Positions 1 to 64,000 of a stretch of DNA of 64,000 nucleotides are shown piece after piece. The DNA is from an uncultured Alphaproteobacteria bacterium (GTDB taxonomy: Bacteria; Pseudomonadota; Alphaproteobacteria; RF32; CAG-239). Position numbers and translations under genes: made by a program. Below the pieces are notes generated by a model. It had not been told where the DNA came from, searched no databases, and saw nothing but the letters and a program-made list of their open reading frames with translations. Location: the NCBI GenBank assembly GCA_944391615.1, contig CALXUE010000002.1, positions 62,001 through 126,000 of the forward strand. Reading direction: 5' to 3'. The first letter of the stretch is position 1; each line of letters opens with the position of its first letter.

Positions 1-301
1 TGTCATCCGGAATAAGCACATCATCGCGTACATTTAGCGTCATAATGGCATTAAAATGTTCATCAAGCTTGGCATCAACCACTTGACCGACAGTCATTCC
101 GGCCAATCTGACTTTATCTCCGACGAGCAAACCATCCGTTCGCCCGAAGCGAGCCGTAATTTCATAAAAATGACCATCATCAAGTTCTGCGGAAGTTTTT
201 TTACTAAAAAAAGTAAGCACCCCGATAACAAAGATGGCAAGCGCGGCATACAAGCCGATTTTTAAAGAATAAGTTTCTTCTTTAGAATAAGATTCTGGCA
301 A
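1..301 (-). CDS. mlaD: MlaD-like phospholipid transporter substrate-binding protein, N-terminal part
   Basis: Partial gene running off the left edge. The visible 100 residues have a short cytoplasmic N-terminus, one membrane anchor (about residues 14-32) and the start of an MCE/MlaD domain with the typical 'ARFGRTDGLLVGDKVRLAG' region and a following 'MTVGQVVDAKL' strand. MlaD family proteins form the periplasmic hexamer of the Mla ABC system that moves phospholipids between the two membranes. The start is read as TTG at 299-301 because an AAGGAGA ribosome-binding site lies 7 bases upstream and no in-frame ATG is near. Its partners (MlaE, MlaF) would lie to the left, or upstream genes may be elsewhere. 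The family call is good; the rest of the operon is unseen. Confidence 0.85.
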   Translation of the reverse strand, partial: MPESYSKEETYSLKIGLYAALAIFVIGVLTFFSKKTSAELDDGHFYEITARFGRTDGLLVGDKVRLAGMTVGQVVDAKLDEHFNAIMTLNVRDDVLIPDD

Positions 302-455
302 TTTACAGTCTCCTTAAAAAGCAAACATTTTATATATTGATAGAATAAAATAAACATTTTGTCACCAATCTTTTTAAAAAATAAAAAAAATGTTAAAATT
401 TAAAAATAATCAGCTAAAATACAAAAATAAGTAATGGAGTTTCGGAAGAACAAAA

Positions 456-1178
456 ATGATAACAATCAAGGGATTATCAAAACAATTTGGCCCAATAAAA
501 GCACTAGAAGACATAAATTTCAGTGTAAGTCGAGGTGAAATTTTAGCACTTTTAGGTCCGAACGGAGCCGGAAAAACGACACTGATTCGCCTTTTAACGG
601 GACTTTTATCCCCAAGCCAAGGTGAAATATATTATGATGATGAAAAATTATCCCAAAACAGAGTCGCAATCTTAAACCACATAGGTTATATTCCGGAAAA
701 TGCACCTTTATATAATGATATGAGTGTATACGAATTTTTAAGATTCGCCGCCCGATTGCATAAAATGAATGACCGCCAAATAGCCGAAAAACAAACAGAT
801 TTAGTACGCACACTTGAGTTGCAAGATGTCATCAATCGCCGCATCGGAGAATTATCCAAAGGTTATCGCCACCGCGTAGCCATCGCGGGGGCAACCATAC
901 ATTCTCCGAATATTCTGATTTTGGATGAGCCATCCGAAGGACTTGATCCAAACCAAAAATATGCTTTGCGCCAATTTCTGAAAAGATTTTCGACCCAAGG
1001 CATTGTCATTATGTCAACGCATATTTTGGAAGATGTCGAAGCCATAGCCAGCCGCATAATATTGCTCAACCACGGAAAAATCATAGAAGACAGCACCCCG
1101 TTTCAATTACGCTACCGCATGCCGGAAAGAGATTTATCAACTGTTTTCCGGCGTCTGACCCAAACCAAAAAACAATAA
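456..1178 (+). CDS. Gld-type ABC exporter, ATP-binding subunit
   Basis: A 240-residue ABC ATPase. It shows Walker A 'GPNGAGKTT' near residue 34, the signature 'LSKGYRHRV' near 133, Walker B 'ILILDEPSEGLDP' near 152, and the switch His in 'MSTHILEDVE' near 188. This resembles the GldA/CcmA group that energises ABC-2 permeases. It is the first gene of a five-gene plus-strand run: permease 10 bases downstream, then a GldG-like auxiliary protein, a DUF4340 protein and a kinase. In Bacteroidetes the related GldAFG genes serve gliding. In Proteobacteria the same set is common without gliding and its substrate is unknown, so export of an unidentified envelope component is as far as the sequence allows. 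Confidence 0.9.
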   Translation: MITIKGLSKQFGPIKALEDINFSVSRGEILALLGPNGAGKTTLIRLLTGLLSPSQGEIYYDDEKLSQNRVAILNHIGYIPENAPLYNDMSVYEFLRFAARLHKMNDRQIAEKQTDLVRTLELQDVINRRIGELSKGYRHRVAIAGATIHSPNILILDEPSEGLDPNQKYALRQFLKRFSTQGIVIMSTHILEDVEAIASRIILLNHGKIIEDSTPFQLRYRMPERDLSTVFRRLTQTKKQ

Positions 1179-1187
1179 CGGAAAAAC

Positions 1188-1877
1188 ATGATTTCGCAGT
1201 TAAAAACCATATTTGCCAAAGAGTTTTATAGCTATTTTAGCAACATCAGCGCCTATTTTGCCGTTGGTGTATATGTTATTTTAACTTTAGCCTCAGCTTT
1301 TTACTTTGGAGATTTTTTTAAAATAGACAATTCAAATCTCATATCTTTATTCGGTTCCCAACCGGAAATTTTGTCTTTGTTAATACCTGCAATCTGTATG
1401 CCGCTATGGAGTGAAGAATATCGCAGCGGAACCATAGAATTTTTATTAACACAACCGGTGGAATATCGTGTTTTGATAATCGGAAAATATTTAGCATCGG
1501 TCGCATTCTGTTTTATAATGCTTTTTCTGACATTGCCGATATTTATAACCACAGCCATATATATCGGAGTAAATCTAGGCACGGTCATGTGCGGATATTT
1601 TGGTATTTTGCTTACAATTTTGGTATTTGCGGCACTTTGCAATCTAATGTCCTTATTGTCATCACGCCCGTTGATAGCTTATCTTGCAGGATTTTTGGTT
1701 ATACGTGTGCTTATGTCCTTCAAATTTGAACATTTATCAGGCCTAAGTTTTGAACAAAATTATCAAAACATCATAACCGGCCGCATAAGCTTGTCATCAT
1801 TCATATATTTTGCAAGCATTATTATATTGATTCTGTGGTCGGAAATAGCTTGCTTGACCAGTCAAAAAAAGAATTAA
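1188..1877 (+). CDS. ABC-2 type permease (GldF-like)
   Basis: A 229-residue integral membrane protein with about six hydrophobic segments, beginning with 'AYFAVGVYVILTLASAFYF' near residue 22. The pattern of an N-terminal helix, an amphipathic 'MPLWSEEYRSGTIEFLLTQPV' segment and four or five later helices is typical of ABC-2 permeases, where that motif couples to the ATPase. It lies 10 bases after the ATPase and 14 bases before the GldG-like gene, so the three form one exporter. The transported substrate cannot be read from sequence. Confidence 0.85.
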   Translation: MISQLKTIFAKEFYSYFSNISAYFAVGVYVILTLASAFYFGDFFKIDNSNLISLFGSQPEILSLLIPAICMPLWSEEYRSGTIEFLLTQPVEYRVLIIGKYLASVAFCFIMLFLTLPIFITTAIYIGVNLGTVMCGYFGILLTILVFAALCNLMSLLSSRPLIAYLAGFLVIRVLMSFKFEHLSGLSFEQNYQNIITGRISLSSFIYFASIIILILWSEIACLTSQKKN

Positions 1878-1891
1878 ACGGAGAAAACAAA

Positions 1892-3730
1892 ATGAAAAAA
1901 CATCTCAAAAACATCATATTTTTTCTGCTTGTTTTAGCTTCATTTATATGCATAAACTATGCCGCCACCACATTGTGGGAAGAAAGTTATGTAGACCTAA
2001 GCACCAACAAAAGCTACACATTGTCTTCGGCCACAAAAAACATCATCAATAATTTGCAGGGCGAACAAACCATTGACCTCTACCAATCAACAGAAATAGC
2101 TCGTGATTATCCGCAAACGGCACAATACGCTGAATACATTAAAGATTTACTCCAACGATACGCCAAGCAATCATCAGGAAAAATCAATTTAAACATCATA
2201 AAAGTCAAGCCATTTTCTGAAGAAGAAAAAAGCGCCTTTGCCAACGGGCTGAAAGCTTTTTCTGATGCCCAAAAAAAGATAAATTTGTTTTTCGGCGCCG
2301 TCATTTATAACAGCAACGGAGAAAAACGCGTTATACCAAACTTTGTTGAATATCGCAGAGCATACGCTGAAAAAGACATTTCAGAAAACATCTACTGGCT
2401 CGACAAAGGCGGTAAAAGAGCCAAAATCGGTTTAATAGCACCGGATATAGACCTCAAATACAGCACAACCGGCTTGTTGGATAAAAACACAAACCTCAAT
2501 ATCTTCAACAAATTATCGGCAGAATATGATATCCAGCCCATTTCAGAATATGCGGTACAAATCGGCGTAGATATAAATACTTTAATTGTCATCAATCCTG
2601 CGCACAGCTTTGCCCAAATAGGTCAGTATGCACTGGACCAGTTTTTACTGCGTGGCGGCAATTTAATCATCTTTGTAGATGCCGTAAACGAAAAAACACA
2701 TCAAGTTAACAATGATGAAGGACTTAACAAACTTCTCAACCATTGGGGTATAAAATATACTTCAGCTCAAACAATAGGAAATATAGATTACGCTGAAGAT
2801 ATTATATTAAATAATAAAATCACCAAATATCAACCATGGATGTCCCTAACACCGACAGCCTTCAATCAGGATTCGGACTTAATGCGAGGCTTAAACATCA
2901 TTCGAACAAAATCACCGGCAGGATTAGAAATTATATCAAAAAATCGACAATCAGTTAAAGTAACCCCGTTGATAAGCCTAAATAAGCATAATGAAGTGGT
3001 CGACAGTACGCTTGTGGTAAAAAATTATAAGATGCTTGTACCACAAGAGCTAAAAACCACGGACCAAAAATACAACATAGCCTTGTTACTTGAGGGAAAA
3101 TTCAGTTCAATGTTTACCCAAAACATAATGGAAGGCACAAAAGTTGCCCCCCAAATGCTGCCGTTTTTGCCACAATCTATGGAACAGGGAAGGGTGTTTG
3201 TTATATCAGACATTGATATATTGTGGGATGAAAATTATGTTGATACCAGCTTTGCAGGGCAAAATGCTGTTTACGGCTCCGTTCCGTGGGCCAATAACGG
3301 CGATTTGATAGAACACATTGTTAATATGGTAAATAATGATAATAAACTTTTAGGTCTGACCTCAAAACCCATTCTACCGCCCAAAGGTTTAGAATACCAA
3401 TTTATGCAAGAAGCCCAAAAACACTACGCACCACAAATAAATACATTGGAAGAAAGATTACAACAATACCAAAAGCAACAAAATAATTACAATAGTCAAG
3501 ATACTTCATTGGGTGACATTCAACAACAAAAACAGTTGGCAGAAAACATAACCCAAACGCAACAACAACTTCAACAAATAAATTATCAAATAGATAGAAT
3601 GCAAAATGCCAAAAAACGCAACTTTGTCATTCTGAACATCGTCTTGATTTTGATATTACTAACAGCACTTGCTGCAAAATTTAAGTCTGCCCAAAAGAGC
3701 AGAAAATTTATGCCGACAGGAGAAAAATAA
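1892..3730 (+). CDS. GldG-like ABC auxiliary protein
   Basis: A 612-residue protein with one N-terminal membrane anchor (about residues 6-24) and one near the C-terminus, framing a large periplasmic region of the ABC_transp_aux/GldG family ('DLSTNKSYTLS', then a 'INTLIVINPAHSF' Rossmann-like segment). A Gln-rich coiled coil (about 510-580) precedes the last helix. I chose the ATG at 1892, after GGAGAA. An earlier in-frame start at 1835 would overlap the permease and lacks a site. The stop abuts the next gene with no gap. It probably forms the extracytoplasmic part of the exporter made by the two preceding genes. Confidence 0.82.
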   Translation: MKKHLKNIIFFLLVLASFICINYAATTLWEESYVDLSTNKSYTLSSATKNIINNLQGEQTIDLYQSTEIARDYPQTAQYAEYIKDLLQRYAKQSSGKINLNIIKVKPFSEEEKSAFANGLKAFSDAQKKINLFFGAVIYNSNGEKRVIPNFVEYRRAYAEKDISENIYWLDKGGKRAKIGLIAPDIDLKYSTTGLLDKNTNLNIFNKLSAEYDIQPISEYAVQIGVDINTLIVINPAHSFAQIGQYALDQFLLRGGNLIIFVDAVNEKTHQVNNDEGLNKLLNHWGIKYTSAQTIGNIDYAEDIILNNKITKYQPWMSLTPTAFNQDSDLMRGLNIIRTKSPAGLEIISKNRQSVKVTPLISLNKHNEVVDSTLVVKNYKMLVPQELKTTDQKYNIALLLEGKFSSMFTQNIMEGTKVAPQMLPFLPQSMEQGRVFVISDIDILWDENYVDTSFAGQNAVYGSVPWANNGDLIEHIVNMVNNDNKLLGLTSKPILPPKGLEYQFMQEAQKHYAPQINTLEERLQQYQKQQNNYNSQDTSLGDIQQQKQLAENITQTQQQLQQINYQIDRMQNAKKRNFVILNIVLILILLTALAAKFKSAQKSRKFMPTGEK

Positions 3731-4666
3731 ATGCAGTCAAAATACATAAAACAAGCCTTTGTTCTTTTTATATTTTCACTTTTGGCGGCTATCGGAACGT
3801 ATGTGATAAACGAGCAAAAACAGCCGGAAAACATTCAAGGCGAACGCGTGTTTAAAACAAATACACAAAACGCAGCCACCATAGAACTGCGCGCTCCAAA
3901 CTTTAAAATAACCCTAGATAAAATAGACAATCTCTGGAGCATACGCGAAGCCGATTCTTATTACGCGGATTATGAAATAGTCAAAAGTTTAGAAGACTTT
4001 ATCAATAAAGCAAAAATATTAAAAAAAGCCCCAATAAACAAAGCTGAAGAAAAGCATCGCTACCAAAACGGCCTTGAGATTAACATCTACAATGCCAATC
4101 AAGAAAAACAAGACAGCATCATCTTGAGTCTGCAAGAAAAAATAGCCAATAACATATCCGCCAAAATTCAGGGAAAAACCGGAAACTTTATCATAGAAAT
4201 GCCAAGAGTTTTACCTTTGAATATAAAGAATTGGCTTCAGCAACCCCTTCTGAATATTAAAACAGAAGATATAGAAAAGATATCAATTAATAACCTAAGC
4301 GCTACCCGCCGACAGGGAGAAGACTTTTTCAGAACCGATAATGGTAAATTATATAGCATTCGCAACATTGAAAAAATTTTAAATTATTTACCATTTGAAG
4401 ATGTCAAATCGGCCCAAAATTTTGATGAAACGCAATATACAGCATTGAAAACTTACAAAATCACCACGAAATCAGGCCTGATTTATGATTTGACACTATA
4501 CGGCAAGAATTCCGAAATTTGGTTAAAAGAAAAAATTAGCACGACAACTCTTCCAACCACGCAAACCAGTGATTATATAAAGAGGAACGAATTTTTATAT
4601 AACTATTGGTACTTCAAACTACCGCCCGAATTAGGCAGCAGCTTGATACGCGAGAGGCTGGAATAA
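3731..4666 (+). CDS. DUF4340 membrane-anchored protein
   Basis: A 311-residue protein with an N-terminal anchor (about residues 8-25) and a periplasmic body of repeated beta-rich modules of the DUF4340 type, including 'FKITLDKIDNLWSI' and later 'YKITTKSGLIYDLTLYG'. It starts on the base after the GldG-like stop codon, so the two are probably translated together. DUF4340 genes regularly follow GldG-like genes in Proteobacteria and are taken to be an accessory envelope part of the same exporter. No catalytic motif is visible and its role is unknown. Confidence 0.75.
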   Translation: MQSKYIKQAFVLFIFSLLAAIGTYVINEQKQPENIQGERVFKTNTQNAATIELRAPNFKITLDKIDNLWSIREADSYYADYEIVKSLEDFINKAKILKKAPINKAEEKHRYQNGLEINIYNANQEKQDSIILSLQEKIANNISAKIQGKTGNFIIEMPRVLPLNIKNWLQQPLLNIKTEDIEKISINNLSATRRQGEDFFRTDNGKLYSIRNIEKILNYLPFEDVKSAQNFDETQYTALKTYKITTKSGLIYDLTLYGKNSEIWLKEKISTTTLPTTQTSDYIKRNEFLYNYWYFKLPPELGSSLIRERLE

Positions 4667-4669
4667 ATA

Positions 4670-5392
4670 ATGAAGGAAATAAAAAGAAAATATAGAAGAT
4701 TATTAAGAGAATTAAAAGAATGTGAAAAAATAAGTAATTCAAAAACATATTTTCTAGCACAAGCGGTGCATGACTTACGCCAACCTTTACAGGCTTTACA
4801 CATATATAGCGATATGTTGCTGGAAACACCACTAAATCCGGAACAAAGAGAATTAGGTGAACGCATTCAAGATTCCACTTCAGAAATAAAAGAACTTTTG
4901 GCAAATTATCTAGATATTTCAAAATTGGATTATGGCGGGGTTATCTATGAACCTTGCGAATTTAGCTTTAAAACCTTAACCGATAAATTGGCACAAGAAT
5001 ACAAAACAATTTGCTCACATCATCATAAGAGTTTTCATTATATACCCTGCAATCAAATGATACATAATGACCCGATATTAATAGAGCGCATGCTGCGCAA
5101 CTTTTTGAGTAATGCCGTAAAATTCAGTAAGGACAAGGTAATGTTTGGCTGCAGGCATCAAGGAAAAAAGATTATCGTTCAAATAATAGATAACGGAAAC
5201 GGAATTTCAAAAAAAGAGCTGCCATACATTTTTGATGAGTTTTACCAAAGCCGAAAAAATCCACATAATCGTAAACATGGCGCGGGACTAGGTCTGGCCA
5301 TAGCAAAAAAAATAGCCGATATAATCGGCTCAAAAATAAAAGTAACCTCAACAGAAGGACAAGGAACAACTTTCAGCTTTAGTCTGGAGTAG
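4670..5392 (+). CDS. Soluble histidine kinase without a sensor domain
   Basis: A 240-residue kinase. An N-terminal basic coiled coil is followed by a HisKA box 'VHDLRQPLQAL' (phospho-acceptor His about residue 34), an N box 'NFLSNAVKFS', a G1 box 'DNGNGIS', an F box 'FDEFYQS' and a G2 box 'GAGLGLAIAKK'. It has no membrane segment, PAS domain or other input domain, and no response-regulator gene lies nearby. The 'DLRQPL' H-box is typical of the kinase group often fused to receivers. It starts 3 bases after the DUF4340 gene, implying co-transcription with the exporter. It overlaps the convergent LprI-like gene by 14 bases. Input and partner are unknown. Confidence 0.85.
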   Translation: MKEIKRKYRRLLRELKECEKISNSKTYFLAQAVHDLRQPLQALHIYSDMLLETPLNPEQRELGERIQDSTSEIKELLANYLDISKLDYGGVIYEPCEFSFKTLTDKLAQEYKTICSHHHKSFHYIPCNQMIHNDPILIERMLRNFLSNAVKFSKDKVMFGCRHQGKKIIVQIIDNGNGISKKELPYIFDEFYQSRKNPHNRKHGAGLGLAIAKKIADIIGSKIKVTSTEGQGTTFSFSLE

Positions 5393-5837
5393 ACTTTTTA
5401 TTTTCTTGAAGAATTTTAATATAATCATAGTGCTGTCTGGCCAAATCAAGCAAGCAGCGTTGCGTATTATAGTAAGAAGTACCCAAATATCCTTCCATAG
5501 AAAAAGCATATAAAGAACAATATTCATCACGATATTTGCGCCAATCATCATATAGATTTTTCAAATTACCGCGGAACATGCCCGAGCCCTTATTCCAAGC
5601 ATTAAACATTTCATCGTTAGCCAAACTTTGATAAGCATAATCAATAAGTTTTTCAACTCGCAAATTTTCCTTAGCCATACATTCAGCCAAAGCATCATCA
5701 CCAATAAGAGAGGCCTTTTGCTGACATTTTTTAAAATCAAAACCTTCCTCAAGCTGCAATGACTGATTCTGAGCAAACGCCCCGACAGAAAAAAGACCAG
5801 CAGCCAAAGCAAGAGAAAAAAGAAAAGATTTATTCAT
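5379..5837 (-). CDS. Secreted LprI-like (DUF1311) protein, copy 1
   Basis: A 152-residue protein with a clear signal peptide (basic start, hydrophobic core to about residue 20, cleavage after 'GAFA'). The mature part shows the DUF1311/LprI pattern: Cys near 38, Cys near 53, 'YQSLAN', a Trp-rich 'DDWRKYRDEYCSLY' and a final Cys in 'QRCLLDLARQ'. Family members include lysozyme inhibitors of the periplasm or envelope; that activity here is inference. A paralogue lies directly upstream on the same strand with a 15-base gap, so the two are probably one transcript and a tandem duplication that has since diverged. Confidence 0.7.
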   Translation of the reverse strand: MNKSFLFSLALAAGLFSVGAFAQNQSLQLEEGFDFKKCQQKASLIGDDALAECMAKENLRVEKLIDYAYQSLANDEMFNAWNKGSGMFRGNLKNLYDDWRKYRDEYCSLYAFSMEGYLGTSYYNTQRCLLDLARQHYDYIKILQENKKSTPD

Positions 5838-5852
5838 GATTGAGCTCCACGA

Positions 5853-6281
5853 CTATTGAGGATTATTTTCGGTATAAGAAGCCATAACGGCATCAACATC
5901 TTGCAACAAACGCTTTGTCATATCTAAAGAGCACTGCGCATTAGTCAAGGACGAAATTGTACCTTTTCCCTGAGATTGAGTATAGGCGAGCAAAGTGCAA
6001 TAATAAGACCTGAAGATAACCCATTGATCAAGAAAATTTTTCATATTTTGAGCTGTAGGAAGGCTTGGATTTTCCCAACCAGAAAAATAGGGATTAGAGG
6101 CAAGTGTTGCAAGCTTAGAATTAACGGAGCGTAAAACTCTTGCCGCTTCATTATTTGTGCAATTAATCAAGGCATAATCATCTTGAGCGGCATCCAAACA
6201 AGATTGATAAGTATCAGCCCAAGCCAAATGAGCAGAAAAGACAACGGCACACAAACTGCCAAATAAAATTTTTTTATTCAT
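5853..6281 (-). CDS. Secreted LprI-like (DUF1311) protein, copy 2
   Basis: A 142-residue protein with a signal peptide ending near 'AHLAWA' and the same layout as its downstream neighbour: early Cys pair ('YQSCLDAAQDDYALINC'), central 'FLDQWVIFRSYYC' and a late 'AQCSLDMTKRLL'. The four Cys probably form two disulfides in the periplasm. It is the first gene of the two-gene minus-strand unit, with ribosome site GGAGG in 'cgggaggctttt' before the ATG. Function is known only by family (LprI-like, possible lysozyme inhibitor); low identity between the two copies suggests different targets. Confidence 0.68.
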   Translation of the reverse strand: MNKKILFGSLCAVVFSAHLAWADTYQSCLDAAQDDYALINCTNNEAARVLRSVNSKLATLASNPYFSGWENPSLPTAQNMKNFLDQWVIFRSYYCTLLAYTQSQGKGTISSLTNAQCSLDMTKRLLQDVDAVMASYTENNPQ

Positions 6282-6413
6282 AAAAGCCTCCCGAAAAAGA
6301 ATATAAATAAATATAAAATGAAATATTTAACATTCAATTAAGTGACATAAAAATAATATTTTTTTAACAATTTATCATTAAGCTAAAAAGAACAAAAAAG
6401 AAAGGGTGCGATC

Positions 6414-6731
6414 ATGCTCAAAAAATTAAGTATATTAATTGCGGTAATAGTATTAGCTTCATGCATCAGAGTCGAATACAAGCGTTCTCTGGCAGATAGT
6501 TTTGTCGGCATGAAAGAACAAGAGCTTGTAACCAGAATAGGCCCACCGGATAATGTTTATGAAATAGGCAATGCGAGATATTTAACATATTATAAAATCG
6601 TACAAGGAAATAATGGTTACATTGCCGGCAGATGTAAAATAACCTTTACTTTTTTTGATAAAAAATTAGACAATTGGCAGTATGATGGAAATATCTGTAA
6701 TCAATATATAAACAGTATAGGTTTGCATTAA
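6414..6731 (+). CDS. Small lipoprotein with SmpA/BamE-like fold signature
   Basis: A 105-residue protein with a type II signal: 'IAVIVLASC' puts the lipidated Cys at residue 17. The mature part reads 'FVGMKEQELVTRIGPPDNV', the helix-turn plus Gly-Pro-Pro pattern seen in small SmpA/OmlA (BamE-like) and related lipoproteins, followed by 'YLTYYK' and two further Cys (about 78 and 95) that could pair. It stands alone between divergent and convergent neighbours and has its own terminator. It is too diverged to call BamE itself. Confidence 0.65.
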   Translation: MLKKLSILIAVIVLASCIRVEYKRSLADSFVGMKEQELVTRIGPPDNVYEIGNARYLTYYKIVQGNNGYIAGRCKITFTFFDKKLDNWQYDGNICNQYINSIGLH

Positions 6732-6732
6732 A

Positions 6733-6764
6733 AAGAAAGGGCTCTTGCGGGAGCTCTTTTTTGT
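6733..6764 (+). terminator. Intrinsic terminator of the lipoprotein gene
   Basis: The hairpin AGGGCTC / GAGCTCT (one G-T pair, six-base loop) is followed by a run of six T. It starts directly after the stop codon of the lipoprotein gene. Confidence 0.85.
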
Positions 6765-6844
6765 TACCGCAGAGAGTTAGGCTTTGATAAAAAAGCCTTA
6801 CGAGCCAGAGCGAACCCTTTAGGGTGAGAACCCCTGAAACAAAA

Positions 6845-6873
6845 AATCCCCCAAGTTAATAAAACCTGAGGGG
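6845..6873 (-). terminator. Terminator downstream of tRNA-Lys
   Basis: On the minus strand CCCCTCAG and CTTGGGGG pair (one mismatch and one G-T pair) around an AT-rich loop, followed by ATTTTTT. It lies 5 bases after the encoded CCA of tRNA-Lys. Confidence 0.6.
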
Positions 6874-6877
6874 AAAC

Positions 6878-6953
6878 TGGTAGGCGCGTGGGGGTTCGAA
6901 CCCCAGACCCACTGATTAAGAGTCAGTTGCTCTACCAACTGAGCTACGCACCC
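6878..6953 (-). tRNA. tRNA-Lys (anticodon CTT)
   Basis: A 76-base cloverleaf on the minus strand, CCA included. The acceptor GGGTGCG pairs with CGCGCCT (G-T at the end and one in the stem). The D arm is 'AGCTCAGTTGGTAGAGC', the anticodon stem ACTGA/TCAGT has the loop CTCTTAA giving anticodon CTT, and the T arm is 'GGGGTTCGAACCCC'. The discriminator is A and CCA is encoded. Confidence 0.95.
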
Positions 6954-7043
6954 GACAATGGGGTTGCCGACATCGACAACAAAGGCAATATAAAACACGA
7001 TAAAATAATTTGCAACATAAATTTTACAAATTTTGCAATTTTT

Positions 7044-7496
7044 TTAATACTCGATTTTATCTGCCTTGTTTTTCCATAGATTCATAATATCAACAGCTTC
7101 TTTAAGGTCGATTCTGTGGAGGTTAACAGGATCATCTTCATAAAACACACGATCGCGAAAACCAATATTTTCAGCATCATACCGGTCAGCTGCATAATAA
7201 ATTTCTTTGATATTCGCCCATTTAGCAGCATTTAGACACATAGGGCAGGGCTCGCACGAAGTATAAAGTGTGCAACCGGATAAATCAAAAGAGTTAATAT
7301 TTTTACAAGCATTACGAATAGCCATCACTTCACCATGAGCGGTTGGATCATTATCCAAAACGACTCTATTATGCCCTTCGCCGATAATATTACCTTGAGC
7401 ATCAACAATGATAGCACCGAAAGGAGAACTTCCGTTATCAACGGATTTTTTGCTCAGTTCAATAGCTTTTAACAAATTTTCTTGATGATTAATCAT
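7044..7496 (-). CDS. guaD: Guanine deaminase / nucleoside deaminase
   Basis: A 150-residue zinc deaminase of the CMP/dCMP family. Zinc ligands are His54 in 'TAHGEVMA' with catalytic Glu56, and Cys84 and Cys87 in 'CEPCPMC'. The tail 'DAENIGFRDRVFYED' resembles bacterial guanine deaminases (guanine to xanthine). The metal motif reads HGE where many relatives have HAE. A longer reading from 7577 adds a hydrophobic, low-complexity N-terminus; I prefer ATG at 7496 because GAGG lies just upstream and the product then matches the family length. It stands alone. tRNA-specific adenosine deaminase is the main alternative but fits the C-terminus less well. Confidence 0.85.
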   Translation of the reverse strand: MINHQENLLKAIELSKKSVDNGSSPFGAIIVDAQGNIIGEGHNRVVLDNDPTAHGEVMAIRNACKNINSFDLSGCTLYTSCEPCPMCLNAAKWANIKEIYYAADRYDAENIGFRDRVFYEDDPVNLHRIDLKEAVDIMNLWKNKADKIEY

Positions 7497-7673
7497 AATT
7501 GCCTCACAATAAATTTCAACAAAATGAATAATACGCCAAAAAAAATAGAAGTAAAGAATGTTTAGCATAAAAATCATTAAAAAAATTAGAGAAAAAACAA
7601 CATCCGCAATTGTTCTTTTCTTAAATTTTTTTTAATAAAGACACTTTAGTATCAAACAAGAGGCAAGGTAAAA

Positions 7674-8519
7674 ATGAATACAGCAATAACGGACATAGAC
7701 ACGACTAATGAAGAAAAAATACTAAAAGAATATTATAATCACTGTGTTGAAAAAGTCGCAGAAAATAATTTTCTGGTTATGTACGCAAAAGAAAAATTAA
7801 GGCATTCATATCAGGTTATCGGAGCAGGGAATTATATCTTAAAACATGAAAAAATATTTGCCCAAAGTAAAGACAACGATTTTTTGCGCTCAGCCAAATT
7901 AGCTTATTTATTCCATGATATTGGACGTTTTACCGAAATAGAAAAACATTTTTCCAGCCCCGAGCAAAAATATGATCACTCAGTTCTGAGTTATGAGATA
8001 TTAAAAACATATTCGGAGTACGCCAAACCCGAAATTTTATTACCAATCAAACATCACGGACATATGATAGATAATTTATATAAAGACGAGGATTACCAAG
8101 CAATAACGGATGCAACACTAAAAGAAAGAATCAATCAAATCGCATTTTTGGTGCGCGATGCGGATAAAATTGCCAATTTTTACTTGTTAAAAACAGCATG
8201 GGCCAAACAAGCCCCGGAGCTAAGCCTCTTTTTTTATGATTTGCCAATAATCCGTCCCAAACAAAAGGCCTTTGACCAGTACTTAAATCATGAAATGGTT
8301 GACAGAGGGCAAGAAACTTCAAAAGGCGAAACATTACTTAATTATCTTTCATGGATATATGACCTAAATTACCAATCCTCTTTTGAATTTTGCCAAAGAA
8401 ATGGCGTTTTTTCCATATTTTATCAAATAATAGATGCATATATTCCAGATGATACAGACAAAATCAAAGTCAAAAAACAATTTGAAAAATCCATCCAAAC
8501 AACAAATATGAAAGGATAA
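7674..8519 (+). CDS. HD-domain phosphohydrolase
   Basis: A 281-residue cytoplasmic protein with a complete HD metal site: His44 in 'RHSYQV', His81-Asp82 in 'LFHDIGRF', tandem His in 'PIKHHGH' and Asp in 'VRDADKIANF'. HD proteins of this type cleave phosphate esters of nucleotides or cyclic nucleotides; the substrate is not readable. It has a ribosome site (AGGCAAGG) and is followed after 4 bases by an AsmA-like gene, so the two share a transcript, although no functional link is obvious. Confidence 0.8.
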   Translation: MNTAITDIDTTNEEKILKEYYNHCVEKVAENNFLVMYAKEKLRHSYQVIGAGNYILKHEKIFAQSKDNDFLRSAKLAYLFHDIGRFTEIEKHFSSPEQKYDHSVLSYEILKTYSEYAKPEILLPIKHHGHMIDNLYKDEDYQAITDATLKERINQIAFLVRDADKIANFYLLKTAWAKQAPELSLFFYDLPIIRPKQKAFDQYLNHEMVDRGQETSKGETLLNYLSWIYDLNYQSSFEFCQRNGVFSIFYQIIDAYIPDDTDKIKVKKQFEKSIQTTNMKG

Positions 8520-8523
8520 ACAA

Positions 8524-9306
8524 ATGAAAAAAAGATATATCTTATTGGCAGGTATTGCCGTAATAGCCGGCGGGGCTTATTACGTATATAATTCGCTGGA
8601 TGCCATTGTCGGCAAATTAGTTAATAAATATGGTAGCGAAGTTCTGGGAACAGAAGTTAATCTTGCAGGTTTCAGCATATCACCAACCAAAGGCACGGCG
8701 GAAATCAACCGCTTAACCATTGCCAACCCCAAAAACTACAAAGAGCCATGTTTATTTGACTTGAACAAGGTCGCCGTTAAAATAGATATGAAATCTTTAA
8801 CCTCTGACACCATCATTATTGACAGTATTGAGGTAAACAAACCGGCCATAACTTATGAAATGTTGTCTTTGACACAAAATAACATCAAAGAAATACAGGA
8901 CAATATCAATAACTATCTCAAAAAATCATCATCAGGTGAACAAACAAAAGCTAAAACAGAAACAACAGAAAAAGCCGAAGCTTCTGAAACCGGCAAAAAA
9001 GTCATCATCAAAAAATTAACCATAAGCGATGCCGCTTTAACAGCTGCAGTTGCCGGACAAGACGCGACCTTAAATCTTCCAACCATAGAAATGAAAAATC
9101 TTGGAGAAGAAAAGACCCAAACAAAAACCAACATTCCGCAGGTCATAGCAAAAGTTATGAACAAAATTTTGAGTGTTGCAATGGATAATGTTGTCAGCAA
9201 CAAACTGAATAACTTTAAAGATGTCGCTAATGAAAACTTAAACAACGTAGTCGGTGGCGTCAAAGACCGCATCAAAGAATTAGGTATTTTCGGCGGCAAA
9301 GAATAA
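8524..9306 (+). CDS. AsmA-like membrane-anchored periplasmic protein
   Basis: A 260-residue protein with an N-terminal anchor (about residues 5-22) and a periplasmic domain resembling the first strands of AsmA/DUF748 proteins: 'GTEVNLAGFSISPTKGTAEINRLTIANP' spread over 45-72, then 'DTIIIDSIEVNKPAITYE'. A Lys/Thr/Glu-rich linker (about 140-160) separates a second small beta part. AsmA-like proteins shuttle phospholipid or affect outer-membrane assembly; this one is much shorter than the large members. It ends at a strong terminator shared with the convergent dsbD gene. Confidence 0.7.
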   Translation: MKKRYILLAGIAVIAGGAYYVYNSLDAIVGKLVNKYGSEVLGTEVNLAGFSISPTKGTAEINRLTIANPKNYKEPCLFDLNKVAVKIDMKSLTSDTIIIDSIEVNKPAITYEMLSLTQNNIKEIQDNINNYLKKSSSGEQTKAKTETTEKAEASETGKKVIIKKLTISDAALTAAVAGQDATLNLPTIEMKNLGEEKTQTKTNIPQVIAKVMNKILSVAMDNVVSNKLNNFKDVANENLNNVVGGVKDRIKELGIFGGKE

Positions 9307-9319
9307 TTTCCATTATTCA

Positions 9320-9357
9320 AAAAAAAAGCAGGGTCCAAGCGGCCCTGTTTTTTTTAT
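9320..9357. terminator. Bidirectional intrinsic terminator
   Basis: GCAGGG...CCCTGT hairpin with A-run on the left and T-run on the right, placed between the convergent AsmA-like and dsbD genes. It can serve both strands; the dsbD stop codon lies inside the T-run. Confidence 0.85.
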
Positions 9358-10970
9358 TTAAGATATTGCGTAATACTGTCAAATGTCAAAATCTGAGGCA
9401 GAATATAACTTTTTTGATTAATATAAAAGACATAAAGAGGCACACTGTTGCGCCCAAATTGCGCCAAAGATTCCGTAATTTGAGGTGAACTATTCGTCCA
9501 ATCCGCGCGAAAGAGAGCAACATTATTTTGCTTTGCCCAATCTAAAAATTGTGCTCTATCCAACACGGCTTTTTCATTCATCAAGCAGGTCAAACACCAT
9601 TTAGCGGAATAATCCACAAACACTTTTTGGTTGCTTTGAACTAATTGGTTAATTTTAGCGGCATCAAAATCTTGCCATTCGGAATTAGAGTGATTTTTAG
9701 TATTTGTAAATATTTGAGCATAGAGCAACCAAGATAGCCATATACAAGTCAAAATCAACGGAATAGCAAGAATATGTTTCAAACGCACCATCCACATTCC
9801 TGGCTTAGGCAGCAAAAAGGCCACAACTTGAGGAAAAAATCCCGCGAGTAAAAAAGGCAAAGCGTAGCCAAACCCCAAAGCAAGAAATATCGGCACATAG
9901 ACCCAAGACGGTTGTGTTAAAACAAAACCAATAGCTGTTCCCATAAAAGGAGCCGAACAAGAACTTGCTATAACAACAGAAAACACACCGGTTAAAAAAG
10001 CACCGCCTTTGCCTTCACTCATAAGCCACTTGCTGTTTAAAGAAAAACTAAGTTCAAACACATCTAAGAACATCAAGGTAACAATAACAAAAATAACTAA
10101 CAGCACAGCTACAAAATAGGGTGATTGTAGTTGAAATCCCCAGCCGATACTTTCACCGCTTTGCCTCAAAATCATCATAAGCAAAGCCAATCCCAAAAAA
10201 GAAACAATCACCCCCAAGGCATAAAATACAGCATCGCTTCTAGCTTTTTTAATATCTGTAATATTTTTAACGAGATTAAGCACCTTAACCGAGAGCACCG
10301 GCAAAACACAAGGCATTAAATTTAAGATAATTCCGCCGGCAAAAGCCAAAATCAAAGCCCAAACCACCCCATCAGCCATAAGCGGTATATCATTATTTTC
10401 AGACAGATTTTGAGATTTGTTTTGAGCAAGACGCCTATGCTCCAACAAATGCCTCCATTCGGCGGAAGGCAAAACATTGTGCTGAACAATAGGTAAAGAA
10501 AAAACAAATTGCTTACTTTGCAACAAACATTCATCGCGACAAGCCTGCCATGACACATCTAACTTAAATTCAAGTTTTTTGCTTGATTTATTTAGGTTGA
10601 TAGGTTCGAAAGAAGCCAAATAATAAGCATTTTTCTCAAAACCAAATTGCGTGCCCAAATCTGTCACAAAAGTTTGTTCATCACCAAAACTTTGGGAAAT
10701 TAGCTTATACCCGACATTGTCCACCCATTCAACAGTAGTTGGCAAACCGATATCTCCGGGGTTAGGTGCCAGAATATGCCACCCGTCATCAATATCAAAC
10801 ACCACCATCATCTCAAATTTTTGTTGAGGATTAATGGCTTGAGAACTTGCATAAACCCGCACACTAACAGGAGAAGCATTATATTCGGCCACGACAGCCT
10901 GTGCCTGCTTAAACACACTTAAGCAAAACACCATCAGATAACAAGCTAATTTTCCCAATTTAAGCAACAT
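9354..10970 (-). CDS. dsbD: DsbD/ScsB-like thiol:disulfide interchange protein
   Basis: A 538-residue protein with three parts: signal peptide and periplasmic alpha domain (to about 190) with two Cys in 'ACRDECLL'; a membrane core of about eight helices (about 200-400) with the reactive 'MPCVLPVLS' and 'SSCSAPF' Cys; and a C-terminal thioredoxin-like domain with 'KWCLTC' near 445. It carries electrons from cytoplasmic thioredoxin across the inner membrane to periplasmic partners. The order matches DsbD and the closely related ScsB; 'DsbD-like' is the safe name. The minus-strand neighbour upstream ends 2 bases before the start. Confidence 0.88.
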   Translation of the reverse strand: MLLKLGKLACYLMVFCLSVFKQAQAVVAEYNASPVSVRVYASSQAINPQQKFEMMVVFDIDDGWHILAPNPGDIGLPTTVEWVDNVGYKLISQSFGDEQTFVTDLGTQFGFEKNAYYLASFEPINLNKSSKKLEFKLDVSWQACRDECLLQSKQFVFSLPIVQHNVLPSAEWRHLLEHRRLAQNKSQNLSENNDIPLMADGVVWALILAFAGGIILNLMPCVLPVLSVKVLNLVKNITDIKKARSDAVFYALGVIVSFLGLALLMMILRQSGESIGWGFQLQSPYFVAVLLVIFVIVTLMFLDVFELSFSLNSKWLMSEGKGGAFLTGVFSVVIASSCSAPFMGTAIGFVLTQPSWVYVPIFLALGFGYALPFLLAGFFPQVVAFLLPKPGMWMVRLKHILAIPLILTCIWLSWLLYAQIFTNTKNHSNSEWQDFDAAKINQLVQSNQKVFVDYSAKWCLTCLMNEKAVLDRAQFLDWAKQNNVALFRADWTNSSPQITESLAQFGRNSVPLYVFYINQKSYILPQILTFDSITQYLK

Positions 10971-10972
10971 GT

Positions 10973-11680
10973 TTATTTGCGCTCGGCAATCACAAAATTA
11001 TAATAAGCTGTGGCAATAATACTAAACGCTTTTACCAAACAGATAATACCGAAGAAAATGGCCAATTCCATAAACCAAGCCGGAATAATGCACATAATCA
11101 CCAGAGCGATAAGCGTTTCAGCACCTTGAGCAATACCGCCCAAATAAAAAGGAGACTTACTAATCACAATTTCCGTCAACTCTTTTTGTTTAGATGCCAC
11201 CAAGGCATAGGCAAGCATAGCACAAGCAGAAGCCGCAAAACCAAATAACAAGAAAGTTGCCGCAATGGCATTTTGCTCAGGATTAGCAAGAGCAAAACCA
11301 AAGATAACACCGGTATAAAAGATATAATCCAAAGAGGCATCAAGAAAAATACCAAATTCAGTAACTTTTGTTTTGCGGGCGATTCTACCGTCAATAGCAT
11401 CAAACAATCGATTAAGCAAAATACAAATCAAAGCCCAACCAAACATATTCATAGCCAAAAAGTTGATGGCCAGCAACCCAATAGCAAATCCGATAACGCT
11501 GGAAACATTTGCACTTACCCCGTTATCACTAAAGATTTGTGCGCTAGCATCAATAAATTTATAAATAAGCGCACGGCTTTTGGCAACAGAATTGTTCACA
11601 ACCGAAACAGCCTTCTTGATTTTGCGCTCATCCAGTTTATTGTAAATTTTGTCTTTAACAGATTTAACTTTTTTGTTCAT
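10973..11680 (-). CDS. CDP-alcohol phosphatidyltransferase family membrane protein
   Basis: A 235-residue protein with about six helices and the family catalytic signature D-x2-D-G-x2-A-R-x8-G-x3-D-x3-D, seen as 'FDAIDGRIARK' then 'FGIFLDASLD' (about residues 94-119). These enzymes transfer a phospho-alcohol from a CDP-activated donor, usually in phospholipid synthesis. The N-terminal 50 residues are basic and helical, an extension not found in PgsA or PssA, so the acceptor is open. I chose the ATG at 11680 after GAGGGA; an upstream start at 11713 is less likely. It sits 2 bases from dsbD. Confidence 0.82.
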   Translation of the reverse strand: MNKKVKSVKDKIYNKLDERKIKKAVSVVNNSVAKSRALIYKFIDASAQIFSDNGVSANVSSVIGFAIGLLAINFLAMNMFGWALICILLNRLFDAIDGRIARKTKVTEFGIFLDASLDYIFYTGVIFGFALANPEQNAIAATFLLFGFAASACAMLAYALVASKQKELTEIVISKSPFYLGGIAQGAETLIALVIMCIIPAWFMELAIFFGIICLVKAFSIIATAYYNFVIAERK

Positions 11681-11801
11681 GGAAAATCCCTCATAAAAAA
11701 ACACAAAAAACATAGTCCGAATTACATTCTAATGCAACAAAGCTTAAAAGTAAAAAACTCTTATCAAGTTATTAAACAAAAAAAGGTTCAATAAAAAAAA
11801 T

Positions 11802-12836
11802 ATGAGAATAATAAAATATATTTCAATAGCCATCATATGTGTACTGGTATTTTATTTTATCAGCTTTCAAAAAAATGATAAATACATCACCCTGCACGGA
11901 CAAACCATGGGAACTTTTTATAATATAAAGATATTAGCGCCCAACCGACACATTCCCGAAAGCTTGCCGGCCGAAATTGAAAAAGAATTGGCCAAAGTCA
12001 ATCAACAAATGTCCGTTTTTATTGAAGATTCCGAAATCAATCAAATAAACCGCTTGCCAGCCCAAAAAGAACTAAAATTATCATCAGATATGAGTATCTT
12101 ATTAAATGATGCCCAAAAGATATACCATAAGAGTAGGGGAGCTTTTGACCCAAGCGTTGCTCCACTCGTTGAACTTTGGGGTTTTGGTCGAGGCAATATC
12201 TCGCATTTTCCGCAAAAAGCAGAAATAGAAAAGAGCCTCCAATCTGTGGGATTTGATAAAATTAAGTTAAATAAAACCAAACACACTTTGTACAAAACAA
12301 TATCATCAACAACCTTAAATTTATCAGCCATAGCCAAAGGTTACGGCGTAGATAAAATTGCACAGGTTTTAGACAACAATCAAATCAACAATTACGTCAT
12401 TGAAATTGGAGGTGAGATCAGAACAAAAGGCCACAAGGATGACCAGCAATCACCATGGCGCATAAGCTTGACCGCCCCCATTGGCAACGGCGAGGGAAGT
12501 GCTTATATATTAAACCTCACAGATCAGTCTGTGGCCACTTCGGGCAATTATCGCAATTACCATCAGGTCGGCAACAAAAGATTATCCCATAGCATTTCAC
12601 CCCAAACAGGAATGCCGATAGATAATAATATGCTCTCAGTCACGGTAATAACCTCAAATTGCATGGAAGCGGACGCTTATGCCACAGCCATAATGATATT
12701 GGGAAAAGACAAAGGACTTAAACTGGCCGAACAAGAAAATTTGGCGGTTATCTTGTTCACAGAAGATGAAAACGGCCACATTTCGTCCCATATATCTTCA
12801 TTAGCACAAAAATTTATTGAAAAGAGTAACAAATGA
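11802..12836 (+). CDS. apbE: FAD:protein FMN transferase
   Basis: A 344-residue ApbE protein with an N-terminal anchor (about 5-22) that places the enzyme in the periplasm. Family marks are 'HGQTMGTFYNIK', 'DPSVAPLVELWGFG', 'NYVIEIGGEIRTKG', 'ATSGNYRNY' and the Mg2+-binding 'EADAYATAI'. It attaches FMN to a Thr of target proteins. The targets are very likely RnfD and RnfG encoded downstream, both of which carry the acceptor motif. Its stop overlaps the next start by four bases (ATGA). It lacks a lipobox, so it is tethered by a helix and not by lipid. Confidence 0.92.
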   Translation: MRIIKYISIAIICVLVFYFISFQKNDKYITLHGQTMGTFYNIKILAPNRHIPESLPAEIEKELAKVNQQMSVFIEDSEINQINRLPAQKELKLSSDMSILLNDAQKIYHKSRGAFDPSVAPLVELWGFGRGNISHFPQKAEIEKSLQSVGFDKIKLNKTKHTLYKTISSTTLNLSAIAKGYGVDKIAQVLDNNQINNYVIEIGGEIRTKGHKDDQQSPWRISLTAPIGNGEGSAYILNLTDQSVATSGNYRNYHQVGNKRLSHSISPQTGMPIDNNMLSVTVITSNCMEADAYATAIMILGKDKGLKLAEQENLAVILFTEDENGHISSHISSLAQKFIEKSNK

Positions 12837-13267
12837 TAAAAAGACAAGGACAAATCAGCAAAATTTCAGGCCAAGAACTTTACATCAGCTTCACACAAAG
12901 CGCCATGTGCGCCCATTGCCAAATCAAAGAAAATTGCCTCAGCAGCGCCCATCAAAAACGCGAATTAAAAGCACTCGTTTCCAATCCTGCTGATTTTCAA
13001 ATCGGTGAAACGGTAGAGATAGAAATAAGTACTCTCAATTCAACTTATGCCCTATTACTCGGATACGGACTTCCTCTAATAGTGCTGCTAGGCGTATCTT
13101 TTTTATGCAGTATGGCAAAATTAAGTGAAAACACTAATGCTTTAAGTTCAATCGCCGCAGTCATAATCTATTATATCTGGCTAAGCTTTTATAAGAAAAA
13201 ACTTGAAAAAAAGTTTCACATAACTGTGCATAAAATCGCATCGACAAGCAAAATTGGGTGTAATTGA
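12833..13267 (+). CDS. rseC: RseC/SoxR-reducing family protein
   Basis: A 144-residue protein with an N-terminal Cys motif 'CAHCQIKENC' (three Cys near 24-33) and two central helices (about 78-118), the layout of RseC/MucC. In E. coli RseC belongs with the Rsx(Rnf) system that keeps SoxR reduced. Here it lies between apbE and rnfB, which supports a redox-accessory role for the Rnf complex and argues against a sigma-E role; no rseA or rseB is visible. Confidence 0.85.
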   Translation: MIKRQGQISKISGQELYISFTQSAMCAHCQIKENCLSSAHQKRELKALVSNPADFQIGETVEIEISTLNSTYALLLGYGLPLIVLLGVSFLCSMAKLSENTNALSSIAAVIIYYIWLSFYKKKLEKKFHITVHKIASTSKIGCN

Positions 13268-13335
13268 TAAAAAAACCTTTGAGAAGAAAACAAAGGTGGT
13301 ATGATTGCCCAGAATAAAAGAGAAAAGAGGTAAAA

Positions 13336-14181
13336 ATGAACATAATATTGTCAGGCGTGCTCGTTTTAGGGGGAATAGGTTTTTGCGCAGCCCTAATTTT
13401 ATACTACGTAGCACAAAAATTTCATACAGATGATGATATGCGCGTTCAAAAAATAGAAAAAATCTTACCGGGGGCTAATTGCGGCGGTTGCGGACAAGCC
13501 GGATGCCACGATTTTGCCGTTGCATGCGCCACATCCGATGAAAAGAGTTTTGAAAAACTTCACTGCACGGTCGGCGGCAATAAATTAATGAAAGAAATTG
13601 CTGATATTCTTGGTTACAAAGCCGTAGAAAAAGCACCAACGGTTGCCGTTTTGCGCTGTCAGGGCAGTTGCCAAAATGCACCGATAAAATTTGAATTTTC
13701 AGGATTACAAAGTTGCCGTTTAGCCACTCAAATAGCAACAGCCCGTTCAGAATGTCCTTATGGCTGTATGCGTCTTGGGGATTGTGTTAATGCTTGCAAA
13801 TTCGGTGCACTGAAAATGAATCCCAAAACCGGATTGCCGGAAGTTGACGAAAATAAGTGCGTTTCCTGTGGAGCCTGCGTTGCGGTCTGCCCGAAACAAT
13901 TATTTGAGATTCGCCCAAAAGGCAAAGACGGAAAAAGGGTCTATGTTGCTTGCCGCAATCAACTAAAAGGAGCTCAGGCACGCAAAAATTGCTCTGTTGC
14001 CTGCATAGCCTGCCAAAAATGTGCTAAAATAAATTCCGAAATCAAAATAGAAAACAACTTATCCTATATTCCGACAAGTGTGGATGCAGAGCAATATGGA
14101 GAAATTTTAGCAAAAAGCTGCCCAACGGGAGCAATCGTCTATACGGGACTAAAAAAGGAGAATAACCAGCATGAAGACTAA
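13336..14181 (+). CDS. rnfB: Ion-translocating oxidoreductase subunit B
   Basis: A 281-residue iron-sulfur subunit. It has an N-terminal membrane helix, a first [4Fe-4S] site 'GANCGGCGQAGC' (about 47-58), further Cys, then two ferredoxin-type clusters including 'CVSCGACVAVCPK'. It takes electrons from reduced ferredoxin into the Rnf complex. AGAGG lies before the ATG, and the 3' end overlaps rnfC by 11 bases. The length agrees with other RnfB proteins of the longer type. Confidence 0.95.
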   Translation: MNIILSGVLVLGGIGFCAALILYYVAQKFHTDDDMRVQKIEKILPGANCGGCGQAGCHDFAVACATSDEKSFEKLHCTVGGNKLMKEIADILGYKAVEKAPTVAVLRCQGSCQNAPIKFEFSGLQSCRLATQIATARSECPYGCMRLGDCVNACKFGALKMNPKTGLPEVDENKCVSCGACVAVCPKQLFEIRPKGKDGKRVYVACRNQLKGAQARKNCSVACIACQKCAKINSEIKIENNLSYIPTSVDAEQYGEILAKSCPTGAIVYTGLKKENNQHED

Positions 14182-15499
14182 AACCTTTCCAATGGGCGGA
14201 ATACACATAGACAAGCACAAAATCACCAGCCACAAAGCAATAATAGATGCCGGTTTGCCGGAATATGTTTACATTCCGATAAAGCAACATATTGGAGCAC
14301 CGGCCAAAATTCTTGTTCAAAAAGGAGACAAGGTAAAAGTCGGTACTTTGTTGGCAGATGCTGACGGGCTTGTATCTGCCGACATTCATTCTTCAGTTTC
14401 GGGTGAAGTCGTAAAAATAGAAGACATCGTCAATGTTGATGCCTATTTGACACCGATGATAGTCATAAAAGTAGAGGGTGATGAATATGAAAAGAGCATT
14501 GACCGCACACCTGATATTATCAAAGACATAACCTTAAGCCGTGAAGAAATCATTCAACGTATAAGAGAATCAGGAATTGTCGGCATGGGCGGAGCCGGAT
14601 ATCCAACGCCGATAAAAACCACCATACCTGAAGGCAAAACCGCCGACACCTTAATTATCAACGGCATTGAATGTGAGGCATATCTGACCGCCGATGACCG
14701 CTTGATGGTAGAGCACGCGGAAGAAATAATTATCGGAGCCAAAATTCTCAATAAGGCTTTAGGAATACAAAACGCCATCATCGCCATAGATGAAAACAAG
14801 CCCGAAGCCATTGAAAAAATGCAAAGTTTGTGTCGTAAATATGTTGGCGTCAATGTTGCCGTCTGTGAGAGCAAATATCCTCAAGGAGCCGAAAAACAAT
14901 TAATTAAAGCCATTACCGGCAGAGAAGTCCCGTCAGGAAAACTTCCGATAGATGTTCACTGCATTGTGCAAAATGCCGGCACAACATTTGCCGTTTATGA
15001 GGCTGTCCAAAAGCATAAACCTCTATACGAAAGAATTATTACCGTCTCAGGCGATGAAGCTGCCGAAACACCCCAAAATTTCAGAGTAAGAGTAGGGACT
15101 CCAGCCTCGTTTTTAATCAAACAAGTTACCAAACATCCCAAAAAGATTGGCAAAGTTATATTTGGCGGAGCCATGATGGGAATATCTGCTGTTAATATGG
15201 AAGCCCCAACCACCAAATTAACATCAGGCATTTTGCTCTTAACAGACAAAGATGCCAACAAACCCCAATCCAGCGAGTGCATTCGCTGTGCCCGCTGTGC
15301 CGATTTCTGCCCCATGGGCTTGCGGCCATATGCCATAGCAACGGCTTTAAAGAATCATGAGCTATCGGAATTGGGAGGATTACATACAATGGACTGCATA
15401 GAATGCGGCTCTTGCTCATACATTTGCCCAGCCAGAATTCCTTTATTGGATTATTGCAAGCTTGGTAAAATGGAAGTCAGAAAACAACTTAAGAAATAG
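14171..15499 (+). CDS. rnfC: Ion-translocating oxidoreductase subunit C
   Basis: A 442-residue subunit with the NADH/FMN-binding fold ('GMGGAGYPTPIK', about 137) and two C-terminal [4Fe-4S] motifs, 'CIRCARCADFCP' and 'CIECGSCSYICP'. It is the peripheral cytoplasmic subunit where NAD+ is reduced. It lacks the long Ala/Lys-rich C-terminal tail of E. coli RsxC. The start overlaps rnfB, with GGAG upstream. Confidence 0.95.
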   Translation: MKTKTFPMGGIHIDKHKITSHKAIIDAGLPEYVYIPIKQHIGAPAKILVQKGDKVKVGTLLADADGLVSADIHSSVSGEVVKIEDIVNVDAYLTPMIVIKVEGDEYEKSIDRTPDIIKDITLSREEIIQRIRESGIVGMGGAGYPTPIKTTIPEGKTADTLIINGIECEAYLTADDRLMVEHAEEIIIGAKILNKALGIQNAIIAIDENKPEAIEKMQSLCRKYVGVNVAVCESKYPQGAEKQLIKAITGREVPSGKLPIDVHCIVQNAGTTFAVYEAVQKHKPLYERIITVSGDEAAETPQNFRVRVGTPASFLIKQVTKHPKKIGKVIFGGAMMGISAVNMEAPTTKLTSGILLLTDKDANKPQSSECIRCARCADFCPMGLRPYAIATALKNHELSELGGLHTMDCIECGSCSYICPARIPLLDYCKLGKMEVRKQLKK

Positions 15500-15508
15500 A
15501 GAAAAATA

Positions 15509-16510
15509 ATGCTAAAGATATCAACAGCACCACACATTAATTCGCCGCAATCAACCCAAAGCATCATGAGAGATGTCATAATCGCCTTGATGCCGGCCTT
15601 TGTCGTTGCTTTATGCGTATTTGGCGTGTCCGCCTTGGAAGTTATAATAACATCCGTGGCCGGTTGCGTCGTGTTTGAATATATGATATGCAAATATTTA
15701 ATGCATATCCAACCCACCACCTGGGACTTATCAGCTGTCGTGACAGGACTGTTACTGGGCTACAATTTGCCGGCCGGTTTTCCAATATGGATGAACTTAA
15801 TTGGCTGTTTTGTGGCAATCGCCATAACTAAAATGGCCTTTGGCGGCATTGGTAAAAACCTGTTTAATCCGGCATTAGCAGGCAGAGTATTTTTGCTCAT
15901 ATCATTTCCGATGGAGATGACAACATGGCCTAAACCACATATTTTTGACTTTATGAATACGGATATGCAAACCGGCGCGACAACTTTAGGCATTTTGAAA
16001 CATCTAGACGCCGAAACATCAGCCACAGCTTTATCTCGAGCTACCACCAACCAAGAACAACTTCCTGATTATCTGGATATGTTTTTAGGCAACATAGGCG
16101 GGAGTATTGGCGAAATTTCAACTTTAGCCTTAATTTTAGGCTTTATCTATTTGTTGTATAGAAGAATAATCAGCTGGCATATTCCGGTATATTACATAGC
16201 CACTTTTATGATACTAACAACCATCCATTGGTTGCTGACCGGCAGCACGCAGGCCGAACCGATGACTCAACTATTATCCGGCGGCTTGTTTTTAGGGACC
16301 ATATTTATGGCAACAGACTATACAACCTCACCGATGTCAAGGCAGGGAAGGATAATTTTTGCCATAGGATGCGGCATTTTAACCTATGTTATTCGCTTTT
16401 ATAGTGTTTATCCCGAAGGCGTATCGTTTGCAATATTAATTATGAACGCCTTTGTCCCAATGATAGATAATTTGTGTGTTCCGCGTGTATTTGGCACAAG
16501 GAGAAAATAA
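15509..16510 (+). CDS. rnfD: Ion-translocating oxidoreductase subunit D
   Basis: A 333-residue membrane subunit with about nine helices and a flavinylation motif 'TGATTLG' near residue 155, where ApbE would attach FMN to Thr. Together with RnfA, E and G it forms the membrane core that couples electron flow to Na+ or H+ movement. The stop codon shares a base with the rnfG start (TAATG). Confidence 0.94.
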   Translation: MLKISTAPHINSPQSTQSIMRDVIIALMPAFVVALCVFGVSALEVIITSVAGCVVFEYMICKYLMHIQPTTWDLSAVVTGLLLGYNLPAGFPIWMNLIGCFVAIAITKMAFGGIGKNLFNPALAGRVFLLISFPMEMTTWPKPHIFDFMNTDMQTGATTLGILKHLDAETSATALSRATTNQEQLPDYLDMFLGNIGGSIGEISTLALILGFIYLLYRRIISWHIPVYYIATFMILTTIHWLLTGSTQAEPMTQLLSGGLFLGTIFMATDYTTSPMSRQGRIIFAIGCGILTYVIRFYSVYPEGVSFAILIMNAFVPMIDNLCVPRVFGTRRK

Positions 16511-17124
16511 TGAAAAAACAACAAGATAAAAAAGATAGTTTAATCAAAATGACCTTGGCTCTGACCCTAATAACGGTTGTCTCAGCCTTAATATTGGGTT
16601 ACACATACGAAATTACCAAAAAACCGATAGCCGAGGCCGAAAATCGAGCTGAATTAGCAGCTATTGAGGCCGTTATCGGCACAGATTATGACAATAATCC
16701 CTATCAGGATAAAATGCTCATTCCGACAAAACACGGCAAAGAAAAGCTAGAACTTTATCCTGCGCGCAAAAACGGAAAAATCACATCATTTGCCATGAAA
16801 ACGTTTTCAAATCAAGGATTTGGCGGAAAAATTGAATTAATAGTCGGCTTTAATATAAACGGACGTATATTGAATTACCAAATTCTCTCAAGCAAAGAAA
16901 CACCTGGACTTGGCTCCAAAATATCAGAAAATAAATTTAAGAGCCAATTCAAAGGATTTGTAGCAAGAACTTCAAGTTTTAAAGTAACAAAAGATGGTGG
17001 AGACATTGACGGTGTAACTGCAGCCACCATCAGCTCCCGCGCCGTCATAGATGCTATAAACCGCGCTTACGGAGCTTATAAAAAACTAAATCGGGGAGAA
17101 AATAAAAATGAACAAAAACATTAG
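16510..17124 (+). CDS. rnfG: Ion-translocating oxidoreductase subunit G
   Basis: A 204-residue subunit with one N-terminal helix (about 15-32) and a periplasmic FMN-binding domain. The covalent FMN site is the Thr in 'GVTAATISS' near residue 170. I chose the ATG at 16510, coupled to the rnfD stop; a longer reading from 16474 would overlap rnfD and add a Cys-rich, non-homologous leader. It overlaps rnfE by 17 bases. Confidence 0.94.
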   Translation: MKKQQDKKDSLIKMTLALTLITVVSALILGYTYEITKKPIAEAENRAELAAIEAVIGTDYDNNPYQDKMLIPTKHGKEKLELYPARKNGKITSFAMKTFSNQGFGGKIELIVGFNINGRILNYQILSSKETPGLGSKISENKFKSQFKGFVARTSSFKVTKDGGDIDGVTAATISSRAVIDAINRAYGAYKKLNRGENKNEQKH

Positions 17125-17707
17125 TATAGAAAACCTAACCCGAGGAATAATCAAAGAAAATCCAACACTGGTCATGTTGCTCGGAATGTGCCCGACATTG
17201 GGCGTATCAACTTCTGCCGAAAACGGATTAGGCATGGGGCTGGCCACTCTGTTTGTGCTGATATTATCAAATTTCGGGATATCTGTTTTGAAAAATCTCA
17301 TTCCGGAAGGTGTGAGAATACCTTGCTATATTATTGTAATAGCATCATTTGTTACAGTTATTGAAATGCTCATGGCCGCATGGTTTCCGGCTTTGTACAA
17401 ATCATTAGGTATTTACATACCCTTAATTGTCGTTAACTGCATCATTTTGGGCAGAGCAGAGGCTTTTGCATCCAAAAACAATGCATTCCAGTCTGTTTTA
17501 GACGCTATTGGAATGGGAATAGGCTTTACATTATCTTTAACCGTGCTAGGCAGTATCCGCGAAATTTTGGGAGCAGGGAGCTTTTTTGGAATTTCGTTGT
17601 TCGGAGAAGAGGCCAAAACCATTCTGCTGTTCATTATGCCACCGGGAGCTTTTCTGGCCCTGAGTTTTATGATAATAATGTTTAACAAAATACGCGGAGT
17701 AAAATAA
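17108..17707 (+). CDS. rnfE: Ion-translocating oxidoreductase subunit E
   Basis: A 199-residue membrane protein with six helices and the 'GMCPTLGVSTSAENGLGMGLA' signature split around residues 23-43, shared with RnfA and NqrD. RnfA and RnfE are inverted-topology partners holding a [2Fe-2S] site between them; the Cys in 'MCPTLG' and 'NCIILGRAEA' are those ligands. It ends one base before rnfA. Confidence 0.94.
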   Translation: MNKNISIENLTRGIIKENPTLVMLLGMCPTLGVSTSAENGLGMGLATLFVLILSNFGISVLKNLIPEGVRIPCYIIVIASFVTVIEMLMAAWFPALYKSLGIYIPLIVVNCIILGRAEAFASKNNAFQSVLDAIGMGIGFTLSLTVLGSIREILGAGSFFGISLFGEEAKTILLFIMPPGAFLALSFMIIMFNKIRGVK

Positions 17708-18283
17708 ATGAGTTATTTAAGTATCTTTATAGCGGCAATTTTTGTAAACAACATTGTTTTATCACAATTTTTAGGAATATGCCCATTTCTTGGCGTTTCC
17801 AAAAAAACATCAACCGCACTGGGAATGGGCTTAGCCGTCATGTTTGTCATGACTTTATCTTCCATTGTTACCTATTTGATATATCACAATTTTATTATCA
17901 AGTATGGCTTAGAGTTTATGACAACGGTCGTCTTTATTTTGGTAATTGCTTCGTTGGTGCAAATAGTTGAAATTATTTTAAGAAAAGTTTCACCGGCCTT
18001 ATATCAGGCTCTAGGAATTTTCTTGCCGTTAATCACAACCAATTGCGCAGTTTTAGGAATTGCCTTATTAACAGTACAAAAGAATATGGGCTTAACACAA
18101 AGTATTGCTTATTCACTTGCAAATGCCATGGGGTTTACTTTAGCAATTGTATTATTTGCAGGTATGAGAGAAAGATTAGCCAAGAGCAAACTTCCTCAAG
18201 CGCTCCAAGGCACGCCGATAGCATTAATCACGGCTGGCCTGTTATCTATGGCCTTTATGGGATTTTCAGGTGTCGGAAATTAA
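17708..18283 (+). CDS. rnfA: Ion-translocating oxidoreductase subunit A
   Basis: A 191-residue membrane protein with six helices, 'GICPFLGVSKK' near residue 24 and 'NCAVLGIALL' near 112 supplying the conserved Cys. It is the last gene of the unit. The order B-C-D-G-E-A differs from the A-B-C-D-G-E order of enterobacteria: rnfA has moved to the end, as in some clostridial and Bacteroidetes operons (C-D-G-E-A-B), but with B first. Confidence 0.95.
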   Translation: MSYLSIFIAAIFVNNIVLSQFLGICPFLGVSKKTSTALGMGLAVMFVMTLSSIVTYLIYHNFIIKYGLEFMTTVVFILVIASLVQIVEIILRKVSPALYQALGIFLPLITTNCAVLGIALLTVQKNMGLTQSIAYSLANAMGFTLAIVLFAGMRERLAKSKLPQALQGTPIALITAGLLSMAFMGFSGVGN

Positions 18284-18289
18284 TTTAAC

Positions 18290-18928
18290 TTAAGAGAGTA
18301 ATGATTTGATTTTTAATATAATTTCATCAAACATTTCATAAGTTAAAACGCCGGTATTAATATTGTATCGAGATGTGTGATAAGAATCAACCATCAACAG
18401 ATTATGCTTGTCCAAAGAGTGAACCGCACCATGCTTAAATTTGAGAGCTGACTTTTTATAGCCCAAAACACTTAAAACAGCATTATGAGCGATTCCTCCA
18501 AGGACAAGAATAATTTTTAGGTTTTTCATAGAGTTAATTTCTGATATTAAGAATTTGCCGCAAGTTTTCACCTCTTCACCGGTTGGTTTATTTTCGGGCG
18601 GTACACAACGCACAGAATTAGTAATTCTGAAATTAATCAATTCAAAACCATCATCTTTACGTTTTTGATAAATTCCTTGAGCAAAACCATGCTTTTTCAA
18701 AATAGGATAGAGCACATCACCGGCATAATCATTAGTAAATGGGCGAGCTGTCTGGTTAGCGCCATGTAATCCGGGAGCCAATCCAACCACCAAAACCTCA
18801 GCATCAATAGAGCCGAAAGGAGGCACGGGACCATTATAATAATTCGGAAATTTCAATTGGTTAGCATGTCTAAATTCAACCAATCTTGGACAATAAGAAC
18901 AATTTTTATCCGGACAAACAAAGCTCAT
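18290..18928 (-). CDS. Family 5 uracil-DNA glycosylase (UDGb)
   Basis: A 212-residue repair enzyme. Four Cys ('CPDKNCSYC' and 'RCVPPENKP'...'TCGKF') bind a [4Fe-4S] cluster. Motif A reads 'VVGLAPGLHGAN' and lacks the catalytic Asp of other UDGs, which is the mark of family 5. Motif B is 'DSYHTSRYN'. It removes uracil and other deaminated bases from DNA. I chose the ATG at 18928 after AGAGGAAA; an extra N-terminus from 18967 would be Cys-poor and unlike the family. It is convergent with rnfA, 6 bases apart. Confidence 0.88.
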   Translation of the reverse strand: MSFVCPDKNCSYCPRLVEFRHANQLKFPNYYNGPVPPFGSIDAEVLVVGLAPGLHGANQTARPFTNDYAGDVLYPILKKHGFAQGIYQKRKDDGFELINFRITNSVRCVPPENKPTGEEVKTCGKFLISEINSMKNLKIILVLGGIAHNAVLSVLGYKKSALKFKHGAVHSLDKHNLLMVDSYHTSRYNINTGVLTYEMFDEIILKIKSLLS

Positions 18929-19081
18929 TTTATTTCCTCTATTAAAAAAAATACAATTTTTATGCATAACAGCACTTTAAATTCTATTTTTATTGATTAA
19001 GTAACACAGCGTATCATTCAGTATTTAATGATAACACATATTAATTAATAAAATCTATTTATATATAAATGGAGTAAAAAG

Positions 19082-19660
19082 ATGAAAAAAATGTTACTTT
19101 TAGCGACTTCCGCATGCTTATTTGCCATGAATGCACAAGCAAGTGACATGATGAAAGAAATGAGACCTTATGTTGGTATAGATTATGCTTATAGCGATGC
19201 AGATATCTCTAAAATCGACAACAAGCAGTATTTTAACCACCAATTCAACACTGGTGACATCAACGTTGGTGTCAGAATGGGTAAATACATGGGTGTTGAA
19301 GCTTTCTTCCAAAAATCCATGGAAGAAAAGAAAACTGTGTTTAACACCATTAAAACCAAGGCAGACTTTTATGCCTATGGTCTTGATTTGATGGGATATA
19401 TGCCTGTTCATGAAAAAATCGAGCTCATCGGAGCATTAGGTGTTGCACAATATGATGTAACAGCCAAAGCACGTAACACTGAAACAGGTGCAAAAATTCA
19501 CAATGATGATAGCGGCTTTGGAATTCGTATGGGAGCCGGTGTACAATATAACATCACCGACAACGTTGCCGTTCGTGCATTAGGCCGTTACACATGGTTG
19601 GATGTTGACAACGTCAACCACTTAAAAGAATTCGTAATTGGTGCAAGATATTCATTCTAA
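19082..19660 (+). CDS. Outer-membrane beta-barrel protein
   Basis: A 192-residue protein with a signal peptide (cleavage after 'MNAQA'), then an eight-stranded barrel pattern of alternating residues ending in 'EFVIGARYSF' with the terminal Phe recognised by the BAM machinery. It resembles OmpA-barrel/OmpW-like surface proteins of Alphaproteobacteria and has no periplasmic C-terminal domain. Codon use is richer in preferred codons than its neighbours, suggesting high expression, and it has its own strong terminator. Confidence 0.82.
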   Translation: MKKMLLLATSACLFAMNAQASDMMKEMRPYVGIDYAYSDADISKIDNKQYFNHQFNTGDINVGVRMGKYMGVEAFFQKSMEEKKTVFNTIKTKADFYAYGLDLMGYMPVHEKIELIGALGVAQYDVTAKARNTETGAKIHNDDSGFGIRMGAGVQYNITDNVAVRALGRYTWLDVDNVNHLKEFVIGARYSF

Positions 19661-19683
19661 AAGCATCAATAAATTCAAACATG

Positions 19684-19722
19684 AAACATCCTTTCTTGTG
19701 CATAAGAAAGGATGTTTATTTT
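19684..19722 (+). terminator. Terminator of the outer-membrane protein gene
   Basis: A perfect 14-bp stem, AAACATCCTTTCTT / AAGAAAGGATGTTT, with a six-base loop, followed by a T-rich stretch. Confidence 0.88.
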
Positions 19723-19807
19723 GTGTATAAATAAGGAAAAACATAGAAAAAGCCATTAAAATAACTAAACTATAAAGAAATAAAACCAAAAGAAGAGGTA
19801 AGGTCAA

Positions 19808-20155
19808 ATGATTTCACGCTTTCAAACTTATGTTTTAACAACATTTTTTGTATTATTTTTATTAGCCTTGTCATACATGTATAACATAACGCCTGTTCTC
19901 GATTATGCCGAAAGCGTTTATTATAATGCCCAAAACATATATATATTAATACCAGCACTTATCAGCACGATAGTATTAATGAAACAAGGGGGATACTGGC
20001 TGTTTATGTTTATCTGCGCCTTAGCTGATTCATTTTACATCTGCTATGATATGGGAGTAGGGATGAGCAATATGAGTTTTTTCATCTTAAACATTGTCAC
20101 CTTTTTAGGAATAGCCTTTTTGATTAATACCGTAATCGCCTTAATAAAAGGATAA
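19808..20155 (+). CDS. Small membrane protein of unknown function
   Basis: A 115-residue protein with three or four hydrophobic helices (about 8-26, 43-60, 64-80 and 90-110) and almost no polar loops. The start has AGAGGTAAGG upstream. No family is recognised. It is the last chromosomal gene before the dif region. Confidence 0.6.
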   Translation: MISRFQTYVLTTFFVLFLLALSYMYNITPVLDYAESVYYNAQNIYILIPALISTIVLMKQGGYWLFMFICALADSFYICYDMGVGMSNMSFFILNIVTFLGIAFLINTVIALIKG

Positions 20156-20210
20156 GAGAGAAAAGAGCACTTTCAGTAATTTTAAGAGGCTTAAGATTAA
20201 AATTCGAGTT

Positions 20211-20240
20211 GCCGGAAACTTACGTTTCCGGTATTTTTTT
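20211..20240 (+). terminator. Terminator before the dif region
   Basis: GCCGGAAAC / GTTTCCGGT stem with a four-base loop, followed by eight T within ATTTTTTTT. Confidence 0.88.
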
Positions 20241-20671
20241 TGCCTAAAATCAATAACAAATCAGCCTCAAAGAAAAGTAAAAGCATTTAGATAAAACAAA
20301 CACAAAACATAGACAAAACACACAGTTTCAATAAACAAACCATAGACAAAAACAACACATAAATAAAATTATTCAGTAAAATCAATAGAATATAGATATT
20401 GAAATAAAAACAAAGAGCAGGGTGAAGATAAAAAAACTTAAAAATGATTAAAATAAAATTATTCAATGAACATAACATAAGACAAAGCCAAGATAATGAG
20501 CAATTAGCAAATCAGCCTGTTTACTGAGGAATATTTATTTCTAGACTTCATAAGTTCTATGGATACTTAAAACATACATATTTTATATAAGGAGAATATC
20601 AGTGCCGCATACATAAAATGCCAATATTTTATAGAAGAACTCTATTATATATGCAGGAATCTTTGTAACAA
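20241..20671. other. Gene-free AT-rich stretch left of dif
   Basis: No convincing gene on either strand. A 63-codon minus-strand frame at 20287-20478 is low-complexity and has no ribosome site. Two short direct repeats occur: TAAAATTATTCA (near 20363 and 20452) and CATAGACAAAA (near 20309 and 20341). The stretch may be decayed insertions, since dif sites are frequent integration targets; this is inference. Confidence 0.5.
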
Positions 20672-20804
20672 TTATTTTCTTATAAATCATATATTCTATA
20701 ACACTTATATTCTTATAACTCAAATTTTCAATATTGCATATTTTTAATAACACACATTATCTTATGACTAGTAATTTCATAACAACACCTATATTCAAAT
20801 CCAT
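20672..20804. repeat. Degenerate ~33-bp tandem repeat next to dif
   Basis: Four consecutive segments of 33-34 bp (20672-20704, 20705-20737, 20738-20770, 20771-20804) align as imperfect copies. The first two agree at most positions around 'TTCTTATAA' and 'TTC'. The later two are weaker. AT-richness could inflate the similarity. Confidence 0.35.
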
Positions 20805-20895
20805 ACAAAACACATACGTTTATCATGAAGCATACATACGGCTACTTTGGAACATAAAAATGCCTATATTTTTCCCCTCTTCTCCATAACACGTT

Positions 20896-20923
20896 TTGTC
20901 GCATAATATATATTCAGAGGCTA
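20896..20923. other. Left prophage junction (dif-derived attL)
   Basis: The chromosomal XerC arm TTGTCGCATAA and central TATATA of dif are present here, but the XerD arm is replaced by phage sequence TTCAGAGGCTA. The 18 bases 20897-20914 are identical to 27406-27423 at the right junction, marking the recombination core. Confidence 0.9.
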
Positions 20924-21234
20924 TATCATCAACAGCCAGAAAACAAGACAAAGCAATACGACTACTTGACAAAATAATAAATAAATATTTCAAAATATTT
21001 GAATTAATACAAAACGAAAAAACAAAATCAAGACAAGCACTAATACACAACAATAAGAACCTAAAAAGTCTATTAATATACAGACTTGTAACAAAATACT
21101 ACTTACGCGAAAGATACGGAACGATTAATCCGACAGAACTTTCAAACCTCAAAGAAAAAACACACAAAAAAATAAAAAATATAATGTCCGAAATCGGGCA
21201 AAACATAAAAAAAATAAACGAAATCAAAATCTAA
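20896..21234 (+). CDS. Phage protein of unknown function, split from its start signals by integration
   Basis: A 112-residue Lys-rich, helical protein (about one residue in six is Lys) with no recognised family. In the prophage its first codon is a chromosomal TTG preceded by a pyrimidine-rich stretch with no ribosome site. In the circular phage the same frame would start with ATG at 27405 behind 'AAAGGG'. Residues 2-6 (SHNIY) are encoded by the att core itself. The charge suggests nucleic-acid binding, but that is only a guess. It precedes VP5 by 21 bases and would be the first gene of the phage operon. Confidence 0.65.
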   Translation: MSHNIYSEAISSTARKQDKAIRLLDKIINKYFKIFELIQNEKTKSRQALIHNNKNLKSLLIYRLVTKYYLRERYGTINPTELSNLKEKTHKKIKNIMSEIGQNIKKINEIKI

Positions 21235-21255
21235 TTAATTAAAGGAGTAAAAAAA

Positions 21256-21552
21256 ATGGAAAATTCAGCTAACAAAACAGAAAAATCAAAAGTTGTAAAT
21301 AAAATGAGATTTTACGCGATATTTGACAAGAAAAGCGAAAAATTTTTCACACCAAACGTAAAACCAAACAATGCATGCGCTTTGCGTGACTTAGAAAGTT
21401 TCTGCAAAAGCAAAAACAGCATAATCGGACAATTTCCGAAAGATTTTTCAATGTATTATCTCGGATATATTGACGAAGACAATGGGGAAATGTTCGGAGA
21501 AAAACAATTAATAGGAGAGGCACAAGACTATGTCGAAATCGAAAACAACTAA
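21256..21552 (+). CDS. Microvirus non-structural protein VP5
   Basis: A 98-residue protein with the VP5/ORF5 pattern of gokushoviruses: an N-terminal 'MRFYAIFDKKSEKFFTP', a central 'NACALRDLESF', then 'FPKDFSMYYLGYIDEDNG' and 'IGEAQDYVE'. VP5 is thought to bind single-stranded DNA and regulate the switch to strand synthesis or packaging. The ribosome site AAAGGAG is strong. Its 3' end overlaps a small ORF in another frame. Confidence 0.8.
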   Translation: MENSANKTEKSKVVNKMRFYAIFDKKSEKFFTPNVKPNNACALRDLESFCKSKNSIIGQFPKDFSMYYLGYIDEDNGEMFGEKQLIGEAQDYVEIENN

Positions 21553-21631
21553 TTTACTCAATGAAATAGTAAAATATTTAGGTTGGGTAATCGTCGCAGT
21601 GCAAGAACTTGTAAAAGTAATTGCAGAATAA
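21530..21631 (+). CDS. Small overlapping ORF with a hydrophobic segment
   Basis: A 33-residue frame overlapping the last 23 bases of VP5 in a different frame, behind AGGAGAGG. It has a charged start (MSKSK) and a hydrophobic or amphipathic part from about residue 9 to the end (YLGWVIVAVQELVKVIA). Size and position recall the small lysis peptides of microviruses, but no homology is recognised and the helix is short of a clear membrane span. A terminator-like hairpin follows directly, which supports a real gene end. Confidence 0.4.
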   Translation: MSKSKTTNLLNEIVKYLGWVIVAVQELVKVIAE

Positions 21632-21637
21632 AAAAAA

Positions 21638-21665
21638 AGGGCGTGATTTTTCACGCCTTAATTTT
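21638..21665 (+). terminator. Terminator-like hairpin inside the phage operon
   Basis: GGCGTGA / TCACGCC stem with a four-base T loop, extended by one G-T and A-T pairs, followed by TTAATTTT. The T-run is interrupted, so it may only partly terminate and could adjust the ratio of early to capsid transcripts. Confidence 0.6.
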
Positions 21666-21689
21666 AATAACAAGAAAGGAAAGGAAAAA

Positions 21690-21836
21690 ATGTCATGCAA
21701 AACTTTAGTAGAACAGCCATTAAAACAAAAAAAATCAATGTCAGACCGAAAGTCTCTTTCGGCGGGAAAAGATTTTAAGATATTAAAAAAAATCAAAATA
21801 CCTACTTTATACATCAATTTCGAAAGGTTAGGATAA
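21690..21836 (+). CDS. Small basic phage protein
   Basis: A 48-residue frame starting at an ATG behind AAGGAAAGG. About a quarter of residues are Lys or Arg. Its stop codon overlaps the VP3 start (TAATG), suggesting coupled translation. It could be a DNA-condensing, J-like packaging protein as in other microviruses, but that is inference from charge and size. Confidence 0.5.
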   Translation: MSCKTLVEQPLKQKKSMSDRKSLSAGKDFKILKKIKIPTLYINFERLG

Positions 21837-22300
21837 TGAAAATTGAAAATACAACTTATGATAGAACTAAAAAAACGCCGTTTAACGGTTGGAATAAAAT
21901 TAACAAATGTTGCATCACTTATGATGACAATTCTAAAATTCGTAGAAATGGCAAAGAAATAAGTCTTCAAGAATTTATAAATGCAAATAACCAAGACTGC
22001 ACAATTTACCAAGTATATGACAAATACATGGGAAATATGAAATTGACACAACAAGCACTTTGCAACATTTCGCATAAAGTAGCAGACGAATTGTCAGGAA
22101 TGGACTTGGCAACAGCATTGAATACGATGAACAAAGCTGAACAAGCTTGGAATAATTTACCACAAGCAATTAAACAAGAATTTGGAAACAGTGTCCAAGC
22201 GTTCCAAAAAAACGGTTTACAATGGGCAAAAAATAAAATTGCAGAATTTAACAAACCGAAACAAAAAGTTACTGAAGAAAAAAAAGAAAATAAGGAGTAA
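21836..22300 (+). CDS. Microvirus internal scaffolding protein VP3
   Basis: A 154-residue protein. The C-terminal half carries the VP3 pattern 'LATALNTMNKAEQAWNNLP' and 'IKQEFGNSVQAF' (about 97-130), comparable to the 'YQEALNIV.AEEQF..LP' region of gokushovirus scaffolds. A Lys/Glu-rich tail follows. VP3 guides capsid assembly and is absent from the mature particle. It lies directly before VP1, the standard order. Confidence 0.82.
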   Translation: MKIENTTYDRTKKTPFNGWNKINKCCITYDDNSKIRRNGKEISLQEFINANNQDCTIYQVYDKYMGNMKLTQQALCNISHKVADELSGMDLATALNTMNKAEQAWNNLPQAIKQEFGNSVQAFQKNGLQWAKNKIAEFNKPKQKVTEEKKENKE

Positions 22301-22306
22301 TACACA

Positions 22307-23995
22307 ATGGCAAGAAACGAAGAAATCTCAGTTTATGGAATACCAGAAGTATACAAAAACCGCTATAATCACCAATATACATGTCGGAGAAAAACAACCT
22401 TCAACATAGGCGATATCGTACCGATTTATACCTCTATTTTGGTACAACCGGGAGATACAATCTCACTCAATGCACGTTCATTCTTTAGATTGACGACCTC
22501 ACTATTTCCGCCTATGGACAATTTAACCGCGGACATATTCTGTTTTGCAGAAGATTGGCAAAATGTTTGGGAACACACAAAGGAATTCTGGGGAGAAGAT
22601 GAAGCAACACCATTTGATGAATTACCAGAATACACCGTGCCACAAATAGAAATAACGCCAACAGATGAAATTTTGCATAATGATATTTTGCATCACATAT
22701 CATTACCACAAATGAAAGCAGACGAAGCCGCAATTCCTGAAATAACTCGCGTAAATAACATATCCGTAGAAGCTTTATCATATAGAACGTATATAGATAT
22801 TTATAATAGATTTTTCCGAGACCAAAACTATATAACAAAATATGACCTTGAAACAGGAGATACACAAACAAAACCCGAAAATGGAACATGGGCAGGCAAA
22901 AAAAGAGCAAGAACTCTTTTAAAAGCGGCCAGATTGCACGACTATTTCTCAGGAACACCAGAAGCTCAAAAAGGTGACCCAGAAACATTGCCTCTTGGAA
23001 CAAGCGCACCAATCATAGGAACAGGGACAATCATAGGAAACGGAAAACCAGTAACTTGGACAAATGCTGACGGGACAAGTTCGACTAATATTGCAACCGC
23101 GGCCTCAGGTGACGGGGAATTAAGACTAGCACCGTCATCCGGCTTGATTTCAACTATGTACGCTCCAACAGACGCAGCAGACGCATACTTAAAACTTGAT
23201 ATGACGAACACTCAAGTTGACCTTGCGAATGCAGTCGCGAGTACCTTAAACGCTCTAAGGCTTGTAACAGCCAACCAGCACATTAAAGAAGAGTTAATGT
23301 GGTACGGCTCACGATTTGAAGAAATCATCTTTAGCCAATGGGGCGTTAGCATGGACGCGACCTCATTCCGTATTCCTGAATATCTTGGCGGAAAACGTAT
23401 TTCTTTAAATATGGACACTGTTTTACAGACATCAAGCACAGACGCCGAAAGCCCACAAGGTAACGCGGCAGGATATTCCGTGACTTTTGATGAAGACCAT
23501 CTATTCACAAAATCATTTAAAACATGGCAAATTTTGATGATTTTAGTAGTGGTAAGACAAGACCACACATACTCATATGGCGTAGCAAATCAACACCTTA
23601 AAAAACGCAAATTTGACTTTTATTGGGATAAATTTGACGGATTAGGCGCACAGCCAAGAAGTAAAGCCGAACTTGCATTAACTGGAACAGATTCCGATAA
23701 TGACACTTGGAACTTTGCGCCAGCTTGGAGAGAATACATCTCAGAAGTTGACCGCGCAACGGGTTTAATGGTGCCAGGGGTAGAAAACAGCCTTGCAAAC
23801 TACACCTATAACGATGAATACACCAGTGTACCAAACTCAGGCGAAGAATGGATTAATGAAATTCCGAACTATGTCGACCGTACCTTGGTTGTACCATCAT
23901 CAACAACAGACCAAATTATGGCTGATTTTGTTTTTGAAATCAACAAAACATCTATTATCAAAAATTACAAATTGCCAGGATTGGACAAGCTCTAA
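22307..23995 (+). CDS. Microvirus major capsid protein VP1
   Basis: A 562-residue jelly-roll capsid protein. The N-terminal 'CRRKTTFNIGDIVPIYTS' and 'VQPGDTISLNARSFFRLTT' are the classic gokushovirus MCP start, followed by 'FPPMDNLTADIFCF'. The region about 210-280 (Gly/Thr/Ala-rich) probably forms the surface protrusion typical of gokushoviruses. Length is normal for the subfamily. Ribosome site AAGGAG; the stop overlaps the next ATG. Confidence 0.95.
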   Translation: MARNEEISVYGIPEVYKNRYNHQYTCRRKTTFNIGDIVPIYTSILVQPGDTISLNARSFFRLTTSLFPPMDNLTADIFCFAEDWQNVWEHTKEFWGEDEATPFDELPEYTVPQIEITPTDEILHNDILHHISLPQMKADEAAIPEITRVNNISVEALSYRTYIDIYNRFFRDQNYITKYDLETGDTQTKPENGTWAGKKRARTLLKAARLHDYFSGTPEAQKGDPETLPLGTSAPIIGTGTIIGNGKPVTWTNADGTSSTNIATAASGDGELRLAPSSGLISTMYAPTDAADAYLKLDMTNTQVDLANAVASTLNALRLVTANQHIKEELMWYGSRFEEIIFSQWGVSMDATSFRIPEYLGGKRISLNMDTVLQTSSTDAESPQGNAAGYSVTFDEDHLFTKSFKTWQILMILVVVRQDHTYSYGVANQHLKKRKFDFYWDKFDGLGAQPRSKAELALTGTDSDNDTWNFAPAWREYISEVDRATGLMVPGVENSLANYTYNDEYTSVPNSGEEWINEIPNYVDRTLVVPSSTTDQIMADFVFEINKTSIIKNYKLPGLDKL

Positions 23996-24267
23996 TGGCT
24001 GAAAGTTTGGATTTATACATAGCCGAAATTGATGAGTTGGCGGGAAAAGTCCAAGCAGACTTGGTGCGTGCAGTAGACAACTATTGCACGCTTTACCAAG
24101 CAATGCAAGACATTAAACCAACTGTCAAAAAAGAAAAACCGAACTATGACAAAGAAATCATAAAAAAGCTACAAAATGCAAGCTATTCGGACAATTTGTT
24201 TAATAAAAAAATTCTTAAAAAGAAAGGGTTGAAAAAATGGGATTATTTAGCTCTATTGGCGGAATAA
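23995..24267 (+). CDS. Phage protein of unknown function between VP1 and VP2
   Basis: A 90-residue helical protein with an acidic N-terminal half and a Lys-rich C-terminal half. Its ATG shares a base with the VP1 stop (TAATG) and its 3' end overlaps VP2 by 31 bases, so it is probably translated by coupling. No family recognised; an additional frame at this position is uncommon in gokushoviruses. Confidence 0.6.
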   Translation: MAESLDLYIAEIDELAGKVQADLVRAVDNYCTLYQAMQDIKPTVKKEKPNYDKEIIKKLQNASYSDNLFNKKILKKKGLKKWDYLALLAE

Positions 24268-24902
24268 TTAACGATTTGACAGGCGTATCATCAAGTGCAA
24301 ATCAAGGTTTTAAATATTCACAAGCTTTATCAAACCTCAATTTCGAACAACAAAAATATTTTGCACAAAATGCACACCAAATGGAAATGGCAGACCTCCA
24401 AAAAGCAGGACTCAACCCTGCATTAACCGCAACCGGTGGTTCAGGTGCTTCCGCAAGCGGGGGAGGAGGCATAGCCGGAAATGGTGGATCGCCAACGGCG
24501 AACATATTCGGTATTATGTCAGAATTAGCAGGAGTATTTAACGCAACTAAACAAACCAATGCAAACACCGAGCTACAAGGCGCACAAGCAATTAAAACGC
24601 TTGCAGAAACAAAAAATCTACCTCAAGAGCTTAAAAATGACACTATGCGAGCACTTGCCGACAAAATGAACGCCGAAACAGGCGCAACAAATGCAAAGAC
24701 AAACCAATGGAACGCATGGAACAACGAATATAACAATATGACTAATAGATTGCAATATCTACTTGATGAAAAACGCGCAAATGCTGGAAAACTCGGCGAA
24801 TGGGTAGGAGCTGAAAACGCATCTAAAGTAACACGCGGAAAATATTCATTACCGAGAATGTTTTTCGACCTTCTATTCGATGGGCAAATTCCAAAATTTT
24901 AA
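24237..24902 (+). CDS. Microvirus DNA pilot protein VP2
   Basis: A 221-residue minor spike/pilot protein. The hallmark 'HQMEMADLQKAGLNPAL' near residue 46 is followed by a Gly/Ser/Ala-rich stretch (about 66-85) and a long helical part (about 100-190), as in VP2 of chlamydia- and enterophages. VP2 conducts the genome through the host envelope during entry. Ribosome site AAAGGG. The last 109 codons lie inside the 720-bp duplication, which leaves this copy whole and creates a truncated second copy. Confidence 0.92.
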   Translation: MGLFSSIGGIINDLTGVSSSANQGFKYSQALSNLNFEQQKYFAQNAHQMEMADLQKAGLNPALTATGGSGASASGGGGIAGNGGSPTANIFGIMSELAGVFNATKQTNANTELQGAQAIKTLAETKNLPQELKNDTMRALADKMNAETGATNAKTNQWNAWNNEYNNMTNRLQYLLDEKRANAGKLGEWVGAENASKVTRGKYSLPRMFFDLLFDGQIPKF

Positions 24903-24945
24903 AACACAAACAAAAATTAATTGAATTAATAAAATAAAAAGAAAA

Positions 24946-25077
24946 ATGCAAAAAGGAATAAAACAGCGAGCCAAAAAATTGCCAATAGTCCAATTAAAAC
25001 CGCGTGAAATATCTTTTTTGTTAAACATGTCAAAACCTCAGTCAATAGGAGTTAAAAGTAATGTACGGAGCAAATAA
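24946..25077 (+). CDS. Possible small basic phage ORF, copy 1
   Basis: A 43-residue frame, strongly basic (about 11 Lys/Arg), overlapping the next small ORF by 17 bases in another frame. Its ribosome site (AAAAGAAAA) is weak. Repeated exactly at 25666-25797. Confidence 0.3.
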   Translation: MQKGIKQRAKKLPIVQLKPREISFLLNMSKPQSIGVKSNVRSK

Positions 25078-25216
25078 TAACACAAATAATTTATACGGTC
25101 AAGACAATGGATTTGATAGAATTAAAAGCGGAATTAATAACGCAAAATCTATTAAATCGGGCTATGACAAAATCAATGACATAGCTAAATCAATATTAGC
25201 AATGATTGCAGGTTAA
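25061..25216 (+). CDS. Small phage ORF (51 residues), copy 1
   Basis: A 51-residue frame behind TAGGAG, with an Asn/Gly-rich start (MYGANNNTNN) and a helical end (DIAKSILAMIAG). No family recognised. It is followed by a hairpin at 25251-25277 (ACACCGAT / ATCGGTGT). Repeated at 25781-25936. Confidence 0.45.
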   Translation: MYGANNNTNNLYGQDNGFDRIKSGINNAKSIKSGYDKINDIAKSILAMIAG

Positions 25217-25292
25217 AAAAATGACCCAAAAGGACAGGGTATAAGCTTATACACCGATATTTTTAATTAATCGGTGTCACTGGGCGGTATAG

Positions 25293-25622
25293 TATCAAGG
25301 CGCACAAGCAATTAAAACGCTTGCAGAAACAAAAAATCTACCTCAAGAGCTTAAAAATGACACTATGCGAGCACTTGCCGACAAAATGAACGCCGAAACA
25401 GGCGCAACAAATGCAAAGACAAACCAATGGAACGCATGGAACAACGAATATAACAATATGACTAATAGATTGCAATATCTACTTGATGAAAAACGCGCAA
25501 ATGCTGGAAAACTCGGCGAATGGGTAGGAGCTGAAAACGCATCTAAAGTAACACGCGGAAAATATTCATTACCGAGAATGTTTTTCGACCTTCTATTCGA
25601 TGGGCAAATTCCAAAATTTTAA
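25293..25622 (+). pseudogene. Truncated VP2 copy created by the duplication
   Basis: The last 109 codons of VP2 in frame, preceded immediately by an in-frame TAG at 25290-25292 from the upstream copy. It lacks the membrane-interacting N-terminus and the 'AGLNP' motif. An internal ATG at 25365 could give an 85-residue C-terminal fragment, but no good ribosome site precedes it. Confidence 0.85.
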
Positions 25623-25665
25623 AACACAAACAAAAATTAATTGAATTAATAAAATAAAAAGAAAA

Positions 25666-25797
25666 ATGCAAAAAGGAATAAAACAGCGAGCCAAAAAATT
25701 GCCAATAGTCCAATTAAAACCGCGTGAAATATCTTTTTTGTTAAACATGTCAAAACCTCAGTCAATAGGAGTTAAAAGTAATGTACGGAGCAAATAA
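25666..25797 (+). CDS. Possible small basic phage ORF, copy 2
   Basis: Identical to the 43-residue frame at 24946-25077, inside the second copy of the duplication. Same weak start signal. Confidence 0.3.
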   Translation: MQKGIKQRAKKLPIVQLKPREISFLLNMSKPQSIGVKSNVRSK

Positions 25798-25936
25798 TAA
25801 CACAAATAATTTATACGGTCAAGACAATGGATTTGATAGAATTAAAAGCGGAATTAATAACGCAAAATCTATTAAATCGGGCTATGACAAAATCAATGAC
25901 ATAGCTAAATCAATATTAGCAATGATTGCAGGTTAA
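25781..25936 (+). CDS. Small phage ORF (51 residues), copy 2
   Basis: Identical to 25061-25216. This copy is the one followed by the intact double hairpin (25971-25997 and 26000-26043). Confidence 0.45.
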   Translation: MYGANNNTNNLYGQDNGFDRIKSGINNAKSIKSGYDKINDIAKSILAMIAG

Positions 25937-25999
25937 AAAAATGACCCAAAAGGACAGGGTATAAGCTTATACACCGATATTTTTAATTAATCGGTGTCA

Positions 26000-26043
26000 C
26001 TGGGCGGTATAGTATCAAGTAGACCAACCGCCCAGTTTTTTTT
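26000..26043 (+). terminator. Terminator between capsid genes and VP4
   Basis: CTGGGCGGT (26000-26008) pairs with ACCGCCCAG (26027-26035), followed by eight T. A second hairpin, 25971-25997, stands just before it. In copy 1 of the duplication (25280-25288) only the left arm survives. Confidence 0.92.
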
Positions 26044-26080
26044 CCTAAAAAAAAATCCAAAAAAAGAGCAGGGGGCGCAA

Positions 26081-27208
26081 ATGGTTTGTTTATGTCCTAA
26101 AGTCGCATACCAAAGGAAATTTTATCCAATAGACGGCAATATATCCGAAAGAAACTTAAAAAGATTAAATAAAATATCATTTCAATATCACAGAGGTTGG
26201 AAACAAATATTAATTCCATGCGGAGAATGTCCAGCGTGCAAACTTGCAAAAGCTAACGAATGGGCTGTCAGAATTAACAACGAAGCAGAAACATGGAAAA
26301 ATAAAGGAATTTTTGTCACCTTAACTTATAATACACCAAATTTGCCACTTACAAAAGACGGATTAATGACCCTACAAAAAAGGGACATGCAACTATTCAA
26401 GAAAAGATTAAGAAAATACATATCGAAACATAACGAGGGAATAACCGAATGGATTAATCCCAAAAACGGAAAAATTGAAAAACCGATTCGAACTTTCGAA
26501 TGTGGAGAATATGGGCCGACAAAAGGAAGACCACATTATCACCAAATCATATTTAACTGGATACCAAACGACCTAGTCGAGAAAGAAATATCAAAAGACG
26601 GATATCCACTTTATAAATCAAAAACACTACAAAAAATATGGGGCAAAGGCTTTGTTTTGATAGGAATGATAAGCTTTGAAAGTGCCAGCTATGTTGCAAG
26701 ATATACCATGAAAAAAGCAGGACTTGCAAAAACAAAACGTGTCTATTATGACGCTTGCGAATACAATGAAGAAACCAAAAATTTTGAAATGAAAACAAAA
26801 TACAAAACAGAAAAGGGGGAGATAGAACCAGAATTTATAACGATGTCAACATCGCCAGGGATTGGATATTGCTATTTTATAAAAAATCAAGAAAGTATTA
26901 TAAAAAACAATGGGTTATTGATAAAAGTTAAAGGAAAAGTAAAATTAAAATCAATACCACGATATTATAGAAAAATCATGGAACGCCAAAACTGGAAAAA
27001 ATACGAAAAATGGAAATACGAAAACCAAAAACAAGCAGACGAAAAACAAAAAAAACTTGTCAACAGCTACAAACTGCCAGAAGAAATGATTTTCGAATTA
27101 AAAGTGCAATTTGTAAACAATATTTTTCTTGACACAATTAGAAATAAATTTAACTTATTGAAAAGAAACAATATTTTATATGACGAAGAAACAAAAGAAG
27201 ATGAATAA
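26081..27208 (+). CDS. Microvirus replication initiator VP4
   Basis: A 375-residue HUH endonuclease that nicks the positive-strand origin for rolling-circle replication. Seen: a Cys cluster 'CGECPAC' near 47-53; motif 'FVTLTYN' near 78; the HUH motif 'RPHYHQIIF' near 150; and two candidate catalytic tyrosines four residues apart in 'YVARYTMKK' (about 204 and 208), as in the phiX174 A protein. I chose the ATG at 26081, behind AGGGGG; a longer reading from 25994 would start inside the terminator hairpin. The C-terminus is Lys-rich. Confidence 0.93.
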   Translation: MVCLCPKVAYQRKFYPIDGNISERNLKRLNKISFQYHRGWKQILIPCGECPACKLAKANEWAVRINNEAETWKNKGIFVTLTYNTPNLPLTKDGLMTLQKRDMQLFKKRLRKYISKHNEGITEWINPKNGKIEKPIRTFECGEYGPTKGRPHYHQIIFNWIPNDLVEKEISKDGYPLYKSKTLQKIWGKGFVLIGMISFESASYVARYTMKKAGLAKTKRVYYDACEYNEETKNFEMKTKYKTEKGEIEPEFITMSTSPGIGYCYFIKNQESIIKNNGLLIKVKGKVKLKSIPRYYRKIMERQNWKKYEKWKYENQKQADEKQKKLVNSYKLPEEMIFELKVQFVNNIFLDTIRNKFNLLKRNNILYDEETKEDE

Positions 27209-27214
27209 TTGATT

Positions 27215-27270
27215 AAGTTATACACAATCGCTACAGCGCATTGTGAGGTGCGCGCTCATGTGCATAACTT
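27215..27270 (+). other. Nested stem-loop after VP4
   Basis: AAGTTATACACA (27215-27226) pairs with TGTGCATAACTT (27259-27270) with one G-T wobble; inside it AGCGCA and TGCGC(G)CT form a second stem. A run of A follows, and no T-run on the coding strand, so it is not a standard plus-strand terminator. Candidates are a replication origin element or a minus-strand terminator. Confidence 0.6.
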
Positions 27271-27292
27271 AAAAAAAAAATAATTTTATATA

Positions 27293-27332
27293 TTGACAAC
27301 AAAAAAAATTTGTGATTCCGTATAATCACGGA
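27293..27332 (+). promoter_or_regulatory. Phage promoter overlapping two palindromes
   Basis: TTGACA at 27293-27298 and TATAAT at 27321-27326 are consensus-quality but 22 bases apart, longer than the usual 17. The -10 box lies within GTGATT-N6-AATCAC (27312-27329) and within TCCGT-N6-ACGGA (27317-27332), which look like operator half-sites. In the circular phage this promoter points into the first ORF. In the prophage it points out of the element. Confidence 0.6.
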
Positions 27333-27361
27333 CAAGGTGAATTTGCTCTTTTTCACCTTGT
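27332..27361 (+). promoter_or_regulatory. Leader stem-loop before the phage first ORF
   Basis: ACAAGGTGA / TCACCTTGT perfect 9-bp stem with a 12-base loop, just downstream of the promoter and 43 bases before the ATG at 27405. No T-run, so more likely a transcript-stabilising or regulatory structure than a terminator. Confidence 0.6.
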
Positions 27362-27404
27362 CTATCATAAAGAGTTAACAAAAAGAGCAAAGAAAGGGCT
27401 AAAA

Positions 27405-27432
27405 ATGTCGCATAATATATATTATGTTAAAT
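27405..27432. other. dif: Chromosomal dif site / right prophage junction
   Basis: ATGTCGCATAA-TATATA-TTATGTTAAAT: XerC arm, 6-bp centre, XerD arm. The XerD arm equals that of E. coli dif, and GCATAA of the XerC arm is also conserved. dif marks the replication terminus region where XerCD resolves chromosome dimers. The left 19 bases come from the phage and the right 9 from the chromosome. Confidence 0.92.
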
Positions 27433-27486
27433 ATAACTGTTTTTAAGACACTAAAATAAGATAAAAAGAATATGTGTACAACAAAA
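27433..27486. other. Short chromosomal gap right of dif
   Basis: 54 bases between the dif site and the stop codon of yejF. No terminator hairpin is visible for yejF here. Confidence 0.5.
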
Positions 27487-29079
27487 CTATATTGCAGCTT
27501 TAATCAATTCTTGAGTATAAATATGCTGCGGCTTTTCAAAAAGCAACTTTGTCGGCTGACACTCAACAATTTTTCCTTGATTCAAAACAGCCACCCAATC
27601 AGACATAGCACGAACAACACGCATATCATGCGTAATAAAAATATAACTAAGCTGCTGTTCATTCTGAATACGTTTTAACAAGCTTAAAACCTGAGCTTGA
27701 GTCGTCACATCAAGCGCCGATGTCGGTTCATCCAAAATCAAAATTTTAGGTTTCAAAATTAAACTTCGTGCTATGGCAATCCTTTGCCGCTGTCCACCTG
27801 AAAATTCAAACGGATACTTATCTAGCACATCGGCATCTAACTCAACTGATTTCAAAATATCAATAACTTTACGTTTTTTTTCAGCCTTTCCCATTTCCGG
27901 AAAATGAACATTTAATCCTTCCGCAACAATCTGCTCGACAGTCATTCTAGGATTAAGCGACGTATAAGGATCTTGAAACACAATCTGCAAATTACGCCTA
28001 AACTGTTTATTATCAAAGCTTTCTGCAGACTTTTGCAATAATTTTATTTCTCCGCCAGCCTTAGGGTTAAGTTTGGCCAATGCAAACCCCAAAGTTGTCT
28101 TTCCTGAACCAGATTCTCCGACAATACCCAAACACTCACCTTGTTTTAATATCAAATCAACCCTATCCAACACCGAATGATAAGTCAAAACCCTTCCCCA
28201 AAAATTCTTCTTTTCCGGATACTTAACAGTAATATTTTTTCCTTCTAAAACAATAGGTTGATTATCATTTTGCAACAAGTTACTCTTTTTTTCATCAAGT
28301 TTCACCGCTTTCAAAAGAGATTGAGTGTAGCTTTGTTTTGGCGCATTAAAAATTTGTTCAACTCCGCCCTGCTCTACGATTTGCCCATTTTTCATCACAC
28401 ACACACGGTGGGCAATTTTTCCGACCAAGTTCAAATCATGGCTGATAAACAAAATCGCCATACCCATTTTTTGCTGTAATTTCAATAACAAATCAATAAT
28501 TTGTTTTTGCACGGTAACATCCAAAGCCGTTGTTGGTTCATCAGCAATCAATAACTTCGGCCGATTTGCGATTGCCATGGCAATCATAACACGTTGCCTT
28601 TGACCTCCGGACAACTCATAAGGATAAGCCTTAAATTTTTGTTTAGCTTGTTTAATTCCCGTTGCATTCAAAAGGCGTATTGCCTCACGGACAGCTTGTT
28701 TTTCCGTCATTTTTTGATGTAATTGTATAGCTTCGACAATTTGTTGCCCAACTCTATGTAACGGGTTAAGAGAAGACATCGGTTCTTGAAAAATAAAAGC
28801 CACATCCCCACCCCGCATTTTCTGTAATTGAGCATCATTCATAGTCATAATATTTTGATTTTCAAACAAAATTTCAGATTTATTTTGATAATCAGCCCCT
28901 TCGACTAATTTCAAAACAGACAAAGCCGAAACCGACTTACCAGAACCTGACTCACCCACCAACCCTAAAATTTCACCGTTTTGAATGGCAAAATTAACAT
29001 CATGAACAACCGTTTGACCATTAAAAGAAATTGTCAAATGCCTGACATCAAGCAAAATATTATCTTTAATATCCGCCAT
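27487..29079 (-). CDS. yejF: Peptide ABC transporter with two fused ATPase domains (YejF-like)
   Basis: A 530-residue protein with two ABC ATPase domains in one chain: Walker A 'GLVGESGSGKS' near 36 and 'GIVGESGSGKT' near 315; signatures 'LSGGQRQR' and 'FSGGQRQR'; Walker B 'LLIADEPTTALD' and 'ILILDEPTSALD'. This is the YejF layout of the YejABEF oligopeptide importer (microcin C and defensin-related peptides in other bacteria). The start is ATG at 29079, sharing a base with the yejE stop (TGATG) behind AAGGAGG. YejA and YejB are not in this window. Confidence 0.9.
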   Translation of the reverse strand: MADIKDNILLDVRHLTISFNGQTVVHDVNFAIQNGEILGLVGESGSGKSVSALSVLKLVEGADYQNKSEILFENQNIMTMNDAQLQKMRGGDVAFIFQEPMSSLNPLHRVGQQIVEAIQLHQKMTEKQAVREAIRLLNATGIKQAKQKFKAYPYELSGGQRQRVMIAMAIANRPKLLIADEPTTALDVTVQKQIIDLLLKLQQKMGMAILFISHDLNLVGKIAHRVCVMKNGQIVEQGGVEQIFNAPKQSYTQSLLKAVKLDEKKSNLLQNDNQPIVLEGKNITVKYPEKKNFWGRVLTYHSVLDRVDLILKQGECLGIVGESGSGKTTLGFALAKLNPKAGGEIKLLQKSAESFDNKQFRRNLQIVFQDPYTSLNPRMTVEQIVAEGLNVHFPEMGKAEKKRKVIDILKSVELDADVLDKYPFEFSGGQRQRIAIARSLILKPKILILDEPTSALDVTTQAQVLSLLKRIQNEQQLSYIFITHDMRVVRAMSDWVAVLNQGKIVECQPTKLLFEKPQHIYTQELIKAAI

Positions 29080-30101
29080 CAACGCCTCCTTCTCGGATTA
29101 AAAGCATCACGAACACCTTCACCGATAAAAATAAGCAATGTCAATAACATAGACAATACAATAAAAATCGTAATTCCAATCCAAGGCGCCTGTAAATTAT
29201 CTTTGCCTTGCCGCACCAAATCCCCCAAGGAAGGATAATCAGCCGACAACCCCAATCCCAAAAAATCCAAAGCACTTAACGCCACAATTGCATCAGAAAG
29301 CAAAAACGGCACATAAGTAATCGTTGCCACAACTGCATTAGGCAAAATATGCTTAAAAATAATTTTAACATTGCTAACACCTAAAGCCTTTGCCGCTTTA
29401 ACAAACTCAAAATTACGCGTACGCAAAAACTCTGCACGAACCACCGGAATCAAAGCACTCCACGAAAATAACAGCATAATAAACAATAAAGTCATAAAAC
29501 TAGGAACAAACACACTTGCAACAATTATCAATATAAAAAGCTGAGGTAAAGCATCCCAAATTTCCAAGAACCTCTGCACAAACAAATCAATTTTTCCACC
29601 AAAATATCCTTGCACTGCGCCAATAACAATTCCGATAACTGAGGCAAAAAAAGTCAACACAACCGAAAAAACAACCGAAAGTCTAATTCCATAAAGGATA
29701 CGCGCCACAATGTCCCGCCCCTCATCATCAGTTCCCAACCAATGTTGAGCTGAAGGCGGCGTCGGAGTTGGTTTATCCAAATCATAATCAACAGAGTTAA
29801 AAGAATATGGAATAACAGGCATCACCATCCAACCGTTTTGCATAATTTTTTGCACAATAAATGGATCTTTATAATCAGCCTCAGTAGCAAAATCTCCGTC
29901 AAAATACTCATCCGTATATGTTTGAATAAACGGAAATAAAATCTCTCCTTTATATTTCACAACCAGAGGCTTGTCATTGGCAATAATCTCAGCCAAAAAG
30001 GACAACAAAAAAATACCAAGAAACAGCACCAACGACCAATAAGCGCGCCGATTTGCCTTAAAATTCTGCCATCGTCTTTGGTTTATCTTAGATAAAAACA
30101 T
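29079..30101 (-). CDS. yejE: Peptide ABC transporter permease (YejE-like)
   Basis: A 340-residue permease with an N-terminal helix, the periplasmic insertion 'WLGTDDEGRDIVARILYG' typical of the DppC/YejE group, five further helices and the coupling 'EAA' motif 'AKALGVSNVKIIFKHILPN' near 240. The long periplasmic loop (about 50-115) with 'YDLDKPTPTPPS' is YejE-like. Ribosome site AGGGTGG. The preceding gene ends 6 bases upstream but is not yejB, so the expected partner permease must be encoded elsewhere. Confidence 0.88.
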   Translation of the reverse strand: MFLSKINQRRWQNFKANRRAYWSLVLFLGIFLLSFLAEIIANDKPLVVKYKGEILFPFIQTYTDEYFDGDFATEADYKDPFIVQKIMQNGWMVMPVIPYSFNSVDYDLDKPTPTPPSAQHWLGTDDEGRDIVARILYGIRLSVVFSVVLTFFASVIGIVIGAVQGYFGGKIDLFVQRFLEIWDALPQLFILIIVASVFVPSFMTLLFIMLLFSWSALIPVVRAEFLRTRNFEFVKAAKALGVSNVKIIFKHILPNAVVATITYVPFLLSDAIVALSALDFLGLGLSADYPSLGDLVRQGKDNLQAPWIGITIFIVLSMLLTLLIFIGEGVRDAFNPRRRR

Positions 30102-30107
30102 ACCACC

Positions 30108-32390
30108 CTATTGAGCTATCTCGCGTTGAACATTTGTTTCCACATTAACCTTTACCTGAACTTGAGGCTTTTCCGGCTTAGGAGCAGGCGCTTTAGTTTC
30201 TGATTTTTTCTTTTCAGCGTCTAAAGTTTCTTGAGGCTTTTCATTCTCTAATTTCTTATCAGCTTTCGCCTTTTCTTCTTTTTTATTTTCGGTGAGAGTA
30301 ATTGAGGGCTCAACTTCTTTTTTAAACAATGGCTCCACCTTAACCTCCTCTCCTTCTTGAATCATATCAGGAACTTTTGGTGCCGGCGCAACTTGTTTAT
30401 CAGCATCATTTTGTATAGGCAAGATAGTTTCAGTTTTATTGCCATCCGCCGATATATTTTTTTCTGCCTCTTGAACATCTTTTTCCAATTCCTTAACTAA
30501 GCTTTCAGAAGAGGCATCATCTTCTTGAGCCTTATTCCAATACTTATACCAAAATTTATAAAAATTCTGGCTTCTAGCAATTTCTTCTGCACTAAATTTG
30601 AAATCAGCCAAAGTCTGCAACGTTTTTTGTGCTTCTTTCGTATAATACAAATCGGCAAACGGCACGCACTTTTTCTGACGATAGAGATAATCCGAAACCA
30701 ACGCCGCACTTGAGCAAATTTTTGTATCTGTTTCAAATTTATTAATCGCGCTATCCCGAATAGCCAACCAAACATTCTGTTGAGAAGCAAAACGAACCTT
30801 AACATCAGAATTAGCTTTGTTATTACCATCCAAAATCGGAGAAATTCCTTGCAAAACAATAACATTCTGCTTAGATTTGCCTGAAGAATTCAAATCATCC
30901 ATAAATTTTTGCAGCCGCCCGAACAAACAACTATATTGCTCAGCATAAGCAGCATATTTTTCAGACACTCCCGACTTTGTGCTTTTCATACTAATCCATT
31001 GATTTTGAGGTTTAAGCATACAAAACTCATTATAAACAAAGACATCAGCCGGCAAATCCAAAGCCACCAGATAATAAGTATTACCCTTGTCCTTCAAAAT
31101 ATCTTGTGTCAAATTATCCAACACATTCAAAGAATGCACAATATAGAGCTTGCCAAAACTTGGAGATACCAATCCGGCTTTCTCCAACATTGCCTTAAAT
31201 GTTTTAGAAACCTCATTATTCTGGCTCAAAATACCTGTTGATTCAAGCCACTGTGAAAGAATAAATTTTTCCTTATCTTCAACATTTTTGAATTCATCCA
31301 ACATCACCGGCATAGAAATCTTAGACGTGCATCTTTGCGAATTATTATCATGATGATAAGTGCACAAATTCATATTTTCGGACTGATAAGCACTTATATT
31401 ATATAAGCCCTTATCAAAAACATAAGCCAATTTATTTGCCTTAAGCTGTGGCAAGTGCCGGCTCAGTTTAGAAAAATCCCAGCTTCTGTTAGAAAGCGGA
31501 GCTTTAATAATATCATCCTCTGATTTGTCACCCAAATTCATAAGATAAGCCAAATTTTCTTGCTCACTTTCATCCGTAACATAAGCATTAGGAAACACTT
31601 CAAAATTATTTTTCTCAGCAAATCCCAGCATAATGTTTTTCAAATCTTTAAGGGACTTATTGCTTTCAAACTTGCCAGACAACTCAGCCACATAAGGATA
31701 AGCGGCAGCGTTTGGCAACAAAATATGCACAAACTTTTTATCCCCTTTATTATTGACCAAAGGCTGAGCATTATCCGTTTTCCAAAACTCATCTTTAGGC
31801 TTATCATTCCAATAATTTCCAAAGATAACATAAGCGTCAAGCAAAGCCAAAAAAGCGCATAGAAAAGCTAAATTATAATTATGAGCAAAAATCAAATAAA
31901 TAAACAACAAAACAAACACCAAAACGGCAGCCGCAATATGCGAATAACCGCTGATGGCATTTCCCCAACTTTCATTAACATACATCTTAACCGTGTCGCT
32001 CAAAAAATTATAAATATCAAACAGAGCAAATTGATTAAGAAGCGCAAATACAAACAATGCCGCCACAATCGACAAAGCCGTATTTTGCAACAAACAAGAA
32101 AAAGACAAAACAAACATCACACCCAAGGACACATAAAACAGCATCCACAAGATACCGCTTATTTCGGGTGCCATAGACGATTCGCCAAACACGTCAAAAG
32201 TGCCAGCTTTTACAAACAAGCCAAAATTCAGGCTCAAGAGCAAAAACATCAAAAATGTCTTGATAAACAAGCTTAAAAAATAATTTCCGACACAATAAGC
32301 CTTTAATCTAAGGCGGCTTTGCGCCGGCAAAAGCATTTCTTGAGCATTATTATTGGTGTTATTAGTGCCATCAATAAAAACATCGTCCAT
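30108..32390 (-). CDS. Large membrane protein of unknown function with a low-complexity tail
   Basis: A 760-residue protein with three parts: a cytoplasmic start and five or six membrane helices (about 30-200); a soluble region of about 400 residues (about 215-620) with weak resemblance to the alkaline-phosphatase/sulfatase fold of membrane phosphoethanolamine transferases ('KKFVHILLPNAAAYP', 'YLVALDLPADVFVYNE', 'NVIVLQGISPIL'), but without the metal-site Thr/Asp/His pattern I would expect; and a tail (about 635-760) rich in Lys, Glu, Pro and Ala. Start ATG behind CAGGAGG. It lies 6 bases before yejE, so the three genes form a unit. Function not assigned. Confidence 0.6.
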   Translation of the reverse strand: MDDVFIDGTNNTNNNAQEMLLPAQSRLRLKAYCVGNYFLSLFIKTFLMFLLLSLNFGLFVKAGTFDVFGESSMAPEISGILWMLFYVSLGVMFVLSFSCLLQNTALSIVAALFVFALLNQFALFDIYNFLSDTVKMYVNESWGNAISGYSHIAAAVLVFVLLFIYLIFAHNYNLAFLCAFLALLDAYVIFGNYWNDKPKDEFWKTDNAQPLVNNKGDKKFVHILLPNAAAYPYVAELSGKFESNKSLKDLKNIMLGFAEKNNFEVFPNAYVTDESEQENLAYLMNLGDKSEDDIIKAPLSNRSWDFSKLSRHLPQLKANKLAYVFDKGLYNISAYQSENMNLCTYHHDNNSQRCTSKISMPVMLDEFKNVEDKEKFILSQWLESTGILSQNNEVSKTFKAMLEKAGLVSPSFGKLYIVHSLNVLDNLTQDILKDKGNTYYLVALDLPADVFVYNEFCMLKPQNQWISMKSTKSGVSEKYAAYAEQYSCLFGRLQKFMDDLNSSGKSKQNVIVLQGISPILDGNNKANSDVKVRFASQQNVWLAIRDSAINKFETDTKICSSAALVSDYLYRQKKCVPFADLYYTKEAQKTLQTLADFKFSAEEIARSQNFYKFWYKYWNKAQEDDASSESLVKELEKDVQEAEKNISADGNKTETILPIQNDADKQVAPAPKVPDMIQEGEEVKVEPLFKKEVEPSITLTENKKEEKAKADKKLENEKPQETLDAEKKKSETKAPAPKPEKPQVQVKVNVETNVQREIAQ

Positions 32391-32463
32391 GGAAAAGCCT
32401 CCTGAAACAACAAAACAATATTACCCAGATTTAAGCATATAAGAATAGATATTTAAAGCAAAA

Positions 32464-32494
32464 AACCCCGAGATTGCACAACCTCGGGGATATA
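32464..32494 (-). terminator. Terminator of rpsD
   Basis: Minus strand CCCCGAG / CTCGGGG stem with a short loop followed by TTTTTT, about 20 bases after the rpsD stop codon. Confidence 0.92.
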
Positions 32495-32513
32495 AATGAA
32501 AAAATAATCCAAA

Positions 32514-33128
32514 TTATCTTGAATAGTATTCGATAACCAGATTTGGTTCCATCTCGCAAGCATAAGGAATATCAGCAAATTTCGGAACAAAAGTAAATTT
32601 GGCAGTCATTTTTTTGCTATCAACTTCCAAATATCCCGGAAAATCGCGTGTAGTAGATTCCAAAGAGGCAGCGATTAAAGGATTCTGTTTAGACTTTTCT
32701 CTAACTTCAATAACATCACCAACTTTAACCATATAAGAAGGGATATTAACTTTTTTACCGTTAACCAAGATATGATTGTGGTTAACAAATTGACGAGCAG
32801 CAAAAACGGTCGGAACAAATTTAGCTCTAAACACCAAATTATCCAATCTGCTTTCCAACAAACCAACCAAGTTTTCAGCGGCATCGCCTCTTCTTCTGAT
32901 AGCTTCTGCATAATATTTAGCAAATTGTTTTTCAGAAATATTACCATAAGAAGTTTTTAACTTTTGCTTAGCATTTAATTGCTCGCCATAGTCAGTCATT
33001 TTCTTTTGTCTTGCACCATGCTGACCCGGAGCAGTTTCTCTTTTAACATAAGAAGAATGTTCTTCACCGAAGATAGAAGCTCTATAACGGCGAGTAGCTT
33101 TTTTCTTAGCGTTTTCAATACTTTTCAT
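32514..33128 (-). CDS. rpsD: 30S ribosomal protein S4
   Basis: A 204-residue S4. Seen: '[11 protein letters not shown]' near 33, '[16 protein letters not shown]' near 55, and the S4 RNA-binding domain '[25 protein letters not shown]' (about 91-116) followed by '[22 protein letters not shown]'. It binds 16S rRNA first during 30S assembly. The N-terminal 30 residues differ from the usual 'MSKR' start and have lost the zinc-type Cys, as in many alphaproteobacterial S4. It stands alone, not in an alpha operon. The long leader suggests autoregulation. Confidence 0.97.
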
Positions 33129-33149
33129 ATAAGTTTTCCTTAACTTTTA

Positions 33150-33310
33150 TTAACACAACATTATTGTCTCGGTAGTTTTGATACCGTACGGAAGACAAGC
33201 ATACACTCCAACATCCAACGCACGCTTTCATCCATATGAACCAAACGGGGCGCAATACACAAAGAAAGCGTCCACATTCCCGAAAGTGACTTGAAAATAA
33301 CACAAAAAAT
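33150..33310 (-). promoter_or_regulatory. Structured leader of rpsD
   Basis: Between a probable promoter (TTGAAA and TATTTT spaced 16, near 33300-33328) and rpsD lie two strong stems on the minus strand: ACGCTTTC / GAAAGCGT (33222-33229 with 33264-33271) and TTGTCT...CGGTA / TACCG...AGACAA (33164-33198). S4 represses its own mRNA in several bacteria, so these stems are candidate S4-binding sites. The region has no credible ORF. Confidence 0.55.
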
Positions 33311-33393
33311 ATAAATTTCAAGCAAAATCTTCACATTAAACTGGATTTTTTATATCAAATTGTATACACTAAGCCCAATATAAGGAAAAACAA

Positions 33394-35118
33394 ATGTCAT
33401 ACAACTATTTATTTGAGCAAGCCATTAAATTACATGAAGCCGGCCGGCTAAACGAAGCTGAGCAAATTTACCGCCAAATTCTTGAGGCCACCCCCGAAAA
33501 TCCGGATGTTTTAAACCTGCTCGGACTAATAGCACAAAGCAAAAATATTCACACTGAAGCCATAAGCCTATTTGCCAAAGCTCTCAGGCAAACACCGCAA
33601 TACGCTCCTTATTTATTCAACCTCGGCGTATCATATGAGGCTATAGGAAAATATCACGAAGCCCTGGAAGCTTATACCAAAGTTGTACAACTTGCCCCGG
33701 AAATAAAAGAAACCTATTTCAAATTAGGCACTATTTATAAAATCATGGGCAATCAGCCAACCGCCATAAATTATTATAATCAAGCCTTAGAAAAAGACAA
33801 AGATTATATTGATGCCTTAGTCGCCAAAGCCCTGCTCTCCGACATTCCGGAACAAACCTTGCAGTCTTTGTGCCAAAAATACAATAAAGAACCTTTGCCC
33901 AAATATGAATTAAGCCGCTTTTATATCGAACATAATCAATACGCCAAAGCCTTGCCCTTGGCTGAAAAAATCCACCAAGCTTTCCCCAACACACCGCAGT
34001 TTTGTTATATTCTTGGCCAAATTGAAGAGCATATAAATGAAAAAGACAAAGCAGAACAACTTTATCGCCAAGCAATAAGGCTTAACCCAAAATATATTGA
34101 TGCACTTAATGCTTTAGCGGCACTTCTGAGTCGAAAATCCTGTTATCAAGAGGCAGAACAACTTTTCAAAGAGGTTATGAATTTATCACCTCAAAACATT
34201 GCCGCCCGCATAAATTATGCCGATATGCTTTATCACGCCGGTCGTTTACAGGAAGCGGTTGAACGTTATCACGAAGCCCTGCCCTTAGCACCAAACAGCC
34301 CTGAATTATCCAACAATTTCGGCATAATCTTAAAAGATTTAGGCGAATATGAAGAAGCTTTAGGCTTGTTTTTCAATGCTCTGAGTAAATACAAAAACAA
34401 TGACTCCGTCTCCATTAACATTGCGGAAACACTCACCAAGTTAGCTATTCAAGATTCACAAAAAGCTCAAGAAATTGCCAAGAATTGGCAAAAATCATAT
34501 CCTAACAACATTTTTGCCCGCCATTTCAACCAAGATAATGTAGATAAGGAATATTCAGCCAAACTTTTTGATAATTTTGCTCCAACTTATGAAAAGACAT
34601 TGGAGAATATCCAATACAACTTGCCCCAAGAAATACAAAATACCATCGGTGTTCCCAAAGGATTAATTATTGACCTTGGATGCGGCACGGGCAAAATCGC
34701 TGAGCGACTCAAATCAGCTGATAACACATTTATAGGCGTCGACATTTCTCAAAAGATGCTCGACATTGCCCAAACCAAAGGCTTGTATAAAGAACTAATC
34801 TGTGCAGACATTTTAAATTGGTTAAAAGTAAAACTCCCCAAACAAACATCTTTAATTATAGCTGCAGATGTTTTTTGTTATATCAAAGATTTATCGGAGA
34901 TTATTCAGGCTTGCGCACCCTACCCTTTGTGCTTTTCAATAGAAAAATCATCAACAGATAAAACCGAATTTTCAGCCACCGGGCGCTATCAACATGCCGC
35001 AGGCGAGATTAATCATTTGTTAACAAAAAACGGATATTCTAAGATAAATCAAAAACTTATAACTTTACGACAGGAAGATAACAAAAATGTAGACGGACTA
35101 ATTTTTACTGCCGAATAA
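33394..35118 (+). CDS. TPR-repeat protein fused to a SAM-dependent methyltransferase
   Basis: A 574-residue protein. About ten TPR units (residues 1-370) each show the W/L-G-Y-A-P spacing, for example 'AEQIYRQILEATPENPDVLNLLG'-type repeats split over 20-45 and 'YEAIGKYHEALEAYTKVVQLAP'-type over 86-110. A class I methyltransferase domain follows: motif I 'IIDLGCGTGKIAERL' near 428 and 'FIGVDISQKMLDIAQ' near 448. Such fusions are frequent in Alphaproteobacteria. The substrate is unknown; TPRs probably dock a protein partner. Possible operon with the Nudix gene 18 bases downstream. Confidence 0.85.
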   Translation: MSYNYLFEQAIKLHEAGRLNEAEQIYRQILEATPENPDVLNLLGLIAQSKNIHTEAISLFAKALRQTPQYAPYLFNLGVSYEAIGKYHEALEAYTKVVQLAPEIKETYFKLGTIYKIMGNQPTAINYYNQALEKDKDYIDALVAKALLSDIPEQTLQSLCQKYNKEPLPKYELSRFYIEHNQYAKALPLAEKIHQAFPNTPQFCYILGQIEEHINEKDKAEQLYRQAIRLNPKYIDALNALAALLSRKSCYQEAEQLFKEVMNLSPQNIAARINYADMLYHAGRLQEAVERYHEALPLAPNSPELSNNFGIILKDLGEYEEALGLFFNALSKYKNNDSVSINIAETLTKLAIQDSQKAQEIAKNWQKSYPNNIFARHFNQDNVDKEYSAKLFDNFAPTYEKTLENIQYNLPQEIQNTIGVPKGLIIDLGCGTGKIAERLKSADNTFIGVDISQKMLDIAQTKGLYKELICADILNWLKVKLPKQTSLIIAADVFCYIKDLSEIIQACAPYPLCFSIEKSSTDKTEFSATGRYQHAAGEINHLLTKNGYSKINQKLITLRQEDNKNVDGLIFTAE

Positions 35119-35136
35119 TTTTTTAAGGAGGTCAAA

Positions 35137-35793
35137 ATGACTACTGAAGAAATAATAGACATCTATGATGAGAATATGACACCCATAGGCACAGCCCCCA
35201 AAGAACAAGCTCATCGTGAAGGTCTGTGGCACAAATCCTTCCGTTGCTGGGTCATAAGAATCACCCCTGAAAAAAAATGTAAAGTATGGTTGCAATTGCG
35301 TAGCAAAAACAAACGCCTATACCCGAGCTTGTTGGCAACATCTGCTGCCGGACATCTAAAACAAGGTGAACAAAACCGCGATGGCATCCGTGAGTTGGAA
35401 GAAGAAATCGGCTTAAAAATTTCCAAAGAAAAATTAGTCAAACTATTTACTTCAAAAAAATCATATCGTGATGAAAATATGATAGACAACGAGTTCAACC
35501 CCACCTATTTATATGAAACCTCTCTTGATTTCAGGGATTTAACCTTATCACCTGATGAGGTTGATGGTATTTTTGAGTTTGATTTAGAAGACTTGCAAAA
35601 CTTGTTTAATCATAAAATTGAAAAAATATTTTCATCAGGCTTGGTTCGTAATGAAGATACAGGCAAACAAGAATACAAAACCGGATATTTTTGTTATGAA
35701 GACTTTGTTCCGCACGATGATAGCTATTACTTAAAAGTTTTTTCAATTATCAAACGTTATTGTGATTCCAAAATTGCCGCTTCGGCCGCCTAA
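35137..35793 (+). CDS. Nudix hydrolase (isopentenyl-isomerase-like subgroup)
   Basis: A 218-residue protein with the Nudix box 'GHLKQGEQNRDGIRELEEEIGL' spread over residues 72-93; the spacing between the Glu and the RE pair is one shorter than the textbook consensus, as in the 'AGHL.AGE...DG.REL.EELG' subgroup. Members hydrolyse nucleoside diphosphate derivatives; some relatives are isopentenyl diphosphate isomerases. The C-terminal 60 residues (with 'FVPHDDSYYLKVFS') are an extension of unknown use. Ribosome site AAGGAGG. Confidence 0.82.
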   Translation: MTTEEIIDIYDENMTPIGTAPKEQAHREGLWHKSFRCWVIRITPEKKCKVWLQLRSKNKRLYPSLLATSAAGHLKQGEQNRDGIRELEEEIGLKISKEKLVKLFTSKKSYRDENMIDNEFNPTYLYETSLDFRDLTLSPDEVDGIFEFDLEDLQNLFNHKIEKIFSSGLVRNEDTGKQEYKTGYFCYEDFVPHDDSYYLKVFSIIKRYCDSKIAASAA

Positions 35794-35924
35794 ATTCCAA
35801 CAATGAATAATAGCTGAAGGTTAATTTGCAAAAAATGTTATTTTTATAAAAAAAGTTCTTGACCTTTGAATCGTTTTTATGTAAAAAGCTTTCTGTGAGT
35901 GTTGCAAAATATTCTCATTCTGCT

Positions 35925-36014
35925 GGAGAGGTGGCAGAGCGGTTTAATGCAGCGGTCTTGAAAACCGTCGAGGGCGCGAGCCCTCCCAGAGTTCGAATCT
36001 CTGCCTCTCCGCCA
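35925..36014 (+). tRNA. tRNA-Ser (anticodon TGA)
   Basis: A 90-base type II tRNA, CCA included. The acceptor GGAGAGG pairs with CCTCTCC. The anticodon stem CGGTC/GACCG type has loop CTTGAAA giving TGA. The variable arm is 'CGAGGGCGCGAGCCCTCC' and the T arm 'AGAGTTCGAATCTCT'. The discriminator is G, with CCA encoded. Confidence 0.96.
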
Positions 36015-36123
36015 ATTAAATAAAACGTTCTTTCAGAAATGAAAGAGCGTTTTTTTTGTGGCGGAGATACGCTTCGAACGGCGTGGCGAGGCCACTTGTT
36101 CTCACCGGGCAGAGCTTTCAATT
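36005..36123 (+). repeat. tRNA-Ser 3' end/terminator module, copy A
   Basis: 37 bases (36005-36041) are repeated exactly at 36225-36261; they comprise the tRNA 3' end, CCA and the left arm of the terminator. A second conserved block, 36095-36123, recurs at 36316-36344 with one change. Terminator stem AACGTTCTTTC / GAAAGAGCGTT with eight T (36024-36056). Confidence 0.9.
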
Positions 36124-36224
36124 CATCTATGGCTTATGACAGGCACTATCGTGTCTTTATAAGCCAAGATATCATTGGTTTTACAGAAGAAAACGACATT
36201 TAAAGTCGTTTTCTCTTAGCAACT

Positions 36225-36344
36225 CTCTCCGCCAATTAAATAAAACGTTCTTTCAGAAATGGAGGAACGTTTTTTATGGCGAAAAAAAACATTTCAAACA
36301 GAGTGGTTAAAACCGCTTGTTCTCACCGGGCATAGCTTTCAATT
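36225..36344 (+). repeat. tRNA-Ser 3' end/terminator module, copy B
   Basis: Second copy, not attached to a tRNA body. The right arm of its hairpin (GGAGGAACGTT) differs from copy A yet still pairs fully with the identical left arm through G-T pairs, so the structure is kept while the sequence drifts. Between the copies (36124-36224) lies a perfect hairpin GAAAACGAC / GTCGTTTTC. No gene in 36057-36360. Confidence 0.85.
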
Positions 36345-36360
36345 TTGAAAGAAAATCGAT

Positions 36361-38226
36361 TTAACGCTCAAAAAGCTTTTCAATATTTTTGATTTTAAGT
36401 TCCACATAAGTCGGGCGCCCATGGTTACATTGACCGGAACGTTCGGTATGTTCCATTTCACGCAAAAGATGATTCATCTCATCAATGCTTAACTTGCGAC
36501 CTGCGCGAACAGAGCCATGACAAGCAATTGTAGCACAAGCCAAGTGCATTTTATGCGTAAGTGTAAATTCTTTGCCCCATTCAGCCATTTCCTCAACCAA
36601 ATCGACAATCAATTTTTTAACATCACAATCTTTAAGCAAAGCCGGTACTTCACGAACAATAACCGCCGTAGAACCAAATTCTTCCACCACCAAACCAAGT
36701 TGCTTCAATCCTTCGGCATTTTCCAAAATTCGTGTTTTATCAGAAAGGCTTAAGTCAACAATTTCCGGAATAAGCAAAATTTGCGTTGCAACTTGTTGAT
36801 TACTCATCAAACTTTGCTTAAGTTTTTCCATCACAATACGTTCATGCGCCGCGTGTTGATCAACAATAATAATACTATCTTCCGATTGAGCAATAATATA
36901 AGTATCATGGAATTGAGCCTTAGCCAAGCCCAAATGTCCAATATTTTCAGATTCGAAATGAGATGTAGCCAAAGAGGACACATCATCAATTTTCACGGAA
37001 TAAGCCCGTTCCAAAGCGGGCAACTCAGCTTGACGCCTACCCCCGCCATTACCATGCGGCATCAAGCTTTGATAAAATCCTTTGGGCGCTGCCATCACAT
37101 GCTCTTGCAAAATTCCTGAACGTCTATAATCAGCCTCAAAATCAGGATTAGCAGCTTGAGCCACATCACCGATAGGTTCACTTATCTCTACCAGATGAGA
37201 AACATCCAAAGTATCCGCAGCTCTTTCTGCTCCTTGAGCCAGAGCCTGCCGCACAGCACTCACCAACAAGCCGCGCACTAAAGCATTATCAAAAAACCTA
37301 ACTTCTGCCTTAGTCGGATGCACATTAACATCAACATACGCCGGATTAACATCAAAAAACAATGCACACATCGGATACCGATTAGATGCAAGCACATCTT
37401 GATAAGCACCTTTAAGCGCGCCAAGCAAAAGTTTGTCACGTACGGGACGATTATTCACAAACAAATATTGCGACAGAGAATTAGCACGGTTAAGTGTCGG
37501 CAAAGAAACATAACCACTGATTTTAACACTTTCTCGCTCAGCATCAATCAACACGGAGTTTTGAGCAAATTCTTTTCCCATAACTTCAGATAAGCGCTTC
37601 AAACGTGCATCAAAGAGTTCTCCCTGACAAGCGTTAAGATTAATTTTCTTTTTATCATCTGAAATAAGAGAAAAAGAAATATGCGGATTAGCCATGGCAA
37701 TCCGATTGAGCATATCAACACATTGTCCGGCCTCAGCAGCCGCAGACTTCAAAAACTTCAAACGTGCCGGTGTTGCAAAAAACAAATCACGTACCTCAAT
37801 TCGCGTTCCTTTCGGATAAGCCGCTGGAGCAATTTCTTGCTTTTGTCCACCGTTTATCTCGAGTTTCCAAGCATTTTCAGCTCCCTGTTGACGTGATGTT
37901 ATGCTCATTCTGGCAACAGACGCAATGGAAGGCAAAGCTTCACCCCGAAAACCTAAAAAGTTGATATTAAACAAATTATCATCGGGGAGTTTGGAAGTTG
38001 CATGCCGCTCAACCGCCAAAGACAAATCTTCTTGAGACATACCCTTTCCGTCATCAGCCACAGCAATAAGACTTTTACCTCCGTCAACTAATGTAACGGT
38101 GATTGACTTTGCTCCGGCATCAATCGCATTTTCTACCAACTCCTTAACCACCGACGCCGGCCGCTCGATAACCTCACCGGCGGCAATCTGATTAACAAGG
38201 TTGGATGGAAGAATGCGAATAGGCAT
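36361..38226 (-). CDS. mutL: DNA mismatch repair protein MutL
   Basis: A 621-residue protein. The GHKL ATPase N-terminus has 'VVKELVENAIDAGA' near 26, 'DDGKGM' near 58, and 'GFRGEALPSIASV' near 92. The C-terminal domain shows the metal-dependent endonuclease signature 'DQHAAHERIVME' near 444, with supporting 'ACHGSVRAG' and 'CNHGRPTYVEL'. It therefore belongs to the nicking type found in bacteria without MutH. The middle linker (about 335-420) is poorly conserved. It is followed 10 bases upstream by pgi on the same strand. Confidence 0.96.
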   Translation of the reverse strand: MPIRILPSNLVNQIAAGEVIERPASVVKELVENAIDAGAKSITVTLVDGGKSLIAVADDGKGMSQEDLSLAVERHATSKLPDDNLFNINFLGFRGEALPSIASVARMSITSRQQGAENAWKLEINGGQKQEIAPAAYPKGTRIEVRDLFFATPARLKFLKSAAAEAGQCVDMLNRIAMANPHISFSLISDDKKKINLNACQGELFDARLKRLSEVMGKEFAQNSVLIDAERESVKISGYVSLPTLNRANSLSQYLFVNNRPVRDKLLLGALKGAYQDVLASNRYPMCALFFDVNPAYVDVNVHPTKAEVRFFDNALVRGLLVSAVRQALAQGAERAADTLDVSHLVEISEPIGDVAQAANPDFEADYRRSGILQEHVMAAPKGFYQSLMPHGNGGGRRQAELPALERAYSVKIDDVSSLATSHFESENIGHLGLAKAQFHDTYIIAQSEDSIIIVDQHAAHERIVMEKLKQSLMSNQQVATQILLIPEIVDLSLSDKTRILENAEGLKQLGLVVEEFGSTAVIVREVPALLKDCDVKKLIVDLVEEMAEWGKEFTLTHKMHLACATIACHGSVRAGRKLSIDEMNHLLREMEHTERSGQCNHGRPTYVELKIKNIEKLFER

Positions 38227-38236
38227 ATATTTTCTC

Positions 38237-39886
38237 TTATTTTCTCAAATACTTAACAAGTTTAATTAAAGCATTTGTTGAACAATCGTGGTTAAGCTCA
38301 ATATTTTCATTCTGCAACTGCGGCAAAATTCCCAAAGTCAACTTTTTACCAAGTTCAACACCCATCTGGTCAAAAGAATCAATATTCCAAATAATCCCTT
38401 GCACAAAAACCTTATGCTCATAAGCTGCAACCAAAGCCCCCAAAGTATAAGGATCAACCTTTTTCAAAATAAACGTGTTAGAAGGACGATTTCCGCTAAA
38501 GCTTTTGAACTTTTTCAAAAATTCAACTTCTTCAGGATTTTTACCGGCAGCTTTAAGCTCCTCAGCAGCTTCTTTAACCGTTTTGCCTTTCATCAAGGCC
38601 TCACCTTGAGCCAAAACATTTGCCAATAAAATTTCGTGATGATTGCCCATTTCGTTATGAGAAATTGCCGGAACAATAAAGTCGCAAGGCACAATTTCCG
38701 TTCCTTGATGAATAAGTTGGAAGAATGAGTGCTGAACATCTGTTCCTGCCCCGCCAAACAAAGCCGGACCTGTTGCATATTTGATAAAATCACCACTCAA
38801 ATCCACAGATTTTCCGTTTGATTCCATATCAAGCTGTTGCAAATAAGCCGGTAGAAACTTCAAATATTGATCATAAGGAATAACACAATAACGATGTATT
38901 CCCATAAAATTATTATACCAAATACCGATTAAAGCCATTATAACCGGAATATTATGCTCAAAATCCGTTTCAGCAAAATGCTTATCCATGGCATAAGCCC
39001 CTTCAAGCATTTTTTCAAAGTTATCCATTCCGATAGCAATGGCAAGAGACAATCCGATAGCCGACCACATAGAATAACGACCGCCGACAAAATCCCAAAA
39101 TTCAAACATATTCTTTGTATCAATACCAAATTTTGCAACTTCTTCCGCATTGGTTGAAAGAGCCACAAAATGCTTAGAAACAGCAGGCTCGCCCAAAGCA
39201 TCAACCAACCACTTGCGGCAAGTCTTGGCATTGGTAATGGTTTCAATTGTCGTAAAAGTTTTTGAGGCCACAATAAACAGCGTCGTTTCAGGATCAACTT
39301 TATTTAACACTTCGGCACAAGCTGTTCCATCAATATTTGAAATAAAATAGCACTGAATTCCTTTCATCCAATATTTACGCAAAGCCTCAGTAGCCATAAA
39401 AGGCCCCAAATCAGATCCACCAATACCGATATTAACAATATTTGTCAGTTTTTTGCCGGTATATCCCGTAAAACGTCCAAAGCGTACATCCTCGCTAAAC
39501 TGGCGCATTTTTTTCAAAACAGCATTTATTTCGGGCATAACATCTTTACCGTTAACCATAATCGGATGATTGTCACGGTTACGCAATGCAATATGCAAAA
39601 CAGCTCTTTTTTCGGTCACATTGATTTTATCACCTCTAAACATAGCCTTTATCTTTTCATCCAAATGGCGAGAACGAGCCAACTCCAAAAGATAAGACAT
39701 TGTTTTATCCGTAATTCTGTTTTTAGAATAATCCAAAAACAACGTATCATTGAGGGACAAAGAAAACTTTTCAGCTCTTTTATCATCTTTTGCAAATAAA
39801 TCCTTCATCAACACATTGCGCATAGACTTTGCATGACTTTCCAACTTTTTCCAAGCCTTAGATTTATTAATTGCACTGCTAAACAT
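38237..39886 (-). CDS. pgi: Glucose-6-phosphate isomerase
   Basis: A 549-residue enzyme with the two PGI signatures, 'VNIGIGGSDLGPFM' with following residues near 150 and 'GGRYSMWSAIGLSLAI' near 270, plus 'FKSFSGNRPSNTF' and a C-terminal 'QLGKKLT'-like stretch (here 'ELGKKLTLGILPQL'). It interconverts glucose 6-phosphate and fructose 6-phosphate in the cytoplasm. The length is normal for the bacterial/eukaryotic type. Confidence 0.96.
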   Translation of the reverse strand: MFSSAINKSKAWKKLESHAKSMRNVLMKDLFAKDDKRAEKFSLSLNDTLFLDYSKNRITDKTMSYLLELARSRHLDEKIKAMFRGDKINVTEKRAVLHIALRNRDNHPIMVNGKDVMPEINAVLKKMRQFSEDVRFGRFTGYTGKKLTNIVNIGIGGSDLGPFMATEALRKYWMKGIQCYFISNIDGTACAEVLNKVDPETTLFIVASKTFTTIETITNAKTCRKWLVDALGEPAVSKHFVALSTNAEEVAKFGIDTKNMFEFWDFVGGRYSMWSAIGLSLAIAIGMDNFEKMLEGAYAMDKHFAETDFEHNIPVIMALIGIWYNNFMGIHRYCVIPYDQYLKFLPAYLQQLDMESNGKSVDLSGDFIKYATGPALFGGAGTDVQHSFFQLIHQGTEIVPCDFIVPAISHNEMGNHHEILLANVLAQGEALMKGKTVKEAAEELKAAGKNPEEVEFLKKFKSFSGNRPSNTFILKKVDPYTLGALVAAYEHKVFVQGIIWNIDSFDQMGVELGKKLTLGILPQLQNENIELNHDCSTNALIKLVKYLRK

Positions 39887-39900
39887 AATATAAGATTCTC

Positions 39901-41322
39901 CTATTTAGACTGAACACTAATCAAATTAAACCAAACCAAATTTTGCGGGTCGAAATACTTTTTCGCGGCATTATTAACCTCCTCCAAAGTAACAGCCTGC
40001 ACATAAGCATTACGCTTAAGCAAAAAGTCCTTACCCAAATTTTCTTTTTGCATAGCTACCAAAGTAGCAGAAATATTATCAATATCGGCAAACCTTAAAT
40101 TAAAAGACGAGAGCAAATATCCTTTAGCCGCATCAAGTTCGTCTTCTGAAACGCCCTCAGCACCCATTTTTGCCCATTCCTGCGTAACAATTTTTTTTGC
40201 CTCATCAAAATTTTCAGGAGTTGAAGAAAAACCGCCTCTCATCATCACCGCTTTATCTGCCAAAGACAAATAGTTATATACCCCATAAGTCAAAGCCTTA
40301 TCCTCACGAACAGCCTTAGACAAACGGGAGTTTAACCCCTGCCCGGCAAAAACTTCATTTGCAATATAAAGCGGATAAAATTCAGGGTTATCACGTTTAA
40401 CGCTGGGCGCCACGAATGCGGCCATATTTTGCGCTGCCTTAAAATTCATAGCTTCTTGCCTTGTGGCAAAATCAATCCTTGCCTCAGGAACAAAAACCTG
40501 CATACCGGTTTCGGGCAAATCCGCAAAAATATCATCAATCAAACGCTTTGCATCATCTTCGGAAATATCACCGACAATCCCCACAATCAACTTATTGCGC
40601 GTAAAATGATGTTTAACAAAATCATTCAGCTTTTGTGCATTAATATGTCTAATGTCAGAAGCCTCACCGATGGGATTATGACCATAAGCATGATTTCCAA
40701 ACAAAGATTTATTAACAAACAGCCCGAACTGGCTTTGCGGATATTCTTTTTGTTGCTGCAAAGCAGTCAAAAATTGGGATTTAACACGTTCAATATCTTC
40801 ACTATCAAATCTTGGTTCACTTAGAACAAGCTTCAACATTTTCGCAGCCAACTTTTGATTTTTTGTCAGCGTTTTTAATAATCCTGAAAAATCATCTTTA
40901 TCCGTATCAAAAGAAATAACAATACCATTTTGCTCTAAAATTGTCTTAAAAGCATCACTGTCATATTTTCCTGCGCCATCCGTCAATAAAGCTGCAACCA
41001 TATTAGCCATTCCAAGCTCGCCTTTGTCATCATAAGCCGTACCCGCATTTTCAAAAGCAAAACTTATAGAAATAATCGGATTATTCGTATCTCGCAAATA
41101 ATAAGCTTTTATACCGTCTCGCGTAATAATTTCTTTAACATCGGCATGGAAAGTCGTATTTTTAAACATAGAGTTCTCATTGATTTTTTGAGGATTAAAT
41201 CCAAAATACGAAACAACTTTTTCACCCACCAGCCACAACAAAGCGCAAACGGCAACAAAGGCAATCAATTTCAAAACTGCCGGAACCTTTGATGACTTTT
41301 TATGATAAATTCTTCGAACCAT
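39901..41322 (-). CDS. M16 zinc-peptidase-like subunit, non-catalytic
   Basis: A 473-residue protein with an N-terminal membrane anchor (about 17-34) and two M16 half-barrel domains. The zinc motif HxxEH is absent: the matching position reads 'MANMVAALLTDG'. It has the late 'RGGFSSTPENFDEA' region of the family. It is the partner of the active subunit upstream, an arrangement standard in Alphaproteobacteria, where the pair forms a periplasm-facing heterodimer that digests peptides. The two genes are one base apart. Confidence 0.85.
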   Translation of the reverse strand: MVRRIYHKKSSKVPAVLKLIAFVAVCALLWLVGEKVVSYFGFNPQKINENSMFKNTTFHADVKEIITRDGIKAYYLRDTNNPIISISFAFENAGTAYDDKGELGMANMVAALLTDGAGKYDSDAFKTILEQNGIVISFDTDKDDFSGLLKTLTKNQKLAAKMLKLVLSEPRFDSEDIERVKSQFLTALQQQKEYPQSQFGLFVNKSLFGNHAYGHNPIGEASDIRHINAQKLNDFVKHHFTRNKLIVGIVGDISEDDAKRLIDDIFADLPETGMQVFVPEARIDFATRQEAMNFKAAQNMAAFVAPSVKRDNPEFYPLYIANEVFAGQGLNSRLSKAVREDKALTYGVYNYLSLADKAVMMRGGFSSTPENFDEAKKIVTQEWAKMGAEGVSEDELDAAKGYLLSSFNLRFADIDNISATLVAMQKENLGKDFLLKRNAYVQAVTLEEVNNAAKKYFDPQNLVWFNLISVQSK

Positions 41323-41323
41323 A

Positions 41324-42661
41324 TCAATCTCCCTTAGCAGGCATCAAGACGCCCTGTGCCGAAATAGAATTTTCCAACAATTTTGCGGCCTGTTGAACAT
41401 CTCCAAACTTAACAGCCTGAATATTAGCATCATAATTTTGTATTTCATCAACATTCATCCCCGCCAAAGCAAACCCACCGGCAATATAAGCAGCATCGTT
41501 AGGATTATCTTTCAGATAAACAATACCGGATAACATTTTGTTTTTCACGATATTAAGTTCATCCCAAGTCAACATTTTCATTGCATCTTTGATAGCATCA
41601 TTCAGCTTATCTTCAAAAAGCTGCGAAGACACGTTAGGCGACAACACGGCCGAAATCGAAAAACGCCCATAACTTTGAGCCGCAAAATCATAAGAGGTAG
41701 AAATTCCGACAGCCACTTGTTCTTCTTTAACCAAACGTTTATACAAATATGAAGTCTCACCTTCGCCCAAATAAGCGGACAAGACCGACAAAGCATAACT
41801 CATCTTTTTATCTTGAGAAAAAGAGGGTACAACAAAACTTCTGACAAATCTTGAAGTATTAATATCTTTGCTTTTCATTAAAGTTTTTGTTGAACTAATA
41901 TTTTCAAGCTTCGGAAAATCAATATTTTTTAAAGTTTCGCGAGGAGCAATATTGCCATAATATTTTTCGGCCAAAGTCCGTGCGGCAACGGAATCAACAT
42001 CACCGGCAATAACTAAAACAGCATTATTGGGTGCATAATATGTATCATAAAACGCCTGCACATCATCCAAAGTTAATGACAAAATTTCATCTGGTGTTCC
42101 GGTAACAGGCCGACCATAAGGATGCTCTTGCCACAAATTGCGCTGCATCATCTCCCCAAAATAAGCTGTTGGATTATTTTCAATAACTTGTTTGCGTTCT
42201 TGATAAACAATTTTTTGCTCTTTATCAAAGGCTTCTTGTGTTATATTCAAGTTTTGCATACGGTCAGATTCCAACGCCATCATCAATTCCAAACGGCTCA
42301 AATCAGCAAACTCGTGATAAGCTGTTTCATCAAGAGATGTAAAAGCATTGGCATCGGCACCGTTTTCAGTCACAATTTTATTAAATTCACCATCTTTAAC
42401 TTTTTTTGTGCCCCGAAACATCAAATGTTCCAACAAATGTGCCATTCCGCCTTTGCCAACCGGCTCATTCACCGCGCCAACCTTATACCACACCATATGT
42501 TTAACAATCGGTGCTTTATGATTGGGAATAACCAACACTTGCAATCCGTTATCCAAATAAAATTCTTCAACATCAAAGAGCTTTGCCTGAGAAGAATCAA
42601 TCCTTAAAAAGCTACCAAAGGCAACACTTAAAAATAAATATTTAAGCCATTTTTTATTCAT
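41324..42661 (-). CDS. M16 zinc peptidase, catalytic subunit
   Basis: A 445-residue protein with a signal peptide or anchor and the inverted zinc motif HLLEH in 'MAHLLEHLMFRGTKK' near 78, plus the downstream Glu in 'ETAYHEFADLSRLELMM'. It cleaves short peptides in the periplasm together with its inactive partner. I read the start as ATG at 42661, overlapping the DUF3035 stop; an in-frame GTG nine bases earlier is possible. It belongs to the unit lspA-DUF3035-M16-M16. Confidence 0.88.
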   Translation of the reverse strand: MNKKWLKYLFLSVAFGSFLRIDSSQAKLFDVEEFYLDNGLQVLVIPNHKAPIVKHMVWYKVGAVNEPVGKGGMAHLLEHLMFRGTKKVKDGEFNKIVTENGADANAFTSLDETAYHEFADLSRLELMMALESDRMQNLNITQEAFDKEQKIVYQERKQVIENNPTAYFGEMMQRNLWQEHPYGRPVTGTPDEILSLTLDDVQAFYDTYYAPNNAVLVIAGDVDSVAARTLAEKYYGNIAPRETLKNIDFPKLENISSTKTLMKSKDINTSRFVRSFVVPSFSQDKKMSYALSVLSAYLGEGETSYLYKRLVKEEQVAVGISTSYDFAAQSYGRFSISAVLSPNVSSQLFEDKLNDAIKDAMKMLTWDELNIVKNKMLSGIVYLKDNPNDAAYIAGGFALAGMNVDEIQNYDANIQAVKFGDVQQAAKLLENSISAQGVLMPAKGD

Positions 42662-42959
42662 GCTTTGCACTCATTTCTTGATTAAGTTCAGTGCGAATAT
42701 TGTCATTAGTCTTCTGTGCGTTTAATTGTTTCAAAAAAGCTTGTTCTCCTTTCGAAAGACCAGAGAGCTTGCTTTGAAAAGTTTTTTGCTTAGCCATCGG
42801 CGCCAACGGACGATTATCATACTCCGGCGGCAAGTATAAAGGAGCCCGTGACATCACCATAAATTCATCCGGAGATTGTTTAGCCAAAGACATTTTATCG
42901 CTTGTTCCACAAGCACCCAACAAGCACACAAGTCCCAACAACACCAAAACTTTTTTCAT
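42654..42959 (-). CDS. DUF3035 lipoprotein
   Basis: A 101-residue lipoprotein: lipobox 'LLGAC' with Cys at 17, then 'SPDEFMVMSRAPLYLPPEYD' with 'RPLAP', the DUF3035 signature. This family sits beside lspA and M16 genes throughout Alphaproteobacteria and may take part in envelope assembly; function is unproven. It starts right after the lspA stop, a neat pairing of lipoprotein signal peptidase and a substrate. Confidence 0.85.
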   Translation of the reverse strand: MKKVLVLLGLVCLLGACGTSDKMSLAKQSPDEFMVMSRAPLYLPPEYDNRPLAPMAKQKTFQSKLSGLSKGEQAFLKQLNAQKTNDNIRTELNQEMSAKHE

Positions 42960-43433
42960 TTAATTTTCCTCCTTTGCCTTAAATTTATGAAATAAAGCAT
43001 CAATAATAATAAGCGCAGCCCCGATACAAATAAAAGAATCCGCAGCATTAAACGCCGGCCAATGATGCCCGCCGATATGAAAATCCAAAAAGTCGAACAC
43101 GGCACCAATACACACACGGTCAATAACATTGCCGATAGCGCCACCGACAATCATCCCTAACGCAACTTGTAAAAGCTTGGAATTTTCGTGTTTCATCCAC
43201 CAAAGCAAATACCCAACAATAATCAATGCTAAGAGAGATAATGCAATCATTCCCCACAATCCATGATTATTAAACATCGAAAAGCTCACACCGGTATTCC
43301 ACGCCGTAACAATATTAAAATAGTCATTAACCATAATGATACCACGTCCGGAAAGCAAATTCTCCCGCACAAAATACTTGCTAATCTGGTCCACCACAAA
43401 AGCTAACAAAGCTACACAAAGCCCTAAGCGCAA
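42960..43433 (-). CDS. lspA: Lipoprotein signal peptidase
   Basis: A 157-residue membrane peptidase with four helices and the two catalytic Asp in 'GNVIDRV' and 'FNAADSFI'. It cleaves the signal peptide of lipid-modified prolipoproteins. I chose the TTG at 43433 because AGGAG lies 7 bases before it and the product then has the normal length. A frame from 43466 (also TTG) has no ribosome site. It heads the minus-strand unit with the DUF3035 lipoprotein and two M16 peptidases. Confidence 0.92.
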   Translation of the reverse strand: MRLGLCVALLAFVVDQISKYFVRENLLSGRGIIMVNDYFNIVTAWNTGVSFSMFNNHGLWGMIALSLLALIIVGYLLWWMKHENSKLLQVALGMIVGGAIGNVIDRVCIGAVFDFLDFHIGGHHWPAFNAADSFICIGAALIIIDALFHKFKAKEEN

Positions 43434-43528
43434 AACATATCTCCTAAAAAAAATAACCACAGGCAATTATACGCATAGATTTACAAATGATAAAGCCTTA
43501 AAAAATATATGTGAACAAAAAAACAACC

Positions 43529-44959
43529 TTAAAACAGCAAAAGCTTAGCCAGCCCAAGAAAAATAAAATATCCGCCAGAATCAGTCAACGCAATCAAAAA
43601 CACACCGGAAGAAACGGCCGGATCAACTTTAAGTTTGTTCAAAATAAGCGGAATAAGGATACCTGCCAAACTTGCAATACACAAATTACAAACCATGGCA
43701 ATAGCAATAACCAAGCTCAAATCTTTATATTGAGGAAACACAAACCAAGAAATTGCGGCAATAAGAGAAGCAAACAACAAGCCATTCATTAAGCCCACCA
43801 TAAATTCTTTGCCAATCATACGCAAAGTATTTCTGGAAGTAAGCTCTTTTGTTGCCAAGGCGCGCACCACAACCGCCAAGGTTTGATTACCTGTTGTTCC
43901 GCCCATAGAAGCCACTATCGGCATCAAAACCGCCAAAAGAGAAAGCTGAGCAATCAAACTTTCAAATCCCTTAACCACAGAAGAGGCCAAAAGCGTTGCA
44001 AACAAGTTTGTAATCAACCAAGGAATTCTTGATTTCCAAATACTATTAACGGATTTATAAACATCACCCTCTTCAGCACCTGACAAATGCATAATATCTT
44101 CAGAAACTTCTTCATGCACAATATCAACCACATCGTCAATATTAATCACGCCCACCAAATGTCCTTTGTTGTCAACAACAACGGCCGAACGCCACCCATA
44201 TTCACGGAACATATGCGCCACTTCTTCTTGGTCGGTATAAACATCAACCGGCACGATTTCCCCGTTCATAATATTGCTGAGTTTTTCATTTGCTTTGGCA
44301 CGCAAAAGTTTATCCAAAGCAAGCTCGCCTGTTGGATGCATTTTGTCATCGACCATAAAAAGAGTATAAAATTCATCAGGCAAATTTTCCTCGGTCAACA
44401 AAAAGTTTTTGGCTTCTTTAACCGTCCAATCATCCGGTACGGACACAAAATCACGAGACATAATACGTCCGGCAGAGTCTTCCGGATAATGAAGGGATGA
44501 TTTGACTTGAAATTTCAGTTCGGGAGAAAGTTTATTGATGATTTGCGTTTGTTCGTCATCATCCATATGTTCCAAAATTTCAACCGCATCATCAGAATCC
44601 AATTCATTAACGATGTTAACAATTTGCTTTTCATCCAAGGATTCAATAACTTGCTCTTGAACAACTTCATTCAGTTCCGGAAACACACTAGGATCAAGAT
44701 GTCCGCCAATAATTTCAATTAACTTTTTACGGTCATCAACATCCAATGCCTCAATAAGTTTGGCCAAATCATATTCATCAAGGCCTTCAACAATTTTTCG
44801 AATATGAGAAGTATCGTTTTCTTCCAAACCAATCATAATGGAATTAACAATTTTGGGCCCCAGCCCCAAAACCTGTTTTTCAGGAGTCAAAGATTCTTTA
44901 ACACGTTTTTTGCGCTGAGATTTCAGAACGAGCTTACGCGATTTGACGTTTTTTTTCAT
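43529..44959 (-). CDS. mgtE: Magnesium transporter MgtE
   Basis: A 476-residue channel: a basic start, an MgtE_N superhelix (about 45-150, 'ALDVDDRKKLIEIIGG', 'ELDSDDAVEILEHMDDD'), two CBS domains (about 165-285, with 'WRSAVVVDNKGHLVGVINIDDVVD'), a connecting helix and five membrane helices with 'MGGTTGNQTLAVVVRAL' lining the pore. Cytoplasmic Mg2+ closes the channel through the N and CBS domains. A strong site AAGGAGGAGG precedes the ATG. Confidence 0.95.
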   Translation of the reverse strand: MKKNVKSRKLVLKSQRKKRVKESLTPEKQVLGLGPKIVNSIMIGLEENDTSHIRKIVEGLDEYDLAKLIEALDVDDRKKLIEIIGGHLDPSVFPELNEVVQEQVIESLDEKQIVNIVNELDSDDAVEILEHMDDDEQTQIINKLSPELKFQVKSSLHYPEDSAGRIMSRDFVSVPDDWTVKEAKNFLLTEENLPDEFYTLFMVDDKMHPTGELALDKLLRAKANEKLSNIMNGEIVPVDVYTDQEEVAHMFREYGWRSAVVVDNKGHLVGVINIDDVVDIVHEEVSEDIMHLSGAEEGDVYKSVNSIWKSRIPWLITNLFATLLASSVVKGFESLIAQLSLLAVLMPIVASMGGTTGNQTLAVVVRALATKELTSRNTLRMIGKEFMVGLMNGLLFASLIAAISWFVFPQYKDLSLVIAIAMVCNLCIASLAGILIPLILNKLKVDPAVSSGVFLIALTDSGGYFIFLGLAKLLLF

Positions 44960-45344
44960 AATCCCTCCTCCTTCTACAAAACCAAATAAGATTCCATAAC
45001 TTGATTAACCTTTTACCCGTTTTAAATAACAAGCAAAAGCCCAAAATAAACATATACACAAAAAGAAAACGGCAGGATATTGCCATCCAACCGCCTTCAA
45101 AACAGATTTCACGCAAAAGCACTAATCACGAAGCACAAAACCACCAACACAACAAATTCAATAAAAGCGGCAGTAAAGAACAAACGTTGATCAGAAACAT
45201 CAACCACACGGTGAGCACACTTTTGCGAAGCGAAACATTTTCGCATAAAATACCAAAAATTACCCATAATAAAAATAATAATATTAAAAACACTCCGTGT
45301 TTTGCCACCAAAAACAACAATTGTCAAGCAAGATAGAACAGATA
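44960..45344. other. Gap between mgtE and tRNA-Leu with no certain gene
   Basis: Two overlapping minus-strand frames are open (44934-45122 and 45109-45327), both with hydrophobic segments, but neither has a ribosome site and the first runs into mgtE. The second could start at an internal ATG to give about 52 residues ending in a membrane helix. I see nothing decisive. Confidence 0.4.
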
Positions 45345-45374
45345 CAAAAAAAATCCCTCAAAGGGATTTCAAAA
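45345..45374 (-). terminator. Terminator of tRNA-Leu
   Basis: Minus strand AAATCCC / GGGATTT with a short loop and eight T, directly after the tRNA CCA. Confidence 0.9.
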
Positions 45375-45377
45375 AAA

Positions 45378-45463
45378 TGGTGCGGTCAAGAAGACTTGAA
45401 CTTCCACGGGCTTAGCCCATAACGACCTCAACGTTACGCGTCTACCAGTTCCGCCATGACCGC
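45378..45463 (-). tRNA. tRNA-Leu (anticodon GAG)
   Basis: A type II tRNA, CCA included. The acceptor GCGGTCA pairs with TGACCGC, the anticodon stem TAACG/CGTTA has loop TTGAGGT giving GAG, a long variable arm 'TGGGCTAAGCCCG' follows, and the T arm is 'AAGTTCAAGTCTT'. The discriminator is A, with CCA encoded. Confidence 0.95.
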
Positions 45464-45560
45464 AAATCATCATCAAACACAACATTTAATAATCTAGTTC
45501 GAAAAATAAATCAAGTATTTTTTTATAAAATTTTGCAAAAAAAACAAAATAACCTAATAA

Positions 45561-45686
45561 TTAAAACTCAGATTTTGTGAAAAATAATAAGATTTAAGAA
45601 AAAAAATGCCGCAGCATACAAAGTAGTATGTGAGGACATTTTTTGTTCGCAAAATCTGTATTAGTTTTCCAAAAGATGAGTTTTAA
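45561..45686. repeat. Long imperfect inverted repeat downstream of fliE
   Basis: TTAAAACTCA (45561-45570) faces TGAGTTTTAA (45677-45686). Just inside, CAGATTTTGTGAA faces TTCGCAAAATCTG, and the middle holds a third stem GCATAC / GTATGT. The whole 126 bases could fold into one long hairpin starting at the fliE stop codon. There is no T-run, so it is not a plain terminator. Confidence 0.7.
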
Positions 45687-46009
45687 ATAGTCATTTGCAT
45701 AATTTCTTTATAAGCCTTTACCGCTGAGTCACGTAGAGCAACGACCGTATCCAAGGTCTGCTCGGCATTGGCAATAGCTAAAACAACATCCTGCACATCG
45801 GCTTTGCCGGCGATTCCTTGCATAGATATTTTTTCAGCATGATTAGCCACGTCAACAGCTTCATTCATCACAGAAGAAAGAACATCACTAAAACCGGAAG
45901 ATTTAGAAGGTTCTTCAACCGGTTTTTGAGGTTGAACCGGCCCCATACCACTGATACGTCCCAAAGCTTGCTGATAAGCATTCATTGCACTGGCCACATC
46001 ACTAATCAT
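45683..46009 (-). CDS. fliE: Flagellar hook-basal body protein FliE
   Basis: A 108-residue protein. The C-terminal half carries the FliE pattern 'VDVANHAEKISMQGIAGKADVQDVVLAIANAEQTLDTVVALRD' region (about 50-95). FliE joins the MS ring to the rod. It is the last gene of flgB-flgC-fliE, 19 bases after flgC. The N-terminus (about 20-40) is Pro/Ser-rich and variable. Confidence 0.92.
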   Translation of the reverse strand: MISDVASAMNAYQQALGRISGMGPVQPQKPVEEPSKSSGFSDVLSSVMNEAVDVANHAEKISMQGIAGKADVQDVVLAIANAEQTLDTVVALRDSAVKAYKEIMQMTI

Positions 46010-46028
46010 CGAACTTTCCCCCTAATCT

Positions 46029-46442
46029 TTATTTTAACACATCCAAAATTTTAGAATTCAAATCACGCGACGTCTGCATAACCGAAAGATTAGCTTCATA
46101 AGAACGTTGCGCTTCTTTCATATCCATCATTTCGATAAGCGGATTAACATTTGGCATAGACACATAACCTTGCGCATCCGCAACCGGACTATTGGGATCA
46201 TATTTTTTAATAAACTCAGACTGGTCTTTTATAACCTTGTCGACTTTAACCATATCGGCACCGGTTTCTTTATCAACATATTGCTTGAAGGTAACAACCT
46301 GACGACGATAAGGCTCTCCGCCTTTTGTTGTTACCACAGATTCGGCATTAGCCATATTTTCAGAAATAATGCGCAAGCGCTGAGCCTGAGCTTTCATCCC
46401 TGAAACAGCAATATCTGCACTGACAGACAAATCACCTCTCAT
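46029..46442 (-). CDS. flgC: Flagellar basal-body rod protein FlgC
   Basis: A 137-residue rod protein with the N-terminal 'SGMKAQAQRLRIISENMANAES' flagellar rod signature and the C-terminal 'VNPLIEMMDMKEAQRSYEANLSVMQTSRDL' helix, both forming the coiled coil of axial proteins. Site AGGGGGA before the ATG. Exported by the flagellar type III system. Confidence 0.95.
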   Translation of the reverse strand: MRGDLSVSADIAVSGMKAQAQRLRIISENMANAESVVTTKGGEPYRRQVVTFKQYVDKETGADMVKVDKVIKDQSEFIKKYDPNSPVADAQGYVSMPNVNPLIEMMDMKEAQRSYEANLSVMQTSRDLNSKILDVLK

Positions 46443-46455
46443 TTACCGTCCCCCT

Positions 46456-46878
46456 TTATCCTGAAATTTTAGTATTAGCAACTTTTATCAGGTTTTTATA
46501 TGCGCTATAAATCGTTACCATACGATTATAATCACCTTTAGTTTTGCTGACTTCATTGAGTTGATCTTCAAGCACGACGCCATTACCGTCTATACTGAGC
46601 GGATTTGTCGGCTTAGGCGTATAAACGCGGTTTGGCACATTTTGTGCAGTTTTGCTTGGCAAATCCATATGCAAAGGATTCGTTTTAACAAGTTCCAATT
46701 CTTGTTTTTTTTGCGCTTCACCGAGTTCTTTGGAAAAATCAGGTTTTTCAACATCTTTGGGCAAATAATCAGGCGTATTGGCATTGGCCACATTTGTTGC
46801 CAAAACCTTCTGCCGCGCACTTAAATAAGAGCGCTCTTTATCAATCATACGAAACAAAGTCAGATTATTCAAATCCAT
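46456..46878 (-). CDS. flgB: Flagellar basal-body rod protein FlgB
   Basis: A 140-residue rod protein with 'LSARQKVLATNVANANTPDYLPKDV' near 18 and a C-terminal 'EVSKTKGDYNRMVTIYSAYKNLIKV' helix. I chose ATG at 46878 behind GGGGAG; an open frame to 47010 adds a hydrophobic leader not found in FlgB. First gene of the rod unit; the remaining flagellar genes are outside the window. Confidence 0.93.
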   Translation of the reverse strand: MDLNNLTLFRMIDKERSYLSARQKVLATNVANANTPDYLPKDVEKPDFSKELGEAQKKQELELVKTNPLHMDLPSKTAQNVPNRVYTPKPTNPLSIDGNGVVLEDQLNEVSKTKGDYNRMVTIYSAYKNLIKVANTKISG

Positions 46879-47043
46879 AACTTTATTCACTCCCCAATTA
46901 CCCATCGACAAGACATGCATATAGAGCATAATCCCCACAACTTTATATGCAAGAACGGTGCCAAAAAATAAGCTGTTGCCAAAACCAAAATAAAAGCATA
47001 CACTATTCATAATGACAAGAACAACTTAAACAGGCACACCACC

Positions 47044-47355
47044 ATGTCTGAAGCAGATAATAACAAAACTGAAAAAAAATACAATGCAGAGGATGAGTTT
47101 TCCCCAGCTTATGCTGTTGCGCTAGGTTATCAAAAAGAAAGAGACAACGCACCAAAGGTTTTAGCCAAAGGCCAAAATAAAATTGCACAAAAGATTGTCG
47201 AGATTGCAGAGGCTGAGGGAATAGAAATACATCAGGATGCAGACCTGGTTGAGATATTAAAAACCGTTGATATTGATGCCGAAATTCCGGTTGAAGCCTT
47301 TGCCGCCGTGGCAGAAATCATTTCATATATTTATAAAGCAAACGCCAAAGCATAA
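47044..47355 (+). CDS. flhX: FlhX-like protein (FlhB cytoplasmic domain homologue)
   Basis: A 103-residue soluble protein homologous to the C-terminal domain of FlhB/YscU: 'YAVALGYQKERDNAPKVLAKGQNKIAQKI' (spread over 23-50), then 'AEAEGIEIHQDADLVEILKTVDIDAEIPVEAF'. The self-cleaving NPTH motif is absent, as the chain begins after it. Such proteins can substitute for the cleaved FlhB-C fragment in the export switch. It is divergent from flgB, which supports a flagellar role. Confidence 0.82.
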   Translation: MSEADNNKTEKKYNAEDEFSPAYAVALGYQKERDNAPKVLAKGQNKIAQKIVEIAEAEGIEIHQDADLVEILKTVDIDAEIPVEAFAAVAEIISYIYKANAKA

Positions 47356-47392
47356 AAAAAGCCTCGTTAAACGAGGCTAAAAAGAACTATAA
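47356..47392 (+). terminator. Terminator of flhX
   Basis: GCCTCGTT / AACGAGGC stem with a two- to three-base loop, followed by a weak T/A tail. The A-run on the left makes it also suitable for the convergent gene. Confidence 0.8.
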
Positions 47393-47399
47393 AAAAGAA

Positions 47400-48329
47400 C
47401 TATTCTTTTTTCGAATCAAAGAAATTTTTATCATCCGGTGCTGCCAATTCGAACTGAGCCGACCGTTTATGAACATCTTTAGTCAGCAAGTTAACCACAA
47501 TAAACTTTCCATCGACCTGCCCCACAACCCAAGCAGCATTTTCAGGAACACAAGCATTTTCATAAATAGGAATCAAGTGTCCATAAAATTTGATATTAGG
47601 ATAATGTTTTTGAATAACCTTAAACATTCCCCGCACTTCATCTTTATTCAAGATTTCAGAATGCCGTCTGACAAAATGCGTTCCGGTAAAATAAAAGACT
47701 TTTCCGCTAGGCAAAGTGAGCAACTTCGGTGCATTTAAAAAGGTCAACTTACCAGCATCAAAACAACGTTCCACCGAATTAGAAACCTCAACGGCACATT
47801 CCTTATGTTCAAACTCATAAAAATAGCCGTATTTTTGGCCATCAAAATAAGGAAGCAACGACTTATTTGGCACAAAAGCCTCTCTCTCCCACATTTTGTT
47901 AGAAGAAAAAAGCAACCGAGCATTAAGCCGCAAGCGAGCTTCATTTTCATTTTTAGGAGCTTCTTTTGGAAATTGTTTGAATTCCAAACAAAAATCATCT
48001 ATGCGAGTATCAAAATAAAGACGCACATAAGCATTTCCCACATAGACACGGTCATGTTTCAAATAAGATGTAGACAAAAACACATTTTTTTCTAACGACG
48101 TTTCATTAGCTAAGGGATAATAGAGCACATAACACTTAACATCCGGATTTTCTTTGTTTATAAAAGAAACCACAACAGCAAAGGTATGTGCCTCATCTTT
48201 TTCACCCAGCAAGCCGACACGCTTCAACTCAGGTTGTTCCGCCACACTAAAGCCCATAAGCTCACGCTGATAAACATCTTGCAAATGTTTGCCAATACGC
48301 ATCAAATCCAATTTCTTTTTTATTTCCAT
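47400..48329 (-). CDS. Protein of unknown function
   Basis: A 309-residue protein read from the ATG at 48329. No membrane segment or signal peptide in this reading. It is rich in Phe and Tyr with several Cys, and contains 'YVLYYPLANETS', 'YVRLYFDTRIDD' and 'KFYGHLIPIYENACVPENAAWVVGQVDGKFIVVNLLTKD' near the end (about 245-285). A longer frame to 48470 would overlap rsmB by 35 bases and add a membrane segment, but lacks a ribosome site. No family recognised. Confidence 0.55.
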   Translation of the reverse strand: MEIKKKLDLMRIGKHLQDVYQRELMGFSVAEQPELKRVGLLGEKDEAHTFAVVVSFINKENPDVKCYVLYYPLANETSLEKNVFLSTSYLKHDRVYVGNAYVRLYFDTRIDDFCLEFKQFPKEAPKNENEARLRLNARLLFSSNKMWEREAFVPNKSLLPYFDGQKYGYFYEFEHKECAVEVSNSVERCFDAGKLTFLNAPKLLTLPSGKVFYFTGTHFVRRHSEILNKDEVRGMFKVIQKHYPNIKFYGHLIPIYENACVPENAAWVVGQVDGKFIVVNLLTKDVHKRSAQFELAAPDDKNFFDSKKE

Positions 48330-48435
48330 AATAACACAAATTATAATTATACAAATAAGAATAAAAAATATCTGGAAAGATACCACCTTTTCATATTTTG
48401 TCAAGATGGAGGAAGGCAAGAAAAACAGGATGCTT

Positions 48436-49644
48436 TTATTTTTTCTGCAAAACACAAACAAAAAAGCCATCTGTTTGTGTCAAATAAGGAGAAAACTTTG
48501 CCATATATGGATTAGAAAAAGGATAAGCACCATTGAGATTGTTTTCCCAAATTGGACGCAAATCAACGGCTTTTACATCAGCATGTTTTTCCACAAAGTT
48601 TTGAATAATACCCTCGTCTTCATCTTCCAAAACAGAACAAGTCATATAAACAATCCGCCCACCTGCAGACGTGTGTTTATATGCTTTTTCAAGGATTTCA
48701 GCTTGGACGCGGGTTAATTCGGCAAGTTGCCCTAGCGTCAATCTAAACTTTGCATCTGGCGCGCGCCGCCACGTGCCTGTACCACTACAAGGAGCATCAA
48801 CCACAAACAGATTAAAAGTTTCATTTTGCAAATTATCAATAACTTCAAAACTTTTGGAGTTCAAACGGCAGGCTCTGTCTTTAAGGGCATCCATACGTTT
48901 TGGATTAGCATCATGCACAAATACTTTGCCCTTACCTTCCATAAGATATAACATTGTCAAAGTTTTTCCGCCGGCTCCGGCGCAATAATCAATAATTTTT
49001 TCATAAGGTTTAGGCTGAGCTAAAATTGCCCCAATCTGAGAAGCTTCATCCTGCACATCGACCTCTCCGTTCTGATAAGCCGCACAATTATTAAGATTAA
49101 CGCGTTCAAAGGAGCGAATTCCGATTGGAGAATAAGGCGTCGGCCGAAAGAATAAACCCTCACTTTGCAAATGCTTAATCACATCGGCCACAGATGATGT
49201 ATTAATACGCAAATCAGCACTGGCCGGCTCGTTTAATGATTTTAAGATAGAAATATTTTTAATTTTATCAAACAACCACTGAGGAGTCTCAGCCTCGACC
49301 CAAGTAGGATAAGACTTTTCTTCAAGATTTTTAAGCCAATTTTTTTCATCTTTGGTTAAAGACGACAAAGCATATTCATCTGTGCCAAAAATCAAATCCA
49401 AATCTTCGTCTTTAAGATAAACCATTAGGATTTTACGGACATCCAAACTTTCAGCCTCAAAACTCAAACGACAGCGATGACGAATAATATCCCACACTTT
49501 TTCAACAATAAAACGCCTGTCTTTAGACCCGATATACTTATGCGCGCGTAAATAAGTGTTTATGATATTATCTGCCGGATATTTATCTTCAAAAACCTCC
49601 GTTAAAATATCGGCCACAGCGGCCCAACGCGCACCAAGTTGCAT
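48436..49644 (-). CDS. RsmB/NSUN-family rRNA (cytosine-5) methyltransferase
   Basis: A 402-residue protein with an N-terminal NusB-like helical part (about 1-130) and a C-terminal SAM domain: motif I 'IIDYCAGAGGKTL' near 225; motif IV with a catalytic Cys in 'VVDAPCSGTGTWRR' near 293; motif VI 'YMTCSVLEDED' near 345 carrying the nucleophilic Cys. It methylates C5 of a cytosine, in E. coli RsmB C967 of 16S rRNA; the exact site here is not certain. ATG at 49644 preferred to TTG nine bases earlier. It follows rlmE. Confidence 0.85.
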   Translation of the reverse strand: MQLGARWAAVADILTEVFEDKYPADNIINTYLRAHKYIGSKDRRFIVEKVWDIIRHRCRLSFEAESLDVRKILMVYLKDEDLDLIFGTDEYALSSLTKDEKNWLKNLEEKSYPTWVEAETPQWLFDKIKNISILKSLNEPASADLRINTSSVADVIKHLQSEGLFFRPTPYSPIGIRSFERVNLNNCAAYQNGEVDVQDEASQIGAILAQPKPYEKIIDYCAGAGGKTLTMLYLMEGKGKVFVHDANPKRMDALKDRACRLNSKSFEVIDNLQNETFNLFVVDAPCSGTGTWRRAPDAKFRLTLGQLAELTRVQAEILEKAYKHTSAGGRIVYMTCSVLEDEDEGIIQNFVEKHADVKAVDLRPIWENNLNGAYPFSNPYMAKFSPYLTQTDGFFVCVLQKK

Positions 49645-49662
49645 TTTAATCAAGCCCCATAA

Positions 49663-50382
49663 TTACTTCTCAGCATTACTTGTTTCAACAGAATTTCCTC
49701 GAAACCCCATAGCCACCAAATATTCCTCCGGCGACCCTTCACGACTGGCATCCGGTTTAGCATGAACAACTTTTACAAAATTCTTTTTAATATCATTAAG
49801 CAAAGAGTTTTCCATGCCGCCTTTAAACACTTTGGCAATAAAAATTCCCCCATCATCCAAAACTTCTTTTGCAAATTCATAAGCAATTTCCACCAAAGCA
49901 ATAGTGCGCAGATGGTCTGTCTGCTGATGACCAATCGTATTTGCCGCCATATCACTCATCACAATATCGGCTTTTCCATCAAGCAATGTTTTAAGTTTAT
50001 CAGCAGCATCCGGTTCGGTAAAATCTTGTTGAATGAGTGTGGCTCCGGCTATCGGCTGTGTTTCCAAAATATCTATGCCGACAACTTTGCCGGTTCCTTT
50101 ATTACGCATAACAGCCACTTGCGTCCATCCACCGGGCGCACACCCCAAATCAACAATACGCTTTCCTTTTCCCAGAAAATGGAACCGCTCATCTAATTGA
50201 ATAAGCTTAAATGCGGCACGCGAACGATATCCCACACGCTGAGCCTCGGCCACATATGGATCATTAAGTTGTCTCTGCAACCACTTTGTAGAAGATTTGC
50301 TGCGAAACTTGGCCGTTTTAACACGCACAGCCAAGCTTTTACGCCCTCTGACTTCTTTAGCGGATTTTGTGAGTCTTGTCAT
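49663..50382 (-). CDS. rlmE: 23S rRNA 2'-O-uridine methyltransferase RlmE
   Basis: A 239-residue FtsJ/RrmJ enzyme. Motif I 'IVDLGCAPGGWTQVA' near 75; 'DIVMSDMAAN' near 135 carries the catalytic Asp; a Lys in 'IFIAKVFKGG' near 178 completes the K-D-K-E set. It methylates U2552 of 23S rRNA in late 50S assembly. A basic N-terminal extension of about 30 residues is typical of alphaproteobacterial forms. The start overlaps the ppx/gppA stop by 26 bases, so translation may be coupled. Confidence 0.94.
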   Translation of the reverse strand: MTRLTKSAKEVRGRKSLAVRVKTAKFRSKSSTKWLQRQLNDPYVAEAQRVGYRSRAAFKLIQLDERFHFLGKGKRIVDLGCAPGGWTQVAVMRNKGTGKVVGIDILETQPIAGATLIQQDFTEPDAADKLKTLLDGKADIVMSDMAANTIGHQQTDHLRTIALVEIAYEFAKEVLDDGGIFIAKVFKGGMENSLLNDIKKNFVKVVHAKPDASREGSPEEYLVAMGFRGNSVETSNAEK

Positions 50383-51310
50383 AGCTAATCAACTCTTCAA
50401 CGATTCCGTCTTTAGCACTACGCAACGAAGCCACAATCGTGTTAGCACCAAGACCGGAAAAAATTTCTTGCAACATAACCACGGCCGGCACAAACATACT
50501 GGCTCTTTTTTCACCGATGTTAGGATTTTTAGCCATATCTTCAACCGTGGCAGTTTTCAAATCATCCAAAACTTTATCAATATCTTTAAGCTTAAAAGTC
50601 AAACCGTCACATTGATTGCGGTCATAAACCTCAAAACCATGAATAAGAGAAACCAAACGTAGCGGTGTGCTGGAAGTTGCCACGAAACTGATTTTTCCGG
50701 CATAATCATCATAATTACTGCTGCGCTTAAACCCTTCGACCCAGCGTTTAACTTCAACTTTAAGGCGTTCTGCATTATTATGATTGTAAGTTTCGAGTTG
50801 AAAAGCATCCGCAGCCGTCCGGGACCCCCAAGGAATGGAAACAGCCCCCATCATTTCGGGGTTATTTCCATTGGTTGCCAACACAATTTCGGTAGAGCCG
50901 CCACCCAAATCCACGACCACGACATAAGGATTTTTATTACGCACATGAGAAACAGCCCCCTTCAAATTCAATCTGGCTTCTTCAAAAGGGGTCACCACAT
51001 CAATATGGATACCGGTTTTATCATAAACTTTACTAATAAACTCGCCGGCATTTTTAGCACTACGACAAGCCGCCGTGCCGATAGCCCGCATTTTAACGAT
51101 ATCATAATGCGATAAAATCTCATGAAACAACTTAAAACAATCCATTCCGCGGGCAATAGCCTCATCAGTAAGCATCATTTGTGCCTGCATTCCCTCACCC
51201 AAGCGTGTCGGAATAGAGTCTTGATAAGCCACCTTGCCCTTTTGATTAACAATCAACAAGCGGCAAGAATTTGTACCCAAATCAATCGCAGCATAATATT
51301 TATCAGCCAT
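50357..51310 (-). CDS. Ppx/GppA phosphatase family protein, copy 1
   Basis: A 317-residue exopolyphosphatase/pppGpp phosphatase-like protein. ASKHA-fold marks: 'AIDLGTNSCRLLI' near 8, 'RLGEGM', 'VVDLGGGSTEIVLA' near 135 and 'VATSSTPLR' near 205. It ends after the Ppx/GppA core, without the C-terminal HD domain of E. coli Ppx. ATG at 51310 behind AGGAAG. It lies 3 bases after a longer paralogue; probable products of an old tandem duplication. Confidence 0.88.
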   Translation of the reverse strand: MADKYYAAIDLGTNSCRLLIVNQKGKVAYQDSIPTRLGEGMQAQMMLTDEAIARGMDCFKLFHEILSHYDIVKMRAIGTAACRSAKNAGEFISKVYDKTGIHIDVVTPFEEARLNLKGAVSHVRNKNPYVVVVDLGGGSTEIVLATNGNNPEMMGAVSIPWGSRTAADAFQLETYNHNNAERLKVEVKRWVEGFKRSSNYDDYAGKISFVATSSTPLRLVSLIHGFEVYDRNQCDGLTFKLKDIDKVLDDLKTATVEDMAKNPNIGEKRASMFVPAVVMLQEIFSGLGANTIVASLRSAKDGIVEELISYDKTHKIR

Positions 51311-51312
51311 AG

Positions 51313-52482
51313 TCACTTCCTATTTTCTGTTGAAGGGTTAAAAGATTTTCGTTTAGAATTCGTATGATTATTAGAACTTCCACGCCGATTAGAAAACCGA
51401 TGTCTGCCATAAGGCGAGCGGCGATTATTATTTTTCTGAACACGGTTAGGATATTTTTGATTTTGGTGCATCAAATCAAGAAGAATCCCCTCTCGAATAC
51501 CTCTGTCAGCCACAGTAATTTCAGCAATAGGCCAAAACGAGCAAAGAGCTTCAATAATAGCACAACCGGCAATAGTCAAATCAGCCTTTTGCGCCCCGAT
51601 ACACGGATGCTTGCGCCGTCCCTCATCTCCCAAAAGTTTAATTTTAGAAATAGCACGGCTAATATCGCGCTTAGAGATAGAGATACCATCAACCGCCGAA
51701 CGATTATAGCGCGGCAAATTAAGATGCACGGCCCCCAACACGGTAACCGTACCGGAAGTACCGATGACTTGAATTTCCTGATTTTTAATAGCGTCATAAA
51801 TATGATACTTGTCGTCAAATTCTTTTAAGATTTTGTGGGTACGTTCAATAATGGTATTATAAGCCAAATCCGTCATATCTTTGGAGGGAAAAGCTTCCGA
51901 AATAGTCACCACCCCATAAGGCAGAGAAACAAAACCTTCAATAAAGGTTTTACCCGTATTTGTAATGCGAGCCAACGAAATTTCGGTAGAGCCGCCGCCA
52001 ATATCAAAAACCAATGTCCGTTTAATACAGCGGTTTAAGAGCGGAATACACCCCACCACAGCAAGCCTAGCCTCTTCCTTTGAAGAAATCGTTTCGATTG
52101 TTAACCCGGTTTCACGCTTAACAATGTCCATAAATTCTTTGCAGTTTTTAGCTCGTCTGCAAGCAGCCGTCGCCACAAAACGAGAGCGGAATATAGGGGA
52201 ATATTCATTAATCACACCGGCACAAACTTTAAGAGCAGCCACAGTCCGACGAATAGCGTGCTTGGATAAAATATTATCCTGAATAATGCCCTCACCCAAG
52301 CGAGTCACTTTAGAAAAAGTTTCAATCACTTGAAAAGCCGTCGGCGTCGGAGAAGCAATCACCAAGCGGCAAGAAGTCGTCCCCAAATCAATCGCCGCGT
52401 AAACAGGGCGAGCTTGCTCATCATCCAGACGAGCAAGCCCCTTACGATTTTCATAAGTTTTGTGCGGCCAATTCGTGTTCAT
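51313..52482 (-). CDS. Ppx/GppA phosphatase family protein, copy 2, with basic tail
   Basis: A 389-residue paralogue. Core: 'AIDLGTTSCRLVIASP' near 30, 'VTRLGEGI' near 63, 'VFDIGGGSTEISLA' near 165 and 'IGTSGTVTVLG' near 245. After residue 330 comes a tail of about 55 residues made mostly of Asn, Arg, Ser and His ('NNNRRSPYGRHRFSNRR'), which looks disordered and nucleic-acid binding. Copy 1 has no such tail. It degrades polyphosphate or pppGpp by family; which one is unknown. It follows ccrM by 16 bases. Confidence 0.85.
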   Translation of the reverse strand: MNTNWPHKTYENRKGLARLDDEQARPVYAAIDLGTTSCRLVIASPTPTAFQVIETFSKVTRLGEGIIQDNILSKHAIRRTVAALKVCAGVINEYSPIFRSRFVATAACRRAKNCKEFMDIVKRETGLTIETISSKEEARLAVVGCIPLLNRCIKRTLVFDIGGGSTEISLARITNTGKTFIEGFVSLPYGVVTISEAFPSKDMTDLAYNTIIERTHKILKEFDDKYHIYDAIKNQEIQVIGTSGTVTVLGAVHLNLPRYNRSAVDGISISKRDISRAISKIKLLGDEGRRKHPCIGAQKADLTIAGCAIIEALCSFWPIAEITVADRGIREGILLDLMHQNQKYPNRVQKNNNRRSPYGRHRFSNRRGSSNNHTNSKRKSFNPSTENRK

Positions 52483-52498
52483 TCATGCCCAACTTTCA

Positions 52499-53729
<1,231 letters not shown>

Positions 53730-54359
53730 TTACGAAGCACGCAAAAATTCCGAAACGGGATTAAAGCTTTCGCGGTGCACACCCTTGACTGCGCCATATT
53801 GCCTGAGGGCATCAAGATGCGCTTTTGTGCCATAACCGGCATTTTTATCAAAAAGATATTGCGGATATTTTTTAGCCAAATCAGCCATATAATGATCACG
53901 ATAAACCTTTGCCAAAATTGAGGCTGCAGCAATAGAATAAGACTTTGCATCTCCTTTGACAATGGTATCATTTTCGACAGGAAATCCTTTTGGATGTTGA
54001 TTACCGTCAACAATCGCCCGATTCACTTTGACTTTGAGTTGAGAAAAAGCCCGATTCATTGCCAAGAAAGTCGCTTGAAGAATATTGAGACGATCAATTT
54101 CTTCCACATTTGCCTCACCTATTCCGAAATCAATTTTTCCTTCTTGCCGGAGTTGAAAGAGTTGAGCAAAAAGTTTTTCACGTCTGGCCGGCGTTAATTT
54201 TTTAGAGTCATCCAGATGAGCTAAAAAATCCTCAGGCAAATTTTTATCCAAAATAACAACTGCTCCGGCCACAACTGGTCCGGCCAACGGCCCGCGCCCT
54301 GCCTCGTCCACACCTGCCACAAGTTCATCATAAGAATTTTCAATTTTAAAATCAGGCAT
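53730..54359 (-). CDS. rnhB: Ribonuclease HII
   Basis: A 209-residue enzyme with the RNase HII motif 'AGVDEAGRGPLAGPV' near 15 (catalytic Asp-Glu) and further Asp in 'RAIVDGNQ' and 'AAASILAKVYRDHYM'. It cuts RNA in RNA-DNA hybrids and removes single ribonucleotides. I chose ATG at 54359; a start at 54401 would overlap queH by 23 bases. The C-terminus ends 'HRESFNPVSEFL', typical. Confidence 0.95.
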   Translation of the reverse strand: MPDFKIENSYDELVAGVDEAGRGPLAGPVVAGAVVILDKNLPEDFLAHLDDSKKLTPARREKLFAQLFQLRQEGKIDFGIGEANVEEIDRLNILQATFLAMNRAFSQLKVKVNRAIVDGNQHPKGFPVENDTIVKGDAKSYSIAAASILAKVYRDHYMADLAKKYPQYLFDKNAGYGTKAHLDALRQYGAVKGVHRESFNPVSEFLRAS

Positions 54360-54378
54360 TTGCAAAACTTTCTTAAAT

Positions 54379-54912
54379 TCAAACTCGAGGTTTACATCCA
54401 CAATAATTTTGACTGTATAGGTTAAGTTCTTTTATAAGCTGTGCGCGGCGTTCTTGCATACCGCCTTTGCGCCCTTCAACAAGATCATAAGGAACTCCGG
54501 TTTCTATTGAGGCTAACTCAGCCGCTTGATTAACTTGCGCCAAATTTTTGTAGCGAGATACGCCCAAAACCGACGCCACAGCAGAAAATCCATGGGATAA
54601 GGCATATTCCATAACACGTTTTAAGCGCATATGAAAGCAAACAGAACAACGCTTGCCGCGTTCGGGTTCATTTTCAAGTCCAAGCGTTAAGGCACACCAC
54701 CGTTCATTATCATATTCCAACTCAATAAACGGCACCTGATAGAGTTCACACACCTTTTTGTTTTCGGCACAACGCTTTTGATATTCGCTCACAGGCCTGA
54801 TGTTGGGGTTATAAAACACCACGGCAAAATCGCGTTTTTCTTGAGCCAGTTTTTCAATCACGGCACAAGAACACGGCGCGCAACAAGACAACAGCAACAA
54901 TTTATCTGACAT
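54379..54912 (-). CDS. queH: Epoxyqueuosine reductase QueH
   Basis: A 177-residue DUF208 protein with the Cys motifs 'SCCAPCSC' near 9-15 and 'CSVCFHMRL' near 90, which hold a [4Fe-4S] cluster, then 'SVLGVSRYKNLAQVN' and a final 'YCGC'. It performs the last step of queuosine tRNA modification and replaces QueG. I chose ATG at 54912 behind GAGGAAAG. Adjacent to rnhB with a 19-base gap. Confidence 0.92.
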   Translation of the reverse strand: MSDKLLLLSCCAPCSCAVIEKLAQEKRDFAVVFYNPNIRPVSEYQKRCAENKKVCELYQVPFIELEYDNERWCALTLGLENEPERGKRCSVCFHMRLKRVMEYALSHGFSAVASVLGVSRYKNLAQVNQAAELASIETGVPYDLVEGRKGGMQERRAQLIKELNLYSQNYCGCKPRV

Positions 54913-54975
54913 TTTTTCTTTCCTCAAATTTGGCTGATAATACCAAAATATCCTCTTTTTTTCAAGTATAATAAG

Positions 54976-55482
54976 TTACAAATTCAACAATTCCTGCCGC
55001 CACTTGCGCAATTTTTCCGCTTGGGGGATTGAGGCATTAGCCGGACTTGTTGAGGGCATAAGCACACAAGAAATACCTTTTTCTTCCGCCCAAGCTTTGT
55101 TCAAGCTTTTCATAAAAGAATCATAAGCTTTGCGCCCGTTGAACAAAAGTTTTTTGAGCTTTGGCGCTTGAACGGAGAGAACGGAAAAATCATTCGGCAT
55201 GGCGTTTTTAATAGCGGAATCAAGGCTCCCTGCCCGCTCACAAACTTGCAACACATCCCATAAGCCGATATGATGATTGATTAACCCTTGCACACGAGAG
55301 GAATATGGATTGTTAAAAGCAATATCGGGAAACACTTCCTCAACAAATTTCCAAAACAAGTTTTTAGGATGACCATAATATTCCTGCTTGGCTAGAGAAA
55401 CTTCTCCGGGCATAGACCCAATCACCATAGCCACAACATTTTCATCAACCTTAGCCGCCATACATTGCTTTTTATTTGTCAT
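54976..55482 (-). CDS. DNA-deoxyinosine/mismatch uracil glycosylase
   Basis: A 168-residue member of the Mug/DIG branch of the UDG superfamily: motif 'VIGSMPGEVSLAKQEYYGHPKNLFW' (about 23-47), a central 'GLWDVLQVCERAGSLDSAI', and motif B 'LMPSTSPANAS' near 145. It removes inosine or uracil opposite G. With the family 5 UDG at 18290 this makes two enzymes for deaminated bases in the window. ATG at 55482 behind AGAGGTGA. Confidence 0.87.
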   Translation of the reverse strand: MTNKKQCMAAKVDENVVAMVIGSMPGEVSLAKQEYYGHPKNLFWKFVEEVFPDIAFNNPYSSRVQGLINHHIGLWDVLQVCERAGSLDSAIKNAMPNDFSVLSVQAPKLKKLLFNGRKAYDSFMKSLNKAWAEEKGISCVLMPSTSPANASIPQAEKLRKWRQELLNL

Positions 55483-55499
55483 TGCTTCACCTCTAAATA

Positions 55500-55541
55500 A
55501 AAAAAAACAGCCCAAAGATTCGCATCTTCGAGCTGTAAAAA
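55500..55541 (-). terminator. Terminator upstream of the deoxyinosine glycosylase gene
   Basis: Minus strand ACAGC..GAAGAT / ATCTTT..GCTGT with a four-base loop, then eight T. It ends the transcript of the small gene at 55608. Confidence 0.85.
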
Positions 55542-55607
55542 TTCTCAAATCTCTCAGAAAGAACACCGTAACTATATATCACACATCACGGTATTCAAAG
55601 AAAAAAA

Positions 55608-55763
55608 TCAACCGACGATACCGTCATAATTACCGCTTTTTTTCTTGCGTTTTTGATTAGCGGCACGTTCCCGTTGGTATTCGGTCATCTGTGATGCAGA
55701 TTTTTTGAATGAACCTTTTTCTTTCTTCTGATTTCTCGAGTTTGTAAAATTTTTGTTTCCCAT
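55608..55763 (-). CDS. Small basic protein of unknown function
   Basis: A 51-residue protein (ATG at 55763), about one third Lys, Arg, Asn or Gln ('KKSASQMTEYQRERAANQKRKKKSG'), probably disordered. It has its own terminator, which supports expression. No ribosome site is obvious. No family recognised. Confidence 0.5.
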   Translation of the reverse strand: MGNKNFTNSRNQKKEKGSFKKSASQMTEYQRERAANQKRKKKSGNYDGIVG

Positions 55764-55957
55764 AATGGTAAAAAATTTAGTTAATAATAAAGTTAATAAT
55801 CTCAAAACGAATAGTGTATTAGCACATTATTTTCTTTTGTCAACAACTTTTTGTCAAAAAAATTATATTTTTTATAAATTATACAATTGACAAAAAACAC
55901 AAGATAGAATAACTTGAATCCGAAAAGAAATTATTATAACTATAAAACTTTACAATT

Positions 55958-56395
55958 ATGCTGATAACATTCAATTTTTTCGAAATTTTCGGAATTTTAT
56001 GTTTAGCGTTTATCTGTTCCTCAATTTTGGCCTTTATCGGCTACAAAATCACCTGTTGGTATGAAAACAAAAAATACCAAAAGAAACAAGCCCAAGAATT
56101 TGCTGATTTTGCAAATCATCTTGCTGATAAAAGTGACTGGGAGTTAAAAACGGCCCTAAAATTTTATCAAAAACATCCCAAATACGGAAAGCCGGAGTAC
56201 CCCAAGTTGATTGAAGCGGAAATGCAGAGCAGAAAACAGACTGATGAAGCCATATTTCAAGCTCAATTACAAAACGCTAGTGATGTTGCGCTTACCGCTA
56301 TGTTAAAAATTCAAACTTTTTCAGGCGATTACAAACGCAAGCGAATGATTGAAGCGGAGTTGCAAAAACGCAAACGACAAAAAAGCGTAATCTAA
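55958..56395 (+). CDS. Membrane-anchored coiled-coil protein of unknown function
   Basis: A 145-residue protein with one N-terminal membrane helix (about 8-28) and a charged helical cytoplasmic part. The segments about 57-84 ('DWELKTALKFYQKHPKYG...EAEMQSRKQ') and about 105-140 ('ALTAMLKIQTFSGDYKRKRMIEAELQKRKRQ') look like two copies of one helical motif ending in 'EAE.Q.RK'. No family recognised. It has a strong terminator after it. Confidence 0.6.
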   Translation: MLITFNFFEIFGILCLAFICSSILAFIGYKITCWYENKKYQKKQAQEFADFANHLADKSDWELKTALKFYQKHPKYGKPEYPKLIEAEMQSRKQTDEAIFQAQLQNASDVALTAMLKIQTFSGDYKRKRMIEAELQKRKRQKSVI

Positions 56396-56401
56396 ACTAA
56401 A

Positions 56402-56442
56402 AAAAAATAACCACCTGCCCCAAAAAGCAGCTGGTTATTTTT
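56402..56442 (+). terminator. Terminator of the coiled-coil protein gene
   Basis: AATAACCA-C-CTGC pairs with GCAG-C-TGGTTATT, followed by TTTTTTT. Strong and nearly symmetric, so it can also stop minus-strand transcripts. Confidence 0.9.
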
Positions 56443-56520
56443 TTTATGCTCTACGCCATAGCAGACTCCCTTAATACCCAAATAACAGAAATTCTTAGCC
56501 AATCCTAAATAAGATTGAAA

Positions 56521-57372
56521 TTATTCTTCATAAATCGGTTGATAATTTTCAACATCAGCATCTTTAATAAGGTTAATTGTCGTCATTGCATTAGCCAAAC
56601 CAATGTAAGGAATAGCTTGAACCATCGCTGCCAAGAGTGTTTCTTTATCATTACCGGCTTTCAAGGCACCAACAACATGTGCGCTTAATTGTTTTTCCGC
56701 CCCCAAAGTTGTTAAAACAATAAGCGACAATAGTTCACGTTGCTTAATAGATAATCCATTTCGTGTATAAAAATCACCGAAACAAAATGTGGTTAAAGTA
56801 TCTGGCACAACCTTTTGATATTCATTGGGCAAGGTAGACATCGCATGTTTAACCTCATCTCCATACAGCTTATTTTGAATTGCCAAACCTTTTTCAAGCC
56901 TGTTGTCATCCGTTGTAGTTGATGCATTTTCTATTGGTAGCTTAATTCCGCGTTCTTTGGCAACTTCGTTAAACACACCTATGGCATTAAGTGTACGCGG
57001 AAAGCCAATAAACGGCGCACATTGATAAATAGCTTCTCTAATTTCTAAAGGAGAGTTTCCAACATTAAGCGCTGCATTAATATGAGCTTTCAGTTGTGGC
57101 AAAGTCTGCATGGTTGATAAAGCCACAACCGTGATTAATTCCCTATCTTTTTGCGACAAATTTCCGGTAAAAAAGACTTCGCCGAAAATATTCCGTTGTA
57201 AAATTTCCATAAATTCAGGATCAGTCGGACTAGGCGTACGCTCCCCACCAAAAAGTTCTTTATAAACCACATCAGCTTTATCTGCCCTTGTCATAACTTT
57301 TTTCTCCTCAGCCACAGCAATATGAATAAAACACAATACCCCTAAACATAAAGCACAAATAAATCTTTTCAT
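56521..57372 (-). CDS. Exported protein with two carboxymuconolactone decarboxylase-like (AhpD-fold) domains
   Basis: A 283-residue protein with a signal peptide (cleavage after 'HIAVA') and two tandem CMD domains: first with 'SQKDRELITVVALSTMQTLPQLKAHINAALNVGNSPLEIREAI' (about 72-115), second with 'SIKQRELLSLIVLTTLGAEKQLSAHVVGALKAGNDKETLLAAM' (about 210-253). Neither domain has the AhpD CxxC pair at the usual site. CMD proteins act as decarboxylases or peroxide-linked reductases, usually in the cytoplasm, so the export signal is unusual. The ATG overlaps the stop of the upstream CoA-disulfide-reductase gene (TAATG). Confidence 0.82.
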   Translation of the reverse strand: MKRFICALCLGVLCFIHIAVAEEKKVMTRADKADVVYKELFGGERTPSPTDPEFMEILQRNIFGEVFFTGNLSQKDRELITVVALSTMQTLPQLKAHINAALNVGNSPLEIREAIYQCAPFIGFPRTLNAIGVFNEVAKERGIKLPIENASTTTDDNRLEKGLAIQNKLYGDEVKHAMSTLPNEYQKVVPDTLTTFCFGDFYTRNGLSIKQRELLSLIVLTTLGAEKQLSAHVVGALKAGNDKETLLAAMVQAIPYIGLANAMTTINLIKDADVENYQPIYEE

Positions 57373-58982
57373 TATAATTTTCCTTGCAATGTTTTATAAA
57401 AAGTCCACCCTCCGGCATAACTCAAAACATTATCAAACCCACTTTGCATAAGGATTCGAGCCACGACATAACTTGTATACCCCTTAAAGCAATGTACCAT
57501 AATCGGCTTATCTTTAGGGAGTTCGTTCAAACGGGAGCGAATTTGCGCTGCCGGAATATTAATGGCTCCATCAATATGCTCTTTTGCATAAACATTTTCG
57601 GGCCGTACATCCAGAACAGTCAAACCGCTAAAATCAGTACCAAAATAAGGTTTCACAAGCCCTTGGCGAACATTTTCAATTGCCATACCGATAAGATTGA
57701 CAGGGTCTTTTGCACCGGAATATGGCGGAGCATAGCAAAGCTCGGCATCACGCAAATCAGCCGTTGTTCCTTTGAGGCGCATAATGGTTGCAATCACATC
57801 AATCCGCTTATCGATGCCTTCTTTGCCGACCGCCTGAGCACCAAGTATTTTTCCTTCTTGAGTATAGATAACTTTTAAGGTCAAGTTCTGAGCATGAGGA
57901 TAATATCCGGCATGAGAGTTAGCGATAATAACCATTTTTTCATAAGCAATTCCGGCTTTTTGCAATTGTTTTTCATTGTTACCGGTAAAAGCTGCGGTTA
58001 GGTCAAACACTTTAACAATTCCCGTTCCTTGTGTTGCGGTATAAGGATATGGATTATTTCCGGCAATATGGTCGGCAATCAAACGCCCTTGCCTGTTAGC
58101 AGGCCCCGCCAAAGCAATCATAACCTGCTGAACCGACACAAAATCTTTGACTGCCACACTATCACCGCAAGCATAAATATCAGCAATATTCGTCTGCATA
58201 AATTCATTGGTGATAATAGCTCCACGTTCGGTTAAAGCAATACCTGTAGCCTTTGCTAACGCCGTATCAGGCCGAACCCCAATTGCCAAGATCACCATGT
58301 CCGCCTCAACTTTTTGCCCCGAATTAAGCATCACACCATCAGGAACAATTTCCTTTAAGCCATCGGAAAGATAAAGCTTCAATCCCTTACTTTTCATTTC
58401 TTGGTGAATTTGCGCCGCCATATCTTCATCCAACGGCATCAATACTTGAGCAGACATTTCAACTAAAGAGGTCTGGAGTCCGAGATGACAAAGATTTTCA
58501 GCCACTTCAACACCGATAAACCCGCCACCGACAACAACCGTATTGCGAGGTTTCTTCTCAGCAATAAAAGCCTTTATTTTGTCAGCATCGGATAAAGACT
58601 TAACCACAAAATGAGGCAAATTATCTAATCCGGAAATATTCGGCACAAAAGGCGCAGCCCCTGTTGCCAACACCAACTTGTCGTATGCAAATTTTTCACC
58701 TTGAACCGTTACAACTTCTTTGGCTGTTGGATTAATCTGCACGACTTCTGAATTAAGATGAATATCGATATTAAATAATTTTTTCATAAAAGCCGGCGTT
58801 GCCACTTGCATTTCATCTCTGCTTTCAATCACATCACCGATAAAATAAGGCAACCCGCAACTGGCAATAGACGTTTCAGCCGTTTTTTCCAAAATGGTTA
58901 TTTGCGCTTTTTCATCCAAACGACGCATACGTGCGGCAAAACTAGCTCCGCCTGCTCCACCGCCGACCACAACAACTCTCAT
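57372..58982 (-). CDS. CoA-disulfide-reductase-like flavoprotein fused to a rhodanese domain
   Basis: A 536-residue protein. The N-terminal FAD site is 'VVVGGGAGGASFAARMRR'; the redox Cys is in 'ASCGLPYFIG' near 42, characteristic of the CoADR/NADH-oxidase group with a single active Cys; an NAD(P)H site is 'VVVGGGFIGVEVAENL' near 150; a dimer domain follows; and a C-terminal rhodanese domain (about 450-536) has the active Cys in 'MVHCFKGYTSY'. This layout (CoADR-RHD) reduces CoA disulfides or persulfides and polysulfides. ATG at 58982 behind GGGAGGA. Confidence 0.88.
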   Translation of the reverse strand: MRVVVVGGGAGGASFAARMRRLDEKAQITILEKTAETSIASCGLPYFIGDVIESRDEMQVATPAFMKKLFNIDIHLNSEVVQINPTAKEVVTVQGEKFAYDKLVLATGAAPFVPNISGLDNLPHFVVKSLSDADKIKAFIAEKKPRNTVVVGGGFIGVEVAENLCHLGLQTSLVEMSAQVLMPLDEDMAAQIHQEMKSKGLKLYLSDGLKEIVPDGVMLNSGQKVEADMVILAIGVRPDTALAKATGIALTERGAIITNEFMQTNIADIYACGDSVAVKDFVSVQQVMIALAGPANRQGRLIADHIAGNNPYPYTATQGTGIVKVFDLTAAFTGNNEKQLQKAGIAYEKMVIIANSHAGYYPHAQNLTLKVIYTQEGKILGAQAVGKEGIDKRIDVIATIMRLKGTTADLRDAELCYAPPYSGAKDPVNLIGMAIENVRQGLVKPYFGTDFSGLTVLDVRPENVYAKEHIDGAINIPAAQIRSRLNELPKDKPIMVHCFKGYTSYVVARILMQSGFDNVLSYAGGWTFYKTLQGKL

Positions 58983-59071
58983 CTTTTCCTCCCGATTTTT
59001 GATAAACTCATCACAGTTTACAATAAAAAAACAATCTTTCAAGCAATATTCCTAAGACATTCATGCCTTAA

Positions 59072-60187
59072 TTATTTATTCAAAACATCAATAACGACAA
59101 ACTCTGACTTACAGCCGGTTTTGAATTTCACACGCCAGTCGGAGATACCTGAAGTCACGATAAAATCAGTTTGCCCGCGCCTTTCATACCCATAAATTTT
59201 ATCATTAAGCCCCGCCCACAAACTGACATAATTGAACGGGAACAGCTGCCCGCCGTGCGTATGTCCGGACACAACCAAATCAATCCCCGCCGCTTGCTCG
59301 TTGGCATAATCATTAGGCTGATGGTCCATCACAATCATATATTTGCTTTTATCAAGATTTTGCAACAAAGAAGATATTGACTTTCTGTCGCGCCCTCGCC
59401 TGTTTTCATAAGCATCTTTTCGCCCGATAAGATAAAATTTATCATCAATAAGAATAGCCTCATCTTGTAAAACAAAAATACCACGTTTTTTTATTTCATT
59501 CATAAGCTCTTGATTGGAAAATCCGCGAAAAGCCTCACCGTTAGAACTGATATCATGGTTGCCGAGAACAAAAAATATGCCATAAGTTGTTTTTAAGCTG
59601 CTCAAAGCATCAAGCGCATCCAAAAAATTCTGCCTTGAGGTATCATTATCCACAAAATCACCCACAATCAAGACCATATCTGGATGATGTTTCTGCATTT
59701 GTTGAACATATTTTGCAAGCTCTGCACCCGAAAAAGTCGTGCCTATATGCGCATCCGCAAATTGAATAATCCGCAAAGGAGAAGATAACTTGTCGGAATG
59801 TAATGAATAAAAAGTTTCTGAAACATAATGCGCTTGATACCAACCAACAAGCAAATACAAAGCGCTAAGAATAAGGGCCACTCCACCGGCAAAATAAGAT
59901 TGAAACGAATATTTGCAAAACTTTTGTATTCCCCAAAAGACAACATCACAAACAATCCAAATACAAAACAAATAAAATAATCCAATAACGGCATTCATAA
60001 AGCCGAGAAAATAAAACAAAATCGCAAAAAACAAAGAAAAAAGCACTACTCCAACTGCAATTTTGACCGATTTATGCTTAAAAAAATGATTAAGAAACCG
60101 AAAACACGTAAAACGCACACCCAAATAAGTCAAGGCACAAAAAGTAAAAGATAACATCAAAATATCTAACAAACGCCAAAACGACAT
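59072..60187 (-). CDS. Membrane-bound metallophosphoesterase
   Basis: A 371-residue protein: four N-terminal membrane helices (about 8-130), then a calcineurin-like domain with all metal motifs, 'FADAHIGTTFSG' near 147, 'LIVGDFVDND' near 180, 'FVLGNHDIS' near 212 and 'VSGHTHGGQLFP' near 305. This is the YkuE/YaeI type that acts at the membrane face, often on lipid-linked phosphates. ATG at 60187 behind GAGGTGG. Substrate unknown. Confidence 0.88.
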   Translation of the reverse strand: MSFWRLLDILMLSFTFCALTYLGVRFTCFRFLNHFFKHKSVKIAVGVVLFSLFFAILFYFLGFMNAVIGLFYLFCIWIVCDVVFWGIQKFCKYSFQSYFAGGVALILSALYLLVGWYQAHYVSETFYSLHSDKLSSPLRIIQFADAHIGTTFSGAELAKYVQQMQKHHPDMVLIVGDFVDNDTSRQNFLDALDALSSLKTTYGIFFVLGNHDISSNGEAFRGFSNQELMNEIKKRGIFVLQDEAILIDDKFYLIGRKDAYENRRGRDRKSISSLLQNLDKSKYMIVMDHQPNDYANEQAAGIDLVVSGHTHGGQLFPFNYVSLWAGLNDKIYGYERRGQTDFIVTSGISDWRVKFKTGCKSEFVVIDVLNK

Positions 60188-60251
60188 AACCACCTCAAAA
60201 AACAAAAAATCTCACAACAAATAATACCGCAAGTACAAATTTTGACAACAA

Positions 60252-60283
60252 AAAAAGCCTTTTCATAAAGAAAAGACTTCAAG
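60252..60283 (-). terminator. Terminator after the duplicated tRNA-Ile 3' end
   Basis: Minus strand AAGTCTTTTC / GAAAAGGCTT-type stem with a short loop and seven T. It follows directly after the copied tRNA 3' end at 60284. Confidence 0.75.
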
Positions 60284-60303
60284 TGGTGGGCTCTGATGGA
60301 CTT
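60284..60303 (-). repeat. Copy of the tRNA-Ile 3' end
   Basis: 20 bases identical to 60538-60557, that is, the T-arm end, acceptor strand and CCA of tRNA-Ile(CAT), 254 bases downstream of the tRNA on its own strand. Confidence 0.93.
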
Positions 60304-60503
60304 TTCTTGCTCCGTAAATTTCGCGCGCCGCGCTCAATAACTGCGCTTCGGACAAGCCAGCGATAACGACGGCTTAATTGCCTGCCGGCAAGCTGCCGTC
60401 TAACCGCTGCTATAGCTCTCGGCAAAAAATGTTTCCCAAACATTTTTTGTTCCTGCGAGCCCAACGACCGTCGTTGGTTCAAGAAACAACAATCTAACCA
60501 TAA
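60304..60503 (-). other. GC-rich multi-hairpin island, possible small RNA or mini-element
   Basis: About 200 bases clearly richer in GC than the surroundings, with no credible gene (a 79-codon minus frame at 60279-60518 is open but has no ribosome site). It contains a nested hairpin GACGGC-TTGCC / GGCAA-GCCGTC (60368-60400), a perfect 12-bp hairpin CAAAAAATGTTT / AAACATTTTTTG (60423-60449) and CCAACGA / TCGTTGG (60461-60477). It lies between the tRNA terminator and the copied tRNA 3' end. Confidence 0.65.
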
Positions 60504-60533
60504 AAAAACTCCCCACATAAAGTGGAGAGTTTC
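60504..60533 (-). terminator. Terminator of tRNA-Ile
   Basis: Minus strand CTCCAC / GTGGGGAG hairpin with a four-base loop and seven T, shortly after the tRNA CCA. Confidence 0.85.
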
Positions 60534-60537
60534 TCTA

Positions 60538-60614
60538 TGGTGGGCTCTGATGGACTTGAACCAACGACCAGACCGTTATGAGCGGCCTGCTCTAACCAAC
60601 TGAGCTAAGAGCCC
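60538..60614 (-). tRNA. tRNA-Ile2 (anticodon CAT, lysidine type)
   Basis: A 77-base tRNA, CCA included. Acceptor GGGCTCT / AGAGCCC; D arm 'AGCTCAGTTGGTTAGAGC'; anticodon loop CTCATAA; variable loop 'CTGGTCG' and T arm 'TTGGTTCAAGTCCA'. The body matches E. coli tRNA-Ile2 (ileX) better than elongator Met, so the C34 is expected to be changed to lysidine and read AUA. Confidence 0.88.
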
Positions 60615-60728
60615 AACATCCAACCCAAGAAAGAACATAAGCGATTCATCCAACCAAGTCAAGAAGATTTTATAAATTTTATAAAAAAAAACTCACAGCA
60701 ATAATAACTGTGAGTGTAACAAACGCTC

Positions 60729-61127
60729 TTATGGCTTTTCAACAATTTCGCCATGAACAAACTGATAGTTCTGCACCGGAAAGCGATTTTGCTTATCTTT
60801 CAAAGAAAACTCTTCCCCTTCAGTAATTTCTTCAAAAAAAGAAACCATACCTTTTTTCAAAGGAATAAATTTTGCAACATTAGCATTTTGAGAGGCAAAT
60901 GCCTTAACATAAACGATTCCGTTTTCTGTTTTTCCAGAATTTACCTTTTTCTGACAATCGCAAGCAAAACAAGGACATCCGATAGCAGCATCATTTTCAA
61001 CCAAGTCTGGATAAATCCAAACCAACTTAACCTCAGCCTCAGCTTTAAGCTTGTGTGCTTTGGCAAAAGCATTAATCAAACCGCGAGCCTTTTCAACATT
61101 CGACACACTAATTTTTCTTAAGTTCAT
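60729..61127 (-). CDS. Protein of unknown function with a Cys cluster
   Basis: A 132-residue protein (ATG at 61127) with four Cys close together in 'GCPCFACDCQKK' near 50-60, probably a metal site. The rest is 'VEKARGLINAFAKAHKLKAEAEVKLVWIYPD' (about 12-42) and a C-terminal half with no Cys. No family recognised. A promoter (TTGACA-N16-TATACA) lies just upstream. Confidence 0.6.
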   Translation of the reverse strand: MNLRKISVSNVEKARGLINAFAKAHKLKAEAEVKLVWIYPDLVENDAAIGCPCFACDCQKKVNSGKTENGIVYVKAFASQNANVAKFIPLKKGMVSFFEEITEGEEFSLKDKQNRFPVQNYQFVHGEIVEKP

Positions 61128-61167
61128 ACGCAATAATATAAATAAAAATAAATGAAACCTTTTAAGG

Positions 61168-61195
61168 TGTATATGTTTTTAAAACACTTTGTCAA
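61168..61195 (-). promoter_or_regulatory. Sigma-70-type promoter for the Cys-cluster gene
   Basis: TTGACA (61190-61195) and TATACA (61168-61173) spaced 16 bases on the minus strand. The -35 box touches the end of the DUF1847 gene (stop at 61196). Confidence 0.75.
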
Positions 61196-61645
61196 CTAAA
61201 AACTTTCCAACAACTCCACAATATTGTTATTATTATCCGGAGATTTCACCAAAAAAGTTGTCACCAAAGCATCCGAATGTTTTTGAAAAAGCAAACCATG
61301 CCCTAAACACAAACCAAAATTAATGTTAAAATCCGTTTTTTGAGCATTAAGATATTCGGCCTGAGAAATCGGATCACAACTAGGCCCGGCCATTTCCGGA
61401 GAAATTTCAGCCCCATCAAGTCCGCTTTCTTTGCAGTTCATAGACACAACTTCAAAGCCCTCGTTTTTCAAGATATTAATAAGTTTATCAGCCAATTCTT
61501 GTACAGCCTTGCAGTTTGCAATACCAATTTTCCTAAAGCCTGAAATTTTGCAAAAATCAATCAACTCCTGTAACCGAGAACGGCTCTTAGCCTGAAAAGC
61601 AACTTTCATAGCCTCTTTATCTTCTGTGCTATAATTAATAGACAT
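61196..61645 (-). CDS. DUF1847 putative metal-binding protein
   Basis: A 149-residue protein with the DUF1847 pattern: 'RLQELIDFCKISGFRKIGIANCKAV' (about 25-49), 'GFEVVSMNCKESGLDG', a Cys in 'GPSCDPISQAEYLN' and 'FGLCLGHGLLFQKHSDALVTTFLVK' (about 108-132). The conserved Cys suggest a metal or cofactor site; family function unknown. ATG at 61645 behind AGGAG. Confidence 0.82.
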   Translation of the reverse strand: MSINYSTEDKEAMKVAFQAKSRSRLQELIDFCKISGFRKIGIANCKAVQELADKLINILKNEGFEVVSMNCKESGLDGAEISPEMAGPSCDPISQAEYLNAQKTDFNINFGLCLGHGLLFQKHSDALVTTFLVKSPDNNNNIVELLESF

Positions 61646-61699
61646 AACCAAACTCCTCTAAAAAACCAAAACAAGCTTGATAATATCAACAAAACAAAA

Positions 61700-61730
61700 A
61701 CACTCAAGCAAAATCTGCCTGAGTGTTATA
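61700..61730 (-). terminator. Terminator of paralogue 1
   Basis: Minus strand AACACTCAGGCAG / TTGCTTGAGTGTT stem followed by T-rich sequence. The same hairpin, slightly changed, ends paralogue 2 at 62266-62296. Confidence 0.8.
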
Positions 61731-61742
61731 AAGAAAACAAAA

Positions 61743-62171
61743 CTATCTGCTGACTTCAGCCAAAAGCGACTTCCAGTCATGCAAAGCCATTGCTTCATTG
61801 TTATCGGCCATTTCAGCAAAGATTGCAGCATCTTCAAGAGTTTGAATTTCCACAGATGCAGACAGCGACATAAAATAATCGCGTATCTGGATCTCCCAAT
61901 TTCTAAAAATATCCTCCACACATTGCATGTGCGAGTTGACTAAAGAGACAGACACCTTACAAGCTTCTGCCAAATCAGCATTTCCATTTTTCCGGCAAAT
62001 TTCAGCTTCTTCGTCATAATGCTTACGCCACTTTACCAACAAAGCATACAAATGCAATAGACCTACAACCGGCAGTCCCAAATTTCCATCTTCAATCAAA
62101 ATTGCTAAATTAATAGCTTCTTCCAAAGAGCTCTCCGCTCTCCGTAATAATTGTTGTTGTTCTTGATTCAT
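61743..62171 (-). CDS. Helical protein of unknown function, tandem paralogue 1
   Basis: A 142-residue cytoplasmic, acidic, helical protein ('SSLEEAINLAILIEDGNLGLPVVGLLHLYALLVKWRKHYDEE', about 14-55; 'CVEDIFRNWEIQIRDYFMSL'; ends 'EAMALHDWKSLLAEVSR'). Its neighbour has the same length, the same ending and the same promoter. No ribosome site precedes the ATG. No family recognised. Confidence 0.65.
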   Translation of the reverse strand: MNQEQQQLLRRAESSLEEAINLAILIEDGNLGLPVVGLLHLYALLVKWRKHYDEEAEICRKNGNADLAEACKVSVSLVNSHMQCVEDIFRNWEIQIRDYFMSLSASVEIQTLEDAAIFAEMADNNEAMALHDWKSLLAEVSR

Positions 62172-62204
62172 AATTATAAAATTAAAAATTAATACGCTAC
62201 TTAA

Positions 62205-62233
62205 AAGCTACACAAAAATAATTTTTTTGTCAA
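62205..62233 (-). promoter_or_regulatory. Promoter of paralogue 1
   Basis: TTGACA (62228-62233) and TAGCTT (62205-62210), 17 bases apart on the minus strand; conserved base for base with the promoter of paralogue 2. Confidence 0.7.
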
Positions 62234-62308
62234 GTTTTATTTACCTCTATGATGAGATATAAAAAACACCCAAGCAAATCTGCCTGAGTGTGGTAAAGAA
62301 AAAAAAGA

Positions 62309-62737
62309 TTATTTGCGGACATCTGCCAAAAGCAACTTCCAGTCATGGAATACCATATTTTCGTTTTTGTCAGCCATTTCAGCAAAGAGCAAAGCATCTT
62401 GAAGAACCTGCTCCGACAAAGACTGTTCTAATAGCAATTTACGAAAATAACATCGTATTTCAAATTCCAAACCTCTGAAAATATCTTCGAAGTGTCCAAT
62501 TTCAGAAGACAACATATCTTTAACATCTTCATAAGATTGCACCATGTCGTCATCTCCCTTTTGCCGACTGTCTTCTACCTTTTGTTTATAGGTAGTATAC
62601 CAGTTTTTCAAAACGGCATAGAGCCTTAACAACCCGCTAGCAGGCATCGACACACTACCTGTTTTAACTAACACAGCCACATTAATAGCGTTAATAAATT
62701 CTTCTTCCGAGGCTTTCAATAATTCATTGTAATCCAT
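62309..62737 (-). CDS. Helical protein of unknown function, tandem paralogue 2
   Basis: A 142-residue paralogue of the gene downstream, aligned end to end: 'EFINAINVAVLVKTGSVSMPASGLLRLYAVLKNWYTTY' (about 13-50), 'HFEDIFRGLEFEIRCYF', ending 'ENMVFHDWKLLLADVRK'. Identity is moderate in the protein but near complete in the 60-base leader, so the control region is under stronger constraint or was recently copied. Confidence 0.65.
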   Translation of the reverse strand: MDYNELLKASEEEFINAINVAVLVKTGSVSMPASGLLRLYAVLKNWYTTYKQKVEDSRQKGDDDMVQSYEDVKDMLSSEIGHFEDIFRGLEFEIRCYFRKLLLEQSLSEQVLQDALLFAEMADKNENMVFHDWKLLLADVRK

Positions 62738-62770
62738 AATTATAAAATTAAAAATTAATACGCTACTTAA

Positions 62771-62799
62771 AAGCTACACAGAATAAACTTTTTTGTCAA
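62771..62799 (-). promoter_or_regulatory. Promoter of paralogue 2
   Basis: TTGACA (62794-62799) and TAGCTT (62771-62776), 17 bases apart, same as for paralogue 1. Confidence 0.7.
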
Positions 62800-62814
62800 G
62801 TTTTATTTATAACA

Positions 62815-62844
62815 CAAAAAAAGTCCTCCATTTCGGAGGACTAA
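62815..62844 (-). terminator. Terminator of rpoD
   Basis: Minus strand AGTCCTCC / GGAGGACT stem with a short loop and seven T, right after the rpoD stop codon. Confidence 0.93.
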
Positions 62845-62848
62845 AAGA

Positions 62849-64000
62849 TTAACTATCCAAGAACGAACGCAGCTTGCGCGACCTGCTCGGATGCTTGAGC
62901 TTGCGCAAAGCCTTAGCCTCAATTTGACGAATACGTTCACGCGTAACGTTAAATTGCTGTCCGACTTCTTCCAAAGTATGGTCTGTGTTCATCCCGATAC
63001 CAAAACGCATACGCAATACACGTTCTTCACGCGGCGTCAATGAAGACAAAATGCGCGTGCAGGTCTCTTTTAAGTTTTCATGAATAGCTGAATCCAAAGG
63101 CTGTAAAGCATTTTCATCGGCAATAAAATCACCCAGAGAGGAATCGTCTTCATCACCGACCGGAGATTCCAACGAAACCGGCTCTTTAGCAATTTTCATA
63201 ACCTTGCGCACTTTGTCAATCGGCATAGACAAACGCTTAGCCACTTCTTCAGGCGTAGGTTCACGGCCCATTTCCGAGAGCATCTGGCGAGATGTGCGAA
63301 TAAGCTTATTAATTGTCTCAATCATATGCACCGGAATACGAATAGTGCGTGCTTGATCGGCAATAGAGCGCGTAATGGCCTGTCTAATCCACCAAGTTGC
63401 GTATGTTGAAAACTTGTATCCGCGACGATATTCAAATTTATCAACAGCCTTCATCAAGCCGATATTCCCTTCTTGAATCAGGTCTAAGAACTGCAAGCCG
63501 CGGTTTGTATATTTTTTGGCAATAGAAATAACCAAGCGCAAATTAGCCTCAATCATTTCTTTTTTAGCTCTGTCAGCCTCACGCTCACCTTTTTTAATTG
63601 TATCAACCATACGGCGATATTCATTAATCGGTAAGCCGCATTCTGTCGCCATCTGGGCAACTGAGCTGCGCAAATCAACAATTTCTTTAGAATATTTTTC
63701 AACAAAGGCCTTCCAGTGCTTATCCGTTTTTTTAGAAATCTTTTCCAGCCAATTAGAATCGAGTTCCGATTTTTGATAAGCTTCCAAGAAATCCTCACGT
63801 TTAATTTTGCAAGACAGCGCATAACGCAAGAGTTTTCCTTCCAGTCCCATAAGTCTGCGGTTAAGTTCGTTAAGTTGCTCAACCAACTGCTCAATTCTGC
63901 TGGAATTCAAATGGATAGAGCTCATTAACTCAACCAAATCTCTTTTGATTTGGATATACTTTTTCTCGGTAGCAGGAGAAATTTTCTTACCACTGATAAT
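62849..64000 (-). CDS. rpoD: RNA polymerase primary sigma factor RpoD, C-terminal part
   Basis: The frame stays open to the window edge, so these 383 residues are the C-terminal part of the gene. Visible: part of the non-conserved region; region 2 with '[43 protein letters not shown]' (split around positions 63400-63540) and '-10' recognition in '[19 protein letters not shown]'; region 3 '[13 protein letters not shown]'; region 4 helix-turn-helix '[27 protein letters not shown]' for the -35 box. An internal ATG at 63937 is not the start. Its presence explains the consensus TTGACA promoters seen here. Confidence 0.96.

Follow-up and report, generated by a model that had tools for sequence, protein, structure and literature searches.

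The window analyzed here is a 64,000-nt stretch of a contig from an uncultured gut alphaproteobacterium; host sequence was taken as stretches totaling 400 kb. Positions 20897–27423 of the window are occupied by a prophage that lies inside the host dif site and encodes, on the forward strand, an intact set of proteins each of which matches its family: the VP5-like nonstructural DNA-binding protein (21256–21552; PF20577, phrog_1670), the VP3 internal scaffolding protein (21836–22300; PF09675), the VP1 major capsid protein (22307–23995; PF02305, E=4e-86), the VP2 DNA pilot protein (24237–24902; phrog_8693), and the VP4 replication initiator (26081–27208, with the ATG at 26081; PF23343, phrog_942). 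With a Phage_F-family VP1, a Chlamydia-phage-type VP3 scaffold, a VP2 pilot, a VP4 Rep, and VP5, this phage is a gokushovirus (Gokushovirinae, Microviridae), the nearest circular genomes showing about 49% identity in VP1. Relatives were drawn from a phage collection; neither scanning IMG/VR with VP1 and VP4 nor searching genome contigs with a VP1 profile retrieved any, the dif-pattern loci from IMG/VR included no VP1 relative, and a PF02305 search covering 153 genomes from the order and 385 from the class yielded only one other match (G440).

The run of phage genes is punctuated by a terminator-like hairpin after VP5 (21640–21657), which is found likewise after VP5 in several relatives, and by a strong intrinsic terminator before VP4 (25999–26036), consisting of a 10-bp stem followed by T7. 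Hence the transcription of VP3-VP1-VP2 and of VP4 requires either read-through or additional promoters, and the suggestion of the sequence-only reading that the whole VP5-VP3-VP1-VP2-VP4 run forms one unit behind a single promoter is doubtful. A weak internal promoter candidate, TCGCCA-17-TATTAT, is located at 24489, with a score equal to that of the leader promoter described below. An exact tandem duplication with a period of 720 bp spans 24576–26019, such that 24576–25299 is repeated at 25296–26019; because of it, the phage measures 6509 bp instead of 5789 bp, compared with 5.6–5.9 kb in the relatives, and the duplication may either make this copy unpackageable or represent an assembly fault.

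The ends of the prophage share an 18-bp core, TGTCGCATAATATATATT, which is present as exact copies in attL (20897–20914) and attR (27406–27423). At attL, the XerC arm and the center of the host dif are joined to a degenerate phage XerD arm, TTCAGAGGCTA, whereas attR (27406–27432) combines the phage XerC arm with the host XerD arm and thereby constitutes a perfect host dif, TGTCGCATAATATATATTATGTTAAAT, the only intact copy in the host genome. Within the host family, 32 of the 82 genomes contain a dif match (at most 3 mismatches), one apiece. The dif sequences from the empty-site genomes of this family all read TTGTCGCATAAT, and the TTG at 20896 thus belongs to the host dif. One locus from the same genus (L020) is an empty site, with the two sides of which both flanks of the prophage are collinear up to dif. 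The prophage is therefore a true dif insertion. No integrase was found among its ORFs, either in the ORF list or through family and profile matches, and the element conforms to the definition of an IMEX: it resides at the host dif, carries no recombinase of its own, and regenerates dif at one end. From the structure of the junctions, we infer that XerC and XerD are the agents of both integration and excision. Only 3 of the 11 positions in the phage XerD arm agree with the dif consensus, so that the efficiency of excision is uncertain and may be poor.

It could be asked whether the integrated copy is decaying or mis-assembled, in which case its arrangement would be uninformative with regard to regulation. 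The 720-bp duplication, which makes the phage longer than its relatives, and the fragmentation of the host assembly into 32 contigs both point in this direction; however, VP1, VP2, VP3, VP4, and VP5 are all intact, the first copy of VP2 is complete, and both junctions are exact Xer products for which the empty site provides a control. We consider such an explanation highly improbable. To the left of the prophage, the upstream host gene is followed by an intrinsic terminator (20210–20233; a stem followed by T8), which would block read-through into the prophage. The left host flank itself comprises 650 bp of AT-rich sequence that could hold a promoter, and at the right end of the prophage, the leader faces a convergent ABC-transporter gene from the 3' side of the latter.

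An ORF of 112 amino acids precedes VP5, and the recombination core lies within it. In the circular form, with 27423 joined to 20915, this ORF opens with ATG TCG CAT AAT ATA TAT T, the core supplying codons 1–6, and is preceded by a ribosome-binding site (RBS), AAAGAAAGGG (27389–27398), separated by N6 from the ATG at 27405 (the complete element spans 27389–27407); homologous ribosome-binding sites are present in four relatives (L003–L005 and L165). In the prophage, the ORF (20896–21234) begins instead with the TTG of the host dif, and the host sequence 5' of it, CCCTCTTCTCCATAACACGTT, contains no Shine–Dalgarno motif. The leader, the RBS, and the ATG are left at the far end of the prophage, pointing into the chromosome, where a remnant ORF of 13 codons, MSHNIYYVKYNCF (27405–27446), remains behind the leader. 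On all these points, that is, the core as codons 1–6, the chromosomal TTG lacking a ribosome site, and the restoration of a normal start by the 27423–20915 join, the sequence-only reading was correct. The ORF probably codes for a protein: the chance of its staying open is about 0.0002, and its codon score is 2.3 s.d. above that of shuffled sequences. No homolog was detected at E<1 among 50,697 phage records, apart from SHN(I/V)Y, which dif itself encodes, no homology with the first ORFs of the relatives emerged (z≤3.0), and neither the family and profile searches nor the search of phage records produced a match to a repressor.

The leader that is separated from the genes in the prophage contains a conserved element (27327–27391) consisting of CACGG, a hairpin, and CTATCA, in which the loop (27342–27351) can pair with 27382–27391. 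When the leaders following Rep in 14 related phages were compared by script, the elements always came in the same order: TTGACA or a near match to it, 22–23 nt, CACGG, a hairpin of 8–11 bp, CTATCA, the loop complement, and the RBS. The loop and its complement pair in 13 of the 14 leaders (combined p of 4e-11, a value that assumes independence of the phages, an assumption that holds only in part), and the loop variants, namely, GCTCTTT, GCCTTT, TGTCC, GACCCTTT, ACGTCC, TGCCTGTG, TCCTCTT, and GTGCTTTC, change together with their partners. This covariation is good evidence of a predicted leader pseudoknot; an Rfam search over 20000–28500 gave no meaningful match to this or any other element.

The promoter candidate within the leader is TTGACA-17-TTCCGT with a TG-extended −10 element (27293–27321), which is stranded at attR in the prophage. 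Its position, with TTGACA or TTGCAA located 22–23 nt before the CACGG-hairpin-CTATCA block, is kept even though the relatives have diverged strongly in other respects; at the 17-bp spacer, the window phage has TTCCGT and many relatives have TTCGAT, preceded by TG, and initiation about 7 nt past the −10 element would begin the transcript at CACGG. The promoter had previously been placed at 27293–27326, with TATAAT as the −10 element. This assignment has to be replaced by the conserved and better-scoring one given above: the 22-bp spacer between TTGACA and TATAAT does not fit the sigma70 layout, and TATAAT sits within a conserved palindrome, GTGATT-N6-AATCAC (27312–27329), which is partly kept in L003–L005 and might be an operator or an origin element. 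In the host, TAnnnT follows at 17 bp after 15% of the intergenic TTGAC boxes compared with 2% of those in genes, which makes TTCCGT a weak −10 element; TATAAT at 22 bp is even less likely in this role. Taken alone, the leader promoter of the window phage scores no better than shuffled sequence, and its −10 hexamer is poor.

Given this poor hexamer, the leader block might be primarily a replication element, containing the Rep nick site, a second-strand origin, or a fold of the single-stranded DNA, in which case integration would part the origin, rather than the promoter, from the genes. Just past VP4, immediately upstream of the block, an inverted pair of DnaA-box-like 9-mers (TTATACACA / TGTGCATAA) forms a hairpin (27218–27267) that is a probable complementary-strand origin, judging from its sequence, and both the palindrome and the CACGG-hairpin-CTATCA arrangement have an origin-like appearance. 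Nevertheless, the TTGACA box, the 17-bp spacing, and the hexamer are conserved, with the expected transcript start at CACGG; the stem includes G-T pairs on the plus strand in several phages, as would befit an RNA; and the Escherichia coli gokushovirus EC6098 has a canonical promoter at the equivalent place in the absence of the CACGG block. A principally replicative role of the leader block thus appears improbable, and the promoter interpretation is preferable.

We tabulated 18 dif-bearing gokushoviruses, which were picked from dif hits and represent about 6–8 lineages that are not phylogenetically independent. In all 18, dif follows the leader on its 3' side and lies ahead of or within the first or second ORF. 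When sigma70-like sites were scored over the whole plus strand, the top one fell, in 11 of the 18 genomes, in the gap just 5' of dif, although this gap is only 50–380 nt long and accounts for about 1–7% of the genome; the leader site of the window phage ranks 2. This preponderance of best-scoring sites is the strongest evidence that the recombination site is immediately preceded by the predicted main promoter. Furthermore, among the MCP-first microvirus records of 5.4–5.95 kb with a dif match, dif is found at 3963–4361, in or just after the post-Rep leader, in 22 of the 22 listed, and none of these 22 has it in the VP5-VP3 or VP2-VP4 non-coding gaps.

The exact relationship between dif and the adjacent ORFs differs among the relatives. 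In L162–L164, the dif core encodes the N-terminus of an ORF in the same frame (LSHNVY) as in the window phage (MSHNIY); this is not so in the nearest relatives (L003–L005), in which dif lies outside any ORF, just 5' of the RBS of one. In L188–L190 and L193–L197, dif is located between the TTGACA boxes and the first ATG, and in L162 and L163, the first small ORF remains on the promoter side. The configuration in L003–L005 rules out att within an ORF as an essential feature. Such overlap is incidental, and the constant property is the placement of att between the predicted leader promoter and the main gene run.

This placement could be a by-product of the position of dif in the least constrained and most variable region of the phage genome: dif would have settled in the stretch between the leader and the first gene, the severing of the promoter would be unselected, and the prophage would be either silent for another reason or leaky. 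Indeed, this stretch bears orphan ORFs and is the most variable one among the relatives, the orientation and exact position of dif vary between lineages, and in two dif-bearing microviruses (L191 and L192), dif occupies other gaps, upstream of VP1 or before VP3. Lack of constraint, however, does not readily explain why the VP5-VP3 and VP2-VP4 gaps are unused in all 22 listed records of 5.4–5.95 kb or why, within the gap, dif never lies 5' of the promoter in any of the 18 tabulated genomes, even if these comprise only about 6–8 lineages. On balance, we regard the by-product explanation as somewhat unlikely.

The same arrangement is apparent in EC6098 and related prophages of E. coli, which resemble the window phage in having gokushovirus genes, no integrase, and dif integration by the host XerC/XerD (PMC7062461). 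In EC6098, dif (positions 1–28) overlaps the first gene at its annotated 5' end, a promoter (TTGACA-18-TATGAT at 4475) ends about 20 nt before dif, and the Shine–Dalgarno motif and ATG of VP4 (at 63) lie beyond dif, which accordingly splits the promoter from the ribosome site of VP4. The finished E. coli C41 genome contains an EC6098-related prophage, the left end of which consists of the host dif followed by VP4, while its promoter (5361), with a score of 13.6, occupies the right end, severed from the genes; in the 300 nt preceding VP4, no site scores above 6.7. The layout proposed in the sequence-only reading, in which integration severs the promoter and translation start and excision restores them, thus recurs in other gokushoviruses bearing dif and in an E. 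coli lysogen with a complete genome sequence. The window phage differs from EC6098 in that its first gene is an orphan ORF before VP5 rather than VP4, the dif of EC6098 is reversed, and EC6098 lacks the CACGG pseudoknot leader. Neither does the window phage belong to the genus Enterogokushovirus: its gene order is ORF1-VP5-VP3-VP1-VP2-VP4, as opposed to VP4-VP5-VP3-VP1-VP2-VP8 after dif, and the closest matches of the neighboring host gene are alphaproteobacterial, whereas the Enterogokushovirus host is enterobacterial.

For EC6098, XerC/XerD integration in K-12 and a temperate lifestyle have been demonstrated; the prophage is continually excised, the lysogens still shed phage, and carriers in which all EC6098 DNA is circular release significantly more phage than lysogens (PMC7062461). 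The greater release from circular-only carriers fits promoter separation, which would account for it, and could also reflect copy number. In the text of PMC7062461, promoter separation is not discussed: the word "promoter" appears once, and "repressor" and "transcri" never appear.

We believe it likely that the window phage is a Xer-integrated gokushovirus in which the location of the recombination site between the leader promoter and the coding run leaves the integrated genes poorly expressed, providing for repressor-free lysogeny with excision as the switch. Integration at dif places the predicted promoter, the leader, and the RBS at the right end, and what then precedes the genes is a host terminator and a dif half-site. 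The integrated genes, that is, the first ORF and those from VP5 onward, would then be poorly transcribed and translated, such that no repressor would be needed for lysogeny, and XerC/XerD excision would rejoin the promoter with the genes, starting phage expression and replication. In this particular phage, att inside the ORF would add a translational cut to the transcriptional one. The generalization to the dif-using gokushoviruses as a group, namely, that they control lysogeny by recombination alone, keeping the Xer site between the main promoter and the operon and dispensing with a repressor, is more tentative, though quite possible. If this is the case, the lysis-lysogeny decision would be directly tied to XerCD/FtsK activity at chromosome segregation, and phage induction would be linked to the machinery of chromosome dimer resolution. 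Promoter disconnection would be a simple candidate answer, visible in the sequence, to the question of how microviruses lacking both repressor and integrase maintain lysogeny, and the idea can be tested at once in the existing E. coli K-12/EC6098 system.

Among known systems, IMEX of the CTX-phi/VGJ-phi type similarly employ the XerC/XerD of the host and carry a dif-like site in which the XerC arm is good and the XerD arm degenerate, but these are filamentous phages. CTX-phi uses the RstR repressor. In mycobacteriophage BPs, attP also lies within an ORF, and recombination itself alters the expression state; however, the BPs att is in the repressor gene, and integration creates an active repressor (PMC4557955), whereas in the window phage, no repressor gene was found, the att-bearing ORF is an orphan that loses its start rather than its end upon integration, and it is the promoter that is disconnected. 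A further parallel is Tn916, in which transcripts spanning the joined attachment site appear only once the element has been excised and circularized (Celli and Trieu-Cuot 1998, cited in PMC6540685). The layout of the window phage is likewise circularization-dependent, with the sequence-predicted promoter and the gene run at opposite ends in the integrated form and adjacent in the circle. Tn916, a conjugative transposon, encodes its own Int/Xis and is controlled in response to antibiotics, whereas the window phage would rely on the host Xer recombinases; the apparent novelty here would be circularization-dependent expression, akin to that of Tn916, in a Xer-integrated ssDNA phage.

An exact tandem duplication of 720 bp (24576-26019) increases the size of the phage from 5789 to 6509 bp and may be either a real mutation or an assembly fault. 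The duplicated unit takes in the end of VP2 (its 3' part), an ORF of 51 aa and one half of the terminator that precedes VP4. Among 385 genomes of the class, the only Phage_F match besides this phage was L009 (G440:C77), a microvirus gene in a different family of the same class.

At the right end of the prophage, the stranded candidate leader promoter (within 27293-27446) faces an ABC-transporter ATPase gene (27487-29082) that runs convergently, and is aimed at its 3' end; in lysogens, antisense RNA and a 13-residue peptide could be its products. The leader also contains a hairpin whose loop is complementary to a downstream stretch, a predicted pseudoknot (27327-27391). This arrangement is conserved in gokushovirus leaders (this phage, L003-L007 and L161-L167); an Rfam search of 20000-28500 yielded no meaningful match.

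In the close relatives L004 (about 4250-4310) and L005 (about 4190-4260), the phage dif is bordered by inverted repeats, CTACTTTAAGAA...TTCTTAAAGTAG, and therefore would occupy a single-strand hairpin loop; in L005 the dif sequence also forms an almost perfect XerC-XerC palindrome.

Downstream of VP4, inverted DnaA-box-like 9-mers form a hairpin (27218-27267), possibly a second-strand origin, whereas some relatives (L188-L190) contain tandem TGTGGATAA copies in its place.
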